A stretch of DNA of 64,000 bases from Mageeibacillus indolicus UPII9-5 (lineage in GTDB: Bacteria; Bacillota; Clostridia; Saccharofermentanales; Fastidiosipilaceae). Of this stretch, positions 1 to 64,000 are shown piece after piece. The number at the start of each line of letters is the position of its first letter. Positions within the stretch are counted from its first letter, which is position 1. Position numbers and translations under genes: made by a program. The notes below the pieces were generated by a model that worked only from the letters and a program-made list of their open reading frames with translations, had not been told where the DNA came from and did not search any database. The stretch is taken from positions 186,001 through 250,000 of the forward strand of contig NC_013895.2 in the NCBI RefSeq assembly GCF_000025225.2. The letters run 5' to 3'.

Positions 1-1
1 C

Positions 2-328
2 TATGATGATTGGCAACTCAACGGTGACTTGCTGCTTTATCATGAACCTTTGGACATTGCTTTGGAGATAAGCTCGATGGGAATTCGTGTCACGCCCCAG
101 AGTCTGCATCGGCAACTTACACAAGCAGGCTGCCTTGAACGCTTGAATTTGCCCTTCCACACTAAACTGATGGATGGTATTTTACCGCTGACAATGGGCG
201 GTGGTATCGGTCAGTCTCGTTTATGTATGTTCCTTTTGCAGAAAGCCCACATCGGAGAAGTTCAATGTTCGCTATGGGATAAGACGACATTGCGAGTATG
301 CGAAGAAGCAGGCGTTCAGCTGTTTTAG
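2..328 (+). CDS. asnA: Aspartate--ammonia ligase, C-terminal part
   Basis: Only the last 108 codons are in the window; the gene begins upstream. The reading frame is open from the second base. AsnA makes asparagine from aspartate, ammonia and ATP in the cytoplasm and has a class II tRNA-synthetase-like fold. Family hallmarks are visible: DDWQLNGDLLL, the ELSSMGIRV-like segment ISSMGIRV, the glycine-rich class II motif 3 segment GGGIGQSRLCMFLL and the following HIGEVQ. The stop lies about 100 bases before nnr, with no clear terminator between them. Confidence 0.9.
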   Translation, partial: YDDWQLNGDLLLYHEPLDIALEISSMGIRVTPQSLHRQLTQAGCLERLNLPFHTKLMDGILPLTMGGGIGQSRLCMFLLQKAHIGEVQCSLWDKTTLRVCEEAGVQLF

Positions 329-383
329 CTGTTGCGACGGGAAACCTACCGGGGAGTTCAGACCTGGCGGCCGAGCCTAAGCC

Positions 384-415
384 AACGGCAACAACGGCAG
401 CAACGGCAACAACGG
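384..415 (+). repeat. Short AACGGCAAC tandem repeat before nnr
   Basis: Three to four imperfect copies of a 9-base AACGGCAAC/AACGGCAGC unit fill the gap between asnA and nnr and run into the nnr ribosome binding site (GGAGGTG). No coding role is evident; it looks like local slippage. Confidence 0.5.
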
Positions 416-426
416 AGGTGTAGAGG

Positions 427-2232
427 ATGTTTTTGGTAACAGCAGCCGAGCAAAGAGCGGCGGATGCTTCATTCAGCAAAACAACCGGGTTACCTACCAT
501 ATTATTGATGGAGCAGGCGGCCGTGGCTTTGGCCGAAGCCGTGTACAACATAGTACGTAAAACTGACAGTTCTACCGAGGGGGATTGTGACTGCAAAATT
601 GGTTTGTCGCGACCCGGTGTGAGGGCAAGAACAAGAGAAATTAAAAACATAGCTATTTTGTGTGGTTGTGGCAATAACGGGGGTGACGGCTACGCTTTGG
701 CTCGCCATTTAGTAACGGACAGCTGTCATTTACCGGCTGATTTGCGCCGACATATCAAAGTGTATGAATATTTACCGCAGCGAGAACGCTTAGGAGATGC
801 TGCTTTAAATCGTTCAGGGTATTTGCTTTGTGGGGGAGAAATCGCCCCGCTTGCGGAGTTGACAGCTGATGCGACAACATTGTATGTAGATGCTGTCTGG
901 GGTACCGGTTACAAAGCCGGGCGTCCGGTGGATGCAGAATTTAGAGCTGCAGCTATAACGGTGAATTCGGCTAAGCAGGGCGGGGCTACCGTTTTGGCGG
1001 TGGATATTCCTTCCGGGCTTGAAGCCGATACTGGCAAGGCAAGTGAAATAGCTATCTTGGCTGACTCGACAATTACCTTCGGCTACGGAAAACCCGGCTT
1101 ATACATCAATCAAGGCAGGCATCATTGCGGCCACGTTAAGGTCGCACCTCTGACGATTCCGTTAGATGCGGCTAAAAATTCCGTGGGTGAGCAAAATCCT
1201 CCCACGTCCACAGCCTCAGCAACATTATCAGCCTCAGTTTCGGCGAAAGGCTCAGGTTTTGCCTCGCCTGACGGAAAACAGCCATTTTGCCGCCGAATTT
1301 TGCCTGAATTAGATGATTTTGTCCGCTTGTTGCAACCACGTCAGCGCGATTCCTATAAAGGCACTAACGGTAATGCGGCGATCATTGCCGGGGATCCGGG
1401 AATGAGTGGAGCAGCGGCTTTAGCTGTGGCCGGAGCATGGCAGAGCGGTCCGGGTAAGGTTTTCGCTTGGGTCGGTCGTTCGGCTGAAACGGCTATTTTG
1501 AGCTATAATCCTGCCGTATTGGCAAGTGAGAGGCCGAGTGAACTGACTGATGACGAACTGCGTAGCCGCGTGCAAGATTATCTAACTAACTTGGGTGACC
1601 CGGCCAAGGTTGCTTGTTTGGTCGGCCCTGGGCTGAATATTAACTCCGCTTTGGAAACGATTATTGAAGCCGTCTTGGCGTGGCCGGGACAGACGGTTTT
1701 TGACGCTTCAGCTTTGACTGCGCTTAGCTTAAAACCGGCTTATTCGATTAAATTAATGCAAAAACGCCGGGCTGCAGGCTTAAGTAAACCCCTCTTTACG
1801 CCACATTTAGGTGAGTATAAGTGCCTTCTAAAAGCAACGGCCGCTCTGCCCGAAAAGGCGGAGATGCTAAAGTCAGAAAGCGATTTATCGCTTGAAGCGG
1901 AAGCTTTGGCCGAAATTTGGCAGGCAAATATTTTGGTTAAAGGGGCATATAGTTTTTTAACGGGGTTTGACGACAAAATAGTTTATCTGCCTTACGGGAA
2001 TTCTGCTCTGGCCCATGCTGGCAGCGGCGACTTGCTGGCTGGTACGATTGTTGGGTTGGCTGCACAAGGACACAATTTACCTGTAGCTGCGGCATTGGGG
2101 GCTTTTTTATGCGGGCGGGCGGCAGAGATTTATATTGCTAACGGCGGCAGTCCGCGCTGCTTCTTTTGGCAGGAACAGCTGCGTTTGATGCGGCAAATTA
2201 TGGCAGAACTTGAGTCTGGGACAATGACGTAA
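427..2232 (+). CDS. nnr: Bifunctional NAD(P)H-hydrate epimerase / ADP-dependent dehydratase
   Basis: A 601-residue two-domain NAD(P)HX repair enzyme. The N-terminal YjeF_N (Rossmann-like epimerase) domain carries GCGNNGGDGY at residues 80-89, DAVWGTGY near 155 and AVDIPSGLEADTG near 195. The C-terminal ribokinase-like dehydratase starts near residue 300 (GNAAIIAGDPGMSGAA) and ends with HAGSGDLLAGT near 529, whose Asp is the family's catalytic residue. Together they repair hydrated NADH/NADPH in the cytoplasm. Odd points are an extra loop of about 25 residues with several Cys (residues 45-70) and a Ser/Ala/Thr-rich linker of about 60 residues between domains. The start has a GGAGG box 7 bases upstream. 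alr follows, a common pairing. Confidence 0.93.
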   Translation: MFLVTAAEQRAADASFSKTTGLPTILLMEQAAVALAEAVYNIVRKTDSSTEGDCDCKIGLSRPGVRARTREIKNIAILCGCGNNGGDGYALARHLVTDSCHLPADLRRHIKVYEYLPQRERLGDAALNRSGYLLCGGEIAPLAELTADATTLYVDAVWGTGYKAGRPVDAEFRAAAITVNSAKQGGATVLAVDIPSGLEADTGKASEIAILADSTITFGYGKPGLYINQGRHHCGHVKVAPLTIPLDAAKNSVGEQNPPTSTASATLSASVSAKGSGFASPDGKQPFCRRILPELDDFVRLLQPRQRDSYKGTNGNAAIIAGDPGMSGAAALAVAGAWQSGPGKVFAWVGRSAETAILSYNPAVLASERPSELTDDELRSRVQDYLTNLGDPAKVACLVGPGLNINSALETIIEAVLAWPGQTVFDASALTALSLKPAYSIKLMQKRRAAGLSKPLFTPHLGEYKCLLKATAALPEKAEMLKSESDLSLEAEALAEIWQANILVKGAYSFLTGFDDKIVYLPYGNSALAHAGSGDLLAGTIVGLAAQGHNLPVAAALGAFLCGRAAEIYIANGGSPRCFFWQEQLRLMRQIMAELESGTMT

Positions 2233-2364
2233 GCCTTAGCGACAGACTGAGCGGCAAACTAAGGTACAGATATAACCGACGGGAGCATGGCCTAAACTAG
2301 GAGCACGTAGGAGAACGGCCAAAACGGCGGAAACATATATAGCACAAAATTGGGGGCGTAAATT

Positions 2365-3525
2365 TTGCAAATTGAACAATATCATACAGTTTCGAACAAG
2401 CGTGATCGTTGCTGGGCGGAAATAAGTTTGGCCAATCTGGCGAATAACATAGCCAATATTCGCGCCGCGATTGCTCCGCAAGTGAAAATAATGGGCGTTA
2501 TTAAGGGTGACGCTTACGGCCATGGTGCTGTAATGACGGCACGCACCATGATTGATTGCGGCGTGGAGTATTTGGCAGTGGCGACAGTTGACGAGGCCTT
2601 GGAGCTGCGCGGCAACGATATCAAAACACCGATTTTGGTCCTCGGCTACACCGATGTAAGTCGAGCGATGGATATAGTAGCGAATGATTTGACGCAAACA
2701 GTGTACGAATTGACGCTGCCGGAGGCGATGAGTTTGGCGGCAATAAAATTGAATAAAACTGCCAAAATACATTTGAAAATTGAAACCGGTATGGAACGCA
2801 TAGGAATCCCGGCAGATGAGCACTTGATTGAATTTGCCAAAAAATTATACGCTTTGCCTAATGTGGATGTTGAGGGAATATTTACTCATTTTGCCACGGC
2901 CGATGAGGCAAAATCAGATTTCGTAAAACTTCAGTTTGAACGATTTAAGAAAGCTACAGAAGTCCTTGCCACGGCCGGTTATTATCCTCGATATCGTCAC
3001 TGCTGCAACAGCGCGGCAATTTTGCGCTATCCGGAATACCACTTGGACATGGTACGAGCCGGCGGACTTGTCTATGGATTTGTGCCGGATTTTTGTCACG
3101 TACAACCCGGGCAATATAAACCGCTAATGAGCCTATATGCTAAGGTAGTATTGATCAAAAAAGTGGCAAAAGGAACTTCAATCGGTTACAATCGTCGCTT
3201 TACCGCTTCGCGTGACATGTGGGTAGCCACGATTTCGGTTGGATATGGTGACGGCATAGCTCGTGCATTGAGCGAAAAGCTGCAAGTCTTACTTGCTGGC
3301 CACCGCGTGCGGCAAGTTGGCAACATTTGTATGGACTTATGCATGATTGATATCACTGATATAGTTGATCAAGTTAAGCTGGGAGATCAGGTGACCGTGT
3401 TCGGCGCGGCAGCAACAAATTCGATGACAGCCGATGAGTTGGCGGCCTTACAAGGAACAATTAATTACGAAATTACGATAAATATTAATAAGCGCGTGCC
3501 GCGATTCTATGATTCAATATGCTAA
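2365..3525 (+). CDS. alr: Alanine racemase
   Basis: A 386-residue PLP enzyme converting L- to D-alanine for peptidoglycan. The PLP lysine is K47 in VIKGDAYGHGA, and the second catalytic residue is Tyr275 in SIGYNRRF. GYGDG and the C-terminal INYEITININKRVPRFY segment are typical. The start is TTG: an in-frame TAA lies two codons upstream and no ATG is available before conserved sequence; a GGGGG box sits about 8 bases before it. It follows nnr by 132 bases, which show no strong promoter. Confidence 0.95.
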   Translation: MQIEQYHTVSNKRDRCWAEISLANLANNIANIRAAIAPQVKIMGVIKGDAYGHGAVMTARTMIDCGVEYLAVATVDEALELRGNDIKTPILVLGYTDVSRAMDIVANDLTQTVYELTLPEAMSLAAIKLNKTAKIHLKIETGMERIGIPADEHLIEFAKKLYALPNVDVEGIFTHFATADEAKSDFVKLQFERFKKATEVLATAGYYPRYRHCCNSAAILRYPEYHLDMVRAGGLVYGFVPDFCHVQPGQYKPLMSLYAKVVLIKKVAKGTSIGYNRRFTASRDMWVATISVGYGDGIARALSEKLQVLLAGHRVRQVGNICMDLCMIDITDIVDQVKLGDQVTVFGAAATNSMTADELAALQGTINYEITININKRVPRFYDSIC

Positions 3526-3548
3526 TAGCATTTGCAAATGATCAAAAA

Positions 3549-3689
3549 ATGCAAAAGTTTTATGCTGCTTTTTTAGGCCTAATCCTTCTCTCTTGTGTAA
3601 TGAGTACACCTGTGCTAGCTGATTCAGATAAGTGTCCCTCTACTTCTGATATAGAAGGAAAGGTAGTTTTCTATGAAACAGTTAATTAA
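3549..3689 (+). CDS. Small ORF with a signal peptide, unrecognised
   Basis: A 46-codon ORF lies between alr and the VanZ-like gene. It begins MQKFYAAFLGLILLS and continues to TPVLADSDKC, giving a hydrophobic core and a plausible signal peptidase I site after VLA, with a mature part of only about 21 residues. LLSC could instead be a poor lipobox. Its last 17 bases overlap the next ORF, whose ribosome binding site lies inside it. No Shine-Dalgarno precedes its ATG. An ATG at 3538 reads MIKKCKSFMLLF and would enter this frame if the T run near 3569 had one extra T, so it may be a remnant of a longer secreted protein. No function is proposed. Confidence 0.35.
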   Translation: MQKFYAAFLGLILLSCVMSTPVLADSDKCPSTSDIEGKVVFYETVN

Positions 3690-4309
3690 AGTCTATCTGA
3701 AAAAAGTTATTACGGAGATCAGCCTGATTACCTTTACCGTACTAATACTATATTTCCTTGATAAGTATATTTTTAGTGATCTTATGAGCATTGGCAACGT
3801 AAGTCCTACTTTAGAAACTCCATTTTTTTTCGGTAACATTGCTCTTGGCCTTGTTAATTATTTTTCAAGCTATTTCCCATATTCTATATTATAAAGCCAG
3901 AATTTGGGCAATTATCTTGTGGGTGGCAAGTTTGGTATTATTGGTGGATTTGCTCGTGTTTCGCCCGGGACCTCAAGCTGAGGGAATAGAATTAAACCCT
4001 TTTGCGTTTATTCAAGATTTTTTTAATGATAATATATCAATTTATATAACTATAATAAATTTTGTTCTGTTTTTACTGATTGCATTTACCGGGTGCTTGG
4101 CAATGGGCAAATGGTCGTTGTACAAAGTTATCGCATTTAGCGCAGGGCTGGGTTTGGCGATCGAAGTTATACAACTATTGACGGCACGGGGGCTGTTTTC
4201 ATTAGCAGACTTTTTACTTTATACTTTAGGGGCTTTTTGCGGTGGATTTATATTTGTGGTAGCACGGCCGATTTTTCAGCGCCTAAAGATTGTCGAATCA
4301 ATAAGGTAA
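3673..4309 (+). pseudogene. VanZ-like membrane protein, split by a frameshift
   Basis: Two overlapping reading frames together encode one VanZ-like membrane protein of about 211 residues. Frame one (3673-3894) gives the N-terminus and first membrane segment after a GAAGGAAAGG ribosome binding site. The second frame holds the rest: NPFAFIQDFFNDN, then LGLAIEVIQLL and RGLFSLADFLLYTLGAFCGG, which are VanZ hallmarks. The break coincides with a run of eight T at 3823-3830; seven T would join the frames. The second frame could start at TTG 3839 but has no ribosome binding site. VanZ proteins are linked to glycopeptide resistance in some species, but most family members have unknown roles. Confidence 0.7.
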
Positions 4310-4330
4310 TGTACAGCAATTTGTCCCTGA

Positions 4331-4368
4331 CATAACTACCAAAAAGCAAAGTTATGTGATATCATAAT
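4331..4368 (+). promoter_or_regulatory. Candidate operator and -10 before the PucR-type regulator
   Basis: A perfect 7-base inverted repeat, CATAACT (4331-4337) and AGTTATG (4350-4356), lies just upstream of a -10-like CATAAT (4363-4368). No good -35 is present at the right distance, and the repeat covers that position. This suggests a regulated, possibly autoregulated promoter; it is an inference from layout only. Confidence 0.4.
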
Positions 4369-4407
4369 TTATGCATGATGACGTGTTGTGATTTGGGAGG
4401 TAATGCG

Positions 4408-5520
4408 ATGGAAAAAATGATCAGATGTGTGGAGAAAGCCGCGGAATTTACCGGTTTGGTATGTGGCATAATCGACAATACAGGCAAGGTTCTGATATGT
4501 TCCGATGACAGCCTGACCAACAGTGACGATCATTTTGCTCGCGAGTTTTTGTTGAGCGGCAATGATTTTGCGGTTAGTGGCCGATCATGCTACCGATCAT
4601 TTACGGACAGTTTAGGTAACGAATATGTCTGCTTTATGCAAGGTACTGATGATCACAGTCAGGCATATCTTAATTTACTTACCGGCTGGGTGAGCGAATC
4701 AATATACGATGCGAATACGGAAGTCAACCGAGAAGCTTTACTCAAAAACATATTGCTAGAAAATGAGTTGCCGGGAGATATTCCTCTCAAAGCACGCGAA
4801 TTCAAAATTCCATACGCGGCTCGCCGTGTGGCCTTGTTGGTTCATCTACCGCATCAGACCCCGATGGAAAACTTGAACGTTTTGCGCCAATTAGTTAACG
4901 ATCAACGTACAGATTTTCTCTTGTCTATGGATGAGAGCAACGTTGTTGTATTGAAAGAGATTGCGGCCGAGTCATACAAACAGGTTGAAGGTTTGGCCAA
5001 GGATATTTTGGCGGCATTTAAAGATGCCGATCCGGAAAGTAAGATTTCAATTGGCGTCGGTATGCCGGCTGATACGCTGCGTGAATGCGCCAAATCTTAT
5101 CGTGAAGCATCTTTGGCTTTGACGGTTGGAACGATTTTTGATCAGGAAACCCCGATAATGTATTACGACAAACTTGGTTTGGGGCGACTAATTTATCAAT
5201 TGCCGGCGACATTGTGCTATATGTTTCTTGACGAAGTTTTTCCCAATGATGCTTATGAGAATCTCGATTCTGAGACCCTGCTGACCATCAATAAATTTTT
5301 TGAAAATAATTTGAATGGATCCGAAACGGCGCGGCAGTTGTTTGTGCATCGTAACACCTTGGTTTACCGCTTGGACAAAGTCCAAAAGATAACCAACCTC
5401 GATTTGCGCAATTTCGATGATGCTGTTTTGTTCAAATTGGCAGCGATGGTACGCCAATACTTGGAACGCCAGAACGGCCTTAACTATGACCGGGCCAACC
5501 GTTGGTGGCAACACAATTAA
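4408..5520 (+). CDS. PucR/CdaR-type helix-turn-helix regulator
   Basis: A 370-residue probable DNA-binding regulator. The C-terminal PucR-type HTH (HTH_30) is clear: NGSETARQLFVHRNTLVYRL followed by DKVQKITNLDLRNFDDAVLF. The middle resembles the GGDEF-like CdaR/PucR central domain (SIGVGMPADTLRECAKSYREA). The N-terminal 150 residues match nothing I can name; the segment from GLVCGIIDNTGKVLICSDD looks PAS/GAF-like. The ATG at 4408 is preferred over one at 4375 because GGGAGG lies 9 bases before it. It ends in a terminator, so it is its own unit just before ftsEX. The effector is unknown. Confidence 0.8.
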   Translation: MEKMIRCVEKAAEFTGLVCGIIDNTGKVLICSDDSLTNSDDHFAREFLLSGNDFAVSGRSCYRSFTDSLGNEYVCFMQGTDDHSQAYLNLLTGWVSESIYDANTEVNREALLKNILLENELPGDIPLKAREFKIPYAARRVALLVHLPHQTPMENLNVLRQLVNDQRTDFLLSMDESNVVVLKEIAAESYKQVEGLAKDILAAFKDADPESKISIGVGMPADTLRECAKSYREASLALTVGTIFDQETPIMYYDKLGLGRLIYQLPATLCYMFLDEVFPNDAYENLDSETLLTINKFFENNLNGSETARQLFVHRNTLVYRLDKVQKITNLDLRNFDDAVLFKLAAMVRQYLERQNGLNYDRANRWWQHN

Positions 5521-5610
5521 TTCTGCTGAATCGATTCGGGAATAAGGTCGGAGTGTTGTTGAATATTGTTGGAACATTGTTAATAAGCCTTGATTCAATT
5601 TAGCCCGTAC

Positions 5611-5639
5611 AAACCCGTCGACATGCCGGCGGGTTTTTT
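5611..5639 (+). terminator. Rho-independent terminator after the PucR-type gene
   Basis: An 8-bp stem (ACCCGTCG with CGGCGGGT, one G-T pair) with a 6-base loop is followed by a run of six T. Confidence 0.85.
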
Positions 5640-5706
5640 GATCCGAAAGCGGCTGAAAGTGGCTGAAGGCGGCTGAAAATAAATAATGTTATTAACTTTT
5701 AACTTT

Positions 5707-5735
5707 TTGGTTAATCTTATATGTTAGAATATACT
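5707..5735 (+). promoter_or_regulatory. Sigma-A-type promoter for ftsEX
   Basis: TTGGTT and TATACT separated by 17 bases, 50 bases before the ftsE start in an AT-rich gap. Confidence 0.65.
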
Positions 5736-5784
5736 GGACTGTTCCCGTTAATCGTACAAGCGGTATACGGTAAGGAGGATTATT

Positions 5785-6465
5785 TTGATAGAATTTGATA
5801 ATGTTAGTATGTCTTACAATACGGCAAAAGAATATGCTTTGCGCAATGTCAGTTTTCAGGTCGAGAACGGAGAGTTTATATTTGTCATCGGGCAAAGCGG
5901 CTCCGGCAAATCAACCTTAATTAAGCTGATGAGCTGTGAGGAGCATCCCAATGAAGGCACTGTCACGATCGATGATTTGGATATACACAAATTACGTCGA
6001 CGCATGGTTCCGTTTTTGCGCCGCAGCATTGGCATGATTTTTCAGGATTTCCGCTTGATTAAAACAAAAACCGTGTACGAAAACATAGCATTTGCCATGG
6101 AGATTTTGGGCGCGTCCAAACGGGATATCAGGCGTAGAGTGCCAATTGTATTGAGCATTGTCGGGCTTAAGGAAAAGGCGAATGTAAAGCCGAACGAGCT
6201 TTCCGGTGGTGAGCAACAACGGGTTGCGATTGCCAGAGCCATTGTCAATAACCCGATGCTTTTGTTGGCCGATGAGCCGACCGGAAATTTGGATCCGGCA
6301 ACGAGTGAGTCGATTATGGCCATCTTGGATGAGATCAATAAAAACGGAACGACGGTAATTGTTTGCACCCACGATGTCAATTTGGTTAATCGCATGCAGA
6401 AGCGAGTCATTGAGATTGAACGCGGTTACCTGGTGCGTGACGCTAAACGTGCAACATACAAATAG
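5785..6465 (+). CDS. ftsE: Cell division ATP-binding protein FtsE
   Basis: A 226-residue ABC ATPase that pairs with FtsX in the membrane and drives septal wall hydrolase activation. Walker A is GQSGSGKST (36-44), the signature is LSGGEQQRV near 139 and Walker B is LLLADEPTGNLDP. The start is TTG, with AAGGAGG 7 bases upstream; the sequence MIEFDNVSMSY is the usual FtsE beginning, so a later ATG would remove conserved residues. It is 8 bases ahead of ftsX, and the M23 hydrolase gene follows, consistent with a complete FtsEX-hydrolase module. Confidence 0.95.
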   Translation: MIEFDNVSMSYNTAKEYALRNVSFQVENGEFIFVIGQSGSGKSTLIKLMSCEEHPNEGTVTIDDLDIHKLRRRMVPFLRRSIGMIFQDFRLIKTKTVYENIAFAMEILGASKRDIRRRVPIVLSIVGLKEKANVKPNELSGGEQQRVAIARAIVNNPMLLLADEPTGNLDPATSESIMAILDEINKNGTTVIVCTHDVNLVNRMQKRVIEIERGYLVRDAKRATYK

Positions 6466-6473
6466 GGGGCAAT

Positions 6474-7367
6474 ATGAAAATTCGGGTTTTTTTCCATTCA
6501 ATCAAAGAAAGTTTGCACAATATCTTCAGCCATCCTTTGCTGACTTTGGCCTCGGTGACCACGATGACGCTCATGCTGACGTTGATCGGGGCTTTCGCGC
6601 TTTTCTCGCTGAATATTAATAGTTTGGTTCACCGTATTAGCCAGGAGCCGCCGGTAGAAGTCTTTTTGAAGCCTGGCGCAGATGAGCAGACGATGAATAC
6701 TTTGGTGCAGGCGGTAGAAAATTACAAGGGAACTTTGAGTTATACAAAGAACACTTCAGATGAAAATTTCCGCAAGTTTAAAGAAAGTATGGGCAAGGAT
6801 GCCTCTTCACTCGATTATTTCGACAGCAGTCTTATTCCGGCCTCGGTAGTCGTTAAGCTGAAAAGTCCAGAAGAAATCAATGGCTTTAAGGCGCAGATCG
6901 AAGGTGTTCCCGGGGTGGAAAGAATTGACTACAGTCAGACTATAGGTGATACCTTGATTAAGGCCAACCGTTGGGTAAATATCGGAAGTTTGGCTGTGTT
7001 TTTGGTGTTGTTCATCGTAGCTTTCTTTATCATCTCCAATATGGTAAGAATTTCGGTTTTTTCGCGTGGTACAGAAATCGAAATTATGAAATATATCGGT
7101 GCAACCAACGCTTACATTCGTATTCCTTACGTATTGGAGGGTGCGATTACCGGTTTGTTTGGGGCGATTATAAGTTGGATAATTCTATACTTTGCTTATG
7201 AAGCGATTTATATAAAGCTAATGGCCAACACAGATGTCAACAGTATATATGCGTTATTGAAGGTTGACTTGGTAGCTTGGAAAATTATGGTGATAACGGC
7301 GGCGATCGGAATGTTTGTCGGCATGTTCGGCAGTATTATGTCGGTACGGCGTCACGTCAAAGTTTAG
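6474..7367 (+). CDS. ftsX: Cell division protein FtsX
   Basis: A 297-residue membrane protein with four predicted membrane segments: one near residues 25-48, then three in the C-terminal half (LAVFLVLFIVAFFIISNMV, the YVLEGAITGLFGAIISW region, and the final ITAAIGMFVGMFGSIM). The large loop between segments one and two (about residues 50-170) is extracellular and in known FtsX proteins contacts the hydrolase activator. RISVFSRGTEIEIMKYIGAT is a family hallmark. It is translationally close to ftsE (8-base gap). Confidence 0.95.
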   Translation: MKIRVFFHSIKESLHNIFSHPLLTLASVTTMTLMLTLIGAFALFSLNINSLVHRISQEPPVEVFLKPGADEQTMNTLVQAVENYKGTLSYTKNTSDENFRKFKESMGKDASSLDYFDSSLIPASVVVKLKSPEEINGFKAQIEGVPGVERIDYSQTIGDTLIKANRWVNIGSLAVFLVLFIVAFFIISNMVRISVFSRGTEIEIMKYIGATNAYIRIPYVLEGAITGLFGAIISWIILYFAYEAIYIKLMANTDVNSIYALLKVDLVAWKIMVITAAIGMFVGMFGSIMSVRRHVKV

Positions 7368-7492
7368 TCTTGAACTTCAAATCAATTGAGGCGATTGAAG
7401 CGGTCAGCGTGCTTGGATTTGAGATTAAGCGCCGAACCGGGAGCAGTAAAAGGGCGCCGGGACGGCAGATGTAAAGGTGGACAGATTGAATT

Positions 7493-8848
7493 ATGATAAA
7501 CGGAATTGGGCATAAATTCGGGAAAAAGGCCAGATGTGGCACGGATGGAGCTGACTACGTGTCCGGCAAAGTAGGCCGTGCGTTCGGCAAAGCAGGTGTG
7601 ATTTCGGGAATGCTCGCCAAAAGGCGTACTGTCATGCGTCTGCTGGTGGGTGCGGTTATGACTGCACTGATATTGACCTCCGGGCCTCAAACTATGACTG
7701 CTATAGATACGGCGACCAAAAGCAAGGAAATGGCGGGAGCCATAGAGGCGGCACGGAAAAAAGTTAAGGATACGGAAGCGGCCATTGCGGATATTAAACA
7801 ACAGTCGGCCGGGATAAATCGAAAGCTGCACGATTTGGAACTGGAAAATGATGAATTGCGGGAAGACAAAGCCCGTCTGGAAACGCAAATAAAGGAAGCA
7901 GAAACGACATTGCTGCAACGTCAAAACGAGCAACTTGAGGCCGAAAAGCGTTTGGTTGCCAAAAGAGAAGAATACCAGCAACGCGTGGCTGCTATGTTTT
8001 ATTTTAAGCAAAAATCGCCTTATGAGATTTTATTGGCTTCCAACGGCATAGAAGGATTTTTCAGCAACATCCGCATGATCGGGGCAATCGCCAAGTCGGA
8101 CCGCAACATTATTGATGACCTGCAGTATGCTGAAGATCTCAAACGAGCTGCCACGGAAGTTGCCACCAAGACTCGAGACGAATTCAATGCTTTCCTTAAA
8201 GAAAAAGTGGCGGAAATCGAAAAGCTGCAAGAAGGTATCAGCGTGGCGAAAGATCAGGCCGGCCAGCTTTCCGGACTTTTGCAAAACCGAACTATGGAGC
8301 TGCAGGACGTGCAAAAGGATCTCCAACAAAAAGAAGCGGCGTTTCAGGCTTATCAGGCGGCCTTGTCAAAATATAAGGGGCAGATTTCTTTGTTGAATCC
8401 GGCTGGAAGTAATGCCGTTTGGCCCTTGCCGGCCGGGCGTCAAATTTCTTCGCCATACGGTTACCGAGCGTTGGGCTTTGATACCGCAAACGGTTACATG
8501 CACACCGGCACCGATTTTTCCGGGCCGAATGTAGCCGGCACCCCGGTGGTGGCGGCGTGGGAAGGGGTAGTCATGACGGTTCATTGTCCCTATCCCGGAC
8601 GTATGACGGCACCGGATGCAAACTATGTCCAAATCAGCCACGGCGGTGGTCTGGGTACCGGTTATTGGCATTTGCTGAACACTGCTGTTTCGCCGGGACA
8701 GCATGTGGCTAAGGGACAGGTCATCGGGTATTGTGGGTCAACCGGAATGTCGACCGGGCCGCACCTGCATTTCGAGGTATATGACGAGAAGAATCCGAAA
8801 CGTGGTATTCGTAACACGATTGATCCGATGCTGTACTTAGGTGGCTGA
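7493..8848 (+). CDS. Coiled-coil M23 peptidoglycan hydrolase, FtsEX partner
   Basis: A 451-residue secreted protein with an N-terminal hydrophobic export segment (MRLLVGAVMTALILTSG, residues 48-64), a long coiled-coil region (about 80-290) and a C-terminal LytM/M23 domain. The zinc ligands are intact: H337 and D341 in HTGTDF and the HLH at 424-426, so it is probably an active endopeptidase, unlike the degenerate EnvC type. Its place directly after ftsEX and its architecture match PcsB/EnvC-like partners regulated by FtsEX at the septum. The first 45 residues before the signal segment are unusual; an ATG at 7598 or 7634 may be the true start. Confidence 0.85.
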   Translation: MINGIGHKFGKKARCGTDGADYVSGKVGRAFGKAGVISGMLAKRRTVMRLLVGAVMTALILTSGPQTMTAIDTATKSKEMAGAIEAARKKVKDTEAAIADIKQQSAGINRKLHDLELENDELREDKARLETQIKEAETTLLQRQNEQLEAEKRLVAKREEYQQRVAAMFYFKQKSPYEILLASNGIEGFFSNIRMIGAIAKSDRNIIDDLQYAEDLKRAATEVATKTRDEFNAFLKEKVAEIEKLQEGISVAKDQAGQLSGLLQNRTMELQDVQKDLQQKEAAFQAYQAALSKYKGQISLLNPAGSNAVWPLPAGRQISSPYGYRALGFDTANGYMHTGTDFSGPNVAGTPVVAAWEGVVMTVHCPYPGRMTAPDANYVQISHGGGLGTGYWHLLNTAVSPGQHVAKGQVIGYCGSTGMSTGPHLHFEVYDEKNPKRGIRNTIDPMLYLGG

Positions 8849-8948
8849 GTGTTAGGCGACATGGTGAGCCGCGGCAACAATTGGCGGCAATGCGACAGCA
8901 ACCAATGTAAGTAGCAAGATGTGGATTAAATATTTATTTAAATTGTAG

Positions 8949-8989
8949 ACCACCGGAAGTGATTATTAATATAATTTTCAGCCGGTGGT
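8949..8989 (+). promoter_or_regulatory. Inverted repeat flanking a -10 box before the S41 protease
   Basis: A perfect 8-base inverted repeat, ACCACCGG (8949-8956) and CCGGTGGT (8982-8989), encloses a consensus TATAAT (8970-8975). Transcription would start near the second arm and give a leader of about 28 bases before ATG 9010. The -35 is poor. The layout suggests an operator, or a hairpin if transcribed from upstream. Confidence 0.45.
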
Positions 8990-9009
8990 TTCAGATTGGA
9001 GAGCGGCAG

Positions 9010-10413
9010 ATGGCAAAAATTCCTGATTCTGAGCATGATGCAGGCAAAAAAGTCAGAACAACAGCTGAAGCGGCAGCTGAGACAACGGCTGAAGCAGCAG
9101 CTGAGACAACGGCTGAGAGAAAAGATAAAACAGAACTTAAGGCCAAATCCAAAACCGAACGCAGATATTTAACTTGGGGTAGCCGCCCCGTGGCAATAAT
9201 TTTAGCAGCGATTTTACTTTTGGAGATAGTTGGTGGATTATTGTTTTTCGGCTATGTTCACCACCGTGAGAACACCGGCTTCCAAGCCGTGGTCAGCCGC
9301 AATCCGGCTGCCGTTGCCAAATTGGGTCGTATATGGTCACTTTTGCAAAATAACTACTACTTGCCGCTAAAAGATGAACAGTTGTTTGAAGCAGTTTATG
9401 CCGGTTTGCCGAGTAACTTAGGCAGCAAATTCACTCGTTATATGACGAAGCAGGAAAATGAAGATTTCCGGCAGTCCATAAGTGGTGAATATTGCGGCAT
9501 TGGCGCGACTGTCTCGCAAGCACCGAATAAAGAACTTAGCATAGCTGATCTCGTTCCGGACTCCCCGGCGGCCAAAGCAGGATTGCAAATCGGTGATATT
9601 TTTGTTCGGGTTAACGGCAAATCGGTGCAAGAATTTGCTGATGTGACTGCTTTAGCTCTTACCGTGCGCGGCAAGGAAGGTACAACTGTTGAGCTTGAAA
9701 TGCGGCGACCTTCTCAAGCGAAAAATATAACTTTTAAGGTTGTACGCGGCAAAGTTAAAACAGTTGAAGTTATGGCAAAAATTTTGCCGACCGCTGATAC
9801 ATTTAATACCAAAATGGGCTATATCCGTGTGCGTGAGTTTACCGAAACCATGGCGGAACAGTTTATTCCGGCTTTAAAAAAAGTGGTGCAAGAAGGAGCA
9901 GAAAAGATCGTACTTGATTTGCGCAACAACCCCGGTGGAGATGCCGAAGCGATGAGCAAAGCCCTTGATGCAATTATGGAGGAAGGGCCGATCGCCACTA
10001 TCAGGGGGCGTTATCACGGCCGAGCCTATCAGACGGAATGGAAGACTAATAAAGGAGCGATGATTCCATCTACAGTAAAATTTGCGATACTCCTGAACGG
10101 CAATTCCGCCAGTGCCTCCGAGTTTTTTTCCGGGGCATTGCGTGATCGCGGTCGAGCCAAATTGATCGGGACGCAAACATACGGTAAAGGCGTGGCTACC
10201 CAAACCCATGTTTTGCCGGACGGCTCAGCATTAAATATAACAACATTTCAATATATTCTGCCCAAAGGCGAGAGTTTGGACGGGGTGGGGCTGAGACCGG
10301 ATATCGAAGTTACTCTGGCTCCTGAAGCACAACGCAAAAACGTTGAAACTTTGACTTTAGCGGAAGATAGCCAATTGGCGAGAGCGATCAAATATTTGCA
10401 TGAAGGAAAATAA
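9010..10413 (+). CDS. S41 family C-terminal processing protease
   Basis: A 467-residue membrane-anchored serine protease of the CtpA/CtpB type. After an acidic/alanine-rich cytoplasmic head, one membrane segment lies near residues 57-80. A PDZ domain (YCGIGATVS through GLQIGDIFVRVNGKSV) precedes the protease domain with LDLRNNPGG, NGNSASASE (catalytic Ser region) and GTQTYGKG with Lys393, the expected Ser-Lys dyad partner. It acts outside the membrane on the C-termini of envelope proteins. ATG 9010 is chosen because GGAG lies 9 bases upstream and the GTG at 8959 would start before the probable transcription start. The head contains two copies of a TTAEAAAE-like repeat. Confidence 0.9.
   Translation: MAKIPDSEHDAGKKVRTTAEAAAETTAEAAAETTAERKDKTELKAKSKTERRYLTWGSRPVAIILAAILLLEIVGGLLFFGYVHHRENTGFQAVVSRNPAAVAKLGRIWSLLQNNYYLPLKDEQLFEAVYAGLPSNLGSKFTRYMTKQENEDFRQSISGEYCGIGATVSQAPNKELSIADLVPDSPAAKAGLQIGDIFVRVNGKSVQEFADVTALALTVRGKEGTTVELEMRRPSQAKNITFKVVRGKVKTVEVMAKILPTADTFNTKMGYIRVREFTETMAEQFIPALKKVVQEGAEKIVLDLRNNPGGDAEAMSKALDAIMEEGPIATIRGRYHGRAYQTEWKTNKGAMIPSTVKFAILLNGNSASASEFFSGALRDRGRAKLIGTQTYGKGVATQTHVLPDGSALNITTFQYILPKGESLDGVGLRPDIEVTLAPEAQRKNVETLTLAEDSQLARAIKYLHEGK
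9061..9118 (+). repeat. In-frame tandem repeat in the protease head
   Basis: About two and a half copies of a 24-base unit encoding TAEAAAET lie in the cytoplasmic N-terminus of the S41 protease. The copies differ at a single base, so the duplication looks recent. Confidence 0.7.
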
Positions 10414-11260
10414 CAATAACAATAGGTCAAAGGGAAATAATAATAACAACAGGTCGGCTTATGATGTTTTGAGCGAGTTCTATGACGCCTTTCAAGGTGG
10501 AAATGATGCCGAGCTTGTGAACATTGCTTTAGCAGAAATTAAAGAGCGGATTCCATGCGAACTTGACGGCCGTCGCTGCCGAATCTTGGACTGCGGTTGC
10601 GGTAGTGGGCGAGTTACCTTAGCTTTGTTGGCAGCCGACTATGCGGTCAGTGGAGTGGATATAAGCATGGAACAGCTGGCTATAGCGGAAGCCAAAGCGT
10701 TTGCTTTCGAAGATGAGACTTGGCTGAAAAAATACGGTGGCATGCCGGAGGAAGACGACATTGACGCTCGGCTAAAGGCCAGACACTATGCCTTTTATTG
10801 CGCCGATCTGGCAGATTTGGCTATGCCGGAGGCCTCGTTTGATGGCGCGGTTTGTTGGCTCGACACGGTTAATCATTTGTCGGTAACGAAGCGCAATTCG
10901 TTTTGGCATGGTTTGCATACGGCGGTTCGCCCGCACGGCTGTTTGATTTTTGACTATATCACTGACTCTTATATGCGACAAAATTTCCTCAACCAAGTTT
11001 ATGTCGATACTTCCCCCAAGCATTATTTGGGTTGGCAAAACGATTATGTTTCCGGGTATAATGTCGCTACGATTGATCTTTTTCGCCGCAAATCGGACGG
11101 AGGTTATGAGCGTTTTACTACACGGATTGAGGAATGGGCGTTGGCGGCTGATATTTTAAGTCAAGAGCTTCAGGCAAATGGCTGGCAGGTGTTGGCAGAT
11201 CGCCCTATCGGTCAAGACGGTCGACGCTTATGTGTGGCGGAACGCAGTGATACGGTATAA
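10400..11260 (+). CDS. Class I SAM-dependent methyltransferase
   Basis: A 286-residue Rossmann-fold methyltransferase. Motif I is ILDCGCGSGRVTLAL (about residues 62-76), with the acidic end of beta-2 in VSGVDIS and a motif IV-like FDGAVCWLDTVNHL. The protein begins with two copies of an Asn5-Arg-Ser stretch before the family-typical YDVLSEFYD. Its start overlaps the end of the S41 protease gene by 14 bases and has no strong ribosome binding site, so it is probably translated by coupling, or from a later start near YDVLSEF. The substrate is unknown. Confidence 0.8.
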   Translation: MKENNNNNRSKGNNNNNRSAYDVLSEFYDAFQGGNDAELVNIALAEIKERIPCELDGRRCRILDCGCGSGRVTLALLAADYAVSGVDISMEQLAIAEAKAFAFEDETWLKKYGGMPEEDDIDARLKARHYAFYCADLADLAMPEASFDGAVCWLDTVNHLSVTKRNSFWHGLHTAVRPHGCLIFDYITDSYMRQNFLNQVYVDTSPKHYLGWQNDYVSGYNVATIDLFRRKSDGGYERFTTRIEEWALAADILSQELQANGWQVLADRPIGQDGRRLCVAERSDTV

Positions 11261-11410
11261 GAGCTGCCCAATATACGCAATATTTAACGGCATAACTTTT
11301 ACAACACTTTAACACTTTTGCACTTATAGAACTTATAACGCTAAATAGAACTCATAAAATTTATAGCGCGTAAAGCACATGCAAGGCGGCAAGCCGAAGA
11401 GGTAGGAGAT

Positions 11411-12379
11411 ATGAATCCATACGAAGATAATCAGAATAAACTACAAAAACTGACTGTTGACGCAGAAGACAGCCACCAAGTGCTGACAGCTGCCGATGTG
11501 ACAATATCCGGAGATCATTTGGTGCGGGCCACGGCACGAGGCGGCCATGTGAAATTAGCCGCTCTGCGAGCAGAAGGAACCGTAAGTAAATTGGTCGCTA
11601 TCCATGATTTATCCCCTTTAATGGCCGCTGCCGCCGGACGAATGGCCATGGCAACGCAACTTTTGGCGGCTGACTTAAAAGATGAAACATCCACGATAAC
11701 CAGTATTTTACGCTGTAACGGCCCGGTTCAAGGGATGACAATGGTTGCCGATTGCCATTCACGCGTGCGCGGAGTTGTGAAAAATCCCCATGTTAGCACG
11801 GCCGAAATCCGCCCCGGCAAGCTGGCCGTCGGAGCAGCTGTTGGAAAAGGTGAATTGACGGTTATTAAAGATCTTGGGCTGCGTGAACCATATGTTGGTA
11901 CAGTAGAACTTCTTACCGGAGAAATTGCCGAAGATTTTGCGTATTATTTATTGACCTCGGAGCAAATCCCCGGTGTTCTCGCTTTAGGCGTAAAGATGAA
12001 TGACCGAGGGGTAAGTTATGCCGGTGGCTTGTTGGTTCAGCTGATGCCCGGACATACGGAAGAAGACTTGGAATATATTGAAAAACGTGCTGGGGGAGGT
12101 TTTCCGGAGATAACCTTTTTGCTGGAGGAAGGCTTCAGCCCGGCTCAAATAATTGATTTGTTCATGGGTGATCCTGAGCTTACCTACTTAGACTGTCGCC
12201 CGATCAGTTATCATTGTCCGTGCAATCAGGCCCGGATGGAACGGAACCTGCTCACTTTAGGTCGTAGTGAATTACAGTCCCTTGCTGCCGACCCGGCCGG
12301 CATTGAGCTTTGCTGCCACTTCTGTGGGAAAAAATATCACTTTGCTCAGGCGGAAATCTCCGGTCTGCTATCTCGCTGA
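11411..12379 (+). CDS. hslO: Redox-regulated chaperone Hsp33
   Basis: A 322-residue cytoplasmic holdase chaperone activated by oxidative unfolding. The C-terminal zinc switch is intact: C269-P-C271 and C302-H-F-C305. The N-terminal part shows the family core (LVRATARGGHVKLAALR, GPVQGMTMVADC, YVGTVELLTGEIAEDFAYYL, LLTSEQIPGVLALGV). GGTAGGAGAT-like spacing gives a good ribosome binding site (AGGAG, 8 bases before ATG). The 150 bases upstream are AT-rich with no clear terminator for the methyltransferase gene. Confidence 0.95.
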   Translation: MNPYEDNQNKLQKLTVDAEDSHQVLTAADVTISGDHLVRATARGGHVKLAALRAEGTVSKLVAIHDLSPLMAAAAGRMAMATQLLAADLKDETSTITSILRCNGPVQGMTMVADCHSRVRGVVKNPHVSTAEIRPGKLAVGAAVGKGELTVIKDLGLREPYVGTVELLTGEIAEDFAYYLLTSEQIPGVLALGVKMNDRGVSYAGGLLVQLMPGHTEEDLEYIEKRAGGGFPEITFLLEEGFSPAQIIDLFMGDPELTYLDCRPISYHCPCNQARMERNLLTLGRSELQSLAADPAGIELCCHFCGKKYHFAQAEISGLLSR

Positions 12380-12781
12380 CAACTTTTCCACTTGACTCAG
12401 CTTCCAGCTTCCACGTTTTCTTGCTTCTCTCGCCCCATTGCATCCATTTCCACGTATTCTTTGTGTGAGGCTATACTTCACCTTATCTAAATTTTGCCAG
12501 CATTTCGTTTCCATATGCAAAGCAACTAAAGCTGTTATAAAACTGAATAAATTTAGTGTTAATACCAAAGCAAAGGTGAGTTTACTGCGGCTAATTTTTT
12601 CTGTATAATATGCCAATAATTAGTTTGACGTGTTTGCGTCAGGAAAGATACTAAGCCTAAGTTTAAGCCTAAGATGTTTGGTGCTGGCCAGAATTAGCGG
12701 TTTAAGCCGTGGACACAGGCTTGATAGACTTGAATTTTGACTACTGACGCTTGCAAGTAGACTTAAATCTAGGAGGGTAAC
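12380..12781. other. Gene-poor stretch between hslO and the secreted protein
   Basis: I see no convincing gene here. It holds one good + strand promoter (12581-12609), a long leader containing a short direct repeat (CCTAAG / TTTAAGCCTAAG) and a GGAGG box just before the next gene. A minus-strand frame with one hydrophobic segment is discussed under rejected items. Confidence 0.6.
12581..12609 (+). promoter_or_regulatory. Sigma-A-type promoter for the large secreted protein
   Basis: TTTACT and a consensus TATAAT with a 17-base spacer. The resulting leader is about 165 bases long, which leaves room for regulation. Confidence 0.65.
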
Positions 12782-14665
12782 ATGTTATTAAAAAAGATCT
12801 GCTCTATTTTCAGCCGGACACTAGCTGTCGGTATAGGGCTACTTACACTAGCAGCAGCGAGCTTGGTGGTAATCCGGGGAGATATTACAACAGTCGACGC
12901 TATTGAAGCTGATCAAGTGACGTTCGAATCGATTCAGAAGGATGGGGTGCCGCAGGAATTCACACATCAGGCTGGCAAATTTAACTTCACTGTTTGGGCT
13001 CAAACGATATCTGACGGCAATAAATACAGTCCTAAAGACTTAATAATTTACGGAAAAATTGGCGATCCCTACCATGCAGCCGACATTGGGATAACAAAAT
13101 TTGACAGTTCCTACCTACTTCCCAATGAAAGATGTTATCTACTCTATAATTCAGGTATAAATGCCACGTTGAAATGGGAAAAAGCAAATTCCGGTGATGA
13201 TCCGCAAAAATGGCAAGTTTTTAGGCTGGATAATGACAGTGTACCTGTTCGAGGCAATGAAGTTGAATTATGCTTGAACGGTGAAAAGTTTACTGTCAAG
13301 CTGGACTTGGTACCAGAACGCCCAAATGTTGATGCTTTGGATAAAGCCAATGTGGAACATATTAACGACTATGAGGCGGCCAAGACTGCTGGTATTGAAA
13401 TGGATGAGACCACAATTGCGGCATATGAAGCTAAGCGCGGTGAGGTCGAGACGATGATTCAAAAAGTCCGTGACGGAGAAATAATAAAACAGCATGTAAT
13501 CGACCAATTACTTCAAGAATTAAATGAAACTTTTGCGGCTATAATGCCTAAGCCGTTCCACCGTGAGCCATTACGAAAATTGGCCGTAGACGCCAAAAGC
13601 AAAATTGATCAAAACGGTAAGAAAAACAAGCGCTTTACTAAGGCTACTTTCGAACCATTTATGACTGCATATGCTGAGGCGGTTAAACTGCTGAACACCC
13701 CTGACTTAAAAACGATTCTTGTACCTCACCATGCCGATCCGGCTACGACTCATCGCGATTTCAAGCAGACCGCTACTAATTTAACTAACGCTATGGCCGC
13801 TTTGCAGACAGAAGACTATGTGCCGACCGATTTGCGTGAACTGAAGGCTACCTACATTGCGGCTATTGCTAAAATGCCGGCTGCAGGTAAAGGGTTTAGT
13901 GAGCCCGGACGTACGGAATTCCTTGACCAAATTGCACTGGCGGAAGATTTACTTTTAGGCCGGGCTGTCTATACAAGTATGGCTGAAGCAACTCAAATGA
14001 AAAATGATTTAACCTTAAAAATGAATAATTTGGCTGAGGTTGATCTTGACCAAACAAAAAAGATCACTTTGAAAATTCGTTATCTCAAACCGGCGAAGAA
14101 TGCCGTATCTCCGTTATTACAAGAGCCGTTTAAGGATGCAAATGATAATATTATCGAGGACGCGAAAGTCTTTGTTACCGGTAGTGAAGTCAGTTTGAAA
14201 GTTAATGAATTACGCAAATTTGACGGTTATGTACCCGCTGTTTTTCATTTGAACGGCGACGATGGCACATTGAAATTGGTACGAGTTCTAACAGATTTAC
14301 AAGGCAACGCTAGAATTAGATTTAAGGCGGTGAATACTAATTCAACCAATACATCCGATTTGGATATTTCCTATGTTAAGGGCCAAAGCTTATCTATGCC
14401 CTCGGTTAAAGACGATGACAAAGAAAATGATGGCACTAAAGGCGGTGCTGGCTACTTCGGTCTAGGTTATTACGCAGGGGAAAAAGCCGGTGAAATAAAA
14501 TTCCTTCCAGAGACCGAGGAATGCCTCACAATTGCGAGAGATGATGTTCCTTCTACTTCTGCCTGCAGTCAAATTGATAGGGGTAATGCTGAAGCAGCAA
14601 CAATATTAAGTTCATTGATCGGTGTGGTCGCAACAATTTGCGGTTTATCTGATTTTGGCATTTAA
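12782..14665 (+). CDS. Large secreted or surface protein, unrecognised
   Basis: A 627-residue protein that I cannot assign to a family. It has a signal peptide (Lys-rich start, hydrophobic residues 12-31). Residues 40-180 look beta-rich (KFNFTVWAQTISDGN, LKWEKANSGDD). Residues about 185-425 look like helical modules of the FIVAR/three-helix type found in Gram-positive surface proteins (YEAAKTAGIEMDETTIAAYE, LRELKATYIAAIAKMP, EFLDQIALAEDLLLG). Residues 430-530 are again beta-rich. The C-terminus ends in a hydrophobic stretch (AATILSSLIGVVATICG) but has no LPXTG and no basic tail, so anchoring is unclear. It has its own promoter and terminator. An adhesin or surface role is inference only. Confidence 0.75.
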   Translation: MLLKKICSIFSRTLAVGIGLLTLAAASLVVIRGDITTVDAIEADQVTFESIQKDGVPQEFTHQAGKFNFTVWAQTISDGNKYSPKDLIIYGKIGDPYHAADIGITKFDSSYLLPNERCYLLYNSGINATLKWEKANSGDDPQKWQVFRLDNDSVPVRGNEVELCLNGEKFTVKLDLVPERPNVDALDKANVEHINDYEAAKTAGIEMDETTIAAYEAKRGEVETMIQKVRDGEIIKQHVIDQLLQELNETFAAIMPKPFHREPLRKLAVDAKSKIDQNGKKNKRFTKATFEPFMTAYAEAVKLLNTPDLKTILVPHHADPATTHRDFKQTATNLTNAMAALQTEDYVPTDLRELKATYIAAIAKMPAAGKGFSEPGRTEFLDQIALAEDLLLGRAVYTSMAEATQMKNDLTLKMNNLAEVDLDQTKKITLKIRYLKPAKNAVSPLLQEPFKDANDNIIEDAKVFVTGSEVSLKVNELRKFDGYVPAVFHLNGDDGTLKLVRVLTDLQGNARIRFKAVNTNSTNTSDLDISYVKGQSLSMPSVKDDDKENDGTKGGAGYFGLGYYAGEKAGEIKFLPETEECLTIARDDVPSTSACSQIDRGNAEAATILSSLIGVVATICGLSDFGI

Positions 14666-14728
14666 ATTTATCTATTCCGCGTAATCGCCTGACAACATGG
14701 ATGAAAACACAGATAGAGTAAAAACGGC

Positions 14729-14764
14729 AAACGGCCTGACATTAAGTCGGGTCGTTTACTTTTA
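14729..14764 (+). terminator. Terminator after the large secreted protein
   Basis: A 12-bp stem (two G-T pairs) with an ATTAA loop is followed by ACTTTTA, 64 bases after the stop. Confidence 0.75.
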
Positions 14765-15152
14765 GTAATAGAAACTGAGAGCACGAACTCCCCTGAGAGT
14801 GAGAGTGGCTGTTAATGCGGCTGCATAATGGCTGCGGCTGTAGAGTAAATCACAACACCGAACGAACTCGAATTGCTAAGATCAATATGATGGAACAATT
14901 TCTCAACTCAATTCATCCCCCTCACCTGCAGAAGTTAAAATCGACTAATTTTTAAAAGATATGTTAATTTTTTAGCTGTAATTTGTCGCTTTGCACCAAT
15001 ATAAAAAGTTCAAAGTCCGGATATATATTTCAGCCGAGTTTGATTAAAAGCAAATATTGGACAAGATAGTGATATTAATCACATTTTTCGCGAAGAAAAG
15101 ATCCGAATGAAGGTATTGAGATAAGCGAAGCAAAATTTATTGATAATGTTAG

Positions 15153-15306
15153 CTTGTGCAAACTGTACAAAAAGAACGCGGTTTACAAGAGTTAGCTTAG
15201 GCGAATTTAGCCGAATTTGTTGCAATGAACCACGTATGTTTGTAAAATTAAGCTTGAAACAAGATTTATAAAAAAATACGGAAACAAACGAATGAAGGAG
15301 GCAGAA
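15153..15306 (+). pseudogene. Probable remnant of an AraC-family HTH
   Basis: Conceptual reading in two frames gives an AraC/XylS-like C-terminal HTH. The first frame reads VQKERGLQELA, a TAG stop at 15198, then ANLAEFVAMN. After a shift at 15231 the other frame reads TYVCKIKLETRFIKKYGNKR and MKEAE. This parallels the family pattern LAExVxMNPTYxSKxFKxETG..FIxYxNKxRMxxA; a two-base loss at 15231 would restore the MNPTYV junction. The fragment runs into the rnfC ribosome binding site. The identification is by eye and modestly supported. Confidence 0.4.
15220..15248 (+). promoter_or_regulatory. Sigma-A-type promoter for rnfCDGEAB
   Basis: TTGCAA and TAAAAT with a 17-base spacer, about 52 bases before the rnfC ribosome binding site (AAGGAGG at 15295-15301). 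Confidence 0.6.
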
Positions 15307-15307
15307 T

Positions 15308-16657
15308 ATGAGTCCATTTTTGAGAACTCAGGCCTCGGGTTTGAAGCGTTTTCATGGCGGTGTTAAACCGAGCCATGCCAAGGGAACGAAAAACTTATCG
15401 GTAGTGGAAATGCCCATTCCGAAACAAGTGATAATTCCTATGGGGCAACATATCGGTGCGCCCTGTGTACCGATCGTAAAACCCGGTGATCAGGTAAAAA
15501 AAGGACAGGTGATAGGGACATCGGAAGCCTTTGTATCGGCACCGATTCATGCTTCAACCTCAGGTAAAGTTAAAGCAGTTGGCCCGTTTGTGGGTGCTAC
15601 CGGAGCAAGAATGACGGCTGTCACCATAGACTGTGACGGAGAAGATGTGTGGGATGAAACAATAACTCCTCCGACTGTTACATGCCGCGATGAATTTATA
15701 GCGGCCATACAACAATCGGGGCTAGTAGGCCTAGGTGGAGCCGGATTCCCGACCCATGTTAAATTACGCGCACCCAAGGACCACCCGTTTGAAATTTTGG
15801 TCATTAATGCAGCGGAATGTGAGCCTTATCTTACGGTTGACTATCGTGCTATGCTCGACAATACCGATAACCTTTTGGCCGGTATAGCGGCTGTAACCAA
15901 ATATCTTGATATTCCCCGCGTTGTCATTGGCACGGAGGACAACAAAAAAGATGCGGTAACCAAACTCTTGCAAGCATTGCGCAGCGAGGCCGGTGATGCA
16001 ATAAACGCTGATGTGGAAATTATGGCTTTGCCCTCACGCTACCCACAAGGCGCAGAAAAAACGCTTATTTATGCTGCAACCGGACGACGGGTTCCGGCTG
16101 GGGGGTTACCTGCCAATGTCGGTTGCGTTGTCATGAATGTGACGTCAGTTGCCTTTGTCGGTGATTATTTACGAACCGGCCACCCGTTGGTAGCCAAAAA
16201 TATCACCGTTGACGGAGATATAATTGCGCATCCGCAAAATATTCGTGCGGTAATTGGTACCCCGATTAAAGATATCGTAGAATTTTGCGGTGGACTAACC
16301 GGTGAACCGTCCAAAATTTTAATGGGTGGGCCGATGATGGGACTCGCCATTTCATCCCTCGACCAACCAATCTTAAAAAATAACAATGGCTTATTATTTT
16401 TCTCAGAACGCATGGTTAACAACGGCCCGGAAACCGATTGCATTCGCTGCGGACGTTGCTCACAACATTGCCCGATGAATCTCTTACCCAAACGGATTAT
16501 GGATACGGTTAAATTCCAAAAATATGCTGCGTTGTCGGCGACCGGCGTGATGAACTGCATCGAATGCGGCAGTTGCGCTTATGAGTGCCCTGCACATATT
16601 CCGCTGGTACAGTACATGAAATTGAGTAAAGACTTTATTAAGAAGGGAAAGCGATAA
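15308..16657 (+). CDS. rnfC: Rnf complex subunit RnfC
   Basis: A 449-residue peripheral subunit of the ion-translocating ferredoxin:NAD+ oxidoreductase, the NADH/flavin-facing part. It shows the biotinyl-like N-terminal domain (GQHIGAPCVPIVKPGDQVKK), the Nqo1-like core with GLGGAGFPTHVKL and NAAECEPYLTVDYR, and two [4Fe-4S] motifs starting at C378 (CIRCGRCSQHCPMN) and C417 (CIECGSCAYECPAH). It leads the operon and is 3 bases ahead of rnfD. Confidence 0.96.
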   Translation: MSPFLRTQASGLKRFHGGVKPSHAKGTKNLSVVEMPIPKQVIIPMGQHIGAPCVPIVKPGDQVKKGQVIGTSEAFVSAPIHASTSGKVKAVGPFVGATGARMTAVTIDCDGEDVWDETITPPTVTCRDEFIAAIQQSGLVGLGGAGFPTHVKLRAPKDHPFEILVINAAECEPYLTVDYRAMLDNTDNLLAGIAAVTKYLDIPRVVIGTEDNKKDAVTKLLQALRSEAGDAINADVEIMALPSRYPQGAEKTLIYAATGRRVPAGGLPANVGCVVMNVTSVAFVGDYLRTGHPLVAKNITVDGDIIAHPQNIRAVIGTPIKDIVEFCGGLTGEPSKILMGGPMMGLAISSLDQPILKNNNGLLFFSERMVNNGPETDCIRCGRCSQHCPMNLLPKRIMDTVKFQKYAALSATGVMNCIECGSCAYECPAHIPLVQYMKLSKDFIKKGKR

Positions 16658-16660
16658 GCC

Positions 16661-17698
16661 ATGGAAGAAAAATTTTTGAATGTTTCAGTTTCGCCCCACC
16701 TTCACAGTCCGGTCACTACGACAAGATTAATGGGCGATGTTTTGATAGCGATGGTTCCGGCATTGATATACGCCGTTTGGCTGTACGGATTCAGCGCATT
16801 ATTGATGACAGCAGTCTCGGTAGTTGCTTGTGTTTTCTTTGAATGGTTGAGCCGCCGCATAATGAAACGACCCGGGACAATCGGCGATTTAAGTGCAGCG
16901 GTTACCGGCGTTCTGCTAGCGTTTTGTCTGCCAGCCAACATGCCACTATACATGGTTGTCGTCGGGGATTTCGTGGCGATTGTAATTGCCAAACAATTTT
17001 TCGGCGGCATCGGTATGAATTTCGTCAATCCGGCATTGATCGGCCGTATTGCTTTGTCGGTGTCGTTCGCCAAAGCTGTGGCTGGAGTACCTAAGTTGTC
17101 ACAATCGGCGGCGGCAGTGGCGGCCGGATTTACGGCCGGTGATGCCGTTTCCTCCGCTTCTCCTATGCAGATTATGAAAGGCCTTGTTATGGAGGGCCAT
17201 CTGAACGATATTTCACAAGCTAACCTGGTAAATTGGAAAGGCGCAATACTTGGTCTGCACACCGGAAGCATCGGTGAAGTATCTATAATCTGCCTTCTCA
17301 TTGGCTTGATCTATTTGCTGTGGCGCGGAGTCATTACTTGGATCATTCCGGTAATTTATGTTGCTTCAACCTTCGTGCTCGCTCTGCTTTACAGCGGAAA
17401 TATAATGTACGCCATAACTTCATTGCTGAGCGGCGGATTGTTTTTGGGTGCTATTTTTATGGCTACCGACTACACAACTTCACCGGTTACGCCGAAAGGA
17501 AAAACAATTTTTGCTTTGGGCTGCGGCTTTTTGACCGCTACTATTCGTTATTTCGGCGGCATGCCGGAAGCGACGGCCTACAGCATTGTAATTATGAATT
17601 TATTCGTCCCGTACATCAACGGAATAACGATCCCGTTACCGTTCGGGGTAATTAAAGTAAAAAAGCGCGACGCCAAAAAGGCCGCCGCCACGAAATGA
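16661..17698 (+). CDS. rnfD: Rnf complex subunit RnfD
   Basis: A 345-residue integral membrane subunit with about nine membrane segments. Family motifs include the FGGIGMNFVNPALIGR segment and ATDYTTSPVTPKG, the latter in the region where the homologous NqrB/RnfD carry covalent FMN on a Thr. It works with RnfG in electron transfer across the membrane and in ion pumping. It starts with GATAAGCC spacing just after rnfC. Confidence 0.95.
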   Translation: MEEKFLNVSVSPHLHSPVTTTRLMGDVLIAMVPALIYAVWLYGFSALLMTAVSVVACVFFEWLSRRIMKRPGTIGDLSAAVTGVLLAFCLPANMPLYMVVVGDFVAIVIAKQFFGGIGMNFVNPALIGRIALSVSFAKAVAGVPKLSQSAAAVAAGFTAGDAVSSASPMQIMKGLVMEGHLNDISQANLVNWKGAILGLHTGSIGEVSIICLLIGLIYLLWRGVITWIIPVIYVASTFVLALLYSGNIMYAITSLLSGGLFLGAIFMATDYTTSPVTPKGKTIFALGCGFLTATIRYFGGMPEATAYSIVIMNLFVPYINGITIPLPFGVIKVKKRDAKKAAATK

Positions 17699-17708
17699 GG
17701 TGAATGAT

Positions 17709-18290
17709 ATGCTAAAAATGAATCCTGTAGCTAAAGCAATCCTTCAGCCGACAATCTGTCTTTTTGTGGTGTGCCTGATTACTACCTTCCTGCTAGCTGT
17801 GACCAACCAAGCTACTGAACCGGTTATTGCCGCCAACACCAAGGCCACTGCCGAGCGCATTTACAAAGAAATGCTGCCGGAAGTTGAAGAGTTTACTGCG
17901 CAGACGACAGAACTTAACGGTAAAAAATACGAAGTCCAAGTGGGTAAAGCCGGTGGAAAAACTATAGGCTACGTTTTTAATACTCAGACTAACGGCTATG
18001 GTGGTCCTGTGGTTGTTTTAACTGCTATAAAAGCTGACGGCTCAATTGCCGGAGCTCAGATTTTGGAAATGCAGGAAACGGCCGGCCTTGGTATGAATGC
18101 TTCCAAACCGGAGTTCATCGACCAATACAAGGGAAAGAAATCTAAACTGCACGTAGTCAAAGACGGCGCAAGCAAGGATGATGAGATTCAAGCGATTTCC
18201 GCTGCGACAATAACCAGTAAAGCAGTTACGAAAAGTGTCAATACCGCGATGGATCTTTTTGCGTTGGTTAACGGAAAGGAGGCTAAGTAA
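17709..18290 (+). CDS. rnfG: Rnf complex subunit RnfG
   Basis: A 193-residue subunit with one N-terminal membrane anchor (residues 14-34) and an extracytoplasmic FMN-binding domain. The flavinylation region is visible as ISAATITSKAV near the C-terminus, with QETAGLG upstream. ATG 17709 is chosen over a GTG at 17700 because GAGGTG sits 6 bases ahead of it. It overlaps no neighbour and is 2 bases ahead of rnfE. Confidence 0.94.
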   Translation: MLKMNPVAKAILQPTICLFVVCLITTFLLAVTNQATEPVIAANTKATAERIYKEMLPEVEEFTAQTTELNGKKYEVQVGKAGGKTIGYVFNTQTNGYGGPVVVLTAIKADGSIAGAQILEMQETAGLGMNASKPEFIDQYKGKKSKLHVVKDGASKDDEIQAISAATITSKAVTKSVNTAMDLFALVNGKEAK

Positions 18291-18292
18291 TT

Positions 18293-19270
18293 ATGTCTGA
18301 AGGTAAAATAAGTCTAAAAGCGGAATTTACCAAAGGTATTATTCGCGAAAATCCTGTATTGCGCTTGGTTCTCGGTACTTGCCCGACTTTGGCAACTACA
18401 ACTAGCGTGGAGAGCGCTTTCGGTATGGGAATGGCGGCAGCCATCGTTCTGGTTTGCTCAAATACGGTTATTTCGGCACTGCGTAAACTTATTCCTGACA
18501 AAGTCCGTATCCCGGCATATATCGTAATCATCGCTACTTTCGTGTCGATTGTTCAGATGTTGGTTAAGGCTTATGTGCCGGCCATAGATAAACAACTTGG
18601 TATTTATTTGCCACTTATCGTTGTTAACTGCATTATCCTCGGCCGTGCAGAGGCTTTCGCCGGTAAACACGGCGTTCTTGCTTCGGCAATTGATGGATTG
18701 GGCATGGGTATCGGTTTTACTTGTGCTCTGCTCTGCATGGGTCTGTTCCGCGAAATCTTGGGTGCTGGCTCCGTTCTGGGGCACAGCATTTTAGTCGGCG
18801 GTATCGAGCCGATTGCTGTTCTCGGCTTAGCTCCCGGCGGTTTCTTTGCTTTCGGTATATTGATGGCCTTGGCTAATCACTTGGCGGAAAAGAAGGGAAA
18901 ACCTAAAGCTTCTCTAGATTGCTATAGCTGTCCTTTGAGTACAATATGTTCCGCCACCGGCGGTAAAGGTGTCGAAGCTTTGGCACCGAAACCGGCCAAA
19001 CCGGTGCGTCCGGCTGCGGCTAAGCCGATCGGTGCTGCTGCCGCTCCTGCCGCGGCCAAACCTGCCGCGCCGACTGATCCTGCCGCGGCCAAACCTGCCG
19101 CACCGGCTGCTACAGAGGCCGTAACTGCAGCCCAAACAACTCGCCCCACTAACGAAACGGTCACCTCAGCTGCTACACCTGCTCCTACTGTTTCCCGTGA
19201 AGCAAAAGCTCCTGAAAGTGCATCTGCTCCGGCTACGCCAGTTAAATCAGAAGAAAAGGAGGCAAAGTAA
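18293..19270 (+). CDS. rnfE: Rnf complex subunit RnfE with a long Ala/Pro tail
   Basis: A 325-residue subunit. The first about 205 residues are a normal six-helix RnfE (ENPVLRLVLGTCPTLATTTS, GIYLPLIVVNCIILGRAEAF), which with RnfA holds an intramembrane iron centre. The rest is an added cytoplasmic-type tail: a Cys cluster (CYSCPLSTIC) and then about 95 residues of Ala, Pro, Lys and Thr with three related AAKPAAP units. Typical family members end soon after the last helix, so the tail is unusual. No frameshift is needed to explain it. rnfA starts directly after the stop. Confidence 0.93.
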   Translation: MSEGKISLKAEFTKGIIRENPVLRLVLGTCPTLATTTSVESAFGMGMAAAIVLVCSNTVISALRKLIPDKVRIPAYIVIIATFVSIVQMLVKAYVPAIDKQLGIYLPLIVVNCIILGRAEAFAGKHGVLASAIDGLGMGIGFTCALLCMGLFREILGAGSVLGHSILVGGIEPIAVLGLAPGGFFAFGILMALANHLAEKKGKPKASLDCYSCPLSTICSATGGKGVEALAPKPAKPVRPAAAKPIGAAAAPAAAKPAAPTDPAAAKPAAPAATEAVTAAQTTRPTNETVTSAATPAPTVSREAKAPESASAPATPVKSEEKEAK

Positions 19271-19864
19271 ATGTCTACCTCGTTGCTATTCATTTTATTT
19301 ACTGCCATTTTGACCAAAAACTTCGTTTTGGCGCAATTCCTAGGCATTTGCCCATTCCTTGGCGTTTCCAAAAAATTGGAAACCGCCATGGGCATGAGCG
19401 TAGCAGTTATTTTCGTCATGGTGCTGGCTACGGCGGTTACTTTCCCGATTAATCAATACATTCTGGAACAATTCCACATGACCTATCTCCAAACACTGGT
19501 CTTTATTTTGGTCATTGCCGCCTTGGTTCAGGTAGTAGAAATCGTCCTAAAAAAATTCATGCCGCCTCTTTACCAGGCTTTGGGCATATATTTGCCGTTG
19601 ATCACCACCAACTGTGCCGTGTTGGGTGTTGTTTTGTTGAATTTGAAAGAAAGCTACGGCTATGTTCAATCTCTGGTCAATTCCTTCGGTGCGGGTGTCG
19701 GATTCATGCTTGCTCTGTTCATTTTCGCCGGAGTCAGAAGACATCTTGAGACGACTAATCCGCCCAAATTCTTGCAAGGCCTGCCGATCGTTCTGATCTC
19801 AGCATCATTTGTTTCTATGGCTTTCCTAGGCTTTGCCGGAATTATCGATAATATTTTCAAATAA
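19271..19864 (+). CDS. rnfA: Rnf complex subunit RnfA
   Basis: A 197-residue six-helix membrane protein, paralogous to RnfE. The segments FVLAQFLGICPFLGVSKK and GIYLPLITTNCAVLGV contain the conserved Cys residues that coordinate the intramembrane iron site. Its ATG follows the rnfE stop without a gap, and AAGGAGG lies at the end of rnfE. Confidence 0.96.
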   Translation: MSTSLLFILFTAILTKNFVLAQFLGICPFLGVSKKLETAMGMSVAVIFVMVLATAVTFPINQYILEQFHMTYLQTLVFILVIAALVQVVEIVLKKFMPPLYQALGIYLPLITTNCAVLGVVLLNLKESYGYVQSLVNSFGAGVGFMLALFIFAGVRRHLETTNPPKFLQGLPIVLISASFVSMAFLGFAGIIDNIFK

Positions 19865-19877
19865 AGGGGGAAGAATT

Positions 19878-20729
19878 ATGAACGGATTAATTAGTGTTTC
19901 AGTTTTGGCTCTTCACCCAGTTTTGTTAGCCGTTATTCTGGTTGCTGCGCTTGGCATTTTACTCGGATTGGGCATTGCTGTGGCTTCGTATTTCCTCGCA
20001 GTGAAAGAAGATCCTAAAGCGGCCGAGCTGGTGGAAATCCTGCCCGGTGCTAACTGCGGTGCGTGTGGTTTTTCCGGCTGTGCTGGATATGCAGCTGCCT
20101 TGGCTTCCGGAAAAGAAGTCAACTGCGGTTTGTGTGCGCCTGGCGGAGCGAAAGTTGCTAAGTTAGTTGCTGCCTGCATGGGTACCGCGGCCGGGTCTGT
20201 AAAGCCGGAATGTGCTCAGGTACTTTGCCAAGGTAATTGCAACAACATGAATAAGGCTTTTGACTATGCAGGCATACAAACATGTGCCGCAATGTCTTTA
20301 GTTAGCCACGGTCCCGGGGCCTGTGATTTTGGCTGCCTTGGATTGGGCGACTGTGCGGCCGCTTGCCCGTTTGATGCTATTCGGGTTATTGATAATTTGG
20401 CGGTTATTCGCTCCGACATGTGCAAAGGTTGCAAAAAATGCGTTTCCGTTTGCCCGCAAAAAATCATCAAAATGTTCCCACGTGAAGAGAAAAAGGCAAC
20501 CGTATATTGCAACAACCAAGACAAGGGACCGACAGCGAGAAAAGCCTGCAAAACCGCATGTATTGCTTGTGGTGCTTGCGTGCGCAGCTGCCCGCAGAAA
20601 GCGATTGAAATTGTTGACAACCATGCGGTTATTGACATCACAAAATGCACTGGCTGCATGACCTGTGTCAATAAATGTCCGACTTCAGCCATCTTGCCAC
20701 AGCTGATTCCGGCCGCCGCAGAAGAATAA
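19878..20729 (+). CDS. rnfB: Rnf complex subunit RnfB (ferredoxin-type)
   Basis: A 283-residue iron-sulfur subunit that accepts electrons from ferredoxin. It has an N-terminal membrane anchor (residues 9-33), a four-Cys domain beginning at C60 (GANCGACGFSGC), and several ferredoxin-like clusters: CLGLGDCAAACPFDAI, CKGCKKCVSVCPQKI, CIACGACVRSCPQKA and CTGCMTCVNKCPTSA. ATG 19878 is preceded by AAAGGGGG; a start at 19833 would overlap rnfA. It ends the operon, followed by a terminator. Confidence 0.95.
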   Translation: MNGLISVSVLALHPVLLAVILVAALGILLGLGIAVASYFLAVKEDPKAAELVEILPGANCGACGFSGCAGYAAALASGKEVNCGLCAPGGAKVAKLVAACMGTAAGSVKPECAQVLCQGNCNNMNKAFDYAGIQTCAAMSLVSHGPGACDFGCLGLGDCAAACPFDAIRVIDNLAVIRSDMCKGCKKCVSVCPQKIIKMFPREEKKATVYCNNQDKGPTARKACKTACIACGACVRSCPQKAIEIVDNHAVIDITKCTGCMTCVNKCPTSAILPQLIPAAAEE

Positions 20730-20774
20730 AATAACCGATTTTTCATTCGTTCGAGTGAAAGATTCAGTTGCACC

Positions 20775-20811
20775 AAATCCTCCCCACAATCTTTGTGAGG
20801 GGGATTTTTTG
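20775..20811 (+). terminator. Terminator of the rnf operon
   Basis: A 15-bp stem with one mismatch and one wobble, a 3-base loop, and six T after the stem. Confidence 0.9.
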
Positions 20812-20871
20812 CGCCTGGATGATTTTGCCTGCACGGTCGGTCGCACCAAACAAGCTCAAAAAATCCGGAAC

Positions 20872-20900
20872 TTGACGTATTGTTAAAAAATAATCATAAT
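20872..20900 (+). promoter_or_regulatory. Sigma-A-type promoter for the SPFH protein
   Basis: TTGACG and CATAAT with a 17-base spacer, followed by a strongly AT-rich leader of about 60 bases. Confidence 0.6.
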
Positions 20901-20966
20901 AAATTCATAAATAATTTTCTGTATTTTTTTAATTAACTTAAAGACCGTAATGAGGCGAAACACTAT

Positions 20967-22055
20967 ATGGCAATAATTGATGTTGTACGTTTTGATGGCT
21001 TGAGAAACCGTGATTGGCTGGTATATAAATTCCCTTCAGATGAATTGGTGTACGGTACTCGTTTGATTGTTCAACAGGGGCAGGTAGCGATTTTGGTACG
21101 CGGCGGTGCCATTGCGGACATGTTTTCCCCCGGGGCCTATACTTTAACGAGCGAAAACTTGCCAATTTTAAAGGCTCTGGTCAACCTTCCCTACGGCGGA
21201 CGAACTCCTTTCAGTGTCGAAGTTTATTTTATTAATACTTTGGTAAAGCTGGATGTACACTGGGGAACGAGCGACCCGATACAGCTTATTGATCCTAAAT
21301 ATCATGTAAAACTGAGAGTTCGCGCTTTCGGGCAAATGGGTATGAGAATTGTTGATGCCAAAGAGTTTTTCTCTCAACTCGTTGGGGCCATACCGTTCGG
21401 CGACTTGGTAAAAATTGATAAAATAAATGAGTATTACCGCGGTATTTTGGTGATTAAGGTCAAGGCGGCCATCGCCGGGGCGATAATAGAAGCCAAAATT
21501 TCCGCTCTGGATATTTCAACTCAACTTGAAGCCATTTCGGCAAAAGTCAAGGAACAAATAAGCTCCAGTTTCTTGACTTACGGCATGACAGTGGTCAACT
21601 TTTTTATCGAATCAATCAATTTCCCGGATGAAGATTTTGCTCAAATTAATAAGCTTTTAGAAGATCGGGCAGCTTTTGAAATCATGGGTGAAGAACGTTA
21701 CTTGACTAAGCGTGCGCTTGATGTGTATGAGGGTGCAGCCAATAACAAAGGCGGAACAGCAGGAGCTTTTGTTGCTGGCGGACTTGGCCTCGGTGCGGCA
21801 CTCAACCTTGGCGCGGCAATGCAAAAAAGAGTTGGCAATCCGCTTGACCCGGGGAAATCAGCCTTTTGCACCACTTGCGGAGCTAAGCTGCCACCCAAAG
21901 CCAAATTTTGTGCTGAGTGTGGAACTAAGGTTGTTGCGGTATCAGCGTTTTGCGAATGTGGAGCTAAGCTTAGTAAGACAGCTAAATTCTGCCCCGAATG
22001 CGGCAAGAAGGTTGGTGGTGAAACGAACGAGCCTGGACAGGGTGACCCGACATGA
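20967..22055 (+). CDS. SPFH-domain protein with C-terminal zinc ribbons
   Basis: A 362-residue protein. The first about 300 residues are an SPFH/Band-7-like domain of the bacterial group sometimes annotated as virion core protein-like (KFPSDELVYGTRLIVQQGQV, GAYTLTSENLPILKAL). A Gly/Ala-rich stretch (GGTAGAFVAGGLGLGAALN) leads to two zinc ribbons with CxxC pairs (CTTCGAK and CAECGTK; CECGAK and CPECGKK). There is no N-terminal membrane segment. Family function is poorly known; related proteins are linked to membrane stress. It precedes another zinc-ribbon gene, probably in the same transcript. Confidence 0.85.
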   Translation: MAIIDVVRFDGLRNRDWLVYKFPSDELVYGTRLIVQQGQVAILVRGGAIADMFSPGAYTLTSENLPILKALVNLPYGGRTPFSVEVYFINTLVKLDVHWGTSDPIQLIDPKYHVKLRVRAFGQMGMRIVDAKEFFSQLVGAIPFGDLVKIDKINEYYRGILVIKVKAAIAGAIIEAKISALDISTQLEAISAKVKEQISSSFLTYGMTVVNFFIESINFPDEDFAQINKLLEDRAAFEIMGEERYLTKRALDVYEGAANNKGGTAGAFVAGGLGLGAALNLGAAMQKRVGNPLDPGKSAFCTTCGAKLPPKAKFCAECGTKVVAVSAFCECGAKLSKTAKFCPECGKKVGGETNEPGQGDPT

Positions 22056-22139
22056 GATGCAAAGATAAGAACCTGAGTGTACGCGACTTGCGCTAGATTT
22101 GCGTGACAGGCAGTGCGACTATTATTTGGAGGTATAGTC

Positions 22140-22640
22140 ATGAACGTTAACAGATGTCCTCAATGCGGTGCTTCAATAGGCGTAGGCGAGGTTGAATGTC
22201 GCTATTGCGGCGAACGGTTTTCTCCCAATGCGAGACAGCAGACTTGGCAACCACAATCTCAACAATCGCAAGGACAACAAGCCGGCTTTACTAATGGAGC
22301 TACATATACAGGTGCAGGTAGCCAAGGACAGCCACAAATTGTTATTCAGCAAAACTTCGGCGGCGGACCAACAGCCCCTGGTGTCGGCTACGGCTACGGC
22401 TACGGTGCCTACCCGATGTGGCCACAAAAAAGCAAGCTGGCAGCCATATTATTAGCATTTTTCTTAGGTGGCTTGGGTGCACATTGGTTTTATCTTGGCC
22501 GGAGCGGCAAAGGAGTATTATATTTCTGCTTGCTTTTTGTTGGAGGACTTTCTATCCTTTTGGCTTTTATCGATACAATTGTATTTATTTTAACTGATAG
22601 AGAAAGATTTGAAATGAAGCATCAAGTGCGTTTAAGCTAA
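22140..22640 (+). CDS. Zinc-ribbon TM2-domain membrane protein
   Basis: A 166-residue protein with an N-terminal zinc ribbon (CPQCGASIG and CRYCGE), a Gln/Gly-rich linker (about residues 35-80) and a C-terminal TM2 domain: two membrane helices with LGGLGAHWFYLGRSGKGVLY between them. ATG 22140 has GGAGG 8 bases upstream. The TM2 family has no settled role in bacteria. The shared zinc-ribbon theme with the SPFH neighbour suggests they act together, which is inference. Confidence 0.85.
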   Translation: MNVNRCPQCGASIGVGEVECRYCGERFSPNARQQTWQPQSQQSQGQQAGFTNGATYTGAGSQGQPQIVIQQNFGGGPTAPGVGYGYGYGAYPMWPQKSKLAAILLAFFLGGLGAHWFYLGRSGKGVLYFCLLFVGGLSILLAFIDTIVFILTDRERFEMKHQVRLS

Positions 22641-22690
22641 CCCTGCGCCAAATTGCGTGGTTACCGAACAAAATTTTTTCAAAAGCCTAC

Positions 22691-22719
22691 TGGACAAAAC
22701 CAAGAAAAAGATATAAAAT
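22691..22719 (+). promoter_or_regulatory. Sigma-A-type promoter of the S10 operon
   Basis: TGGACA and TAAAAT with a 17-base spacer. Confidence 0.65.
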
Positions 22720-22852
22720 GGGCAAGTACGTTTTGTACATCGATGATATTGGAGATTGCTGATTCAGCTCTGCGTACGAATCAGGTAACTTCAATTGAGA
22801 AGCCGGATCAGGAATCCGACGCCCCAAAACGCAGCCGAGATTGCTAATATAG

Positions 22853-22891
22853 CCCGGGGCTGCTTTCCTAAGGAAAGGACGACCGGGTTTT
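22853..22891 (+). promoter_or_regulatory. Attenuator-like hairpin in the S10 leader
   Basis: CTTTCC and GGAAAG close a 3-base loop; outside an internal loop, CCCGG pairs with CCGGG, followed directly by TTTTA. It lies between the promoter and rpsJ, so it may be a leaky or regulated terminator. Confidence 0.5.
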
Positions 22892-22954
22892 ATCATGCGG
22901 CAATAAGAAACGCCCGGCGAGGTTGTTGGGAGCAGAAACCCATAGGAGGAAAAA

Positions 22955-23266
22955 ATGGCAGTAAATCAAAAGATTAGAATCAGACTTAAAGCGTTCGACC
23001 ACAATTTGCTTGATCAGAGCGCGGCACGAATCGTTGATACGGCAAAAGGCACCGGAGCAAGCGTGTCCGGCCCTATCCCGCTTCCAACTGAGAAAGAAAT
23101 TACGACAATTCTGCGTTCGCCGCATAAACACAAGGACGCCCGCGAACAATTCGAATTGCGGATCCACAAACGCCTGATTGATGTTTTGGCACCTAATCAA
23201 AAAACGGTTGAATCTCTGATGAAATTGGACATTCCGGCCGGTGTAAACATTGAAATTAAGCTCTAA
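22955..23266 (+). CDS. rpsJ: Ribosomal protein S10
   Basis: A 103-residue 30S head protein; also part of NusB-dependent antitermination. [18 protein letters not shown] and the [12 protein letters not shown] segment are nearly invariant. TAGGAGG lies 6 bases before ATG. First gene of the ribosomal superoperon. The 82 bases to rplC contain two small hairpins (23280-23293 and 23303-23323). Confidence 0.98.
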
Positions 23267-23348
23267 TCAGCTTTATTATCCGGCAAATGCCGGCGGGTCA
23301 AGTTCGCCACCTTTAAAGGCGAACCAATAACCATGGAGGTATAGATAA

Positions 23349-23984
23349 ATGGAAAAGTTCATGCTTGGAAGAAAAGCAGGAATGACCCAACTGTTCGATG
23401 AAAACGGCGTAGCGGTTCCGGTTACCGTCATTGAGTGCGGTCCGGTGCAAGTCGTTCAAAAGAAAACAGTTGAGGTTGACGGTTACAGCGCCGTAAAGGT
23501 CGGTTTCGCAGATAAAAAAGAAACTGCAGTTAATAAACCGGATCTTGGTCAATTCAAAAAAGCGGGCATCAGCCCTAAGCGTTTCCTGAAGGAATTCGTA
23601 GTTGCCGAAAACAATGAGTTTGCTGCCGGACAAGAGTTGAAAGTCAGCGATTTCTTTGCAGTAGGAGATCGGGTAGACGTCAGCGGTGTATCCAAAGGTA
23701 AAGGCTACCAAGGTAACGTGAAACGTCATGGCCAAAAGGGCGGTCCGCAGGCACACGGTTCCAAATACCATCGCCGTGTCGGTTCAATGGGTCCTAACAC
23801 TTGGCCTGGCCGTGTGTTTAAAGGCAAGAAAATGCCGGGACAGATGGGCAATGTTAACGTTACAGTGCAAAATTTGGACGTCGTCCTTGTTGACGGTGAA
23901 CGCAATATTATCGCATTGAAGGGGGCAGTTCCCGGCCCACGCGGCGGTTATCTTTCGATCAAAGAAACCGTCAAAGCAAAATAA
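23349..23984 (+). CDS. rplC: Ribosomal protein L3
   Basis: A 211-residue 50S assembly-initiator protein near the peptidyl-transferase centre. GRKAGMTQLFDENG at the start and the central GSMGPNTWPGRVFKGKKMPG loop, which reaches the catalytic RNA, are diagnostic. GGAGG precedes the start. Confidence 0.98.
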   Translation: MEKFMLGRKAGMTQLFDENGVAVPVTVIECGPVQVVQKKTVEVDGYSAVKVGFADKKETAVNKPDLGQFKKAGISPKRFLKEFVVAENNEFAAGQELKVSDFFAVGDRVDVSGVSKGKGYQGNVKRHGQKGGPQAHGSKYHRRVGSMGPNTWPGRVFKGKKMPGQMGNVNVTVQNLDVVLVDGERNIIALKGAVPGPRGGYLSIKETVKAK

Positions 23985-24005
23985 CGGTGAAGGAGGAGCA
24001 TTCTA

Positions 24006-24629
24006 ATGGCAAAAGTTGATGTATATAACCTCGATGGTGCCGTAATCGGTCAGATTGAGCTTTCCGACGCCGTTTTCGGCATAGAACCCAATCAATCGGT
24101 TATGCATCAGGTTGTAAAAAACCAATTGGCAAATCGCCGTCAAGGCACCGGATCCACCAAGACCAGAAGTGAAGTTAGTGGTGGCGGCAAGCGTCCTTGG
24201 CGTCAAAAAGGAACCGGTCGCGCACGTCACGGTTCAACTCGCTCGGCACAATATGTAGGCGGCGGAATTATCTTCGGGCCAAAACCGAGAGACTATCACT
24301 ACACTGTATCCAAAAAGGTTCGCCGTCTGGCGATTAAATCCGCTTTGTCGACGAAGTTGCAGGAAAAACAGCTGATCGTGGTTGAGAACTTTGAACTGGC
24401 TGAAGCAAAAACAAAGAATTTTGTAACAGCTCTCAAGAAATTAAACGTTACCGATCGCGTGCTCGTTGTAGAAAACGAGAAGAACGTCAATTTGGAATTG
24501 GCGGCCCGCAATATCGCCAAGGTACAGCTGTCTCGTGCCAACACGATCAATGTATTCGATTTGTTAAAGAACGAAGTACTGTTGATTTCCAAGGCGGCAG
24601 TAGAGAAAATCCAGGAGGTGTATGCGTAA
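24006..24629 (+). CDS. rplD: Ribosomal protein L4
   Basis: A 207-residue 50S protein with the extended tunnel loop GGGKRPWRQKGTGRARHGS, which lines the exit tunnel together with L22. In several bacteria L4 also represses its own operon; whether it acts on the leader here is unknown. The stop overlaps the rplW start by one base. Confidence 0.98.
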   Translation: MAKVDVYNLDGAVIGQIELSDAVFGIEPNQSVMHQVVKNQLANRRQGTGSTKTRSEVSGGGKRPWRQKGTGRARHGSTRSAQYVGGGIIFGPKPRDYHYTVSKKVRRLAIKSALSTKLQEKQLIVVENFELAEAKTKNFVTALKKLNVTDRVLVVENEKNVNLELAARNIAKVQLSRANTINVFDLLKNEVLLISKAAVEKIQEVYA

Positions 24630-24982
24630 TGAGAACCCCACAAGATATCATCATTAAGCCGATTATTACGGAACGTACTTCTATGGATGCCGCAAATGGC
24701 CGCTACGCTTTTGTAGTAGCTAAGACTGCGACCAAACCCGAAATCCGTCAAGCCGTCGAACAGCTTTTCGAAGTGAAAGTTTTGAGCGTCAATACAGCTA
24801 ACTATGACGGTAAAACCAAACGTGTTGGAGTTCACGTCGGTACAACCTCCGCTTGGAAGAAAGCGACGGTAAAAATCGATATCGAACCCAAGGATGATAG
24901 CTTCTTAGTAAAAGGTGGCAAACTTTCCACTAATAGTAAGAAGTATAAGACCTCAATTGAAGATTTCGGCTTCATGCAATAA
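24629..24982 (+). CDS. rplW: Ribosomal protein L23
   Basis: A 117-residue protein at the tunnel exit, docking site for trigger factor and SRP. DIIIKPIITERTS at the start is typical. It is about 15-20 residues longer than common L23 because of a C-terminal extension (SFLVKGGKLSTNSKKYKTS). Translation is coupled to rplD by a TAATG overlap. Confidence 0.97.
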   Translation: MRTPQDIIIKPIITERTSMDAANGRYAFVVAKTATKPEIRQAVEQLFEVKVLSVNTANYDGKTKRVGVHVGTTSAWKKATVKIDIEPKDDSFLVKGGKLSTNSKKYKTSIEDFGFMQ

Positions 24983-25007
24983 CGGTCATTGATAAGGAGT
25001 GAGAAAT

Positions 25008-25835
25008 ATGCCAGTAAAAAGCTATAATCCTACTTCTCCTGCCAGACGTAATATGTCAGTCGCTGATTTTTCTCAGTTGACCAAGAAAAAACCGGAGAAG
25101 AAACTTACGGCAACCAAAAGCAAAAGCGGTGGTCGTAACTCATATGGAAGAATAACCGTTCGCCACATCGGCGGCGGAAACCGCAGAAAAATCCGTCTAA
25201 TCGACTGGAAACGCAATAAAGACAATGTTCCGGCCAAGGTTGAGGCACTAGAGTACGATCCGAACCGTACCGCACATTTGGCTCTGCTGCTGTATGCTGA
25301 CGGCGAACGCCGTTACATCTTGGCTCCACAAGGGCTAAAGGTTGGCCATAAAATCATGAGCGGCGTAGAAGCTGATATCCTGCCGGGCAATAGCCTTCCT
25401 TTGGATAACATTCCGGTAGGTACGGAAATACACAACATTGAAATGAAACCCGGCAAAGGTGCCCAAATGGTGCGTACCGCCGGTGGAGTTGCACAACTGA
25501 TGGCTAAAGAAAACGGCTTTGCACAAGTTCGTCTGCCTTCTGGTGAAGTTAGAATGGTGTCTGTTCTTTGCCGTGCCACAATCGGAACTGTCGGTAATTC
25601 CGAACACGAAAACGTTAAACTCGGTAAAGCCGGTCGTAAACGTCATCTTGGCGTTCGTCCGACCGTCCGTGGTGTTGTTATGAACCCGAACGATCACCCC
25701 CATGGTGGTGGTGAAGGTAAGTCACCTGTCGGTCTGCCGGGTCCTGTAACCCCCTGGGGCGTTCCGACCTTGGGTAAAAAGACACGCAAGCACAAGAAGC
25801 TGTCTAATAAGTATATTGTTAAGAGAAGAAAATAA
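25008..25835 (+). CDS. rplB: Ribosomal protein L2
   Basis: A 275-residue 50S protein essential for subunit joining and peptidyl-transferase activity. The invariant C-terminal [17 protein letters not shown] with its conserved His is present, as is [20 protein letters not shown] near residue 45. ATG 25008 is chosen over GTG 24999 because AAGGAG lies 8 bases ahead of it and the family starts this way. Confidence 0.98.
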
Positions 25836-25849
25836 GGGAGGATGACTAA

Positions 25850-26128
25850 ATGAGTAGATCAGTTAAAAAGGGTTACTTCGTTGAAGAATCCTTGATGAAA
25901 AAAATCAACGACATGAACAGCCGTAATGAAAAAAATGTCGTAAAAACCTGGTCACGGGCATCTACCATCTTCCCCGAGATGGTAGGACATACGATCGCTG
26001 TTCATGACGGGAAAAAACATGTTCCGGTATATGTAACTGAGGATATGGTCGGTCACAAGCTCGGTGAATTCGCTCCTACCAGAACCTTCAAAGGTCACGC
26101 CGGTTCAGATAAGTCTTCGGGCAAATAG
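25850..26128 (+). CDS. rpsS: Ribosomal protein S19
   Basis: A 92-residue 30S head protein contacting S13. [18 protein letters not shown] and [20 protein letters not shown] are diagnostic. GGGAGG precedes the ATG. Confidence 0.98.
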
Positions 26129-26151
26129 GGTTTTGAGAGGAGGAAAAATAA

Positions 26152-26628
26152 TTGGAAAAGAAAGTTATGAGCAAAGATTATATGCTCAACAATCGCGATG
26201 AAATTCTCGCAAAATATAACACCGCCAGATCCAAATCCCGCAAAGCTCCTTTGCTCACTAAGAAGGAACGAAAGGTTTTAGGAATCGGTAAGGATCAAGG
26301 CTTGGCCACGGCCAAAAATGTTCGTATTGCCCCGCGGAAGGTTAACATCGTTATAAAGCTGATTAAGAACAAGTCTTTAAACGAAGCTTTGGCGATTTTG
26401 CAGTACACACCTAAAGCTGCTTCGGTTGTTTTAACTAAATTGTTAAAGTCAGCTGAGGCGAACGCCGTTAATAATAACGAGCTTAACAGTGACAATCTGT
26501 ATGTAACTTCCTGTTTTGCCAATCCGGGTCCTGTTCTCAAGCGGATTATGCCCCGTGCCCGCGGCAGCGCCAACCGGATTAACAAAAGGACTTCACACGT
26601 AACAGTAGTCCTTAAAGAGAAAAAGTAA
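26152..26628 (+). CDS. rplV: Ribosomal protein L22 with an N-terminal extension
   Basis: A 158-residue tunnel protein. The conserved core begins near residue 53 ([20 protein letters not shown]) and ends with the [20 protein letters not shown] hook that reaches the tunnel. The first about 50 residues are a basic extension ([20 protein letters not shown]) absent from typical 110-residue L22. The start is TTG at 26152, placed 8 bases after GAGGAGG; ATG 26167 is the alternative and keeps most of the extension. Either way the protein is longer than usual. Confidence 0.95.
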
Positions 26629-26638
26629 GGAGGACATC

Positions 26639-27307
26639 ATGGGTCAAAAAGTTAATCCTAACGGCTTTCGCGTCGGCGTAATTAGAGACTGGAATACCAG
26701 ATGGTATGCCGATAAGAAAGATTTCAGTCGTTATCTGGTACAAGACAACAGTATTCGTAAGTTCGTTAAAAAAGAGTGTTATGTAGCCGGTGTTTCAAGC
26801 ATTGAAATTGAACGTAAGGGCGATGACCGCACGGAAATTACTATTCACACGGCTAAACCGGGCATCATTATCGGAGCCAAGGGCGCCGGTATCGAAGCTC
26901 TCAAGAAAAAACTTTTGGCGGAGTTTGGCATCAATTTCTTCATCAACGTCTTGGAAGTAAAAGGTGTTGACACCGATGCTCAATTGGTTGCGGAAAATAT
27001 TGCCGCTCAACTGGAAAAACGTATTAGCTTCCGTCGGGCGATGAAACAAGCGATGGGTCGCGCCATGAAGACCGGAGCAAAAGGAATTAAAACTCAGGTA
27101 AGTGGTCGTATAGGTGGGGCAGAAATTGCCCGTACTGAGCACTATCACGACGGTACCATCCCACTTCAAACTTTGCGCGCTGACATCAAATACGGTTTCG
27201 CTGAGGCCGATACCACTTATGGCCGCCTTGGCGTTAAAGTTTGGATTTACAAAGGTGAAGTTTTAGCCGCCAAAAAGCAAGAAACTAAAAAAGGAGGTCA
27301 GGCCTGA
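26639..27307 (+). CDS. rpsC: Ribosomal protein S3
   Basis: A 222-residue protein at the mRNA entry site. The KH domain loop [16 protein letters not shown] and the C-terminal [20 protein letters not shown] are clear. Its stop overlaps the rplP ATG by one base. Confidence 0.98.
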
Positions 27308-27726
27308 TGTTACTCCCGAAAAGAGTTAAATATAGAAGAGTTCATCGCGGTCGTATGACCGGTAAGGCTACTCGCGGTAACTTCGTTTCTTATGGCGAGT
27401 ACGGCCTCGAGGCCTTGGAGCCTTGCTGGATCAAGTCCAATCAGATTGAGTCCGCTCGTATTGCTATCAACCGTCACCTCAAGAGAGGCGGTAAAGTGTG
27501 GATAAAGATTTTCCCGCACAAACCGGTTACCAAAAAGCCTGCTGAGGTTCGGATGGGTTCAGGTAAAGGTTCGCCTGAATTCTGGGTAGCAGTTGTCAAA
27601 CCGGGAAGAATTCTGTTTGAAGTTGCCGGTGTGTCTGATGAAGACGCAAAAGAAGCATTGCGTTTGGCATCTCATAAACTGCCATGCAAGACAAGAATTG
27701 TTAAAAAGGAGGTCGCTGCACAATGA
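27307..27726 (+). CDS. rplP: Ribosomal protein L16
   Basis: A 139-residue 50S protein at the A site. [39 protein letters not shown] and [14 protein letters not shown] are hallmarks. It overlaps rpsC by one base and rpmC by four bases, indicating coupled translation. Confidence 0.98.
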
Positions 27727-27923
27727 AAGCTGAAGATTTACGTAAGCAATCAAAAGAAGAATTAGAGCAGGAGCTCGCAGCTTTAAAAGAGCAGCTCTTC
27801 AAACTGAGATTCCGTCATGCTACAAAGCAGTTGGAGAATCCGGTTCAAATCCGCACGGTAAAACGTGACATTGCTAGAGTATGTACCGTTTTGCGTCAAT
27901 TCGAGCTGAATGCTGATAAATAA
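27723..27923 (+). CDS. rpmC: Ribosomal protein L29
   Basis: A 66-residue two-helix protein near the tunnel exit. [20 protein letters not shown] and [15 protein letters not shown] match the family. Start overlaps the end of rplP. Confidence 0.97.
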
Positions 27924-27934
27924 GGAGGAACAAC

Positions 27935-28195
27935 ATGGCATTGGAAAGAAATCTGCGTAAACAACGCGTTGGCATGGTAACCTCCGACAAAATGGACAAG
28001 ACCATTGTCGTGAGTGTTACTGAGAAAGTTAAACACCCGCTGTACAAGAAATTTGTTACCAGAACTGTTAAGTTCAAGGCGCATGACGAGAACAACGAGT
28101 GCCAAGAGGGTGACCGTGTCAGAATCATGGAAACTCGTCCATTATCAAAAGATAAACGTTGGCGCTTAGTAAACATTGTCGAAAAGGCGAAATAA
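27935..28195 (+). CDS. rpsQ: Ribosomal protein S17
   Basis: An 86-residue OB-fold protein that helps initiate 30S assembly. [20 protein letters not shown] and [20 protein letters not shown] are typical. AAGGAGG precedes the start. Confidence 0.98.
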
Positions 28196-28224
28196 TTGGC
28201 GTTAATGCAAAAGGAGGTTAATTT

Positions 28225-28593
28225 ATGATTCAAGTTCAAACAATCCTCAAATCTGCAGATAACACCGGGGCCAGAGAACTGATGTGCATCAAAGTAATGG
28301 GCGGCTCATGGCGCAAATTCGCCAATATCGGTGATGTTATTATCTGTTCAGTTAAAGATGCTGCTCCCGGTGGTGTAGTGAAAAAAGGTGATGTAGTAAA
28401 GGCTGTTATCGTTCGCAGCAAAAAAGGTTTGCGCCGCAACGACGGTTCGTATATCAAATTTGATGAGAACGCAGCTGTTTTGATTAAAGACGATAAGAAC
28501 CCTCAAGGAACGCGTATTTTCGGGCCAATCGCTCGTGAGTTACGTGAGCGTGATTACATGAAGATTCTGTCTTTAGCACCGGAAGTACTTTAA
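28225..28593 (+). CDS. rplN: Ribosomal protein L14
   Basis: A 122-residue 50S interface protein. [20 protein letters not shown] and [19 protein letters not shown] are near-invariant. First gene of the spc-type block here; AAAGGAGG precedes it. Confidence 0.98.
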
Positions 28594-28603
28594 GGAGGAG
28601 AAC

Positions 28604-28945
28604 ATGGCAAAAGTACATGTAAAAAAAGATGATTTTGTTTATGTGCTCAGTGGCAAGGATCGGTCCAAAACCGGTAAAGTGCTCAGCGTTGACGCGAAGA
28701 CAAATCGCATTACCGTCGAAGGTATTAACATGGTCACTAAGCACAGAAAGCCGTCCGCTCGTATGCAACAAGGCGGAATCGAGCATCGTGAAGGCACAAT
28801 TGACGCTTCTAACGTTATGTTAGTTTGCGATAAGTGCAAAAAACCGACTAAGGTCAAAACCGTAGTTACCGAAAACGGCATTGTTCGTGTGTGCAAAGCA
28901 TGCGGCGAACACGTCGAGTACGGAACTGATGAATTTAAACGCTAA
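28604..28945 (+). CDS. rplX: Ribosomal protein L24
   Basis: A 113-residue assembly-initiator protein with an N-terminal KOW motif ([20 protein letters not shown]). A C-terminal pair of CxxC motifs (CDKCKK and CKACGE) could bind zinc. Confidence 0.97.
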
Positions 28946-28955
28946 GGAGGAATTT

Positions 28956-29495
28956 ATGTCCAGACTGAAAGATAAATATGTTAGTGAAATACTTCCTGCC
29001 TTGCGTGAAAAGTTCCAGTATAATTCAATTATGGAAATTCCCAAGCTGGAAAAAATCGTGATAAACGTTGGCTGTTCCGATGTTCATGAAAATTCCAAGG
29101 CGGTTGAGAATGCTGCACGTGATTTAGGGATAATTACCGGCCAAAAAGCCGTTATCACTAAAGCTCGCAAATCCATAGCGGCGTTTAAGTTAAGAGAAGG
29201 CATGAATATCGGGTGCAAGGTAACATTGCGTGGTGAGAGAATGTATGAGTTCCTCGATCGCTTCATCAATGTTGCCGTACCTCGTGTCCGTGACTTCCGT
29301 GGATTGAGCGCCAACTCTTTTGACGGGCGTGGAAATTATGCAGTCGGTATGAAAGAACAACTGATCTTTCCGGAAATTGACTATGACAAGATTGATAAGA
29401 TCCGCGGTATGGATATTATCATGGTTACTACCGCGAAGACCGATGAAGAGGGCCGCGAATTGCTGAAGCTTTTCGGAATGCCCTTTGCACAATAA
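28956..29495 (+). CDS. rplE: Ribosomal protein L5
   Basis: A 179-residue protein of the central protuberance that binds 5S r[35 protein letters not shown] and the C-terminal [20 protein letters not shown] are diagnostic. ATG 28956 has AAGGAGG 7 bases upstream; a longer frame from 28881 would overlap rplX and is not needed. Confidence 0.98.
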
Positions 29496-29512
29496 GCCGG
29501 AGGAGAAGTTTT

Positions 29513-29698
29513 ATGGCAAAAAAATCTATGATTCTTAAAGCACAGAAAACGCCGAAATTCAGCACTCGTGCTTATAACCGTTGCAAAATCTGCGGAAGAC
29601 CACATGCCTATATTCGCAAATACGGTATCTGCCGTCTTTGTTTCCGTGAATTAGCCTACAAGGGCGAGATTCCCGGCGTGAAAAAAGCCAGTTGGTAA
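29513..29698 (+). CDS. rpsN: Ribosomal protein S14, zinc-binding type
   Basis: A 61-residue protein of the short, zinc-containing form ([20 protein letters not shown], four Cys). This C+ form is the ancestral type common in Gram-positives. CCGGAGG precedes the start. Confidence 0.98.
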
Positions 29699-29718
29699 GC
29701 CGTTAAAGGAGGAATTTT

Positions 29719-30114
29719 ATGCAGATTACAGATGCTATCGCTGATATGCTGACCCGAATCCGCAACGCGGCTTCGACCAATCATACGCAAGTGGAAATAC
29801 CGGCTTCAAATATCAAGAAGTCGATTGCGGATATTTTGCTGAACGAAGGTTACATAACTAAATTTGAAGTTGTTGAAGATGGCAAGCAGGGAATTATTCG
29901 TTTGACCTTGCGTTATGCGGGCAAAAAACCGGTAATTACCGGACTCAAAAGAATTTCCAAACCAGGTTTGCGTGTTTACGCTGGCGCTGATGAAATGCCG
30001 CGTGTACTTGGTGGCTTAGGTATTGCCGTTGTTTCGACTTCCAAAGGCTTGATGACCGATAAAGCTGCCAGAAAGCTCGGCATCGGCGGCGAAGTACTCG
30101 CCTATATTTGGTAA
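29719..30114 (+). CDS. rpsH: Ribosomal protein S8
   Basis: A 131-residue 16S-binding assembly protein. [20 protein letters not shown] at the start and [20 protein letters not shown] near the end are characteristic. AAAGGAGG precedes the ATG. Confidence 0.98.
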
Positions 30115-30165
30115 TTTTAACTCTGAAAAGGGTTCGTCCCATAATCTAAAGAGCAGGAGGAAAAT

Positions 30166-30711
30166 ATGTCACGTATTGGAAGAAAACCAATCGACGTACC
30201 GGCAAACATCACCGTTAAGGTAAATGATGGTGTTGTCGAGGTAACAAATGGAAAAGAAACTTTGACTCAGAAAATCCCGCGAGATATTACTGTCAAAGTA
30301 GAGGGAAAACAAGTTATTGTTGAACGCCCCTCTGATGATAAAGAACATCGTGCCTTACACGGTTTGACCCGTTCACTCATCAATAATATGGTGATTGGTC
30401 TTACCACTGGTTTCCAAAAGAAATTGGAAATTAACGGTATCGGCTTTAAGGCCGGTAAATCAGGGAAAAAATTGGTCCTGAACATCGGCTATTCACATGC
30501 GGTTGAAATGGAAGAACCGGCCGGTATCACTATAGAAGTGCCTCAGCCCAATTCAATCGTTGTCAAAGGTAGTGACAAACAATTAGTTGGCGAAGTTGCC
30601 GCCAAGATCCGTGCCAAGCGCTTACCTGATGCTTATAAGGGCAAAGGAATCAAGTATGATTTCGAGACCTTGCATCTGAAGGAAGGTAAGACCGGGGCCA
30701 AGGGCAAATAA
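30166..30711 (+). CDS. rplF: Ribosomal protein L6
   Basis: A 181-residue protein near the GTPase centre. MSRIGRKPIDVPANITV at the start and RAKRLPDAYKGKGIKY near the end are diagnostic. AGGAGG precedes the start; the 51-base gap to rpsH has no promoter. Confidence 0.98.
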   Translation: MSRIGRKPIDVPANITVKVNDGVVEVTNGKETLTQKIPRDITVKVEGKQVIVERPSDDKEHRALHGLTRSLINNMVIGLTTGFQKKLEINGIGFKAGKSGKKLVLNIGYSHAVEMEEPAGITIEVPQPNSIVVKGSDKQLVGEVAAKIRAKRLPDAYKGKGIKYDFETLHLKEGKTGAKGK

Positions 30712-30726
30712 GGTGAGGTGTGAATT

Positions 30727-31089
30727 ATGATAAATAAGATAAACAGAAGAGAAATTCGCCTTCGTAAGCATGACCGGGTACGTGCCAAAATATCGGGAAC
30801 CGCTGAGTGCCCGCGTTTGGCGGTATTCCGCAGCTTGGCACATATTTATGCCCAAGTTATTGATGATGTTTCCGGAAAGACTCTGGTCAGTGCTTCATCC
30901 CTTGACAAAGAAGCTAAGGTTGAATACGGCGGTAACATTGCCGCGGCAAAAGCAGTCGGTGCGCTTGTCGCTGAGAGAGCTAAAGCAGCCGGAATTGAAG
31001 ATGTTGTTTTCGATCGTGGTGGGTATGTTTACCACGGCCGTGTAGCGGCATTAGCTGAAGCAGCCCGCGAAGCCGGATTGAACTTTTAA
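30727..31089 (+). CDS. rplR: Ribosomal protein L18
   Basis: A 120-residue 5S rRNA-binding protein. [18 protein letters not shown] and [20 protein letters not shown] are typical. AGGTGAGG-type ribosome binding site upstream. Confidence 0.98.
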
Positions 31090-31101
31090 GGGAGGAGACA
31101 T

Positions 31102-31593
31102 ATGATCGATATTAAATCACTTGAACTCGAAGAGAAGGTCATCCACATTGGCCGTGTGTCCAAAACGGTTAAGGGCGGCCGTAACTTTCGCTTCACAGCG
31201 TTGGTAATCGTCGGAGACGGCAACGGCCACGTTGGAAAAGGTTTGGGCAAAGCGGCTGAAATTCCTGATGCTATCCGTAAAGGTATTGAAGACGCCAAAA
31301 AGAACCTTATTCAAATTCCGCTGTCCGGAACAACCATTCCGCATGAAGCGATCGGCGCTTTCGGTGCAGGCAAAGTTCTCCTGAAGCCGGCTCGCATTGG
31401 TACCGGCGTTATCGCCGGAGGTCCGGTACGTGCAGTATTGGAAGCAGCAGGAATTAAGGATATCCGTGCCAAGTCAATGGGTTCCAACAATACGAATAAC
31501 ATGGTAAATGCAGCAATGGAAGGGTTGCGTTCATTGCGTTCCCCCAAAGCTGTTGCCGAATTGCGCGGCAAATCAGTTGCTGAAATTGTTTAA
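31102..31593 (+). CDS. rpsE: Ribosomal protein S5
   Basis: A 163-residue 30S accuracy protein. [39 protein letters not shown] and the [16 protein letters not shown] segment are diagnostic. Confidence 0.98.
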
Positions 31594-31604
31594 GGGAGGT
31601 TATC

Positions 31605-31784
31605 ATGAGCAAATTGAAAATCACTTTAATCAAAAGCACAAATAAGGCACAGGATTTCCAAGTAAGGACGGTTCGCGCCTTAGGCTTACGCAAGATTGGC
31701 CAAACAGTTGAGCAAGAAAATAACGCCGCCATTCGTGGAATGGTTACGCGCATTGCCCACATGGTCAAATGTGAAGAAATCTGA
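31605..31784 (+). CDS. rpmD: Ribosomal protein L30
   Basis: A 59-residue 50S protein. It begins MSKLKITLIKSTNKAQDF and contains TVRALGLRKIGQTVEQENN, both typical. GGGAGG lies 7 bases before the ATG; rplO follows after 12 bases. Canonical position between rpsE and rplO. Confidence 0.96.
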   Translation: MSKLKITLIKSTNKAQDFQVRTVRALGLRKIGQTVEQENNAAIRGMVTRIAHMVKCEEI

Positions 31785-31796
31785 GGGGGTAAAGCA

Positions 31797-32246
31797 ATGA
31801 AACTTAACGAATTCAAAGCTGCTCCGGGATCCAACACCCCGGCATATCGTAAGGGCAGAGGAGCAGGATCCGGTAACGGAAAGACTTCCGGACGCGGCCA
31901 TAAAGGCCAAAAAGCCCGTTCCGGCGGCGGTGTTCGTCCCGGATTTGAAGGTGGCCAGATGCCCTTATATCGCCGCTTGCCTAAGCGTGGGTTTAACAAC
32001 AAACGCTTTGCCGCACATTATGTAACCGTTCCGCTGAGCCGTTTAGAAAAATTTGAAGACGGCGCAGTCGTTGACGCTGCAGCACTTAAAGCGGCCGGTG
32101 TTGTTTCTTTTGGCAAACAAAATGACGGCATAAAAATTCTCGGCTCCGGTGAATTGACCAAAAAGCTGACTGTAAAGGCGGCGAAATTCACTGCTCAGGC
32201 TAAAGAAAAAATAGAGAAGGTCGGTGGAAACGCGGAGGAGGTCTAA
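31797..32246 (+). CDS. rplO: Ribosomal protein L15
   Basis: A 149-residue late-assembly 50S protein. [40 protein letters not shown] and RGF are hallmarks. GAGGGGG precedes the start; secY follows by 3 bases. Confidence 0.98.
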
Positions 32247-32249
32247 TCC

Positions 32250-33551
32250 ATGAAATATGTTATAGAAACTCTGCGTAAAGCGTTTAATGTCGGTGATATG
32301 CGCAAGCGTATCATCTTCACCATTGGGATGATTATATTGTTTAGAGTAGGGGGCAATATCCCGGTTCCGGGTATTGACCGCCAACTCTTCAGCCATCTGA
32401 TTGATCGTTTCGGCCAAATCGGCTCCATGATGAACATTATCTCAGGTGGTGCGCTCAAAGCGGCTTCTATATTCGCGATGGGAATTACGCCATACATCAA
32501 CTCATCAATTATCATTCAGCTGATGACGGTAGTTTTACCTTCGTTGCAAAACTTGCAAAAGGAAGGCGAGACTGGCCGCAAGAAGATGCAGTCCATTGTT
32601 CGTTATGTGACCATCGGTCTTGGTTTGATACAGTCAGTAGCTTTCTGGTATGCCACTCGCTCAGCCGCTTCGACTGTAATGCCGAGTGTGCTCAACGCTT
32701 TCGTGGTTATCTTGTCATTTACCGCAGGTACGGCTGTAATCATGTGGATTGGCGAGCAGATTAACGAATGGGGTGTCGGTAACGGTATATCCTTGCTGAT
32801 CTATGCAGGTATCCTTTCGCGGGTTCCGTACATGACTTCAGGCTTATTCCAGTATTTTCAAGCCTGGTCAGCAGCCAACAACTTCTACATTGCATTGTTC
32901 TTCGCGTTGTTGGTGGTAATTGCTTTCGTAGTGATTATTGTCTTTGTGTCCTATGTAAGCTTGGCTGAACGTCGTATTCCTGTAACTTACGCTAAGCGTG
33001 TTATTGGCAGAAAGCAATTCGGTGGCCAAACAACCTATTTACCACTGAAGGTTAACCAATCCGGCGTCTTGCCGATTATCTTCGCCTTGTCGTTGTTGTC
33101 ATTGCCTAATATGCTGATTTCGTTCTTCTTTTCGCATTCCAACAATTGGCTGGTCAATTGGTTCCGCAACCCGGGAAGCAGCCCATTCTACTATGTGTTG
33201 CAGGCACTGTTGATAATTGGATTTACGTTCTTTTATACGGCCATTCAGTTCAATCCGCTGGAAATTGCCAATAATTTGCAAAAGAACGGTGGCTATATTC
33301 CGGGCATTCGGCCGGGACGTCCTACTTGTGATTATATCGGCAGAACTTCACAACGGATCTGCTGGTTTGACGGTCTGTTCCAGACCATCGTGGTTTTGGT
33401 ACCCCTGTTGCTAGGCTCGGCTACCAATACTTCAGCCCTTTGGTTTGGTGGTACATCTATTCTGATCTTGGTCGGAGTCAATATTGATTTGATGACTAGA
33501 ATCGAATCTCAGATGATGACTTCAAACTATGCAGGATTCCTTGACAGATAA
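32250..33551 (+). CDS. secY: Preprotein translocase subunit SecY
   Basis: A 433-residue ten-helix channel protein. The plug/TM2 region FSHLIDRFGQIGSMMNIISG, GITPYINSSIIIQLMTVV, and the cytoplasmic loop with AERRIPVTYAKRVIGRK are clear. It exports all the signal-peptide proteins noted elsewhere in the window. The GGAGG box lies inside the end of rplO. Confidence 0.98.
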   Translation: MKYVIETLRKAFNVGDMRKRIIFTIGMIILFRVGGNIPVPGIDRQLFSHLIDRFGQIGSMMNIISGGALKAASIFAMGITPYINSSIIIQLMTVVLPSLQNLQKEGETGRKKMQSIVRYVTIGLGLIQSVAFWYATRSAASTVMPSVLNAFVVILSFTAGTAVIMWIGEQINEWGVGNGISLLIYAGILSRVPYMTSGLFQYFQAWSAANNFYIALFFALLVVIAFVVIIVFVSYVSLAERRIPVTYAKRVIGRKQFGGQTTYLPLKVNQSGVLPIIFALSLLSLPNMLISFFFSHSNNWLVNWFRNPGSSPFYYVLQALLIIGFTFFYTAIQFNPLEIANNLQKNGGYIPGIRPGRPTCDYIGRTSQRICWFDGLFQTIVVLVPLLLGSATNTSALWFGGTSILILVGVNIDLMTRIESQMMTSNYAGFLDR

Positions 33552-33570
33552 CGGTGGTAAATGCAGCCCT

Positions 33571-33601
33571 CCATTACGTTAATGTTTGGAGGGCTAATCC
33601 A
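33571..33601 (+). promoter_or_regulatory. Inverted repeat in the secY-adk gap
   Basis: AGCCCTCCA and TGGAGGGCT form a perfect 9-bp stem around about 13 bases, 15 bases before the adk ATG. No T run follows. It would place a hairpin next to the adk ribosome binding site, so a post-transcriptional role is possible. Confidence 0.5.
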
Positions 33602-33614
33602 TGAGGGAACATGT

Positions 33615-34268
33615 ATGATTATCATTCTTTTGGGGCCTCCGGGGTCGGGGAAAGGAACTGTTGCTGAGGCTCTCTGCAAAATGTATCCTTTTAGGCACGT
33701 TTCAACCGGAGATTTGTTCCGTAGCCACATTAAGAACAAAACTCATTTAGGGCAGCAGATTGTCGAGTATATGAATGCCGGCCAATTGGTACCGGATGAA
33801 TTGACGGTCAAACTTATTGAGCATTTTTTGCAGAAAGTTGCGCCGCAAGAAAGCATTATTTTCGACGGCTTCCCCCGAACTGTAAATCAGGCCGAGAAGT
33901 TCGATTTACTGTTGCCGTCATTTGATCGAGTTGTTGATTATGTTTTATCCTTGGATGTTGCCGATGACATCATCAAAAACCGTTTATCTGGGCGTCGGGT
34001 GTGCGTGAATTGCGGAGAAGTCTACAATCTTGCTTTCTTTAAACCGGATGAGCCTAAGGTATGCCGTGATTGTCAGGGCGAATTGATCCAGCGTAAAGAT
34101 GATCAACCAGATGTGATAAGCAGCCGGCTGGCTGTTTACCATGAATTGACAGCTCCTTTGGTCGACTACTATGCCGAGCGGAAGAAGCTTGTTCATATCG
34201 ACAACTCGGGAACGATAGATTCAATCGTTCGCCAAGTCGTCGAGCGGGTAAATTTGGAGCAAAAATGA
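33615..34268 (+). CDS. adk: Adenylate kinase, zinc-lid type
   Basis: A 217-residue enzyme converting ATP and AMP to two ADP. P-loop GPPGSGKGT is at residues 7-15. The LID has four Cys (CVNCGEV and CRDCQG), the structural zinc form of Gram-positives. FDGFPRTVNQAE and the AMP-site HVSTGDLFR are present. ATG 33615 with GAGGGA 6 bases upstream is the right start; longer frames lack family similarity. The stop overlaps map (ATGA). Confidence 0.97.
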   Translation: MIIILLGPPGSGKGTVAEALCKMYPFRHVSTGDLFRSHIKNKTHLGQQIVEYMNAGQLVPDELTVKLIEHFLQKVAPQESIIFDGFPRTVNQAEKFDLLLPSFDRVVDYVLSLDVADDIIKNRLSGRRVCVNCGEVYNLAFFKPDEPKVCRDCQGELIQRKDDQPDVISSRLAVYHELTAPLVDYYAERKKLVHIDNSGTIDSIVRQVVERVNLEQK

Positions 34269-35029
34269 GCAGTAATGTAATTTACTTAAAAACAAAAGAC
34301 GAAATTGCCAAAATGAAGGAATCGGGACAAATTCTGATTAAAGTATTTGAGGCAATGCAAGAAGCGATAAAACCTGGTGTATCAACGAAAACATTGGATA
34401 CCATTGCTCGCGGCATTATCGAGGGTGAAGGAGCCAGGCCCGGATTTTTGAATTATGGCGAGCCGCCATTCCCCGGTACTATCTGTGCTTCCATCAATGA
34501 AGTTGTGGTTCACGGAATTCCCTCGGAAAATGATATTTTGCGGGACGGCGATATAATTACAATTGATGTTGGGGCAGTTCTTGACGGTTGGAATAGCGAT
34601 GCCGCTCGTACATATTTAGTCGGCAATGTGCGACCGGAAGTGCGTGAATTGGTACGGGTAACGGAAGAGTCATTTTTCAAAGGCCTGGAATATGTCCGCC
34701 CGGGTTGCCGTTTAGGCGACGTTCAAGCGGCCATACAAAATCACATCGAAAAGCATGGCTACGGTATTGTGCGCGAACTTACAGGTCACGGCATAGGCAG
34801 AGATTTGCATGAGGCCCCGGACATCCCGAATTACGGCAAAGCTGGTCACGGTCTGCGCCTGCAGGAAGGTATGGTTATCGCCATCGAGCCTATGGTGACT
34901 TTGGGTAAGCGTCATGTATATGTTGCCGATGACGATTGGGCGATCATTACGGTTGACGGAAAACCGGCAGCACATTACGAAAATTCGATTGCTATTATGG
35001 CTGACGGACCGATGCTTTTGACAAAGTAG
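34265..35029 (+). CDS. map: Methionine aminopeptidase, type I
   Basis: A 254-residue metalloenzyme removing N-terminal Met. Metal ligands appear in TIDVGAVLDGWNSDAARTY, GHGIGRDLHEAPDIPNYG and IEPM. NEVVVHGIP holds the catalytic His. It overlaps adk by 4 bases. Confidence 0.97.
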   Translation: MSSNVIYLKTKDEIAKMKESGQILIKVFEAMQEAIKPGVSTKTLDTIARGIIEGEGARPGFLNYGEPPFPGTICASINEVVVHGIPSENDILRDGDIITIDVGAVLDGWNSDAARTYLVGNVRPEVRELVRVTEESFFKGLEYVRPGCRLGDVQAAIQNHIEKHGYGIVRELTGHGIGRDLHEAPDIPNYGKAGHGLRLQEGMVIAIEPMVTLGKRHVYVADDDWAIITVDGKPAAHYENSIAIMADGPMLLTK

Positions 35030-35032
35030 CCT

Positions 35033-35341
35033 ATGGCTTGGCAAAAAGGTGATATTGTCGGCAGCATGGCCGGCTCGGACAAGGGTACGATGTATTTGGT
35101 AGTTGACGTGACAGCTGAACGCATGCTTTTAGTTGACGGGCGACGGCACGGCTTCAATAAGCTGAAGTTCAAAAATTTCAAGCATTGCCAAAAAATCGCG
35201 ACGGCGAATCGGTTCAGTGCAGATTTGGCGGAGGCCGTGAAAGCGGCGAAAAACCTTGAAGCAGGACGCCAAGCAAATGCTCTAGTACGTAAGTTACTCA
35301 AAGATAGGAGACAGTTGAATTTATGTCCAAAGAAGACGTAA
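35033..35341 (+). CDS. KOW-domain RNA-binding protein
   Basis: A 102-residue basic protein of the L14e-like KOW family regularly found between map and infA in Clostridia. The KOW core is [20 protein letters not shown] at residues 3-22, followed by [18 protein letters not shown]. It overlaps infA by 19 bases, so the two are coupled. A ribosome-associated role is likely from its place; direct function is not known to me. Confidence 0.85.
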
Positions 35342-35541
35342 TCGAAGTAGAGGGAATCGTGTCTGATGCGTTGCCCAATGCTATGTTTAAAGTAAAACTG
35401 GAAAACGGCCATCAAATTTTGGCTCATATTTCAGGAAAGCTAAGGCAAAACTATATTAAGATTCTACCGGGAGACAAAGTAACTCTTGAGCTTTCCCCGT
35501 ACGATTTAACCCGTGGCCGCATTACCTGGCGCGCGAAATAA
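35323..35541 (+). CDS. infA: Translation initiation factor IF-1
   Basis: A 72-residue OB-fold factor that blocks the A site during initiation. [19 protein letters not shown] and [20 protein letters not shown] are near-invariant. ATAGGAG lies within the preceding gene. Confidence 0.97.
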
Positions 35542-35607
35542 AAACAAATTGGAAACACGGATCGCTGGAGGCATAATTCGTTCAGTGGAAGAATTTTACA
35601 CGAACTC

Positions 35608-35635
35608 TTGAAATATCACGGTTTAATGGTATAAT
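35608..35635 (+). promoter_or_regulatory. Sigma-A-type promoter before rpmJ
   Basis: TTGAAA and consensus TATAAT with a 16-base spacer, 56 bases before rpmJ. It gives the alpha block (rpmJ-rpsM-rpsK-rpoA-rplQ) its own transcription. Confidence 0.7.
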
Positions 35636-35691
35636 ATTACAGCATATGCCTTATTGGCTATAACTGTGTTCCGGAATTGGAGGTATAAATT

Positions 35692-35805
35692 ATGAAAGTA
35701 AGACCCTCGGTTAAACCGATGTGCGAAAAATGTAAGATCATCAAACGTAAAGGCAAAGTAATGGTTATTTGCTCTGACCCGAAACACAAACAAAGACAGG
35801 GTTGA
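35692..35805 (+). CDS. rpmJ: Ribosomal protein L36
   Basis: A 37-residue zinc protein. It starts [20 protein letters not shown] and keeps the Cys-Cys-Cys-His set (CEKC, then C and H in [12 protein letters not shown]). GGAGG precedes the ATG. Confidence 0.96.
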
Positions 35806-35917
35806 TGACTCAGCCCTGTTTGATTATGATTGCACGATGGGTGCGGCTGCCGTATAACGGAGACCCGCTCGTGTTTGTATAGATAAAACAGACGTATAAA
35901 ACACATGGAGGTGTAGA

Positions 35918-36286
35918 ATGGCACGTATTTCTGGTGTCGACCTGCCGAATGAAAAGCGTTTGGAAATTGCGCTTACGTATATTTACGGTATCGGCAGAAC
36001 TCTGTCCGGCGAAATTATCGCAAAATGTGGTCTTAATCCGGATACACGGGTTAAAGATCTGAGCGATGACGAAATTGCGAAGATCAGAGATGTATTGGAA
36101 AATCAATATAAAGTTGAAGGTGACTTGCGACGTGAGGTTGCTTTAAATATCAAGCGCTTGACGGAAATCGGCTGCTATCGTGGTCGTCGTCACCGCATGG
36201 GCTTGCCGGTTCGCGGTCAACGTACTAAGACAAATGCAAGAACGCGTAAAGGGCCGAAACGCACTATGGCCAATAAGAAGAAATAA
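35918..36286 (+). CDS. rpsM: Ribosomal protein S13
   Basis: A 122-residue 30S head protein. [27 protein letters not shown] and [20 protein letters not shown] are diagnostic. GGAGG precedes the ATG. A 112-base gap separates it from rpmJ. Confidence 0.98.
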
Positions 36287-36299
36287 GGAGGGTTGAAAT

Positions 36300-36701
36300 A
36301 TGGCAAAAACTGTCAAACGCGGGGCAGCTCGTCCCAAGAAAAGAGAACGTAAGAATGTCATATCCGGCGCAGCTCATATCCATTCTTCTTTTAACAATAC
36401 CATTGTAACTATTACCGATCCGGCTGGAAACGCTATTTCGTGGGCAAGTGCCGGTGGCATGGGCATGAAAGGTTCGCGTAAAGGAACTCCGTTCGCGGCT
36501 CAAATGGCTGCTGAACAGGCGGCCAAAACTGCTGCTGATCACGGTATGAAAAATGTTGAAGTATATGTAAAAGGCCCCGGTTCTGGACGTGAATCAGCTA
36601 TACGTGCCTTACAGGCAGCCGGCCTTGAAGTGACAATGATCAAGGATGTCACTCCTATTCCGCACAATGGTTGCCGACCTCCGAAGAGAAGAAGAGTATA
36701 A
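36300..36701 (+). CDS. rpsK: Ribosomal protein S11
   Basis: A 133-residue platform protein. [39 protein letters not shown] and the C-terminal [15 protein letters not shown] are typical. rpoA follows directly, with no rpsD between them. Confidence 0.98.
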
Positions 36702-36760
36702 CCGACAGGGTTACCAATGTTCACCGGCTTGCATAGCAAGCTAATCTTCAGGAGGAATAT

Positions 36761-37726
36761 ATGATTGAAACAAACAAACCGGTTATCTCGACCGTCGCTC
36801 TTGAGTCAAATGGTTCATATGGTAAATTTGTGGTAGAGCCTCTGGATCGAGGCTACGGTGTTACATTGGGCAATTCCTTACGGCGTGTCCTGCTGTCTTC
36901 ACTCCCCGGAGCCGCGGTTACTGCTATTCGCGTTGAGGGCGCATTCCACGAGTTTTCAACAGTAGAAGGCGTAATCGAGGATATGACCGAAATCATTTTA
37001 AATGTTAAATGTATTCGTGTTAAACTCAATGCCGACGGCCCAAAAACAATTTACCTCAATACCGAGGAAGGTCGTACAGGTGTTGTTACCGCCGGTGATA
37101 TTGTTACGGATGAAGAAGTACAGATAATGAATCCGGAACAACCGATTGCTACGCTGAATGGTGATGCCCGTTTATTTATGGAACTTACTGTATGTTCCGG
37201 TATCGGTTACAACAGTGCGGAGCGCAATAAATGGCCTAATCAACCGATCGGGGTTATTCCGGTTGATTCGATTTTCACACCTGTGAAAAAAGTGAATTAT
37301 TCCGTCGAAAATACCCGTGTCGGCCAATTCACAGATTTTGATAAATTGACCCTTGAGGTATGGACTGATCGAACCATTGCTGCGGATACCGCCGTAAGCA
37401 ATGCCGCCAATATCTTGATGGATCACTTGCAATATTTCGTCGACTTGCAAGGTGGACCTACTGGTACTGGGACTCGCAGTTATGACGGATCTGGGGAAAG
37501 CAATGAATTACTTGAAACAGCAATTGAGGATATGAACTTCTCTGTTCGTACCTATAACTGTTTGAAACGTGCCGGTATTAATGTCATCGGCGATTTGGTG
37601 ATTCGGAGCGAAGATGACATGATGAAAGTTCGAAATCTCGGCAAGAAGTCTCTGGAAGAGGTAATCCAGATCCTTGATGAGATGGGACTGAGCTTGGCTC
37701 CCGGAAGCGATACAAACGAACAATAA
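36761..37726 (+). CDS. rpoA: RNA polymerase alpha subunit
   Basis: A 321-residue subunit. The N-terminal dimerisation domain shows FVVEPLDRGYGVTLGNSLRR, VLLSSLPGAAVTAI and GVIEDMTEIILNVK; the C-terminal UP-element-binding domain shows SVRTYNCLKRAGINVIGDL and NLGKKSLEEVIQIL. CAGGAGG precedes the start. Confidence 0.98.
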   Translation: MIETNKPVISTVALESNGSYGKFVVEPLDRGYGVTLGNSLRRVLLSSLPGAAVTAIRVEGAFHEFSTVEGVIEDMTEIILNVKCIRVKLNADGPKTIYLNTEEGRTGVVTAGDIVTDEEVQIMNPEQPIATLNGDARLFMELTVCSGIGYNSAERNKWPNQPIGVIPVDSIFTPVKKVNYSVENTRVGQFTDFDKLTLEVWTDRTIAADTAVSNAANILMDHLQYFVDLQGGPTGTGTRSYDGSGESNELLETAIEDMNFSVRTYNCLKRAGINVIGDLVIRSEDDMMKVRNLGKKSLEEVIQILDEMGLSLAPGSDTNEQ

Positions 37727-37758
37727 GTATAATGCGTTAATTTTAGGAGGAAAAACTA

Positions 37759-38280
37759 ATGCCTGCACAACGTAAACTTGGTCGGGCCGGAGATCTCCGT
37801 AAAGCAATTTTAAAAAATTTGGTTACCGGTCTGATAGTTGACGGAAAAGTCACAACTACCTTGCACCGTGCCAAAGAAGTGCAAAAAATTGCTGAAAAGT
37901 TGATCACTTTGGCTGTTAAAGAGAAAGATAATTTTACCACCCGTGATATTGTGGTTTCTGCGGCAAAGCTTGATTCCAAGGGCAAAAAGGTTTTGGAATC
38001 AAAGACCAGCAAAAATGGCAAAAAATATGATGTAGTCGTACGTGAAGCCAAGACTAAGTCTGTTCAAGTAGACAATCCGTCACGTTTGGCTGCTCGTAAG
38101 CAAGCTTTGGTATGGCTGAATAAGGCTGAAACGAAAAAAGCGAACGTCAACGCCGCTAATAAGCTGTTTGATGAAATCGCTCCCAAATTCGCTACTCGTG
38201 CCGGTGGTTATACCAGAATTACTCAACTCGGAACTCGCCGGGGCGATGCGGCTGAGATGGCTGTTTTGGAACTTTTGTAA
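37759..38280 (+). CDS. rplQ: Ribosomal protein L17 with an internal insert
   Basis: A 173-residue 50S protein near the tunnel exit; the usual length is about 115-130. Conserved ends are present (RKLGRAGDLRKAILKNLVTG and GGYTRITQLGTRRGDAAEMA). Roughly residues 57-103 are an added lysine-rich segment (LDSKGKKVLESKTSKNGKKY) between the helix ending EKLITLAVKE and NPSRLAARKQAL. Last gene of the superoperon, closed by a strong terminator. Confidence 0.95.
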   Translation: MPAQRKLGRAGDLRKAILKNLVTGLIVDGKVTTTLHRAKEVQKIAEKLITLAVKEKDNFTTRDIVVSAAKLDSKGKKVLESKTSKNGKKYDVVVREAKTKSVQVDNPSRLAARKQALVWLNKAETKKANVNAANKLFDEIAPKFATRAGGYTRITQLGTRRGDAAEMAVLELL

Positions 38281-38293
38281 TTTTTACCAATTT

Positions 38294-38325
38294 AAAGAGG
38301 GGGAGCAACCGCTCCCCCTCTTTTT
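38294..38325 (+). terminator. Terminator of the ribosomal superoperon
   Basis: A perfect GC-rich stem (AAAGAGGGGGAGC with GCTCCCCCTCTTT), an AACC loop and a T run. Confidence 0.95.
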
Positions 38326-38353
38326 GCAATATTACCGATAAAACATATTAAGA

Positions 38354-40219
38354 ATGAATAAATATATTGACATAAAACAAGTTGATTTTTCATATGTAAC
38401 CGGAGACGGTGAAGTACAAGCCATAAAAAATCTTTCACTGGCTTTGACGGCTGGGGCTCATGTGGCCATTTTGGGTGCCAATGGTTCGGGAAAATCAACT
38501 CTTGCTAAAATCATAAGTGGCTTGGAATTGCCAAATAAAGGCAAATGTATTGTCGACGGTTTTGATTCCGGGGATGAAACCGGCCTGTGGAAATTGCGGC
38601 GCATTTGTGGCATTGTCTTTCAAAATCCAGACAATCAAATAATTGGAACTACTGTGGAAGAAGATATCGCTTTTGGCCCAGAAAATCTCGGTATCCCATC
38701 GTCTGAAATACAGCGCCGGGTGATGCAATGCGCAAGCATGGTTGGGCTTGCTACATCCCTTGCTAAACCTCCGGCAGACTTGTCGGGCGGGCAGAAGCAA
38801 AAATTGGCAATTGCTGGTGTTTTTGCTATGGAACCGCGCATTTTGATCTTAGATGAGGCCACTTCCATGCTTGATCCGGTGGCGCGCCGTGAAATACTCA
38901 CGCTGACTGATGAATTGGGCCGCAAATATAATTTGACTATTCTTAATATAACGCATTATATGAACGAAGCTCTTCTGGCAGACACTGTTGTGTTGATGAA
39001 TGAGGGGAAAATTGTTGCCGTGGGCACGCCAAATGAAATTTTCGGGCGAGTCGCCTTATTACGTGAGCTGGGGCTCGATGTACCTCTGCCGACAGCCATT
39101 GCTGCAAAATACCTGCGAGCTTGCGGACAAGCCTGGGAGTATTTGCCGGATTTGGTTGATCCGGAGGCTGCAGTTGTGGCGGTTGGCGATCTTTTGGCCG
39201 AACGTTTGAAAAAAATTCGTGAAGGCGCAAAGTATGTGGATTCGGGCGAATCAGAATCTTCACAGCTAAAACGTCCTGTTTACAAGGCAGCTCGCGATAG
39301 TAAGTTATGTGCCTGTACCACGGGTATCACGCAGCATGCAGCGGAACGCGAGGTCATTATAAAAGTACGTGACTTAACTTATGAATATCCATATTACGGT
39401 GAAATCTCCCGCCCGGCGATTCAAGACATCAGTTTTGACGTATATCGTGGGGAAATCCTCGGCGTAATTGGCCAGACCGGATCTGGGAAATCTACCCTCA
39501 TTCAACATTTAAATGGCTTGCTGCGTGCCGATTCCGGAACTGTGGAAGTAATGGGCCGGGCCATAAAAACAGGCCGAGATATCAAATGGATTAGAGCACA
39601 TGTAGGCTTACTTTTCCAATATCCGGAACATCAACTGTTTGCTGATACTGTAGCGGAAGACATTGCGTACGGCCCGGGAAAGTTGGGGTGGTCGGCGGAA
39701 CAAATAAAAACAGCGGTTGCTGAAGCGAGCAAATTGGTTGGGCTAAGCGAAGACATTATGCCCCGATCGCCATTTGAATTGTCAGGCGGGCAAAAAAGAC
39801 GGGTAGCAATGGCTGGCGTTTTGGCAATGCGCCCGGATGTACTAATTCTGGATGAACCGGCCGCGGCCTTAGATCCTCGGGGACGGGAAACCATGCTGGA
39901 CCTGATTGTTGACCTGCGAGCCCGAGGCGTAACTATAGTTTTTGTATCCCATTCAATGGAAGATGTTGCAAGAATTTCTGATCGCATTTTGGTAATGGTC
40001 CAAGGAAAATTAAAGTATTTAGCTTCCCCTGAATCCTTGTTCCAAAATTCACCGAGCGAACTGGCAGCTGTCGGAATTACCGTTCCGCAACCAACTGAAT
40101 TCATGCAGAAACTGAGTTGCCGTTTCAAAGACTTAGACCAGAACTGCTTCAGTGCGGGAGCGGTGGTACGCAATCTGATCGCCTATGAGGAGGCTGTGTA
40201 TGCAAATTACCATCGGTAA
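38354..40219 (+). CDS. Fused ECF transporter ATPases (EcfA1-EcfA2)
   Basis: A single 621-residue chain with two complete ABC ATPase domains. Domain 1: Walker A GANGSGKST (41-49), signature LSGGQ (143-147), Walker B ILILDEA. Domain 2 starts near residue 335: Walker A GQTGSGKST near 373, LSGGQKRRVAMAG, Walker B VLILDEPAAALD. Each is closest in pattern to one of the two separate EcfA/CbiO proteins usually encoded side by side. With EcfT it energises vitamin or metal uptake. The start lies 28 bases after the terminator stem without a strong ribosome binding site. No S-component is in the window. Confidence 0.92.
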   Translation: MNKYIDIKQVDFSYVTGDGEVQAIKNLSLALTAGAHVAILGANGSGKSTLAKIISGLELPNKGKCIVDGFDSGDETGLWKLRRICGIVFQNPDNQIIGTTVEEDIAFGPENLGIPSSEIQRRVMQCASMVGLATSLAKPPADLSGGQKQKLAIAGVFAMEPRILILDEATSMLDPVARREILTLTDELGRKYNLTILNITHYMNEALLADTVVLMNEGKIVAVGTPNEIFGRVALLRELGLDVPLPTAIAAKYLRACGQAWEYLPDLVDPEAAVVAVGDLLAERLKKIREGAKYVDSGESESSQLKRPVYKAARDSKLCACTTGITQHAAEREVIIKVRDLTYEYPYYGEISRPAIQDISFDVYRGEILGVIGQTGSGKSTLIQHLNGLLRADSGTVEVMGRAIKTGRDIKWIRAHVGLLFQYPEHQLFADTVAEDIAYGPGKLGWSAEQIKTAVAEASKLVGLSEDIMPRSPFELSGGQKRRVAMAGVLAMRPDVLILDEPAAALDPRGRETMLDLIVDLRARGVTIVFVSHSMEDVARISDRILVMVQGKLKYLASPESLFQNSPSELAAVGITVPQPTEFMQKLSCRFKDLDQNCFSAGAVVRNLIAYEEAVYANYHR

Positions 40220-41009
40220 TTATTATACGGGAAATTCCGGCTTACATCGGCTCGACCCGCGCGTAAAGTTTTTGGCCGCTTTAGGAATGATGATCCTCAT
40301 TTTTTGCCTGCATACGTCCGCGGCACTTTTGGCGTATGGCGTTTTTCTTTTTGTTCTATGCCTAAGCTCACGTATACCGTTATGTAAACTGGCGCGATCC
40401 GTGCGTTCAGTGCTGTTTTTGGCCGGCTTGGCGTTCATATTTAATTTGTTTTCCGGCAGCGGCATCATTTTGTGGCAATTCTACGGACTCAAGATAACCG
40501 ACACCGGACTTAGCATTGCCGTTATTGTAGCCGTCCGACTGTTTTATCTGGTTATAACGAGTACCCTATTGTTGACCGCGGTCACAACTCCGCTTGCCGT
40601 TGCCGACGCCATGGAAAAGTTGATGAACCCACTGATTCGCCTTGGTTTTCCCGGCCATGAGCTTGCACTGATAATGTCGATAGCCCTTCGCTATGTGCCG
40701 ACGCTGGTGACGGAAACCGACAAAATTATGAAGGCTCAGGCCGCGCGCGGAGCTGATTTCGATACCGGAGGGCTTTGGTCACGCTTGCGCGGTATGGTAA
40801 CTGTACTAGTTCCTTTATTCGTTTCCGCCTTCAAACGTGCGGCTGACTTGGCTTTGGCGATGGAGGCCAGATGTTATAGCGGCGGTGCCGGTCGGACCAA
40901 ACTCCATCCTTTGCGCATGAAAAAAGCCGATTGGCTGTGGACAGCCAGTTTTGTTGTTGCTGCGGCCTGCATGATTGCGCTGGAGATAGCATGGAAAAAG
41001 TTAATGTGA
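40200..41009 (+). CDS. ecfT: ECF transporter transmembrane subunit EcfT
   Basis: A 269-residue membrane protein with five to six helices. RLDPRVKFLAALGMMI at the start and the coupling-helix ARG motifs (AQAARGADF and, near the end, AMEARCYSGG) are hallmarks. ATG 40200 lies after GAGGAGG within the last codons of the ATPase gene, overlapping it by 20 bases. It scaffolds the S-component to the ATPases. Confidence 0.94.
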   Translation: MQITIGNYYTGNSGLHRLDPRVKFLAALGMMILIFCLHTSAALLAYGVFLFVLCLSSRIPLCKLARSVRSVLFLAGLAFIFNLFSGSGIILWQFYGLKITDTGLSIAVIVAVRLFYLVITSTLLLTAVTTPLAVADAMEKLMNPLIRLGFPGHELALIMSIALRYVPTLVTETDKIMKAQAARGADFDTGGLWSRLRGMVTVLVPLFVSAFKRAADLALAMEARCYSGGAGRTKLHPLRMKKADWLWTASFVVAAACMIALEIAWKKLM

Positions 41010-41072
41010 AGTGGTTGGTGTTGGTGATTTTAAACAAATATTGACATTATTGTAAGGCCGGATGGAGGACAA

Positions 41073-41897
41073 GTGAAACGTAATATTGCTATTCTTACCG
41101 AATGGGATGGTACCGCATACGGCGGCTGGCAGATCCAAGCCAATGCGCCCACTATTCAGGAAAATTTACAAAAAGCATTGGAAAAACTGTGCCATAAATC
41201 CGTCTTGGTAAACGGTTGCTCTCGCACGGATGCCGGCGTCCACGCTCGGGGGCATGTAAGCAACTTTCACTTTGACAGCAGTATTCCCGTAGCCAACATC
41301 CCTTTGGCGCTCAACGCTATGCTGCCTGAAGATATCGCCGTGCAGGCGGCTACAGAAATGCCGCTTGATTTTAATGCCCGTTTTGATGCATGCGGCAAAC
41401 AATATTCCTATTACATCTGTAATACCAAATTACGCCACGCCCTCTACTCCCGCTACAGCTGTTGCGAAGCGCGACCGCTAAGTGCCGCGGCCATGCGAGA
41501 AGCTGCGGGATACATAGAAGGTACCCATGATTTTGCCTGCTTTATGGCAAGCGGCGGGCAGGTAAAATCTACCGTGCGGACTGTTTATTCCGTCGATCTT
41601 GTCAGCTATCCGATTTGCGGCGGAGCGATTTGGCGTATAATTGTCCGTGGGAACGGATTTTTGTATAATATGGTGAGAATAATTGCCGGCACTTTGCTGT
41701 ATGTTGGCCTGAATAAATTGAACCCGCAAGATGTACGAGAAGTTTTGCGCTCAGGTCATCGCTCAGAAGCCGGTAAAACTCTACCGGCCTGCGGTTTATT
41801 CTTGGATCGAGTATTTTATGAGCCGCAGATTTTTGACCAAGTAAGCCAAGGAGGAAATGAAGAATGCAACTTAATTGGAATGAATCGGATAATTTAA
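41073..41897 (+). CDS. truA: tRNA pseudouridine synthase A
   Basis: A 274-residue enzyme making pseudouridine at positions 38-40 of tRNA. The catalytic Asp is in SRTDAGVHARGHVSNF; FLYNMVRIIAGTLL is another hallmark. The start is GTG with GGAGG 5-6 bases upstream. truA commonly follows ecfT in Firmicutes. It overlaps the next gene by 34 bases. Confidence 0.95.
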   Translation: MKRNIAILTEWDGTAYGGWQIQANAPTIQENLQKALEKLCHKSVLVNGCSRTDAGVHARGHVSNFHFDSSIPVANIPLALNAMLPEDIAVQAATEMPLDFNARFDACGKQYSYYICNTKLRHALYSRYSCCEARPLSAAAMREAAGYIEGTHDFACFMASGGQVKSTVRTVYSVDLVSYPICGGAIWRIIVRGNGFLYNMVRIIAGTLLYVGLNKLNPQDVREVLRSGHRSEAGKTLPACGLFLDRVFYEPQIFDQVSQGGNEECNLIGMNRII

Positions 41898-43321
41898 CCA
41901 TGCTTACCGATTTCTACGAGTTGACGATGTCGCAGGCATATTTAAGTCAAGGCCTCGAGAACATAGTAGGAACTTTTGATCTTTATTTCCGGCGCGTACC
42001 GGAAAACGGTGGTTTTGCTGTTATGGCCGGGGTTGAGCAGGCGATAAGTTATTTGGAAAATTTGCGCTTTTTGCCTGAAGACCTGGAATATTTGCGCAGC
42101 CTGCACCATTTCACTCCTGAGTTTTTAAAATATTTGGAAGAGTTCAAGTTTTCGTGCGATATTTGGGCGATACCGGAAGGTACGCCTGTTTTTCCGGGGG
42201 AACCATTGGTTAAGGTAAGGGGCCCGATTATTCAGGCACAAATGTTGGAAACGATGCTTCTGCTGACGATTAATCATCAGACTTTGATTGCAACAAAAGC
42301 TAACCGCATTGCCCGCGCGGCTAATGGACGATCGGTGATGGAATTCGGCGCAAGACGGGCGCAAGGGTGCGATGCTTCAGTGCTTGGTGCACGGGCGGCT
42401 TACATAGGCGGGGTTGACAGCACTTCCTGCACCATCGCCGGCCAGTATTTTGATGTCCCGCTCTCCGGAACTATGGCCCACAGTTTCGTCATGGTGTGCG
42501 GCGATGAGTATAACGCTTTCAAGTCGTATGCCTTAACCTATCCTGACAATACAGTTTTGCTGATTGACACATATAATACACTTCAAAGCGGCCTGCCGAA
42601 TGCGATTAGGGTTGCTAAAGAGGTCCTTGAGCCGATGGGAAAACGCCTAAAAGGAATTCGCATTGATTCCGGTGACCTTACCTATTTGACCAAAAAAACA
42701 CGTGCTGCCTTGGATGCGGCCGGGTTGCAGGACTGCAAAATTGTGGTTAGCAATGCTCTAGATGAATATCTTATCCGCGACTTGCTACGTCAAGGGGCCT
42801 GTATAGATGCTTTCGGTGTCGGCGAGCGACTGATTACCTCAAGAGCTGAGCCGGTGTTCGGTGGAGTTTATAAATTGGTTGAGTATGCCCGCGAACAAAA
42901 AGAGATTCCGGTGCTTAAAATTTCCGAAAATCCAGAAAAAATTACCACTCCGGGTGACAAGCAAGTGTGGCGTTTCTTTGACAAAACGACCGGGAATGCT
43001 TTGGCTGACGTAATTACAGTTGTCGATGAAGTTTTGCCATCAGACGGACCTTATGAAATTTTTGATCCACTTCACACGTGGAAAACAAAAATTATGACCA
43101 ATTATACGGCACGACCTTTGCTACAACCAATCTTTATTAACGGGAAATGCGTCTACCAGCGTCGCTCAATGCAAGAGATTCGCACATATTGTCGAGCCGA
43201 GGTTGGAAAGTTGTGGGACAGTATACTTCGTTTCGAAAATCCGCAAACCTACTATGTCGATCTCTCGCCTCGCCTGTGGCGAATGAAGGATGAATTGCTC
43301 CATGCTCTGGCCAAACATTAA
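41864..43321 (+). CDS. pncB: Nicotinate phosphoribosyltransferase
   Basis: A 485-residue enzyme of the Preiss-Handler NAD salvage pathway, joining nicotinate and PRPP with ATP. MLTDFYELTMSQAYL, FRRVPENGGFAV, EFGARRAQGCDASVLGARAA and GIRIDSGDLTYLTKK match the family. AAGGAGG lies near the end of truA. Short AAACATTAAGG repeats follow its stop. Confidence 0.95.
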   Translation: MQLNWNESDNLTMLTDFYELTMSQAYLSQGLENIVGTFDLYFRRVPENGGFAVMAGVEQAISYLENLRFLPEDLEYLRSLHHFTPEFLKYLEEFKFSCDIWAIPEGTPVFPGEPLVKVRGPIIQAQMLETMLLLTINHQTLIATKANRIARAANGRSVMEFGARRAQGCDASVLGARAAYIGGVDSTSCTIAGQYFDVPLSGTMAHSFVMVCGDEYNAFKSYALTYPDNTVLLIDTYNTLQSGLPNAIRVAKEVLEPMGKRLKGIRIDSGDLTYLTKKTRAALDAAGLQDCKIVVSNALDEYLIRDLLRQGACIDAFGVGERLITSRAEPVFGGVYKLVEYAREQKEIPVLKISENPEKITTPGDKQVWRFFDKTTGNALADVITVVDEVLPSDGPYEIFDPLHTWKTKIMTNYTARPLLQPIFINGKCVYQRRSMQEIRTYCRAEVGKLWDSILRFENPQTYYVDLSPRLWRMKDELLHALAKH

Positions 43322-43346
43322 GGGAAACATTAAGGCAAACACTAAG
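43319..43346 (+). repeat. Short direct repeats after pncB
   Basis: Three near-identical AAACATTAAG-type units in a row span the pncB stop codon and the bases after it. They look like small slippage duplications. Confidence 0.45.
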
Positions 43347-43402
43347 TGTAAGGCCGTACATTTGTTATAAACTCATAAGAAAGATACGAAAGGAAAACTG
43401 AT

Positions 43403-43918
43403 ATGACAATCGCGACAATAACTATGCAAAACGGTTCTACGATTACCGCCGAATTATACCCGGAAAAAGCACCTAACACGGTACGAAATTTTGCCTATTT
43501 GGCTAACAAAGGCTTTTACGACGGGTTGATTTTTCATCGTGTCATAAAAGGTTTCATGATCCAGGGTGGTTGCCCGGACGGAACCGGTATGGGCGGACCC
43601 GGCTACCACATTAAAGGTGAGTTCAGCCGCAACGGCTTTGCCAACGACTTGCGCCATAGCCGTGGCGTTTTGTCGATGGCGCGAGCTATGTCCCCCGATT
43701 CAGCCGGCTCACAGTTCTTCATCATGCATGCGGCAGCTCCCCACTTGGACGGGCAATATGCTGCATTCGGCCAAGTCACCGATGGTATGGAAACCGTTGA
43801 TAAAATTGCCGAGACTTCTACCGATTATCAAGATCGCCCCTTAGAAGCTCAAGTTATTGCATCCATCAGAGTAAGCGGCCTTCCCGACGAATTAGCCGGC
43901 GAACCGGAAAAAGTATGA
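43403..43918 (+). CDS. Cyclophilin-type peptidyl-prolyl isomerase
   Basis: A 171-residue single-domain cyclophilin, apparently cytoplasmic (no signal peptide). [13 protein letters not shown] contains the catalytic Arg; [17 protein letters not shown] and [12 protein letters not shown] complete the active site. GAAAGGAA lies upstream. It stands between pncB and metG with no obvious functional link. Confidence 0.94.
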
Positions 43919-43973
43919 GCGCGCCGACGTATTACGCAGCAAATAAAAAGCATTTGCAGAAAGCAGGCAAGCA

Positions 43974-45992
43974 ATGAGCAAAAAATTTTATATAAGTACC
44001 CCGATTTACTATACCAGCGGCAATTTACATATCGGACACAGCTATTCGACTGTAGCGGCCGATGCGATGGCCAGATATAAACGTATGGCTGGCAATGATG
44101 TGTTTTTTTTGACCGGAACTGACGAACACGGCGAAAAAATTCAAGAACGAGCCGAAGCGGCCGGCAAAACACCTCAGGCCTTTGTTGATGAACTGGTGAG
44201 TGGCATCAAAGATCTATGGAAATTGTTTAATATTTCGTACGACAAATTTATTCGCACAACGGATGCCGAACATATGGCCGGCGTAAAATACATTGTTCAA
44301 AAACTATACGATCGAGGGGATATTTACAAATCAGAGTATGAAGGATGGTATTGCACCCCATGCGAAGCTTTTTGGACCGAATCACAGCTAAAAGATGGAT
44401 GCTGCCCGGATTGCGGTCGTCCCGTCCACAAAACAAAAGAAGAAAGCTATTTTTTCCGCCTTTCCAAATACAACGATCGCTTGATTAAACTGTTTGAAGA
44501 ACATCCTGAATTTGTTCAACCCGAAAGCCGTGCCAATGAGATGTTGAACAATTTTCTGCGCCCCGGCTTGCAAGATTTGGCCATTTCGCGCACTTCATTT
44601 GATTGGGGAATTAAAGTTCCTTTTGACCCTAAGCATGTGGTATATGTTTGGATCGATGCTCTCTCCAACTACATAACGGCACTTGGCTATCCTGAAAACA
44701 CCGCAAAGTTTGAAAAATTTTGGCCGGCGGATGTCCATTTGGTTGGTAAGGAAATTGTGCGTTTCCATACAATAATTTGGCCGGCTTTGTTGATGGCACT
44801 GGACTTGCCGTTGCCCAAGCAAGTATACGGCCATGGCTGGATTTTGTTTAAAGAAGGTAAAATGTCCAAATCCAAAGGAAACATTGTCGATCCCGTGGTT
44901 TTGTGCAATCGTTATACGGTTGATGCGATTCGCTATTTCCTGCTGCGAGAAGTCCCCTTCGGAGCTGACGGCTCATATTCTAATGAGGCCTTGATAACTC
45001 GGATCAATTCCGACTTGGCCAATGATTTGGGCAATTTGATGAGCCGTACGATAGCCATGATTTGCAAATATTTTGCTGGTAAGCTGCCGCCGGCGACACC
45101 TTCCATTAACAGTGAAGATGAGCGACTGCGAGAAACGGCATCTGAAGTTGCGGCAAGCTATGTGTCATATATGGATAAAATGCAATTCAGTTTGGCACTC
45201 GGGGAAGTTTGGCGTCTGATTGGGCAGGCTAACAAATACATAGATGTGACTATGCCTTGGCTGCTGGCTAAAGATCCGACTAAGCAGGAACGCCTGGCAG
45301 CGGTTTTGTGCAATTTAGGTGAAGTTCTGCGATTGGTCAGTATATATATTGCTCCATTTATGCCGGAGACCGCTGAAAAAATGCAGGCAGCTTTGCACTT
45401 GACAGAGGCGCAAAAGGCTTTTTCGAGCCTGAATAGGTTTGACTTGTTTGCGACCGAGCAACCGCTCTCTACCTGCGAACCGCTGTTCCCGCGGTTGGAT
45501 TTAAATGCAGAAATTGAGTACCTAAATTCATTACTTCCCGATGCTGAAGCAAAGACCGTCTCCACCGATTCTTCAGCGACAGCCACTGATTCCGTTGCAA
45601 ACACCGTTGCTGATACAGATGAGAAGTCGGCCACTCATCTCAAGGAAACTGAACATCTTGGGGTACAGATGATTGAATTTGCCGATTTTACCAAAGTGAA
45701 ATTACGCGTAGGCAAAGTAATTAACTGCGAGCGGGTCGCTGGCGCGGACAAACTACTGAAAGAAACCATAGATTTGGGCGATGAAGAAAGAACCATCGTT
45801 TCCGGTATTGCTGCTTACTACAAGCCGGAAGAATTGGTCGGCAAGCAGGTTGTCGTGGTAACCAATCTGAAACCGCGTAAGCTGCGCGGGGTGCTTTCGG
45901 CCGGAATGCTTCTGGCCGCTGACTCCGGCGATGGAGGTTGCCGCTTGATCACGGTTGACGGTGATGTACCGGCCGGCAGTGAGGTAGGCTGA
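43974..45992 (+). CDS. metG: Methionine--tRNA ligase
   Basis: A 672-residue class I synthetase. HIGH-like motif LHIGHSYS lies near residue 19; KMSKS is at 296-300. The zinc finger has CTPCEAF and CPDCGRP. A low-complexity Thr/Ser/Asp linker (about residues 530-555) joins the C-terminal EMAP/Trbp111 tRNA-binding domain (VKLRVGKVINCERVAGADKL). The stop overlaps the tatD start. Confidence 0.97.
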   Translation: MSKKFYISTPIYYTSGNLHIGHSYSTVAADAMARYKRMAGNDVFFLTGTDEHGEKIQERAEAAGKTPQAFVDELVSGIKDLWKLFNISYDKFIRTTDAEHMAGVKYIVQKLYDRGDIYKSEYEGWYCTPCEAFWTESQLKDGCCPDCGRPVHKTKEESYFFRLSKYNDRLIKLFEEHPEFVQPESRANEMLNNFLRPGLQDLAISRTSFDWGIKVPFDPKHVVYVWIDALSNYITALGYPENTAKFEKFWPADVHLVGKEIVRFHTIIWPALLMALDLPLPKQVYGHGWILFKEGKMSKSKGNIVDPVVLCNRYTVDAIRYFLLREVPFGADGSYSNEALITRINSDLANDLGNLMSRTIAMICKYFAGKLPPATPSINSEDERLRETASEVAASYVSYMDKMQFSLALGEVWRLIGQANKYIDVTMPWLLAKDPTKQERLAAVLCNLGEVLRLVSIYIAPFMPETAEKMQAALHLTEAQKAFSSLNRFDLFATEQPLSTCEPLFPRLDLNAEIEYLNSLLPDAEAKTVSTDSSATATDSVANTVADTDEKSATHLKETEHLGVQMIEFADFTKVKLRVGKVINCERVAGADKLLKETIDLGDEERTIVSGIAAYYKPEELVGKQVVVVTNLKPRKLRGVLSAGMLLAADSGDGGCRLITVDGDVPAGSEVG

Positions 45993-46852
45993 TGCTGCTG
46001 ATGCAGACGTCGGAACAGAAAGGGTTAGGCGAATCGGCACCAGATGACCTGAACCGGCGGAATCCGGTTGAATGGTACGATACCCACACTCACTTAAATG
46101 ACGAAGCCTTTGCGGACGATGCTTCTACGGCTTGCGCACGGGCTAAACTCGCCGGCGTAAATACCATGAATATAATCGGTTATGATCTCCCTTCAAGCTT
46201 GAGAGCGATCGAGTTAGCTGAAAATTTGCGGCAATATGCCGCTGTCGGTATCCACCCTCATGATGCGTCCACCTGGAACGACTCCGCACGAGAACAGATG
46301 CGTGCTTGGCTGAAAAATGCGGTGGCATTGAGAATTGTCGCGGTTGGTGAAATCGGCTTGGATTACTACTATGATAATTCGCCGCGGGAATGCCAGCGCA
46401 GGGCTTTTGCGGCTCAGCTTCGGCTGGCCTACGAATTCGATTTGCCGGTAGTTATTCATGACCGAGAGGCACATGCCGACACCTACGAACTTCTTTGTCA
46501 AGCCAAAGTTGATGGATATTTACGCGATATCCCCGGCGTATTGCATTGCTACTCCGGTAGTGTTGAAATGGCTGAAAAATTTTTGGCGTTGGGATTTTAC
46601 TTAGGCATAGACGGCCCGCTTACATTTAAAAATGCCAAAGTACCTCTGGCGGTTGTGGCTGCAGTGCCGTCCGACCGTTTGCTTTTGGAAACAGATTGCC
46701 CATATTTAACGCCGGTTCCGTATCGTGGGCATAGGAATGAACCTTCGTACATACCGTTAATCGGAGCGAAAGTTGCAGAAATCAGGCAATGTCCCCTGGA
46801 ACAGATTGCAGCGACGACCACCGCCAATGCGAAAAAACTTTTTAATATATGA
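45992..46852 (+). CDS. TatD family metal-dependent hydrolase
   Basis: A 286-residue TIM-barrel deoxyribonuclease-like enzyme. Metal ligands appear in DTHTHLND, the VGEIGLDYYY strand, VIHDREAH and ETDCPYLTP. The first about 28 residues before WYDTHTH are extra; a later start is possible but ATG 45992 is coupled to the metG stop (TGATG). tatD next to metG is a very common pairing. Confidence 0.93.
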   Translation: MLLMQTSEQKGLGESAPDDLNRRNPVEWYDTHTHLNDEAFADDASTACARAKLAGVNTMNIIGYDLPSSLRAIELAENLRQYAAVGIHPHDASTWNDSAREQMRAWLKNAVALRIVAVGEIGLDYYYDNSPRECQRRAFAAQLRLAYEFDLPVVIHDREAHADTYELLCQAKVDGYLRDIPGVLHCYSGSVEMAEKFLALGFYLGIDGPLTFKNAKVPLAVVAAVPSDRLLLETDCPYLTPVPYRGHRNEPSYIPLIGAKVAEIRQCPLEQIAATTTANAKKLFNI

Positions 46853-46896
46853 AACCGTAGTTTAAATTTTAGAATTTGGGATTTAAGGGAAAAAAG

Positions 46897-47913
46897 ATGA
46901 AAATTTTGTTAGCCGGGGGAGCCGGTTATATAGGAAGTCATACCGCGCTTAATTTAATGGAGCAAGGCCATAAAGTAACAATAGTGGACAATTTTAGCAA
47001 CAGTTCACCGCAGGTGATCGAACGCATTGAAGCGGTCAGCGGACAAAAGCCGAACTTCTGCCGTGGCGATGTTACTGACGAATCTTTTCTGCGCACAGTG
47101 ATGCGAGAAGATAAGCCTGATTGCGTGATCAATTTTGCTGGCTATAAATCAGTAAATGAATCGGTAAAAAAGCCTTTGTTATACTATAAAAACAATATCC
47201 TAGCGGTGTTGAGCTTGCTGAATGTAATGGCTGAATATCATGTTGAACAGTTTATTTTTTCATCATCGGCAACGGTTTACGGCCAAGATTATAAAATGCC
47301 TTTGACGGAAACGATGCAACGCGGCAATTGTACCAATCCGTACGGTTGGACAAAGTCAATGCTAGAGCAGATTTTACAGGATGCGGCCATTGCCGATCCT
47401 AATTTACGAATCATTGCTTTGCGTTACTTTAATCCGGTCGGCGCCCATCCTTCGGGCAAACTTGGCGAAGATCCATTCGGAATTCCGAACAATCTCATGC
47501 CATATATAACCCAAGTGGCAATCGGAAAATTACCGGAATTGGTGATTTACGGTGATGATTATCCGACCAAAGACGGAACCTGTATGCGCGACTTTATTCA
47601 TATTATGGACTTGGCGGAGGCACATGCTTTGGCCGTGCGATATGTCGGTCAAACTAAAGGTATAGACTACGTGAATATCGGAACCGGTGTGCCATACAGC
47701 GTTAAAGAAATAGTTGATACCTTTTGCAAGGTGAATAAGCTGGAATTTCCGGTAAAGATCGGGCCGCGCCGCGCCGGAGATGTTGCTGCTTGCTGGGCGG
47801 ATGTTAGCAAAGCCAAAAGTTTGTGGGGCTGGCAGGCCAAATATGATCTAGCAGCCATGTGTAGAGATGCTTGGCGATGGCAAAAACGTAATCCGCAAGG
47901 CTATGTAGATTAA
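46897..47913 (+). CDS. galE: UDP-glucose 4-epimerase
   Basis: A 338-residue short-chain dehydrogenase-type enzyme interconverting UDP-glucose and UDP-galactose. NAD motif GGAGYIGSHTALNL lies near residue 7; the catalytic Ser and the Tyr-x3-Lys are in SSSATVYG and YGWTKSMLEQ. ATG 46897 has AAGGGA 7 bases upstream; a frame from 46876 adds nothing conserved. It supplies sugars for surface glycans or the Leloir pathway; no other galactose gene is nearby. Confidence 0.95.
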   Translation: MKILLAGGAGYIGSHTALNLMEQGHKVTIVDNFSNSSPQVIERIEAVSGQKPNFCRGDVTDESFLRTVMREDKPDCVINFAGYKSVNESVKKPLLYYKNNILAVLSLLNVMAEYHVEQFIFSSSATVYGQDYKMPLTETMQRGNCTNPYGWTKSMLEQILQDAAIADPNLRIIALRYFNPVGAHPSGKLGEDPFGIPNNLMPYITQVAIGKLPELVIYGDDYPTKDGTCMRDFIHIMDLAEAHALAVRYVGQTKGIDYVNIGTGVPYSVKEIVDTFCKVNKLEFPVKIGPRRAGDVAACWADVSKAKSLWGWQAKYDLAAMCRDAWRWQKRNPQGYVD

Positions 47914-47925
47914 TATTTGAAGTAA

Positions 47926-47954
47926 TTGCTTGCCCCGTTATATTGTGCTAAGAT
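47926..47954 (+). promoter_or_regulatory. Sigma-A-type promoter for the secreted hypothetical
   Basis: TTGCTT and TAAGAT with a 17-base spacer, about 100 bases before the start of the gene. Confidence 0.5.
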
Positions 47955-48057
47955 TAGGCCAAGGCTATATGGTAGCCTTAAAAACAAACGCCGAAATGTT
48001 CGTATCGAGAAATTATGAGCGAAATGCATGTCACTATGACCGGAAAAGGAGGGCAAG

Positions 48058-48900
48058 ATGAAAAAAACAATTTGCGCATTATTAGCAATCCTGCTAATGG
48101 CAGGAACGACCGGTGGAACCGCCTTTGCATGGTATTTCGAGCCAGAAGAAGTAACCTATGCTGATGCCAATGTCGTCAAAATCGAAAGTTACACTTTTAA
48201 AACGGCAGATCGAAATTCTGCCGGAGAGTATGTGCCGGGTTCAACTTATAGCACAGATGCCGGAATCGTTTTGAACAAAGACGCGTATGAGATGATGGAT
48301 CTGTTGGAAAGAAACCATAGCCTTGCTAAATCCGATTTAAACGCCGACTTTGGCGGTGATTTGGTCACCCTTGGCATCAAAGTAGGGTCAGAGCTTAATG
48401 AAATTGCTAAGAAAATTTATGAACTGAATGAAAAATTTGCCTCTGCTGAGTACCAAAATATGATTAGCCGGATTTTAAGCGGTACTGTCGTTTATGTTGC
48501 TCAAAAAGGTGAATGCCACGAGGACCGTAATGTTGCTGCGGCGGCCGAAGCCCAAGTGAAAGTCAAGAAAAATACGGTCGGTAAAGATGATGTCCCCGAT
48601 ACGGCAGCCTATTTTGACTTGAGAGTGATCCAGCCTACTTTAAATAAAACGGAGTCGCTGTATGCCTACTACCTTGATCTTGACGGGAATATACACTGGG
48701 TAGAATACTATCCGGCGATTAATGGATACCGTTTCCTTTCTTGCGCACCGCAGTACTTGCCGGCTCAGGAAGCTTACCGTCTGGCGTTATCACGTCCGTT
48801 ATATTGCCGCCCGTATTATGAATTTGTGACTGAAGTAGAGCCGCTGTTCACTTTTGATGAGATCACAGCCTACGAAGTTGCCGTATGTTGCAACCCGTAG
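48058..48900 (+). CDS. Secreted hypothetical protein
   Basis: A 280-residue protein that I do not recognise. It has a clear signal peptide (MKKTICALLAILLMAG, cut probable after TAFA). The mature part is acidic and aromatic-rich, with a helical middle (VGSELNEIAKKIYELNEKF) and a C-terminal half rich in Tyr (LYAYYLDLDGNIHWVEYYPA, then RPLYCRPYYEFV). Five Cys sit in the mature part. AAGGAGGG precedes the ATG. It is monocistronic, between its own promoter and a strong terminator. It shows no obvious kinship with the three small secreted proteins downstream. Confidence 0.8.
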   Translation: MKKTICALLAILLMAGTTGGTAFAWYFEPEEVTYADANVVKIESYTFKTADRNSAGEYVPGSTYSTDAGIVLNKDAYEMMDLLERNHSLAKSDLNADFGGDLVTLGIKVGSELNEIAKKIYELNEKFASAEYQNMISRILSGTVVYVAQKGECHEDRNVAAAAEAQVKVKKNTVGKDDVPDTAAYFDLRVIQPTLNKTESLYAYYLDLDGNIHWVEYYPAINGYRFLSCAPQYLPAQEAYRLALSRPLYCRPYYEFVTEVEPLFTFDEITAYEVAVCCNP

Positions 48901-48934
48901 ATATATAATAAAGGCCGATATATTCGCCAAGTTC

Positions 48935-48973
48935 AAAAAAGGTAATGCCACATGTATGGGCATTACCTTTTTT
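48935..48973. terminator. Bidirectional-type terminator
   Basis: A perfect 9-bp stem (GGTAATGCC with GGCATTACC) with A6 before and T6 after, so it could work on both strands. Confidence 0.9.
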
Positions 48974-49041
48974 AGGCCATTTTATTGCTCTGGCCACTCC
49001 GAGCGACGTGGTGATCATCCGCGGAAAATGCAATAAAGGTA

Positions 49042-49070
49042 TTGACAAGGCAAAGAACCATTGCTATAAT
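49042..49070 (+). promoter_or_regulatory. Consensus promoter of the tRNA cluster
   Basis: Perfect TTGACA and TATAAT with a 17-base spacer, 22 bases before the first tRNA. Confidence 0.92.
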
Positions 49071-49092
49071 TACTTTTGTCGCTTAACGATTA

Positions 49093-49168
49093 GGGAGTTT
49101 AGCTCAGCTGGGAGAGCACTTGCCTTACAAGCAAGGGGTCACAGGTTCGAGCCCTGTAACTCCCACCA
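49093..49168 (+). tRNA. tRNA-Val (anticodon TAC)
   Basis: A 76-base cloverleaf: acceptor GGGAGTT with AACTCCC, anticodon stem CTTGC/GCAAG around CTTACAA, GGTTCGAGCC T-arm, and an encoded CCA end. Confidence 0.97.
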
Positions 49169-49173
49169 AGAAT

Positions 49174-49250
49174 GGCGCAGTAGTTCAGTTGGTTAGAATG
49201 CCAGCCTGTCACGCTGGAGGTCGAGGGTTCGAGCCCCTTCTGCGTCGCCA
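49174..49250 (+). tRNA. tRNA-Asp (anticodon GTC)
   Basis: A 77-base cloverleaf: acceptor GGCGCAG with CTGCGTC, anticodon stem CCAGC/GCTGG around CTGTCAC, GGTTCGAGCC T-arm, encoded CCA. Confidence 0.97.
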
Positions 49251-49281
49251 ATGACTGATCCGTCAGGGTCAGTCAATTTTT

Positions 49282-49356
<75 letters not shown>

Positions 49357-49357
<1 letters not shown>

Positions 49358-49390
49358 AAGACTGCAATGTATATTGCAGTCTTTGTTTTA
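49357..49390 (+). terminator. Terminator of the tRNA cluster
   Basis: An 11-bp perfect stem (AAGACTGCAAT with ATTGCAGTCTT), GTAT loop and TGTTTTA, directly abutting the tRNA-Phe CCA. Confidence 0.88.
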
Positions 49391-49690
49391 TTCCCAGGTT
49401 TTAGTCGCTCATTAGTTACTGGTCGCTCGATCAATTGCTGTTTCCCGTATGAAAAGATGAATTATTTGTTTGCTGCCCAAACTGTATGTTATTTGGCAAA
49501 TACATAGTAGGCCTTATTTATAGAGAAAAATATTTGTCGCCGTTTAGTATAGGATATTATTAGTAGGTAAAAAATGATTTTATTTAAAATGATTGGTTGC
49601 GAACATTTGAATAAAGATTTAAAATTATTTTTATCACTTAAGTGAGTATTGCAGACATAGGTAACATTACTGTTTAAAGGAGGTAAGAGT
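49391..49690. other. AT-rich upstream region of the secreted triplet
   Basis: No gene is seen in these 300 bases. They become strongly AT-rich and contain one promoter (49597-49625) followed by a leader of about 60 bases. Confidence 0.6.
49597..49625 (+). promoter_or_regulatory. Promoter for the secreted triplet
   Basis: TTGCGA and TAAAAT with a 17-base spacer. It is the only good promoter seen ahead of the three genes, which then run to one terminator. Confidence 0.55.
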
Positions 49691-50161
49691 ATGAAATTTT
49701 TTACGAAGGTTATTTCGACGGTTGCGGCACTGATGCTTTTGGCCAATGGGTTGATTTTTGCAGTTGACCTGTCAATTCCACCCGAATACTGGACACAGCC
49801 TAAGCCGCTTACCAAACAGATGGTAGAAACATCAATATTGCACAGCTTCCCTCTTGCTTCTGGCGACCGGACAGCCGATGATCAGGCGGTTACTCGTGAA
49901 GAAGTAAGAGCTGCAGTAAAGAATTTAGATGCGCTGGCAAAACAAGGCGAATCTATTGACACCTATTCAGGGATGTTCTTCTTTGTCGATAAGAGTTCCA
50001 CTGATGCGCTTTATTACTATGAACAAGTAATTGACGGAGTGTATTATTCCGGTGAACTAAAGTTAGTTGAAATTGCCGGAAATGGTGCTCTATATAGAGG
50101 AGAGCTGAGGGGTTATAAGGTTGAAAATGTTCTTCAGGAAGTTTATCGACAGAAGAAGTAA
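49691..50161 (+). CDS. Small secreted protein, triplet member 1
   Basis: A 156-residue protein of no family known to me. Signal peptide residues 1-24 (hydrophobic core VAALMLLANGLIF, cut probable after FA). The mature part has a variable, charged N-terminal half and a C-terminal module starting near residue 100: SGMFFFVD, YYYEQVIDGVYYSGELKL, then NGALYRGELRGY. The same module ends the next two genes. AAAGGAGG lies 8 bases before ATG. It is 17 bases ahead of member 2 in an apparent operon. Confidence 0.85.
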   Translation: MKFFTKVISTVAALMLLANGLIFAVDLSIPPEYWTQPKPLTKQMVETSILHSFPLASGDRTADDQAVTREEVRAAVKNLDALAKQGESIDTYSGMFFFVDKSSTDALYYYEQVIDGVYYSGELKLVEIAGNGALYRGELRGYKVENVLQEVYRQKK

Positions 50162-50178
50162 TTGATTGGAGGTAGAGT

Positions 50179-50523
50179 ATGAAAAAATTTTTTAGGATAG
50201 GTTTAGCATTAGCTATGTGCTCCTTAACTATAGCCGGATCAGTCTCAGCTTACGATTTGTCTGAAGCAAATAATAAGGTAACTGATCTTAAGTTGGTCGA
50301 AATGGTTCGATCGGGCCCAGAATATGTAGATACACGATATTTTAATGTTGTTGTTCCGGGTGGAAAGGCTCAACGTTACTTTTATAGTGAAGTTATCGGC
50401 GATGTGTACTATTCGGGATACTTAGAGATGAGAGAAGTTGGATATAACGGAACGCTGTACAGTGGTTATCTGGACGGTTATCGCAAAGGTAGTGTTATGG
50501 CTGATCCTAAGGAAGAGAAGTGA
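50179..50523 (+). CDS. Small secreted protein, triplet member 2
   Basis: A 114-residue protein with a signal peptide (MKKFFRIGLALAMCSLTIAG, cut probable after SVSA). It is the shortest member and is little more than the shared module: YFYSEVIGDVYYSGYLEM and NGTLYSGYLDGY. TGGAGG lies 7 bases upstream. Its stop is 11 bases before the next start. In this copy the DG of the other two reads GD, and the C-terminus is acidic/basic (DPKEEK). Role unknown. Confidence 0.85.
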   Translation: MKKFFRIGLALAMCSLTIAGSVSAYDLSEANNKVTDLKLVEMVRSGPEYVDTRYFNVVVPGGKAQRYFYSEVIGDVYYSGYLEMREVGYNGTLYSGYLDGYRKGSVMADPKEEK

Positions 50524-50534
50524 AAGGACAACAA

Positions 50535-51062
50535 ATGAAAAAAATAATTACGACTTTACTTTCAACTCTGATTGTATTTGTAACCGTTGCTGGCATTGTG
50601 TGGGCTGTTCAGCCACTGAAAACTTCAACTCCGGCCGTTTCGTCAGCTGTTGAAAATGGCGAAACTGTGGTGAAGTCTGGTAGCGAATCAGCAGCTTTGC
50701 CAAAACCATTGGATCGTGACGCGGCAAAGGCTACGGTTGCGGCGGCGTTCGGTCTCCCCAAAGCATATGCAAAAAAAGTTGACCCGCAAGGCATCCGCCT
50801 CAGCGAGATAAACGATAAGTTTGAGGAACTGGAAATACAGGTTCTCGAGGGTAAGCCGGTTGACCACAAGAGTGGCGAATTCTCCTTTGTTGACCCGGTG
50901 AACAGATGTCCGCATCAGTATTATGAACAAGTAGTGGATGGTGTTTACTATGCTGGTTATCTGACCCGCACTCAAATCAGTGCTAACGGAACTCTTTACC
51001 GAGGAACATTGCGAGGCTATTCGGTGGACTTCATGAAAGCTGAAATTCGTAAGCACAAATAA
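50535..51062 (+). CDS. Small secreted protein, triplet member 3
   Basis: A 175-residue protein with a signal peptide (MKKIITTLLSTLIVFVTVAG, cut probable after VWA). Like member 1 it has a long variable N-terminal half, then SGEFSFVD, YYEQVVDGVYYAGYLTR and NGTLYRGTLRGYSVDFM. ATG 50535 follows AAAGGAC; a GTG at 50520 would precede the signal peptide awkwardly. Members 1 and 3 align over about 85 residues; member 2 aligns over the last 50. Ends at a strong terminator. Confidence 0.85.
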   Translation: MKKIITTLLSTLIVFVTVAGIVWAVQPLKTSTPAVSSAVENGETVVKSGSESAALPKPLDRDAAKATVAAAFGLPKAYAKKVDPQGIRLSEINDKFEELEIQVLEGKPVDHKSGEFSFVDPVNRCPHQYYEQVVDGVYYAGYLTRTQISANGTLYRGTLRGYSVDFMKAEIRKHK

Positions 51063-51124
51063 GACTAATGAGGCCGAGTACAAAACTTGGCGAATTACCT
51101 AATTTCGTTTAGTGGTGTGAATTT

Positions 51125-51179
51125 TGTATCGTTTCTCCCCAAGTTAATTTAAAAACTTGGGGAGGGCGGTACATTTTTT
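51125..51179 (+). terminator. Terminator of the secreted triplet
   Basis: CTCCCCAAG pairs with CTTGGGGAG around a 12-base AT loop; outer TGTA/TACA pairs extend the stem, and T6 follows. Confidence 0.88.
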
Positions 51180-51288
51180 ATGCCAAAAGATTAGCGGGCT
51201 TGCCATTGTCAAAGTGCTGCGTTTTTTAGATTACGGCCAGAAAAAAATTGTCGCTTTGCCTAAATTGAGGCTGGCGATGGTAAGTTTA

Positions 51289-51317
51289 TTGAATTGCCCG
51301 GATAAGTATACTATTAT
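51289..51317 (+). promoter_or_regulatory. Promoter for gap
   Basis: TTGAAT and TATTAT with a 17-base spacer, 60 bases before the ATG; overlapping TATACT is an alternative -10. Confidence 0.55.
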
Positions 51318-51364
51318 ATAGACATAAATATTGCTTAACACAGGGCAGATATTGTAATTTTTAA

Positions 51365-52441
<1,077 letters not shown>

Positions 52442-52498
52442 TCTATCAAGAAGTAGTATGAAATCTGGCAACAGATTGCCGGGTAACCGGGTATATAT

Positions 52499-52535
52499 GA
52501 GCAGGCCGCGGAAGTTATTCCTCGGCCTGTTTTGT
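52499..52535 (+). terminator. Terminator of gap
   Basis: CAGGCCG pairs with CGGCCTG, continued after one mismatch by GGAA/TTCC; TTTTG follows. Confidence 0.8.
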
Positions 52536-52590
52536 ATCCGAAATATAAAATTATTAGCTAAAAATCGGTGAAATATGGTAAGCTGAAACA

Positions 52591-53832
52591 ATGAAATACG
52601 TTAAATATGACTTAGCAACACATCAAAGAAAACCGAGCGAACCGATACGTTTGGTACATGCGGCGGATCTGCACTTAGGCCGAGGACGTGGTGGTAAACT
52701 GACGGCTTCTTCTGCTACCTCGAATTACGGCATAAGAACAGTCAGCGTTTATAACGAACAACGTCAATCCGGCTTCCGCGTTTTTAAAAATTTGCTTAAT
52801 CTAGTGGTTGAACAGCAGGCTGATCTGCTGCTTCTTGTCGGCGACATCTTGGAAATCGGCCGTTTAACGCCAGCTGAACTTAGATATATAAGCGATTCAT
52901 TCGCTGATTTGCCTTACCCTGTGTTGATAGTAGCCGGCAATCATGATCCACTTACGGATCTTTCCCCTTATCGACGCCTGAAATGGCCGGAAAATGTTTT
53001 CATTTTTCCGGGTGAATGGACGGCACTTGATCTTCCGGCCTTGAATTTAACGGTTTGGGGGCGGAGCTTTACTTCCGAACGGCAAAGCGACACCATGCTC
53101 CCTTCCGGTACGTATGTAGATTGGTGCGACGAACTTGCTCATCCTGAGCTGGTCACTCGAACATCCGTAGGAATGCTGCATGGGGAAGTAGTGGTTCCTG
53201 GAGGCCGGTCTTATTATAATCCGCTTACTGAAACACAATTGGCAGCAACCAAGTTATCTTACTTGGCACTGGGACACATTCATAAACCACGGATACTGGA
53301 ATTGTCGACTTGCGCGCTTGCTGCCTATTCCGGCTGCCTTTACGGCACAGGTTTTGATGAACAAGGACCGCGCGGAGCTGACGTTGTAACCTTGCCTTAC
53401 GAGGAAAAACCGACCATTGAATTCCATGCCTTGGCTGAGCATGAATTTTATGATTCTAGTTTGATGGTGAACTGGTCGACATCACTGCAAGCCAATGTCA
53501 ACACCGTGATGGAAGCTATACGACGCGATGATGCAAAGCCGGCCGACAATTTTTATCGGCTGCACTTAAGCGGTGAGCTACCCTCGGAGCTAAGCTGGAC
53601 TTGGGCTATGTTGGTGGCGGAACTACAGCAAAATTTTTACGATTTAACCGTGTATGACGAGACTGAGGCTAAGATTGATCTGATTGAGCTGAAAAAGGAG
53701 TTTTCGTTGCGCGGCTTAGTGGCGGCTGCTGCTTGGCAGGAAATAAGCATTTGCACCGATCCGCATCAAAAACATGAGTTGCAGGCGGCGTTACAGGTCT
53801 TGTTGCAAATTATGCACGAAACAAAGGCCTGA
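52591..53832 (+). CDS. SbcD-like metallophosphoesterase (YhaO type)
   Basis: A 413-residue calcineurin-fold nuclease of the SbcD/Mre11/YhaO group. Metal motifs are in order: HAADLHLG, LVGDILE, VAGNHDP, GMLHGEV and LALGHIHKP. It is followed after 36 bases by a large SMC-like ATPase, the usual nuclease-ATPase pair, so it probably processes DNA ends or aberrant structures. The ribosome binding site is weak (TAAGCTGA). Confidence 0.9.
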   Translation: MKYVKYDLATHQRKPSEPIRLVHAADLHLGRGRGGKLTASSATSNYGIRTVSVYNEQRQSGFRVFKNLLNLVVEQQADLLLLVGDILEIGRLTPAELRYISDSFADLPYPVLIVAGNHDPLTDLSPYRRLKWPENVFIFPGEWTALDLPALNLTVWGRSFTSERQSDTMLPSGTYVDWCDELAHPELVTRTSVGMLHGEVVVPGGRSYYNPLTETQLAATKLSYLALGHIHKPRILELSTCALAAYSGCLYGTGFDEQGPRGADVVTLPYEEKPTIEFHALAEHEFYDSSLMVNWSTSLQANVNTVMEAIRRDDAKPADNFYRLHLSGELPSELSWTWAMLVAELQQNFYDLTVYDETEAKIDLIELKKEFSLRGLVAAAAWQEISICTDPHQKHELQAALQVLLQIMHETKA

Positions 53833-53868
53833 CATCCGAAATGTTAAATTTTACATAATGAGGCGCAT

Positions 53869-56800
53869 ATGAAGTTTCGACAAATTCATGTTTACGGCTT
53901 TGGCAAGCTTGTGGACACAACAATAGATTTACATCCAGGTATGCAGGTTCTTTATGCTTCCAATGAACGTGGCAAGTCAACGTTATTAGCATTTATTCGT
54001 GCGATTTTTTATGGGTTGGGTGATAAAAAAAACCGTGATATCAGCAATTCACGTGAACGATACCGGCCGTGGATCGGCGGAACTTGGGGAGGATACATAA
54101 TCTTTGAACACCGCGAAAAATTGATGCGTTTGGAAAGAATCTTCGGAGAACGAAAAAGCGATGACAAGATAAGACTTTTTAACGAAAATACGGGAGAGGA
54201 AATACTCCGCATAACCAAAAGTCAAAAACAAGTCGGTGAAGTCTTGCTAGGATTTACACCGGATGAGTTTAATGCGACAACATACATTGGGCAAGCTCCG
54301 GCAGAACGCTATTTTCAAGATCGCGATAATGCGGTGTATTACCGATTATTGGCAATTTTAGGAAAACCGACTAGAGAATTCGACACTCAAACTATAAAAA
54401 ATAATATACGTGAAGCGATAAAACAGGCTACCCGCGGCAAAAATACCCGCTCATTAGAAGTTCTGCAAAATGAAGCGGAGGCGAATGCCGCAGTTTTGCA
54501 GCGAGAAAATGCTTGCAGAGCCGATTTAGCTGCAAGTGAGGCAAAATACCGAGCTGTGATTGACGCCGTTGAGACCAAGCAACAGAAATTGCTGGCTTCG
54601 CAAAAAAAATGTGAAAAATATCTCGAATTACAAACCTTAACCCAGAAAAAGTCTACTCTCCAAAGAGATTTAAGTGAATGCACTGAACTTAGGGTAACAT
54701 GGGAAAATCGTTGCTTGGATTTGGCAAAAAACGGGATTGATGGGGCAAACCACCAGCTTTATAAAACTGAACTGCCAAAACTGTTGAAAAAAGTACAGGA
54801 GCAGGCTTGGAGCTTGAAAAAAGCTGCTCAACGTCTCAGTGATTTGCGAAATAAATTAAATATAGCCGAAACTCAATTGGCTGCAAGGGCGATTAAGCCG
54901 AATAAGGCTGGCAAATGGCCCTGGGATGAATATACAGAGCAACAGAATGAATATCAAAAACTGGCAGCTTCTGCCGCGAAAACTAGTGAATTGCTTGACT
55001 TAAAAACAAGGCAAGTTGAATTACGTCGCCGCAGCTTGACCAAAGCAGAAGAAATAAAGTCAACTCAGACTGACTTGCAACGCATATATGACCAAATAGA
55101 AACGACCAAAAGTGAATTGCTGCAATACCAAGCCTTGGCCGCCAATGCCGCTCACCAAGTGGAAGTTGCTGAAAAAAAGTATGTGGCCGAAGAAGCGCGC
55201 TTGGATGAGAAACAGCGTATACGAACGCACGATCAAAAATTGCGCCTGCAACGCTATAATTTCCGTTTGAAACTTTTATCGTCTGCCGGCTTCGCCTTTT
55301 CTGCCATTGCAGTTATTCTAACTTTACTTACGACATTGCTATTCCAAAATGCCGTAGCTAAACAGGCCGGTTACGTTACCGCGATCATGACTTTGATAAT
55401 TGGGCTGGGCCTTCTCATCCACCGTAGCATTTTCCCTCCTGCCGAGCCGAAACCGATAAGCGATCCGGATTCAATATCCGGCTTAAACTATTTGAAGGCT
55501 GAAGCAGAAGACTTGCGCGGTAAGCAGATTAAACTCCAGCAGGAGATTAAAGTCAGATCGGCAGATATTACCACAAAAATCAATATGGCCGGCGAAAAAA
55601 AGGCCGTGCTAAGTGCCTTGAAAGCTGAAAAAAATTCTGCCGAGGAACTTGGCGAAGATCTGGCTGTCCAAATAGCCACTGCTGAGTCAAACTATAAACT
55701 TTCGCCTTCGATTAATAGCCTGAGCGAAAAAATTGATGCTTTGCGTAGGCAAATGCAGGAAATAGATGTATGGGGAAAAAACTTTTGTGACTTTTTCCAT
55801 ATCAAAGATGCCGATGTAAAGGCTTGGCAGATCGATTTTATGCAACAGAAACAGGCCGTGGAAATTATGCGGACAGACGTTGCTACAGCCGATGCTGATT
55901 ACAATGATGTAGCTGAATCGGCAACCGGATTGCTCGTACAAGTAAGGGAAAAATATCCTCAATTTATAATGGCTGAACCAGGGCCGTTTCTGAAACCGGA
56001 TACTAAGCCGGATGCGAACCCGGATGCGAACTCGGATGCTGAATCAGATAGTAAAACGGATCCTAAACCGGATGCGAACTTGGATGCGAACCCGGATACT
56101 GTTGCTGCAAACGAGGCTGTATCTGGACTCTTGAAATCGGATCCTTCAGCAGTCGATACCGTATTTTATAATTCTGCGCCTAGTGCCACGATACAATATA
56201 GCTTGGAAAAAGTTATACGATACCTAACCGATCTGCTGAATCGACTGCAAAGCTACGAACAGTTGGCGAAACAAGTTATGAAGAGACTGACGGATATAGT
56301 AACTGCGAATAATCTAAGTGCCTCTTTGAATGGCACAGTTTTGGCTAAAGTAGATCTGGTAAACTTTTTGCCCAATATCAGCAAAATACGAGAAAATTTG
56401 GCTGACCGAATATCAGAGATTGATGCTGTTCAAACAAAAACATTGGAAGAAATTTCCGACCATGATTCCGCTAAGGCTGATTTTGAGTTGGGCTTTCTTA
56501 AATCTGACGATATACATCAATCTGAATATCTAAATAAAAATATAGAAATGGAGCAAATTGCACAAGACAGCTTAAGGCAAGAAATAAAAGAAATGCAGCA
56601 GGAGGCAGAAGGCCGATTGATTGAGTTCCGAAACTACCAAAGCGAATTGGCCGAAATGGAAGAATTAAAGCGGCAACAAAAAGATTTGGCGATGGAAATC
56701 GAACTGAAGGAACAAAGCATTGCTCGTCTCAACAAAGCAGCAGCTTGGTTTGACCAAGCCGTTGAACATTTCGAAAACGAATTTTCGCCTAAATTAAGCG

Positions 56801-57183
56801 AGGCCGCTGGAAAATATCTTCGTGATCTCACCGCCAATCGTTATGATCAAGTACATATTGCTCGCAATTTTGCCACAAAAATTGATGTTGACGATTCCCT
56901 GATAATGAAGCCGAGTGAAGTTTTCAGTAACGGAACTTACGACCAAATATTTCTTGCCCAGCGTTTGGCGGTAATAGACTTCTTAGATACAAATCGAGAA
57001 TTGCCTATATTGGCGGATGACCCGTTTGTAAATTACGACCAGGAGAGAATGTGTGCCGCGTATAAACTGTTGGCAAAAATTGCCCATACGGATGACCGAC
57101 AAATCCTTATGGTAACCTGCCACGCCGCGCCTAACGGATTTATTCCTAAAAACGAAGGCTGCACATGGCAAGTTTGGCAATGA
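53869..57183 (+). CDS. SMC/Rad50-like AAA ATPase (YhaN type)
   Basis: A 1104-residue protein. Walker A ASNERGKST is at residues 30-38 and the C-terminal half-domain has the Walker B region LPILADDPFVNYDQERM near 1045 and SNGTYDQIFLAQRLAVIDFL before it. Between them are long coiled coils and, at about residues 467-520, two hydrophobic membrane-like segments, which are also seen in YhaN. Residues about 708-745 are a Pro-Asp-Ala/Lys repeat linker. It is expected to act with the upstream nuclease; the membrane segments suggest an anchored complex. No SbcC zinc hook (CxxC) is visible. Confidence 0.88.
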   Translation: MKFRQIHVYGFGKLVDTTIDLHPGMQVLYASNERGKSTLLAFIRAIFYGLGDKKNRDISNSRERYRPWIGGTWGGYIIFEHREKLMRLERIFGERKSDDKIRLFNENTGEEILRITKSQKQVGEVLLGFTPDEFNATTYIGQAPAERYFQDRDNAVYYRLLAILGKPTREFDTQTIKNNIREAIKQATRGKNTRSLEVLQNEAEANAAVLQRENACRADLAASEAKYRAVIDAVETKQQKLLASQKKCEKYLELQTLTQKKSTLQRDLSECTELRVTWENRCLDLAKNGIDGANHQLYKTELPKLLKKVQEQAWSLKKAAQRLSDLRNKLNIAETQLAARAIKPNKAGKWPWDEYTEQQNEYQKLAASAAKTSELLDLKTRQVELRRRSLTKAEEIKSTQTDLQRIYDQIETTKSELLQYQALAANAAHQVEVAEKKYVAEEARLDEKQRIRTHDQKLRLQRYNFRLKLLSSAGFAFSAIAVILTLLTTLLFQNAVAKQAGYVTAIMTLIIGLGLLIHRSIFPPAEPKPISDPDSISGLNYLKAEAEDLRGKQIKLQQEIKVRSADITTKINMAGEKKAVLSALKAEKNSAEELGEDLAVQIATAESNYKLSPSINSLSEKIDALRRQMQEIDVWGKNFCDFFHIKDADVKAWQIDFMQQKQAVEIMRTDVATADADYNDVAESATGLLVQVREKYPQFIMAEPGPFLKPDTKPDANPDANSDAESDSKTDPKPDANLDANPDTVAANEAVSGLLKSDPSAVDTVFYNSAPSATIQYSLEKVIRYLTDLLNRLQSYEQLAKQVMKRLTDIVTANNLSASLNGTVLAKVDLVNFLPNISKIRENLADRISEIDAVQTKTLEEISDHDSAKADFELGFLKSDDIHQSEYLNKNIEMEQIAQDSLRQEIKEMQQEAEGRLIEFRNYQSELAEMEELKRQQKDLAMEIELKEQSIARLNKAAAWFDQAVEHFENEFSPKLSEAAGKYLRDLTANRYDQVHIARNFATKIDVDDSLIMKPSEVFSNGTYDQIFLAQRLAVIDFLDTNRELPILADDPFVNYDQERMCAAYKLLAKIAHTDDRQILMVTCHAAPNGFIPKNEGCTWQVWQ
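55988..56102 (+). repeat. In-frame repeats encoding PD-A/T-N/K units
   Basis: About nine imperfect 12-base units related to CCGGATGCGAAC encode a PDAN/PDTK-like stretch in the coiled-coil arm of the ATPase. Confidence 0.75.
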
Positions 57184-57203
57184 AAATCGCGAATTGCTGA
57201 TCG

Positions 57204-57716
57204 TTACTTCCCCAAAAAATTATTGTCAATGTCCAATGGCAGGTTAAACGTGTATCCGGCCGTACGTAAAAGTTTGAGCTTTAGCATCACATATTCAGCC
57301 GGGCAATGTAAAATGACGGCAAGGCTGGTGATGTCCGTAGTGAAAACCAGTTCTGACAAAATAGATTCGTCATCGATGAGCAGATCAGCGGCAAACAAAT
57401 TGGCCTCGTATTCTATCTTGGTGGATCTTCCGCTCAACTTGTAGTCCAAGTAAGGCAGGTTTATTGCTTGCTTGCAGTGTAAAACGGCATGCCCTAGTTC
57501 ATGTGCCAAAACCGTTTTGTGCCAATGCTCATCCAGTCCGATGTTGATAACAATGTTTGGCTCACCGTCCAAGTTGACGAAAAATCCTTTGAGTGATCCT
57601 AAATCTTTGAATGAAACGAAAATATTTTCGGCTTCTGCTAATTCCAACGGATTACGCGTGCCAGATTTTTCGACCAAGTCCTGCACGGTTTGTCGTATAT
57701 AAGAAAGTAAACTCAT
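57204..57716 (-). CDS. ImmA/IrrE family metallopeptidase
   Basis: A 170-residue zinc protease of the COG2856 group. The HELGH motif is at residues 72-76 and the third ligand is probably E104 in IEYEANLFAADLL. Such proteins cleave a partner XRE repressor on a signal (ImmA-ImmR in ICEBs1, IrrE-DdrO in Deinococcus). Its start overlaps the stop of an XRE gene by 4 bases on the same strand, the classic arrangement. It converges with the yhaN-type gene, 20 bases apart. Confidence 0.92.
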   Translation of the reverse strand: MSLLSYIRQTVQDLVEKSGTRNPLELAEAENIFVSFKDLGSLKGFFVNLDGEPNIVINIGLDEHWHKTVLAHELGHAVLHCKQAINLPYLDYKLSGRSTKIEYEANLFAADLLIDDESILSELVFTTDITSLAVILHCPAEYVMLKLKLLRTAGYTFNLPLDIDNNFLGK

Positions 57717-58099
57717 GATTTGCCTTCGTCGGACGAAACTGCTTGATGCTTTCTGGCAGCGGCATCATTTTGTATATCAATTAGTGCTTTAATAAATTTA
57801 TCTTTATCTTCTTCATTGAGACTTCCGCCGGACAGAAGTGACCCTACCTGAGCAAGCAACTCACATGGCGGTAATACTTCATAAGAGACGGAATCATTAC
57901 TACAGAGATCATCTACCAGATAAGAAACGTTTACATGAAAAAAATTACCGATTGCAACTAATGTATCTCGGGGCGGAAATCTATGGTTATTTTCATAATA
58001 AACCAAAGCTCTTAAACTTATTTTCAATTCCTCGGCAAGCTCTGCTTGAGTAATATGATTTAAGCGACGCAGTTCACGTAACTTCTCTCCGAAAGTCAT
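57713..58099 (-). CDS. XRE family transcriptional regulator
   Basis: A 128-residue repressor-type protein. The N-terminal HTH is MTFGEKLRELRRLNHITQAE followed by LAEELKISLRALVYYENNHR; the C-terminal 60 residues are acidic and helical (SLNEEDKDKFIKALID). ATG 58099 follows AGGAGG; an upstream TTG at 58117 would place the ribosome binding site inside the gene. The gene reads away from a Y-family polymerase gene and shares the 110-base intergenic region, so it is the obvious candidate regulator of both sides. Its likely control is cleavage by the coupled ImmA-type protease. Confidence 0.92.
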   Translation of the reverse strand: MTFGEKLRELRRLNHITQAELAEELKISLRALVYYENNHRFPPRDTLVAIGNFFHVNVSYLVDDLCSNDSVSYEVLPPCELLAQVGSLLSGGSLNEEDKDKFIKALIDIQNDAAARKHQAVSSDEGKS

Positions 58100-58110
58100 A
58101 CAGCCTCCTC

Positions 58111-58138
58111 TTGACAATGCACGAATGTGCGCTATAAT
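58111..58138 (+). promoter_or_regulatory. Consensus promoter with an embedded palindrome
   Basis: Perfect TTGACA and TATAAT with a 16-base spacer drive the Y-family polymerase. A GCACGAATGTGC sequence (inverted arms GCAC/GTGC) fills the spacer at 58119-58130, and a related GAACGTTTGTGC follows at about 58151-58162. Both contain ACG-N2-TGTGC. They are good candidate operators for the XRE regulator. Confidence 0.75.
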
Positions 58139-58209
58139 TCAAATCAACAAGAACGTTTGTGCATATAAGACTACTCGCAAAGCGAATAAATGTCAATTGG
58201 GAGGCTTTT

Positions 58210-59424
58210 ATGAGGTGGATTTTACACAGTGATATGAACAGTTTTTTTGCATCAGTTGAATTATTGTATAGATCAGATTTAAGAGGTCGACCGGTAGCTG
58301 TATGCGGCAGTGTTGCCGAACGCCACGGAATAGTTCTGGCCAAGTCGGATGAAGCCATGAGATACGGTATAAAGACAGCTGAAACTATATCTGAAGCTAA
58401 CTCCAAATGCCGCGACTTGAGGATAATATCACCGCATTACGAGCTATACAAAAAATACTCTAAAATGGCAAAAGAAATATATGAACGCTATAGTGACAAA
58501 GTGGAGCCGTTTGGCCCTGACGAATGCTGGATAGATGTAACATTCATGGTAGACAGCTGGGCAACTGCTGTAAATTTAGCTATCCAAATCAAAAATACAA
58601 TAAAGGCCGAACTCGGGTTAAACGTATCCATTGGGGTGGCACATAATAAGTTTTTGGCCAAAATGGGAAGCAAGCTTGCCAAAAGGAACGGAATAAAGAT
58701 TATAGACAGCGAGACTTGGCAAAGAGAGATTCTGCCGCTTGACTTAACGCACATGTTCGGCTGCGGCAAAGCAACAAGAGAGAAACTGGCAAAATATGCC
58801 GTTAAAACAATTATGGATTTAGCAGGTATGAATTACGATTTTTGTGCAGCAGTGTTGGGAAAAAACGGCACGGTACTTTGGCGATGGGCCAATGGAGTTG
58901 ACACATCACCTGTTATAAGTTCCTACGAACGCCGACAGAGCTTAAGTTTAAGCCACGGCATAACTTGCCGTAAAGATTTACATTCGATAAATGAAATACG
59001 CCGGGTGATCCAATTCCTATTGAAAGATATAGTCGGACAATTGCACCGCAGCGAAATCGGCGGCAGCAGCATAGAAATAATCGTTAAATTCGTTGACCTG
59101 AAAGCAAGGCGCTATACAGCAAATTTATTGGAGCCGTTAAACAGCTATTTTGCATTAGAACGAAGCTATGTACAGCTGCTGCAAAAAGAAGGCGGTGTGC
59201 CGGGAGACGGAGTTAGAGCTGTTACTATCGGAATAAGCACATTCAAGAAAATTCAAGCAGGCACAGGTAAAATTGATAATATTGGATGTAACATGCGAGG
59301 CAAAGCCGACCTGACACAAACATGGTATAAATTGCGCAAACTGTTTGGATCAAATGCTCTTTACCATGCGGGTGAAGCAATTGGCGGTAATTTACCAAAC
59401 TATGTTCAAAATGAGGTTTGTTAA
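58210..59424 (+). CDS. Y-family DNA polymerase (DinB/UmuC-like)
   Basis: A 404-residue translesion polymerase. The first metal site is in LHSDMNSFFASVE (D8) and the second in EPFGPDECWIDVT (D104, E105), so the catalytic acids are complete. The HhH region (LTHMFGCGKATREKLAKYAV) and a little-finger domain follow. ATG 58210 has GGGAGG 6 bases upstream. It is transcribed divergently from the XRE-ImmA pair, so damage-dependent derepression is likely. The GPDECW variant of the usual SIDEAF motif is noteworthy. Confidence 0.92.
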   Translation: MRWILHSDMNSFFASVELLYRSDLRGRPVAVCGSVAERHGIVLAKSDEAMRYGIKTAETISEANSKCRDLRIISPHYELYKKYSKMAKEIYERYSDKVEPFGPDECWIDVTFMVDSWATAVNLAIQIKNTIKAELGLNVSIGVAHNKFLAKMGSKLAKRNGIKIIDSETWQREILPLDLTHMFGCGKATREKLAKYAVKTIMDLAGMNYDFCAAVLGKNGTVLWRWANGVDTSPVISSYERRQSLSLSHGITCRKDLHSINEIRRVIQFLLKDIVGQLHRSEIGGSSIEIIVKFVDLKARRYTANLLEPLNSYFALERSYVQLLQKEGGVPGDGVRAVTIGISTFKKIQAGTGKIDNIGCNMRGKADLTQTWYKLRKLFGSNALYHAGEAIGGNLPNYVQNEVC

Positions 59425-59455
59425 GACATTTTATGCCGCATAGCGCACTTTTTTG

Positions 59456-59483
59456 TTTATTTTCTTGTGCAATGTGATATAAT
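59456..59483 (+). promoter_or_regulatory. Promoter for the yicC-remA-gmk-rpoZ run
   Basis: TTTATT and consensus TATAAT with a 16-base spacer, 22 bases before the ATG. Confidence 0.5.
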
Positions 59484-59505
59484 TATTTACCACGTGGAGG
59501 TATAT

Positions 59506-60384
59506 ATGCCGAAGAGTATGACCGGATTTGGGACTGGCAAAGTTGATTCTGCCGGTTGCAGCCTGCAAGTTGATATTAAATCTGTTAATAATCGTTACTG
59601 TGATATAAATGTGCGCATGCCTCGTCTGTTGCTGCCTCTGGAACCTGCTTTGCGCCGGAAAATATCGGCCGCTATAGATCGCGGAAAGATAGAAGTATAC
59701 GTCCAATTTATTGACAACCGTGAAACTGCCGTTGAAGTAGTCCCCAACCTTAATTTGGCTGCCGCTTATGTGAATGCCGTTAATTTAATGAGCAATGCCT
59801 TGTCTATGCCATGCGAGTTCGGTATAAGAGATTTGCTACGTGTTGACGGTGTTTTTAAAATTCAAGAAAATGAACTTGATCTTGATATGGTTGGCGGTTT
59901 GCTCGATGAAGCAACTGATGCGGCTTTAGAAAACCTGATAAGGGTTAAGCAAATTGAAGGCGAGCGGCTCACAAGTGAACTTTTGAACTATGTCGATCAA
60001 TTAGAAACTAAGCGTCGTTACATCGCCTCACGCATGCCGGCTGTTTTGGAGGCATATTACTGCCGCCTCAAGGAAAAATTGCAAGAGCTTATTTCTGACC
60101 GGTCAATAGATGAAACTCGGATTACTATGGAGGCAGCTATTTATGCCGATAAAATTGATGTAAGCGAAGAAATGACCCGCTTAGCCAGCCACTTCGATTT
60201 GCTGCGCCACACTTTGAATTCAGACAAAGCAGTCGGAAAAAAATTGGATTTTATTGTCCAAGAAATTAACCGTGAAATTAATACCACTGGTTCAAAAGCT
60301 AACGACGCAGAAGTCACCGGCGTAGTAGTGGACATGAAATGCATAAATGAGAAGTTACGCGAACAGATACAAAATATTGAATAA
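59506..60384 (+). CDS. yicC: YicC/YloC family endoribonuclease-like protein
   Basis: A 292-residue protein of the YicC family, members of which have been reported as RNases. It starts MPKSMTGFGTGKVDSAGCSL and ends with EINREINTTGSKANDAEVTG, both diagnostic. ATG 59506 follows GTGGAGG. Order yicC-remA-gmk-rpoZ is conserved across Firmicutes. Confidence 0.94.
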   Translation: MPKSMTGFGTGKVDSAGCSLQVDIKSVNNRYCDINVRMPRLLLPLEPALRRKISAAIDRGKIEVYVQFIDNRETAVEVVPNLNLAAAYVNAVNLMSNALSMPCEFGIRDLLRVDGVFKIQENELDLDMVGGLLDEATDAALENLIRVKQIEGERLTSELLNYVDQLETKRRYIASRMPAVLEAYYCRLKEKLQELISDRSIDETRITMEAAIYADKIDVSEEMTRLASHFDLLRHTLNSDKAVGKKLDFIVQEINREINTTGSKANDAEVTGVVVDMKCINEKLREQIQNIE

Positions 60385-60412
60385 ACTGATGGTTGAATGA
60401 TAGGAAAAGAAA

Positions 60413-60661
60413 ATGGATTTTATCAGAATCGGTTTCAATAATTTGGTAGGTAAAGACAGAATTATTGCTGTAGTTTCACCGGAAGCGGCGCCGGTTAAAC
60501 GAATGGTTCAAGATGCGAAAGACCGAGGCGCGCTGATTGACGCCACCGCTGGCCGAAAAACTAAAGCCGTTATTGTTATGGACAGTGATCATATTGTCTT
60601 GTCGGCGTTAGAAATAGAAGAACTGACCGAAGAACTTAACAAACAAAAGGAATCCGAGTAG
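60413..60661 (+). CDS. remA: RemA family regulator (DUF370)
   Basis: An 82-residue small DNA-binding protein. FIRIGFNNLVGKDRIIAVVS and LIDATAGRKTKAVIVMDSDH match RemA, which in Bacillus activates biofilm matrix genes. Here it sits between yicC and gmk, its usual place. Its targets in this organism cannot be told from the window. Confidence 0.92.
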   Translation: MDFIRIGFNNLVGKDRIIAVVSPEAAPVKRMVQDAKDRGALIDATAGRKTKAVIVMDSDHIVLSALEIEELTEELNKQKESE

Positions 60662-60663
60662 TT

Positions 60664-61284
60664 ATGGAATTGGAACTGAAACAACAGGGGTTATTGATTT
60701 GTGTATCGGGGCCATCTGGCGTAGGCAAAGGAACAGTAATAGCGGCGGCCAAAGAGTTGTGCCGCAATTTGGTGCATTCAGTATCGGTTACTACCAGAGC
60801 ACCTCGCCTTGGCGAAATTGAGGGCGTGTCCTATTATTTTCGATCAAAAACCAATTTCGAGCAAATGCTAGCTGACGGGGAGATCTTGGAACATGACTGC
60901 TATTGTGAACATTATTACGGGACCCCGTTACGCCCGATCGAAGAAAAGATGCGAGCAGGTATAGATGTAATCATGGATGTAACTGTACCAGGGTCGTTGA
61001 CTACGATTCGTAACTATCCTGACGCAATAAGCATATTTCTATTACCGCCATCATTGACGGAATTACGTCGACGCTTGGTTGGCCGCGCTACCGAATCACC
61101 GGAAGTGGTGGAAAAGCGCATGGCCAAGTCAACAGATGAAATTGCTGAAGCCGGCAAATTCAAATATATTCTTGTCAATCACGAAGTACGGACGACAGCA
61201 CAACTTATTTTGAACATCATAGAAGCGGAGAAACACCGTACTGAACGCCAGAAAGGTATTGAAGAAATTATTCTTAACCGTTAG
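60664..61284 (+). CDS. gmk: Guanylate kinase
   Basis: A 206-residue enzyme phosphorylating GMP. P-loop GPSGVGKGT lies near residue 17; SVSVTTRAPRLGEIEGVSYY is the GMP-binding part. It starts 3 bases after remA. Confidence 0.96.
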   Translation: MELELKQQGLLICVSGPSGVGKGTVIAAAKELCRNLVHSVSVTTRAPRLGEIEGVSYYFRSKTNFEQMLADGEILEHDCYCEHYYGTPLRPIEEKMRAGIDVIMDVTVPGSLTTIRNYPDAISIFLLPPSLTELRRRLVGRATESPEVVEKRMAKSTDEIAEAGKFKYILVNHEVRTTAQLILNIIEAEKHRTERQKGIEEIILNR

Positions 61285-61345
61285 AATGAATTAGTTATGA
61301 TAGACTTAATCTGAGATTTTGTATTGTTTTGCAAGGAGGCAATTC

Positions 61346-61849
61346 ATGTTAGTTAAACCACCGTTAGAAAAATTGTTGCCGCGGGTAGAAAACAGATATA
61401 CATTAGCTATTGCGATAGCTAAACGCACCCGCCAATTAGTTGCTGGAGCACAGCCGATGGCTGAATCGGACTCACCCAGCTTGGTAACTATGGCTTGTGA
61501 AGAATTGGCGGCCGGGACGGTAGTTGCCGTACCAGATATCGTCGAGCCATATATCAATCTGCGTCCTGATGTGGAAGCAGCTTTGCAAAATGAACGTGAG
61601 CAGGCTGAAGCAAATGATGACATGTCGACGGCCGATGTGTTTGCCGCTGATGAACAAAGTATGGATGGTGAAGATGACAATCCGATCGAAGCTACTGCCA
61701 CTCGCCATAGCGAAACTGCCGATTCCGCAACTAATAATCATGATGATACAGAATTTTCTGATGACGAACAAGAAGATTTGCCTGAAAACAAAAAAGGGCA
61801 AAACGACGGAGCTGAAAACGACACTACGGAAGATGAAACGGAGGACTAG
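61346..61849 (+). CDS. rpoZ: RNA polymerase omega subunit with an acidic tail
   Basis: A 167-residue protein. The first about 65 residues are omega-like ([20 protein letters not shown] and [17 protein letters not shown]). The remaining about 100 residues are low complexity and strongly acidic ([20 protein letters not shown], then DTTEDETED). Typical omega is 65-90 residues. ATG 61346 follows AAGGAGG. The position after gmk supports the call; the glyS ribosome binding site lies inside its last codons. Confidence 0.85.
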
Positions 61850-61851
61850 AG

Positions 61852-63240
61852 ATGCCGGCTGAAAAGACGATGGAAAAAATAGTAGCTCTAGCCAAGAACC
61901 GCGGCTTCGTCTATCCGGGCTCAGAAATATACGGAGGCTTAGCCAACGCGTGGGACTACGGACCGCTTGGGGTCGAGCTGAAGAATAATGTCAAAAATGC
62001 TTGGTGGCAAAAGTTTGTTCGTGAAAGTCCGTATAATGTGGGAGTAGATTGTGCGATTCTGATGAATCCTCAGGTTTGGGTTACTTCCGGCCACGTCGGC
62101 GGTTTTAGCGATCCGCTGATTGATTGCAAAAGTTGCAAATCAAGACATCGTGCCGATCAACTTATTGAACAGTGGGCTCACGCCAACGGACAGGACGTTG
62201 ATGTGAACGGCTGGACGAACGAACAACTTACGAACTACATAAATGAAAAAGCAATACCATGTCCTGCCTGCGGAAAAACTGATTATACCGAGATACGCAA
62301 ATTTAATTTGATGTTCAAAACCTTCCAAGGGGTCACAGAAGACAACAAATCAGAACTCTATTTGCGTCCGGAGACGGCACAAGGTATTTTTGTCAATTTC
62401 CGCAATGTACAGAGGACGAGCCGCAAAAAATTGCCGTTCGGAATTTGCCAGGTGGGGAAATCCTTCCGAAACGAAATTACTCCCGGTAATTTTACTTTCC
62501 GCACCCGTGAATTTGAGCAGATGGAACTGGAATTCTTTTGCAATCCGGATACTGATTTGGACTGGTTCCATTATTGGAAAGATTTTTGCTATAACTGGCT
62601 GAAAACTTTGGGCATAGCTGAAACTGAACTTAGATTACGTGATCACCGTCCTGAAGAATTATCGTTTTATTCGAAGGCGACAACCGATATTGAATTCCTC
62701 TTCCCGTTTGGATGGGGTGAACTGTGGGGAATTGCTGATCGCACAAACTATGATTTGGGTCGACACATGGAAGCATCACGCCAAGACCTCACCTATTTTG
62801 ATCCCGAAACAAATGAAAAATATATTCCTTACGTTGTAGAACCTTCGCTGGGGGCCGATCGAGTTGCTTTGGCATTTTTGTGTGCGGCTTATGACGAAGA
62901 AACATTAGCCGGCGGAGACATTCGTACCGTGCTTCGATTCCATCCGGCACTTGCTCCGGTAAAAATAGCCGTCCTACCGTTGTCGGCCAAATTAACCGAA
63001 GCGGCAAGACCGCTGTATGAGATGCTAAGCAAAATTGGAAATTGCGAGCTGGACGACCGCCAAGGAATAGGCAAACGTTATCGCCGACAAGACGAGATCG
63101 GAACCCCGTACTGCGTTACTTACGATTTTGATTCAGTGAATGACAACTGTGTAACCGTAAGAGAAAGAGACAGCATGGAACAGGTCCGCCTTCCAATCGC
63201 CGAGCTGACGGCATACTTTGCCGATAAGTTTACATTTTGA
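61852..63240 (+). CDS. glyS: Glycine--tRNA ligase, single-chain type
   Basis: A 462-residue class II homodimeric synthetase. The start ([20 protein letters not shown]) and [16 protein letters not shown], motif 2 [22 protein letters not shown] and motif 3 [14 protein letters not shown] are clear. Two CxxC pairs (CKSCKS, CPACGK) form a probable zinc site. In Clostridia this form replaces the alpha2beta2 type. Its place directly after rpoZ, where coaBC/priA are usual, is different from Bacillus. Confidence 0.96.
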
Positions 63241-63319
63241 TCATAGCCCGACTTACGGATTATGAATATAGAACCAAATGTATTGTCACTCAGGACAAAC
63301 CTGAGAAGAAGGAGGAGAC

Positions 63320-64000
63320 ATGACAAAGTATGTCTATTTGTTCTCGGAAGGTAATGCTTCCATGCGAGAATTGCTGGGCGGCAAAGGTGCCAACCTGGCA
63401 GAGATGACCGGATTGGGCATGCCGGTTCCACGCGGCTTTACCATTACGACAGAGGCCTGCATGCGCTACTATGAAGACAACGAAACGATTGCCCCGGAAA
63501 TTGAAAAAGAGATTTTTGACACACTCGCTTTTGTTGAAAATAAAATCGGAAAGAAACTGGGCGATCCTACCAATCCCTATTTGGTATCTGTGCGCTCTGG
63601 CGCTCGCGCTTCCATGCCTGGAATGATGGATACTATCCTTAACCTTGGTTTGAATGATGAAGTCGTACTTGGGCTTGGCAAATTAACTGGAAATCCGCGT
63701 TTTGCCAACGACAGCTATCGCCGTTTTATTACCATGTTTGCTGACGTTGTCATGGGCATTGATAAGAACAACTTTGAAGCTGAAATGGACGCAGTTAAAG
63801 AAGCAGTCGGGGCAAAGCTCGATACCGATTTAAACGCTGACAATATGATTGAAGTAGTCGATCGCTTCAAGAAAACCTATAAGCGTTTGAAAGGGGAAGA
63901 TTTCCCACAAGATCCGAAAGTTCAACTCATGGAGGCGGTGAAAGCGGTATTCCGTTCTTGGAATAACGAACGTGCTATCGTTTATCGCCGCTTAAATAAT
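63320..64000 (+). CDS. ppdK: Pyruvate phosphate dikinase, N-terminal part
   Basis: The first 227 codons are in the window; the gene continues beyond the end. It interconverts pyruvate, ATP and phosphate with PEP, AMP and PPi, often in the glycolytic direction in anaerobes. MTKYVYLFSEGNASMRELLG, GGKGANLAEMTGLGMPVPRG, FTITTEACMRYY and VSVRSGARASMPGMMDTILN are diagnostic of the nucleotide-binding domain. GGAGGAG precedes the ATG. A small CTCAGG/CCTGAG hairpin lies just upstream. Confidence 0.97.
   Translation, partial: MTKYVYLFSEGNASMRELLGGKGANLAEMTGLGMPVPRGFTITTEACMRYYEDNETIAPEIEKEIFDTLAFVENKIGKKLGDPTNPYLVSVRSGARASMPGMMDTILNLGLNDEVVLGLGKLTGNPRFANDSYRRFITMFADVVMGIDKNNFEAEMDAVKEAVGAKLDTDLNADNMIEVVDRFKKTYKRLKGEDFPQDPKVQLMEAVKAVFRSWNNERAIVYRRLNN

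Follow-up and report, generated by a model that had tools for sequence, protein, structure and literature searches.

A family of small, predicted secreted paralogues with a shared C-terminal signature in Mageeibacillus indolicus

Three consecutive genes of Mageeibacillus indolicus UPII9-5 and a fourth, unlinked gene appear from their sequences to encode divergent paralogues (P1 to P4) of one domain, not a module carried on unrelated partners. Our preferred explanation, to which we assign a probability of roughly 0.5, is that P1-P4 are Sec-exported single-domain paralogues with a fixed core and diversified exposed faces, acting as a co-expressed set of soluble binding proteins. Within this explanation the fold is predicted, and we infer both the binding by exposed faces and the kind of target. 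The window, meaning the whole stretch of 64,000 bases that was analysed, spans bases 186001-250000 of a single-contig genome of 1,809,746 bases, described as CP001850 with a size of 1.81 Mb and 44.2% G+C (PMC11318147). A literature search found nothing on the P1-P3 genes, and in a metaproteomics paper (PMC12208373) the species appears only in a metabolic table.

P1, P2 and P3 are consecutive plus-strand open reading frames separated by gaps of 17 and 11 bases. The features of the locus, in window positions unless marked otherwise, and of P4 are as follows.

49356-49385, plus strand: terminator-like hairpin after tRNA-Phe, a 13-bp stem and then TTTTATT
49597-49625, plus strand: weak candidate promoter, TTGCGA-17-TAAAAT, with 9 of 12 consensus matches
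49676-49684, plus strand: ribosome-binding site of P1, AAAGGAGGT, read from the sequence
49691-50161, plus strand: P1, open reading frame for a predicted secreted protein of 156 aa, with the signature at about 50009-50119
50168-50173, plus strand: ribosome-binding site of P2, GGAGGT, read from the sequence
50179-50523, plus strand: P2, open reading frame for a predicted secreted protein of 114 aa, the shortest member, with helix and sheet only
50523-50528, plus strand: ribosome-binding site of P3, AAAGGA, sharing one base with the end of the P2 stop codon
50535-51062, plus strand: P3, open reading frame for a predicted secreted protein of 175 aa counted from its ATG
51125-51179, plus strand: intrinsic terminator predicted by folding against shuffles, a 20-bp stem (51125-51173) and then TTTTTT
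genome C1:87469-87966 (= L065:7470-7967), minus strand: P4, fourth paralogue, alone and unlinked, recognised by its similarity to P3

The earlier note on this DNA had described three tandem genes, each with its own signal peptide and ribosome-binding site, and all of these are present where it placed them. The start of P3 is most likely the ATG at 50535, the GTG at 50520 being merely a mechanical start of the reading frame. A common signature does end all three proteins, as had been claimed, and a single expression, VYY[SA]GxL-x7-NG[TA]LYxGxLxGY, matches each of them; the spacer, however, is seven residues long rather than eight, and the leading part, given in the note as YYxEV, actually reads [YF]Y[ES][QE]V[IV][DG][GD]VYY. 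A DNA pattern for YxGxL-x7-NGxxYxGxL finds 3 matches in the 64 kb and none in any of 100 dinucleotide shuffles. The GC content of the three genes is 0.40-0.47 and that of the window 0.456; horizontal acquisition was considered and set aside, the base composition of the genes not being clearly apart from that of the window.

Similarity among the copies extends well beyond this signature. A search of the whole genome with P3 found P1 as a homologue colinear with it along some 120 residues (36% identity, E 1e-20), and P3 matched P2 at 33% identity (E 3e-10). The parts of P1 and P3 that precede the signature are homologous in their own right (z = 11.4, with none of 2000 shuffles reaching the score), whereas the corresponding part of P2 scores marginally against P3 (z 2.8) and P4 (z 3.9) and shows no similarity to P1. 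The statement that the N-terminal halves differ in sequence thus holds for P2 and fails for P1 against P3. Aligned with P3, P4 scores z 4.5 ahead of the signature and z 5.1 inside it; its profile match has an E of 7e-59, but P4 is itself part of that profile. An extra N-terminal stretch of P4, GELDGHPVYMIEF, is predicted at low confidence to form a beta hairpin ahead of the shared helix and sheet, and P4 may be the longer ancestral form. P2 is a shortened version of the family domain that keeps the helix and the sheet. P4 is flanked by an iolB/kduI-like gene and one resembling carboxynorspermidine decarboxylase, both named by inspection.

We used AlphaFold2 to model residues 56-175 of P3 from an input of three sequences (pLDDT 84.3, pTM 0.76). 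In the numbering of this model, used below for the residues of the strands, helices occupy 6-16, 34-49 and 109-118, and strands 57-65, 72-79, 82-94 and 97-108. The mature domain is therefore predicted to be a helix on a four-stranded antiparallel meander, with a short C-terminal helix in P1 and P3. The signature makes up the adjacent last strands, 3 (VYYxGxL) and 4 (TLYxGxLxGY), with tight turns at DG and NG, and so forms the C-terminal half of a single compact domain in the model. The model of P4 is poor (pLDDT 54.5) yet has the same order of one helix and four strands, plus the extra N-terminal hairpin. The helix of P2 is not amphipathic.

How the conserved residues lie on these strands was read from residue alternation, over few residues, and not from the coordinates. 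On one strand face 4/7 and 4/6 residues are invariant, and on the other 1/6 and 3/6. The conserved alternate positions are V82, Y84, G86 and L88, followed by Y100, G102, L104 and G106; the more variable face comprises Y83, A/S85, Y/E87, R/S101, T/E/Y103 and R/D105. The concentration of invariant residues on one face is more suggestive of a sheet core than of a ligand site common to the copies. The copies are also old. Third codon positions are 35-41% identical in the signature and 27-41% over all regions compared, which is close to random, and dN is 0.32-0.53 in the signature against 0.95-1.49 before it. Near-random third positions combined with a low dN in the signature point to old duplications in which the signature was retained at the protein level, although, because dS is saturated, selection is indicated solely by the contrast between regions.

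Another way to view the signature, which follows the earlier note's idea of a binding module on divergent partners, is as an independent binding or anchoring module, directed for example at the cell wall, an S-layer or a glycan and joined to unrelated N-terminal partners. The dN contrast agrees with this, the signature being far better conserved than the remainder, as does the N-terminal part of P2, with its marginal score against P3 and nothing against P1. However, P1 and P3 are homologous ahead of the signature, P4 aligns over both parts, the P3 model is one continuous domain, and no other protein with the signature was found in the genome or elsewhere in our searches. The homology of P1 with P3 and of P3 with P4 before the signature in particular does not support unrelated partners, and we regard an independent module as unlikely.

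Export of P1-P3 is predicted from their N termini, which combine K/R, a hydrophobic stretch of 15-20 residues and an A-type cleavage region. Cleavage sites read from the sequence are LIFA/VD in P1, SVSA/YD in P2 and IVWA/VQ in P3 (the slash marking the cut). In a hydropathy scan each protein has its peak inside residues 4-25 and nothing above 0.9 past residue 28, and thus no hydrophobic segment beyond the signal strong enough for a membrane anchor. The three proteins accordingly look like Sec-exported soluble proteins. A lipoprotein reading was rejected: the signals of P1 and P3 lack Cys and do not match the lipobox [LVI][ASTVI][GAS]C, and the LAMC of P2 has Met at -1, with the better SVSA site downstream. 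Neither a sortase motif, nor a lipobox, nor a second membrane segment was found in P1-P4. M. indolicus has been reported as a Gram-negative-staining monoderm (PMC11448272), so that Sec-dependent export would deliver a protein into the wall or past it.

The tandem layout, the export signals and the terminator support the earlier proposal of an operon of extracellular products. Its framing by one promoter and one terminator is borne out on the terminator side, where the 91 bases of 51100-51190 fold at -39.5 kcal/mol (z = -8.4 against shuffles). On the promoter side support is weak, the candidate being a 9/12 match of a kind found 9 times in the region against 5.1 expected, near chance. The hairpin past P3 (51113-51185, -39.5 kcal/mol) exceeds the usual length and stability of a terminator, and the window contains its core stem only once. 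Upstream of P1 lie tRNA-Val, tRNA-Asp and tRNA-Phe, and judging from its sequence the hairpin at 49356-49385 would separate the tRNA transcript from the P1-P3 operon, insulating its upstream side. The other neighbours are gapA, downstream of P3, and sbcD/sbcC-like and galE-like genes.

Two further features of the neighbourhood were observed. The tRNA-Val/Asp/Phe cluster is fronted by a perfect sigma-70 consensus promoter at 49042-49070 (TTGACA-17-TATAAT, with TG before the second hexamer). Upstream of the operon, 48058-48900 encodes a secreted protein of 280 aa whose last 54 residues are common to five larger secreted paralogues, four on the minus strand (C1:31722-32837, 33261-34370, 96425-97588 and 97808-98965) and a fifth on the plus strand (C1:1792928-1794151). 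These larger paralogues have about 370-410 aa, contain DDVPNTASYF and end in DVACCCCK, and several form tandem pairs; among 57 related genomes this second family has no match.

We searched widely for relatives of P1-P4. Pfam, NCBIfam, PHROGs and PADLOC gave only sub-threshold noise for P1-P3, with nothing above cut-off, in line with the earlier remark that no family was recognised. With P3, P4 and three alignments as queries against whole genomes, no relative was found in the 58 nearest genomes, in 391 genomes of the class, 188 of the order or 398 of the phylum (overlapping sets, together at most some 1,000 different Bacillota genomes). IMG/VR viral contigs, plasmids and phages gave none either. 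Two scans of 84,980 species for the signature, one with back-translated peptides and one with a DNA pattern, returned only out-of-frame or unrelated matches. The weak matches that we read out were likewise unrelated, among them a polysaccharide deacetylase, a penicillin-binding protein, an elongation factor G, an ABC ATPase and a PilX-like pilin; the best of them (G042, E 3.4e-4) is a short motif in a 656-residue pilin-like protein and was dismissed because a search of some 390 genomes would be expected to yield such an E by chance. The module described as new-looking therefore has no relative outside this genome in the sets searched. With four sequences behind the profile, relatives of less than about 25% identity may have escaped it; as far as these sequence searches reach, the family appears to be lineage-restricted, which falls short of proof that it is unique.

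Fold comparison with the P3 model was equally blank, with no Foldseek match against the PDB at E 0.001 or better, a best VIA-align Z of 2.9 and a best match in a viral fold search of E 0.006 and TM 0.26, neither of which is credible. The best VIA-align rows are periplasmic Cache-type sensor domains (PctA, TlpB), which like the model have a helix and an antiparallel sheet, but at Z 2.2-2.9, 4-11% identity and rmsd 4.2-5.7 the resemblance is weak and short of a credible match. A blank fold search does not establish a new fold.

Small domains of a helix and an antiparallel sheet often act as inhibitors of proteases, lysozyme or glycosidases. P1-P3 could accordingly be secreted inhibitors of such extracellular enzymes, a role that their size, their export and the predicted helix on a four-stranded sheet would broadly fit; the fold searches, however, returned no match of this sort, no protease gene adjoins P1-P3, and we consider this role improbable. 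Still less probable, in our estimation, is that P1-P3 are paralogous variants of secreted antimicrobials (unmodified bacteriocins) or contact-independent toxins. Such a function would suit secreted proteins encoded by small, diverged tandem genes, in a bacterium whose habitat is probably a dense community. However, no immunity, ABC transporter or modification gene is adjacent, the genes lying between three tRNAs and gapA with only the sbcD/sbcC-like and galE-like genes nearby; P1 and P2 are anionic (-5 and -3), without Cys and without a double-glycine leader; and PADLOC, Pfam and NCBIfam gave no bacteriocin match.

The two halves of the signature had also been suggested to form an internal repeat. 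When the last 62 residues of each of the three proteins are matched to themselves, the two YxGxL halves do fall in the same register, at offset 16, but in each protein the significance is marginal (p = 0.024, 0.011 and 0.083), and the halves may be a duplicated hairpin or may have converged on a favourable strand sequence. Strands of PQQ-like propellers and MORN-type repeats also read NGxxYxGxL. The family shares the short strand motif NGTLYxGxxxGY with PQQ-like or designed Scone beta-propellers, and over 25 residues the four-protein profile matches the Scone propellers (E 2e-7 when the repeats are summed, with no single stretch significant). That the signature is a remnant of a propeller or MORN-type repeat is nonetheless highly improbable, since P1-P4 have no repeat array, with two half-units 16 residues apart in P1-P3 where MORN repeats are tandem 23-residue YxGxW-type units, Pfam gives no MORN or PQQ match to E 10, no blade-like fold was matched, and a helix-sheet-helix model is no propeller.

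We return, then, to the reading of P1-P4 as exported single-domain paralogues. The Sec pathway would export all four proteins and release them into or around the cell wall. V82/Y84/G86/L88 and Y100/G102/L104/G106 would form the inner face of the sheet, with the glycines making room for the packing of aromatic residues or the helix, and the other strand face would be exposed and diversified among the paralogues. Each paralogue would thereby present its own binding surface, and might bind a different extracellular target, a host or bacterial glycan or protein, with the tandem copies co-expressed as a set.

P1-P4 resemble other orphan families of small secreted proteins in their size, signal peptides, tandem paralogues and conserved core with a variable remainder, and, as in those families, no relatives are detectable outside the lineage. 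None of the four libraries has a name or a curated model for them, and they constitute a sequence family that is new but of a familiar kind; since orphan tandem secreted paralogues are a common type of finding, the surprise is limited. A bolder claim, which we think rather unlikely, is that P1-P4 represent a new family of extracellular domains whose small fold is its own and which occurs in a single lineage of vaginal bacteria, a fixed Tyr/Gly/Leu sheet scaffolding diversified faces that bind host or community molecules. P1-P3 are predicted to be exported by a species that can be cultured and is linked to bacterial vaginosis, and they fall outside every curated family searched. They might be used as extracellular markers specific to the species, and their small size suits them to direct structural and binding work.

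Follow-up and report, generated by a model that had tools for sequence, protein, structure and literature searches.

A candidate LexA-independent switch in Mageeibacillus indolicus: an XRE-ImmA gene pair facing a Y-family polymerase gene

The window analysed here is a stretch of 64,000 nucleotides from the genome of Mageeibacillus indolicus UPII9-5, and positions without further specification refer to it. It contains a compact unit of three genes. Two of these lie on the minus strand: an ImmA/IrrE-type metalloprotease of 170 aa (M78, COG2856; 57204..57716), which matches PF06114 (1.2e-10) and possesses an intact HELGH...H motif plus E102, and a predicted XRE repressor of 128 aa (57713..58099), assigned by its HTH_19/HTH_3 matches, a 44-row alignment and a structure model. 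The XRE stop codon overlaps the ImmA start codon in a 4 bp ATGA on the minus strand (57713..57716). The third gene, on the plus strand, encodes a DinB-like Y-family polymerase of 404 aa (58210..59424; PF00817, 7.1e-42; PF11799, 6.1e-08), and the start codons of XRE and polymerase are 110 bp apart. An earlier sequence-only reading had described a repressor and its coupled protease, translationally overlapped and facing a translesion polymerase; the ATGA overlap and the Pfam matches of all three proteins confirm this description. For XRE, the best start is ATG 58099 and not the listed TTG 58117. For the polymerase, ATG 58210, which is preceded by GGGAGG, was chosen because related polymerases start at the same ILH.DMN motif; the listed GTG 58159 lies further upstream. 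The neighbours of the unit look like housekeeping genes. A metallophosphoesterase/Rad50-like pair (YhaO/YhaN-type, 52591-57183) reaches to within 20 bp of the immA stop; on the polymerase side yicC is found among the neighbours, beside a short ORF and gmk-/glyS-type genes. Judging from their sequences, we take the short ORF near yicC to be RemA-type, further ones to be gmk- and glyS-type, and an ORF beside the locus to be gapA-like.

The protease residues H72, E73, H76 and E102 are invariant in 41 ImmA homologues. The ImmA model (pLDDT 88) consists of the peptidase fold and two C-terminal helices, and no GAF-like or other sensor domain is visible in its 170 residues. Its fold matches are to CapP (7t5t, the top one) and to IrrE/PprI; among them is the ssDNA complex 8sln. 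In addition, the CapP profile covers residues 7-142 of ImmA (8.6e-12) and the CapH profile residues 1-101 of XRE (1.8e-6). XRE is composed of an HTH domain (1-65), a linker and two C-terminal helices (78-90 and 96-122), whose connecting loop contains the invariant pair G91-G92. The HTH domain is ImmR/DdrO-like: a structure search with residues 1-69 of the model listed the DNA-binding domain of ImmR among the best matches. According to PMC10904395, the cleavage of DdrO takes place in a C-terminal-domain loop; by analogy, the G91-G92 loop is a candidate cleavage site of XRE. In the polymerase, residues D8, D104 and E105 are conserved in an alignment of 27 sequences.

The intergenic region contains two promoters facing each other. 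The polymerase promoter TTGACA-16-TATAAT (58111..58138, plus strand) scores 12/12 and is the sole perfect site among 27 found on both strands between 54000 and 64000, in line with the perfect consensus claimed before. The best candidate for an XRE-immA promoter, TTGACA-17-TAGTCT (58170..58198, minus strand), scores 9/12 and is weak at its -10 box, which matches just 3/6. Two operator-like dyads of 12 bp each are spaced 32 bp centre to centre: O1 (GCACGAATGTGC, 58119..58130) lies inside the -35/-10 spacer of the polymerase promoter, and O2 (GAACGTTTGTGC, 58151..58162) adjoins the predicted XRE start point. Both correspond to the pattern GMACN4GTKC, which was picked after the dyads had been seen. 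The sequence-only reading had missed these dyads as well as the facing promoter; it had stated rightly that the shared region contains no canonical LexA box, as the perfect core GAACN4GTTC is absent there. Taken by itself, the window gives a borderline repeat signal, with p-values of 0.049 in one test and 0.17 in another.

Searching the genome for further copies of the operator had been proposed in the same reading, and here the outcome was negative. A motif built on the two sites gave no second promoter target genome-wide; its best matches, five other sites with GMACRWWYGTKC, are all located within ORFs. The pattern GMACN4GTKC occurs at 58 places versus 92 for the reversed control and is hence not enriched. 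The genome-wide site listing, together with a reading by eye of the region upstream of recA, contained no operator match there.

The genome (1.81 Mb, one contig, 99.99% complete) gave no Pfam match to the LexA DNA-binding domain PF01726; the control search for this domain was positive in 10 of 14 genomes, B. subtilis included. For this genome, the earlier proposal of a LexA-independent control is supported. RecA is present, and a search of the whole genome with the polymerase as query found no match but the polymerase itself. The sole S24-type match is an ORF of 124 aa that has no fused HTH and no LexA match in NCBIfam. Within contig positions 642545-645811, it is located downstream of a separate 149-aa HTH ORF, and the two possibly represent a split CI-like repressor. 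Three further M78 proteases are encoded at contig positions 182002, 1295357 and 1741773. The latter two are near-identical, and the protein at 1295357 is shortened and has no adjoining XRE gene.

An ImmA match was found in 15 of 148 relatives, and in nine of these, the own genome included, the polymerase is divergent from XRE-ImmA (G000, G006, G007, G008, G010, G013, G018, G029 and G099). In G001 and G070, XRE-ImmA is followed by a Y-family protein of weak similarity in the same orientation, and the first G001 copy has no adjoining polymerase; the rest of the ImmA-positive set lies at contig edges (G002, G055) or consists of weak matches (G049, G127). From 118 relatives in GTDB genomes, 80 named loci were retained; a divergent polymerase is present at 22 of these and adjoins a second XRE gene in one case (L144). 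The named carriers include Papillibacter cinnamivorans, Murdochiella massiliensis, Pseudoflavonifractor sp. An44, Blautia parvula and a Treponema MAG; the polymerases of the Blautia and Faecalimonas loci show distant similarity only (E about 1e-13 to 1e-15). For the best 30 loci from 393 genomes of the class, the polymerase is divergent in 11 (own included) and colinear in 3. Five genes that flank the unit in the window were sought at 26 polymerase-linked loci and did not turn up at any of them, which indicates that the unit moves or stays together as a unit.

Several of the related loci differ in their content. In G018 (L152), the reading frame of the polymerase (3141-4469) is broken by a stop, and XRE-ImmA and the promoters are kept. 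Sinanaerobacter chloroacetimidivorans (L092:3681-4235, minus strand) has a 185-aa ORF divergent from XRE-ImmA, which begins with the polymerase-like AILHSDLN and then contains cysteine pairs and, of the polymerase domains, just the little finger (PF11799); judging from these features, it may be the remnant of a polymerase or else an accessory protein that has been reworked. On the conjugative plasmid pRUMAL02 of Ruminococcus albus 7 (L199, 3081-5619), XRE, ImmA, a Y-family polymerase and YolD are encoded in one direction, a form of the cassette that is both mobile and colinear. At L083, XRE-ImmA is divergent from an ORF of about 408 aa, identified by a domain scan of this locus as argininosuccinate synthase, with an M42 peptidase downstream. 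Divergent ORFs of the same size occur at L087, L089, L093, L104, L105, L113 and L125, and a different output of XRE-ImmA pairs is possible in these cases. A further family of divergent proteins of about 187-205 aa is found upstream of XRE-ImmA at L094, L098, L101, L103, L106, L131 and L153. None of the three members scanned (L094, L101, L153) matched a Pfam family; for the related L088, the scan gave just a sub-threshold DUF1492.

The promoter arrangement was compared in 26 intergenic regions, in all of which a Y-family polymerase is the output. This set drops L109 (a near copy of L108), L117 (no XRE match) and L144; L128 and L152 represent G099 and G018, and the 11 divergent loci of the class-level survey were not added. 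The best promoter scores at least 10/12 on the polymerase strand in 24 of the 26 regions and on the XRE strand in 22. The summed scores were 283 and 276, respectively, whereas 100 shuffles per strand reached at most 227. In 23 regions the two promoters face each other. The distance from -35 to -35 is 77-99 bp in 22 regions (mean 86.5, s.d. 4.8; the 22 distances were read by hand from the promoter listing), and the exceptions are G008, L090, L115 and L123. In contrast, random placement gave 2.3 regions in this range, with a maximum of 9 in 2000 placements. That gene order and promoter geometry are conserved in many Clostridia argues for the coupling of repressor, protease and polymerase suggested by the sequence-only reading.

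Less uniform are the putative operators. 9-mers of the polymerase-promoter spacer recur 101 times in their own regions, far above chance: shuffled sequences gave 14.6 on average and 33 at most. Palindromes in the spacers barely exceed chance (93 versus a mean of 87 and a maximum of 95). The motif itself varies by locus: it is ACTTCCGATT in L090 and L097, TGAAGTTCAAC in G010 and GGGGAAGATGATTTCC in L133. The similarity of recognition helices correlates with that of operator regions, given C-terminal similarity, with r 0.20-0.29 (p 0.00025-0.0012) in a masked whole-region test that was designed after a weaker spacer-only test; the latter gave p 0.03, and 0.09 given the C-terminal domain. As operator-region similarity tracks C-terminal similarity too, descent may also account for this covariation. 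The XRE-polymerase intergenic region of G007 (L060), a genome which has LexA, contains the perfect Gram-positive LexA core box CGAACAACTGTTCG in the polymerase spacer; this sequence suggests that the locus could be under dual control.

PF01726 is absent from 13 of the 148 relatives. LexA is missing in 7 of the 15 ImmA-positive genomes versus 6 of the 133 others (p 3e-5, ancestry ignored), and within the families f1 and f3 the test of ImmA against LexA absence gave p 0.012. Of the 393 class genomes, 58 have a strong ImmA match (E at most 1e-40), and LexA is missing in 29 of these (both counts tallied by hand) versus 54 of 335 others (p 8e-8, ancestry ignored). This value overstates independence, because 18 of the 29 LexA-less genomes belong to two families (f15 and f17) and several f15 loci have no polymerase within 1.5 kb. 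In a set of 50 out of the 80 named genomes, linkage to the polymerase showed no association with LexA loss: 7 of 22 linked and 11 of 28 unlinked ones had no LexA match, according to counts read by hand. Consequently, the cassette is found in genomes with LexA as well as in genomes lacking it; Papillibacter cinnamivorans DSM 12816 and Pseudoflavonifractor sp. An44 are cultured carriers with LexA.

A bacterium without LexA, the usual regulator of the DNA-damage response, seems to run an error-prone polymerase by means of a dedicated repressor and protease. We consider it probable that the locus is a LexA-independent switch which serves this one translesion polymerase and relies on cleavage of the XRE repressor by ImmA. 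In the undamaged cell, XRE would occupy the two dyads that lie between the facing promoters, O1 being within the polymerase promoter, and would repress its own operon as well as the polymerase. ImmA would then be activated by a signal of DNA damage, most likely ssDNA as for PprI and CapP, and would cut XRE in the C-terminal dimer region, most likely in the conserved loop around G91-G92. With repression lost, the strong promoter would give a burst of polymerase; when the signal fades, newly made XRE would reset the switch. More tentatively, and with less confidence than doubt on our part, we propose a generalization for several LexA-less Clostridia. There, SOS mutagenesis may have shrunk to a self-contained cassette, in which ImmA would read ssDNA directly, independently of RecA and LexA, and destroy the repressor; operators would diversify between species at fixed facing-promoter geometry. 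Such a cassette would be a portable one-gene SOS response.

The nature of the trigger is where a different view has most in its favour. The same repressor-protease-polymerase switch might respond not to DNA damage but to a change in zinc or redox state, to a peptide, or to an antirepressor of a mobile element. ImmA of ICEBs1 is described as answering cell signalling too (PMC10233336), IrrE can, according to PMC7907104, be activated through zinc, and the 170-aa ImmA has no visible sensor domain. However, the conserved Y-family polymerase output of all 26 regions points to DNA damage, and the structural relatives PprI and CapP are reported to sense ssDNA (PMC10904395), which is why we regard a trigger of another kind as unlikely, if worth keeping in mind.

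Improbable is, in our opinion, a scheme in which the sensor is RecA rather than ImmA alone, such that RecA filaments activate ImmA or another LexA-less control is layered on. RecA is encoded in the genome, and the damage activation of ICEBs1 is RecA-dependent according to PMC10233336; on the other hand, PMC10904395 reports that ssDNA activates both PprI and CapP in vitro and drastically raises the cleavage of DdrO, and recA itself has no operator match. The pair could also be what remains of a mobile element's immunity module and lie beside the polymerase by chance, considering that ImmA relatives occur in phages (34 records) and plasmids (12 records), that the conjugative R. albus plasmid carries the colinear set, and that the own genome encodes other M78 proteins. 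We think this very improbable, as the unit recurs with differing flanks and fixed promoter geometry and sits here among housekeeping genes. Finally, we give hardly any credence to an undetected LexA-like protein acting on the two dyads with XRE-ImmA being secondary: the dyads do resemble GAACN4GTTC, the LexA-bearing G007 has a LexA box in its spacer and one S24-type ORF exists, but the genome has no PF01726 match, the S24 ORF is a 124-aa piece with neither a fused HTH nor a LexA match, and GMACN4GTKC is less frequent than its reversed pattern.

The favoured reading, a damage-induced switch dedicated to the polymerase, bears on the control of mutagenic polymerases in LexA-less bacteria, which is settled in few groups only. 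For Clostridia, gut species included, the cassette offers a concrete and testable answer comprising three genes. Fixed promoter geometry in combination with changing operators makes the loci a natural series for studying the co-evolution of repressors and operators. Outputs of XRE-COG2856 pairs other than a polymerase are described in PMC8072749, PMC2701414 and PMC8457756; translesion synthesis would join the known ones, i.e. excision, CBASS and radiation response. The polymerase is probably a new output of such a pair: literature searches, which took in few subscription papers, found no published description of XRE-ImmA divergent from a Y-family polymerase.

Compared to known systems, the locus shares with the LexA/RecA SOS response the proposed induction of a translesion polymerase by repressor proteolysis, and its dyads loosely resemble the Gram-positive box; unlike there, the genome has no LexA DNA-binding domain and the locus no canonical box. 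In ImmR/ImmA of ICEBs1 from B. subtilis and in the related phage and ICE systems, an XRE repressor and a COG2856 protease are likewise encoded in one operon, and the HTH of ImmR is 38-39% identical to that of XRE in structure alignments. Here, however, the putative target is a facing chromosomal Y-family polymerase in a housekeeping neighbourhood and not a set of excision genes. CapH/CapP of CBASS is similar in that the CapP and CapH profiles cover more of ImmA and XRE, and ssDNA-activated cleavage is reported for CapP (PMC10904395). It differs in its output, which is CBASS and not a polymerase: the polymerase has no PADLOC match in a run covering the three genes, and no CBASS genes were found among the Pfam-scanned neighbours. 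With DdrO/IrrE (PprI) of Deinococcus, the parallel drawn by the sequence-only reading, the locus has in common the peptidase fold, an XRE repressor with a C-terminal domain and an output in DNA repair. IrrE, in contrast, is described as having a three-domain layout with a GAF-like domain (PMC10904395), for which the 170-aa ImmA has no room; moreover, the genes are adjacent and overlapping here, and there is one apparent target instead of the DdrO regulon. The parallel therefore holds as an analogy and not in detail, given the missing GAF-like domain, an HTH nearer to ImmR, the more extensive matches of the CapP/CapH profiles and the lack of a second target. In Acinetobacter, a LexA-less genus, UmuDAb/DdrR similarly provides a dedicated repressor of error-prone polymerases, and its operator overlaps divergent promoters (PMC7273328). 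UmuDAb is a UmuD homologue, whereas the locus described here has an XRE protein and a protease encoded separately; it is a functional parallel made from different proteins.
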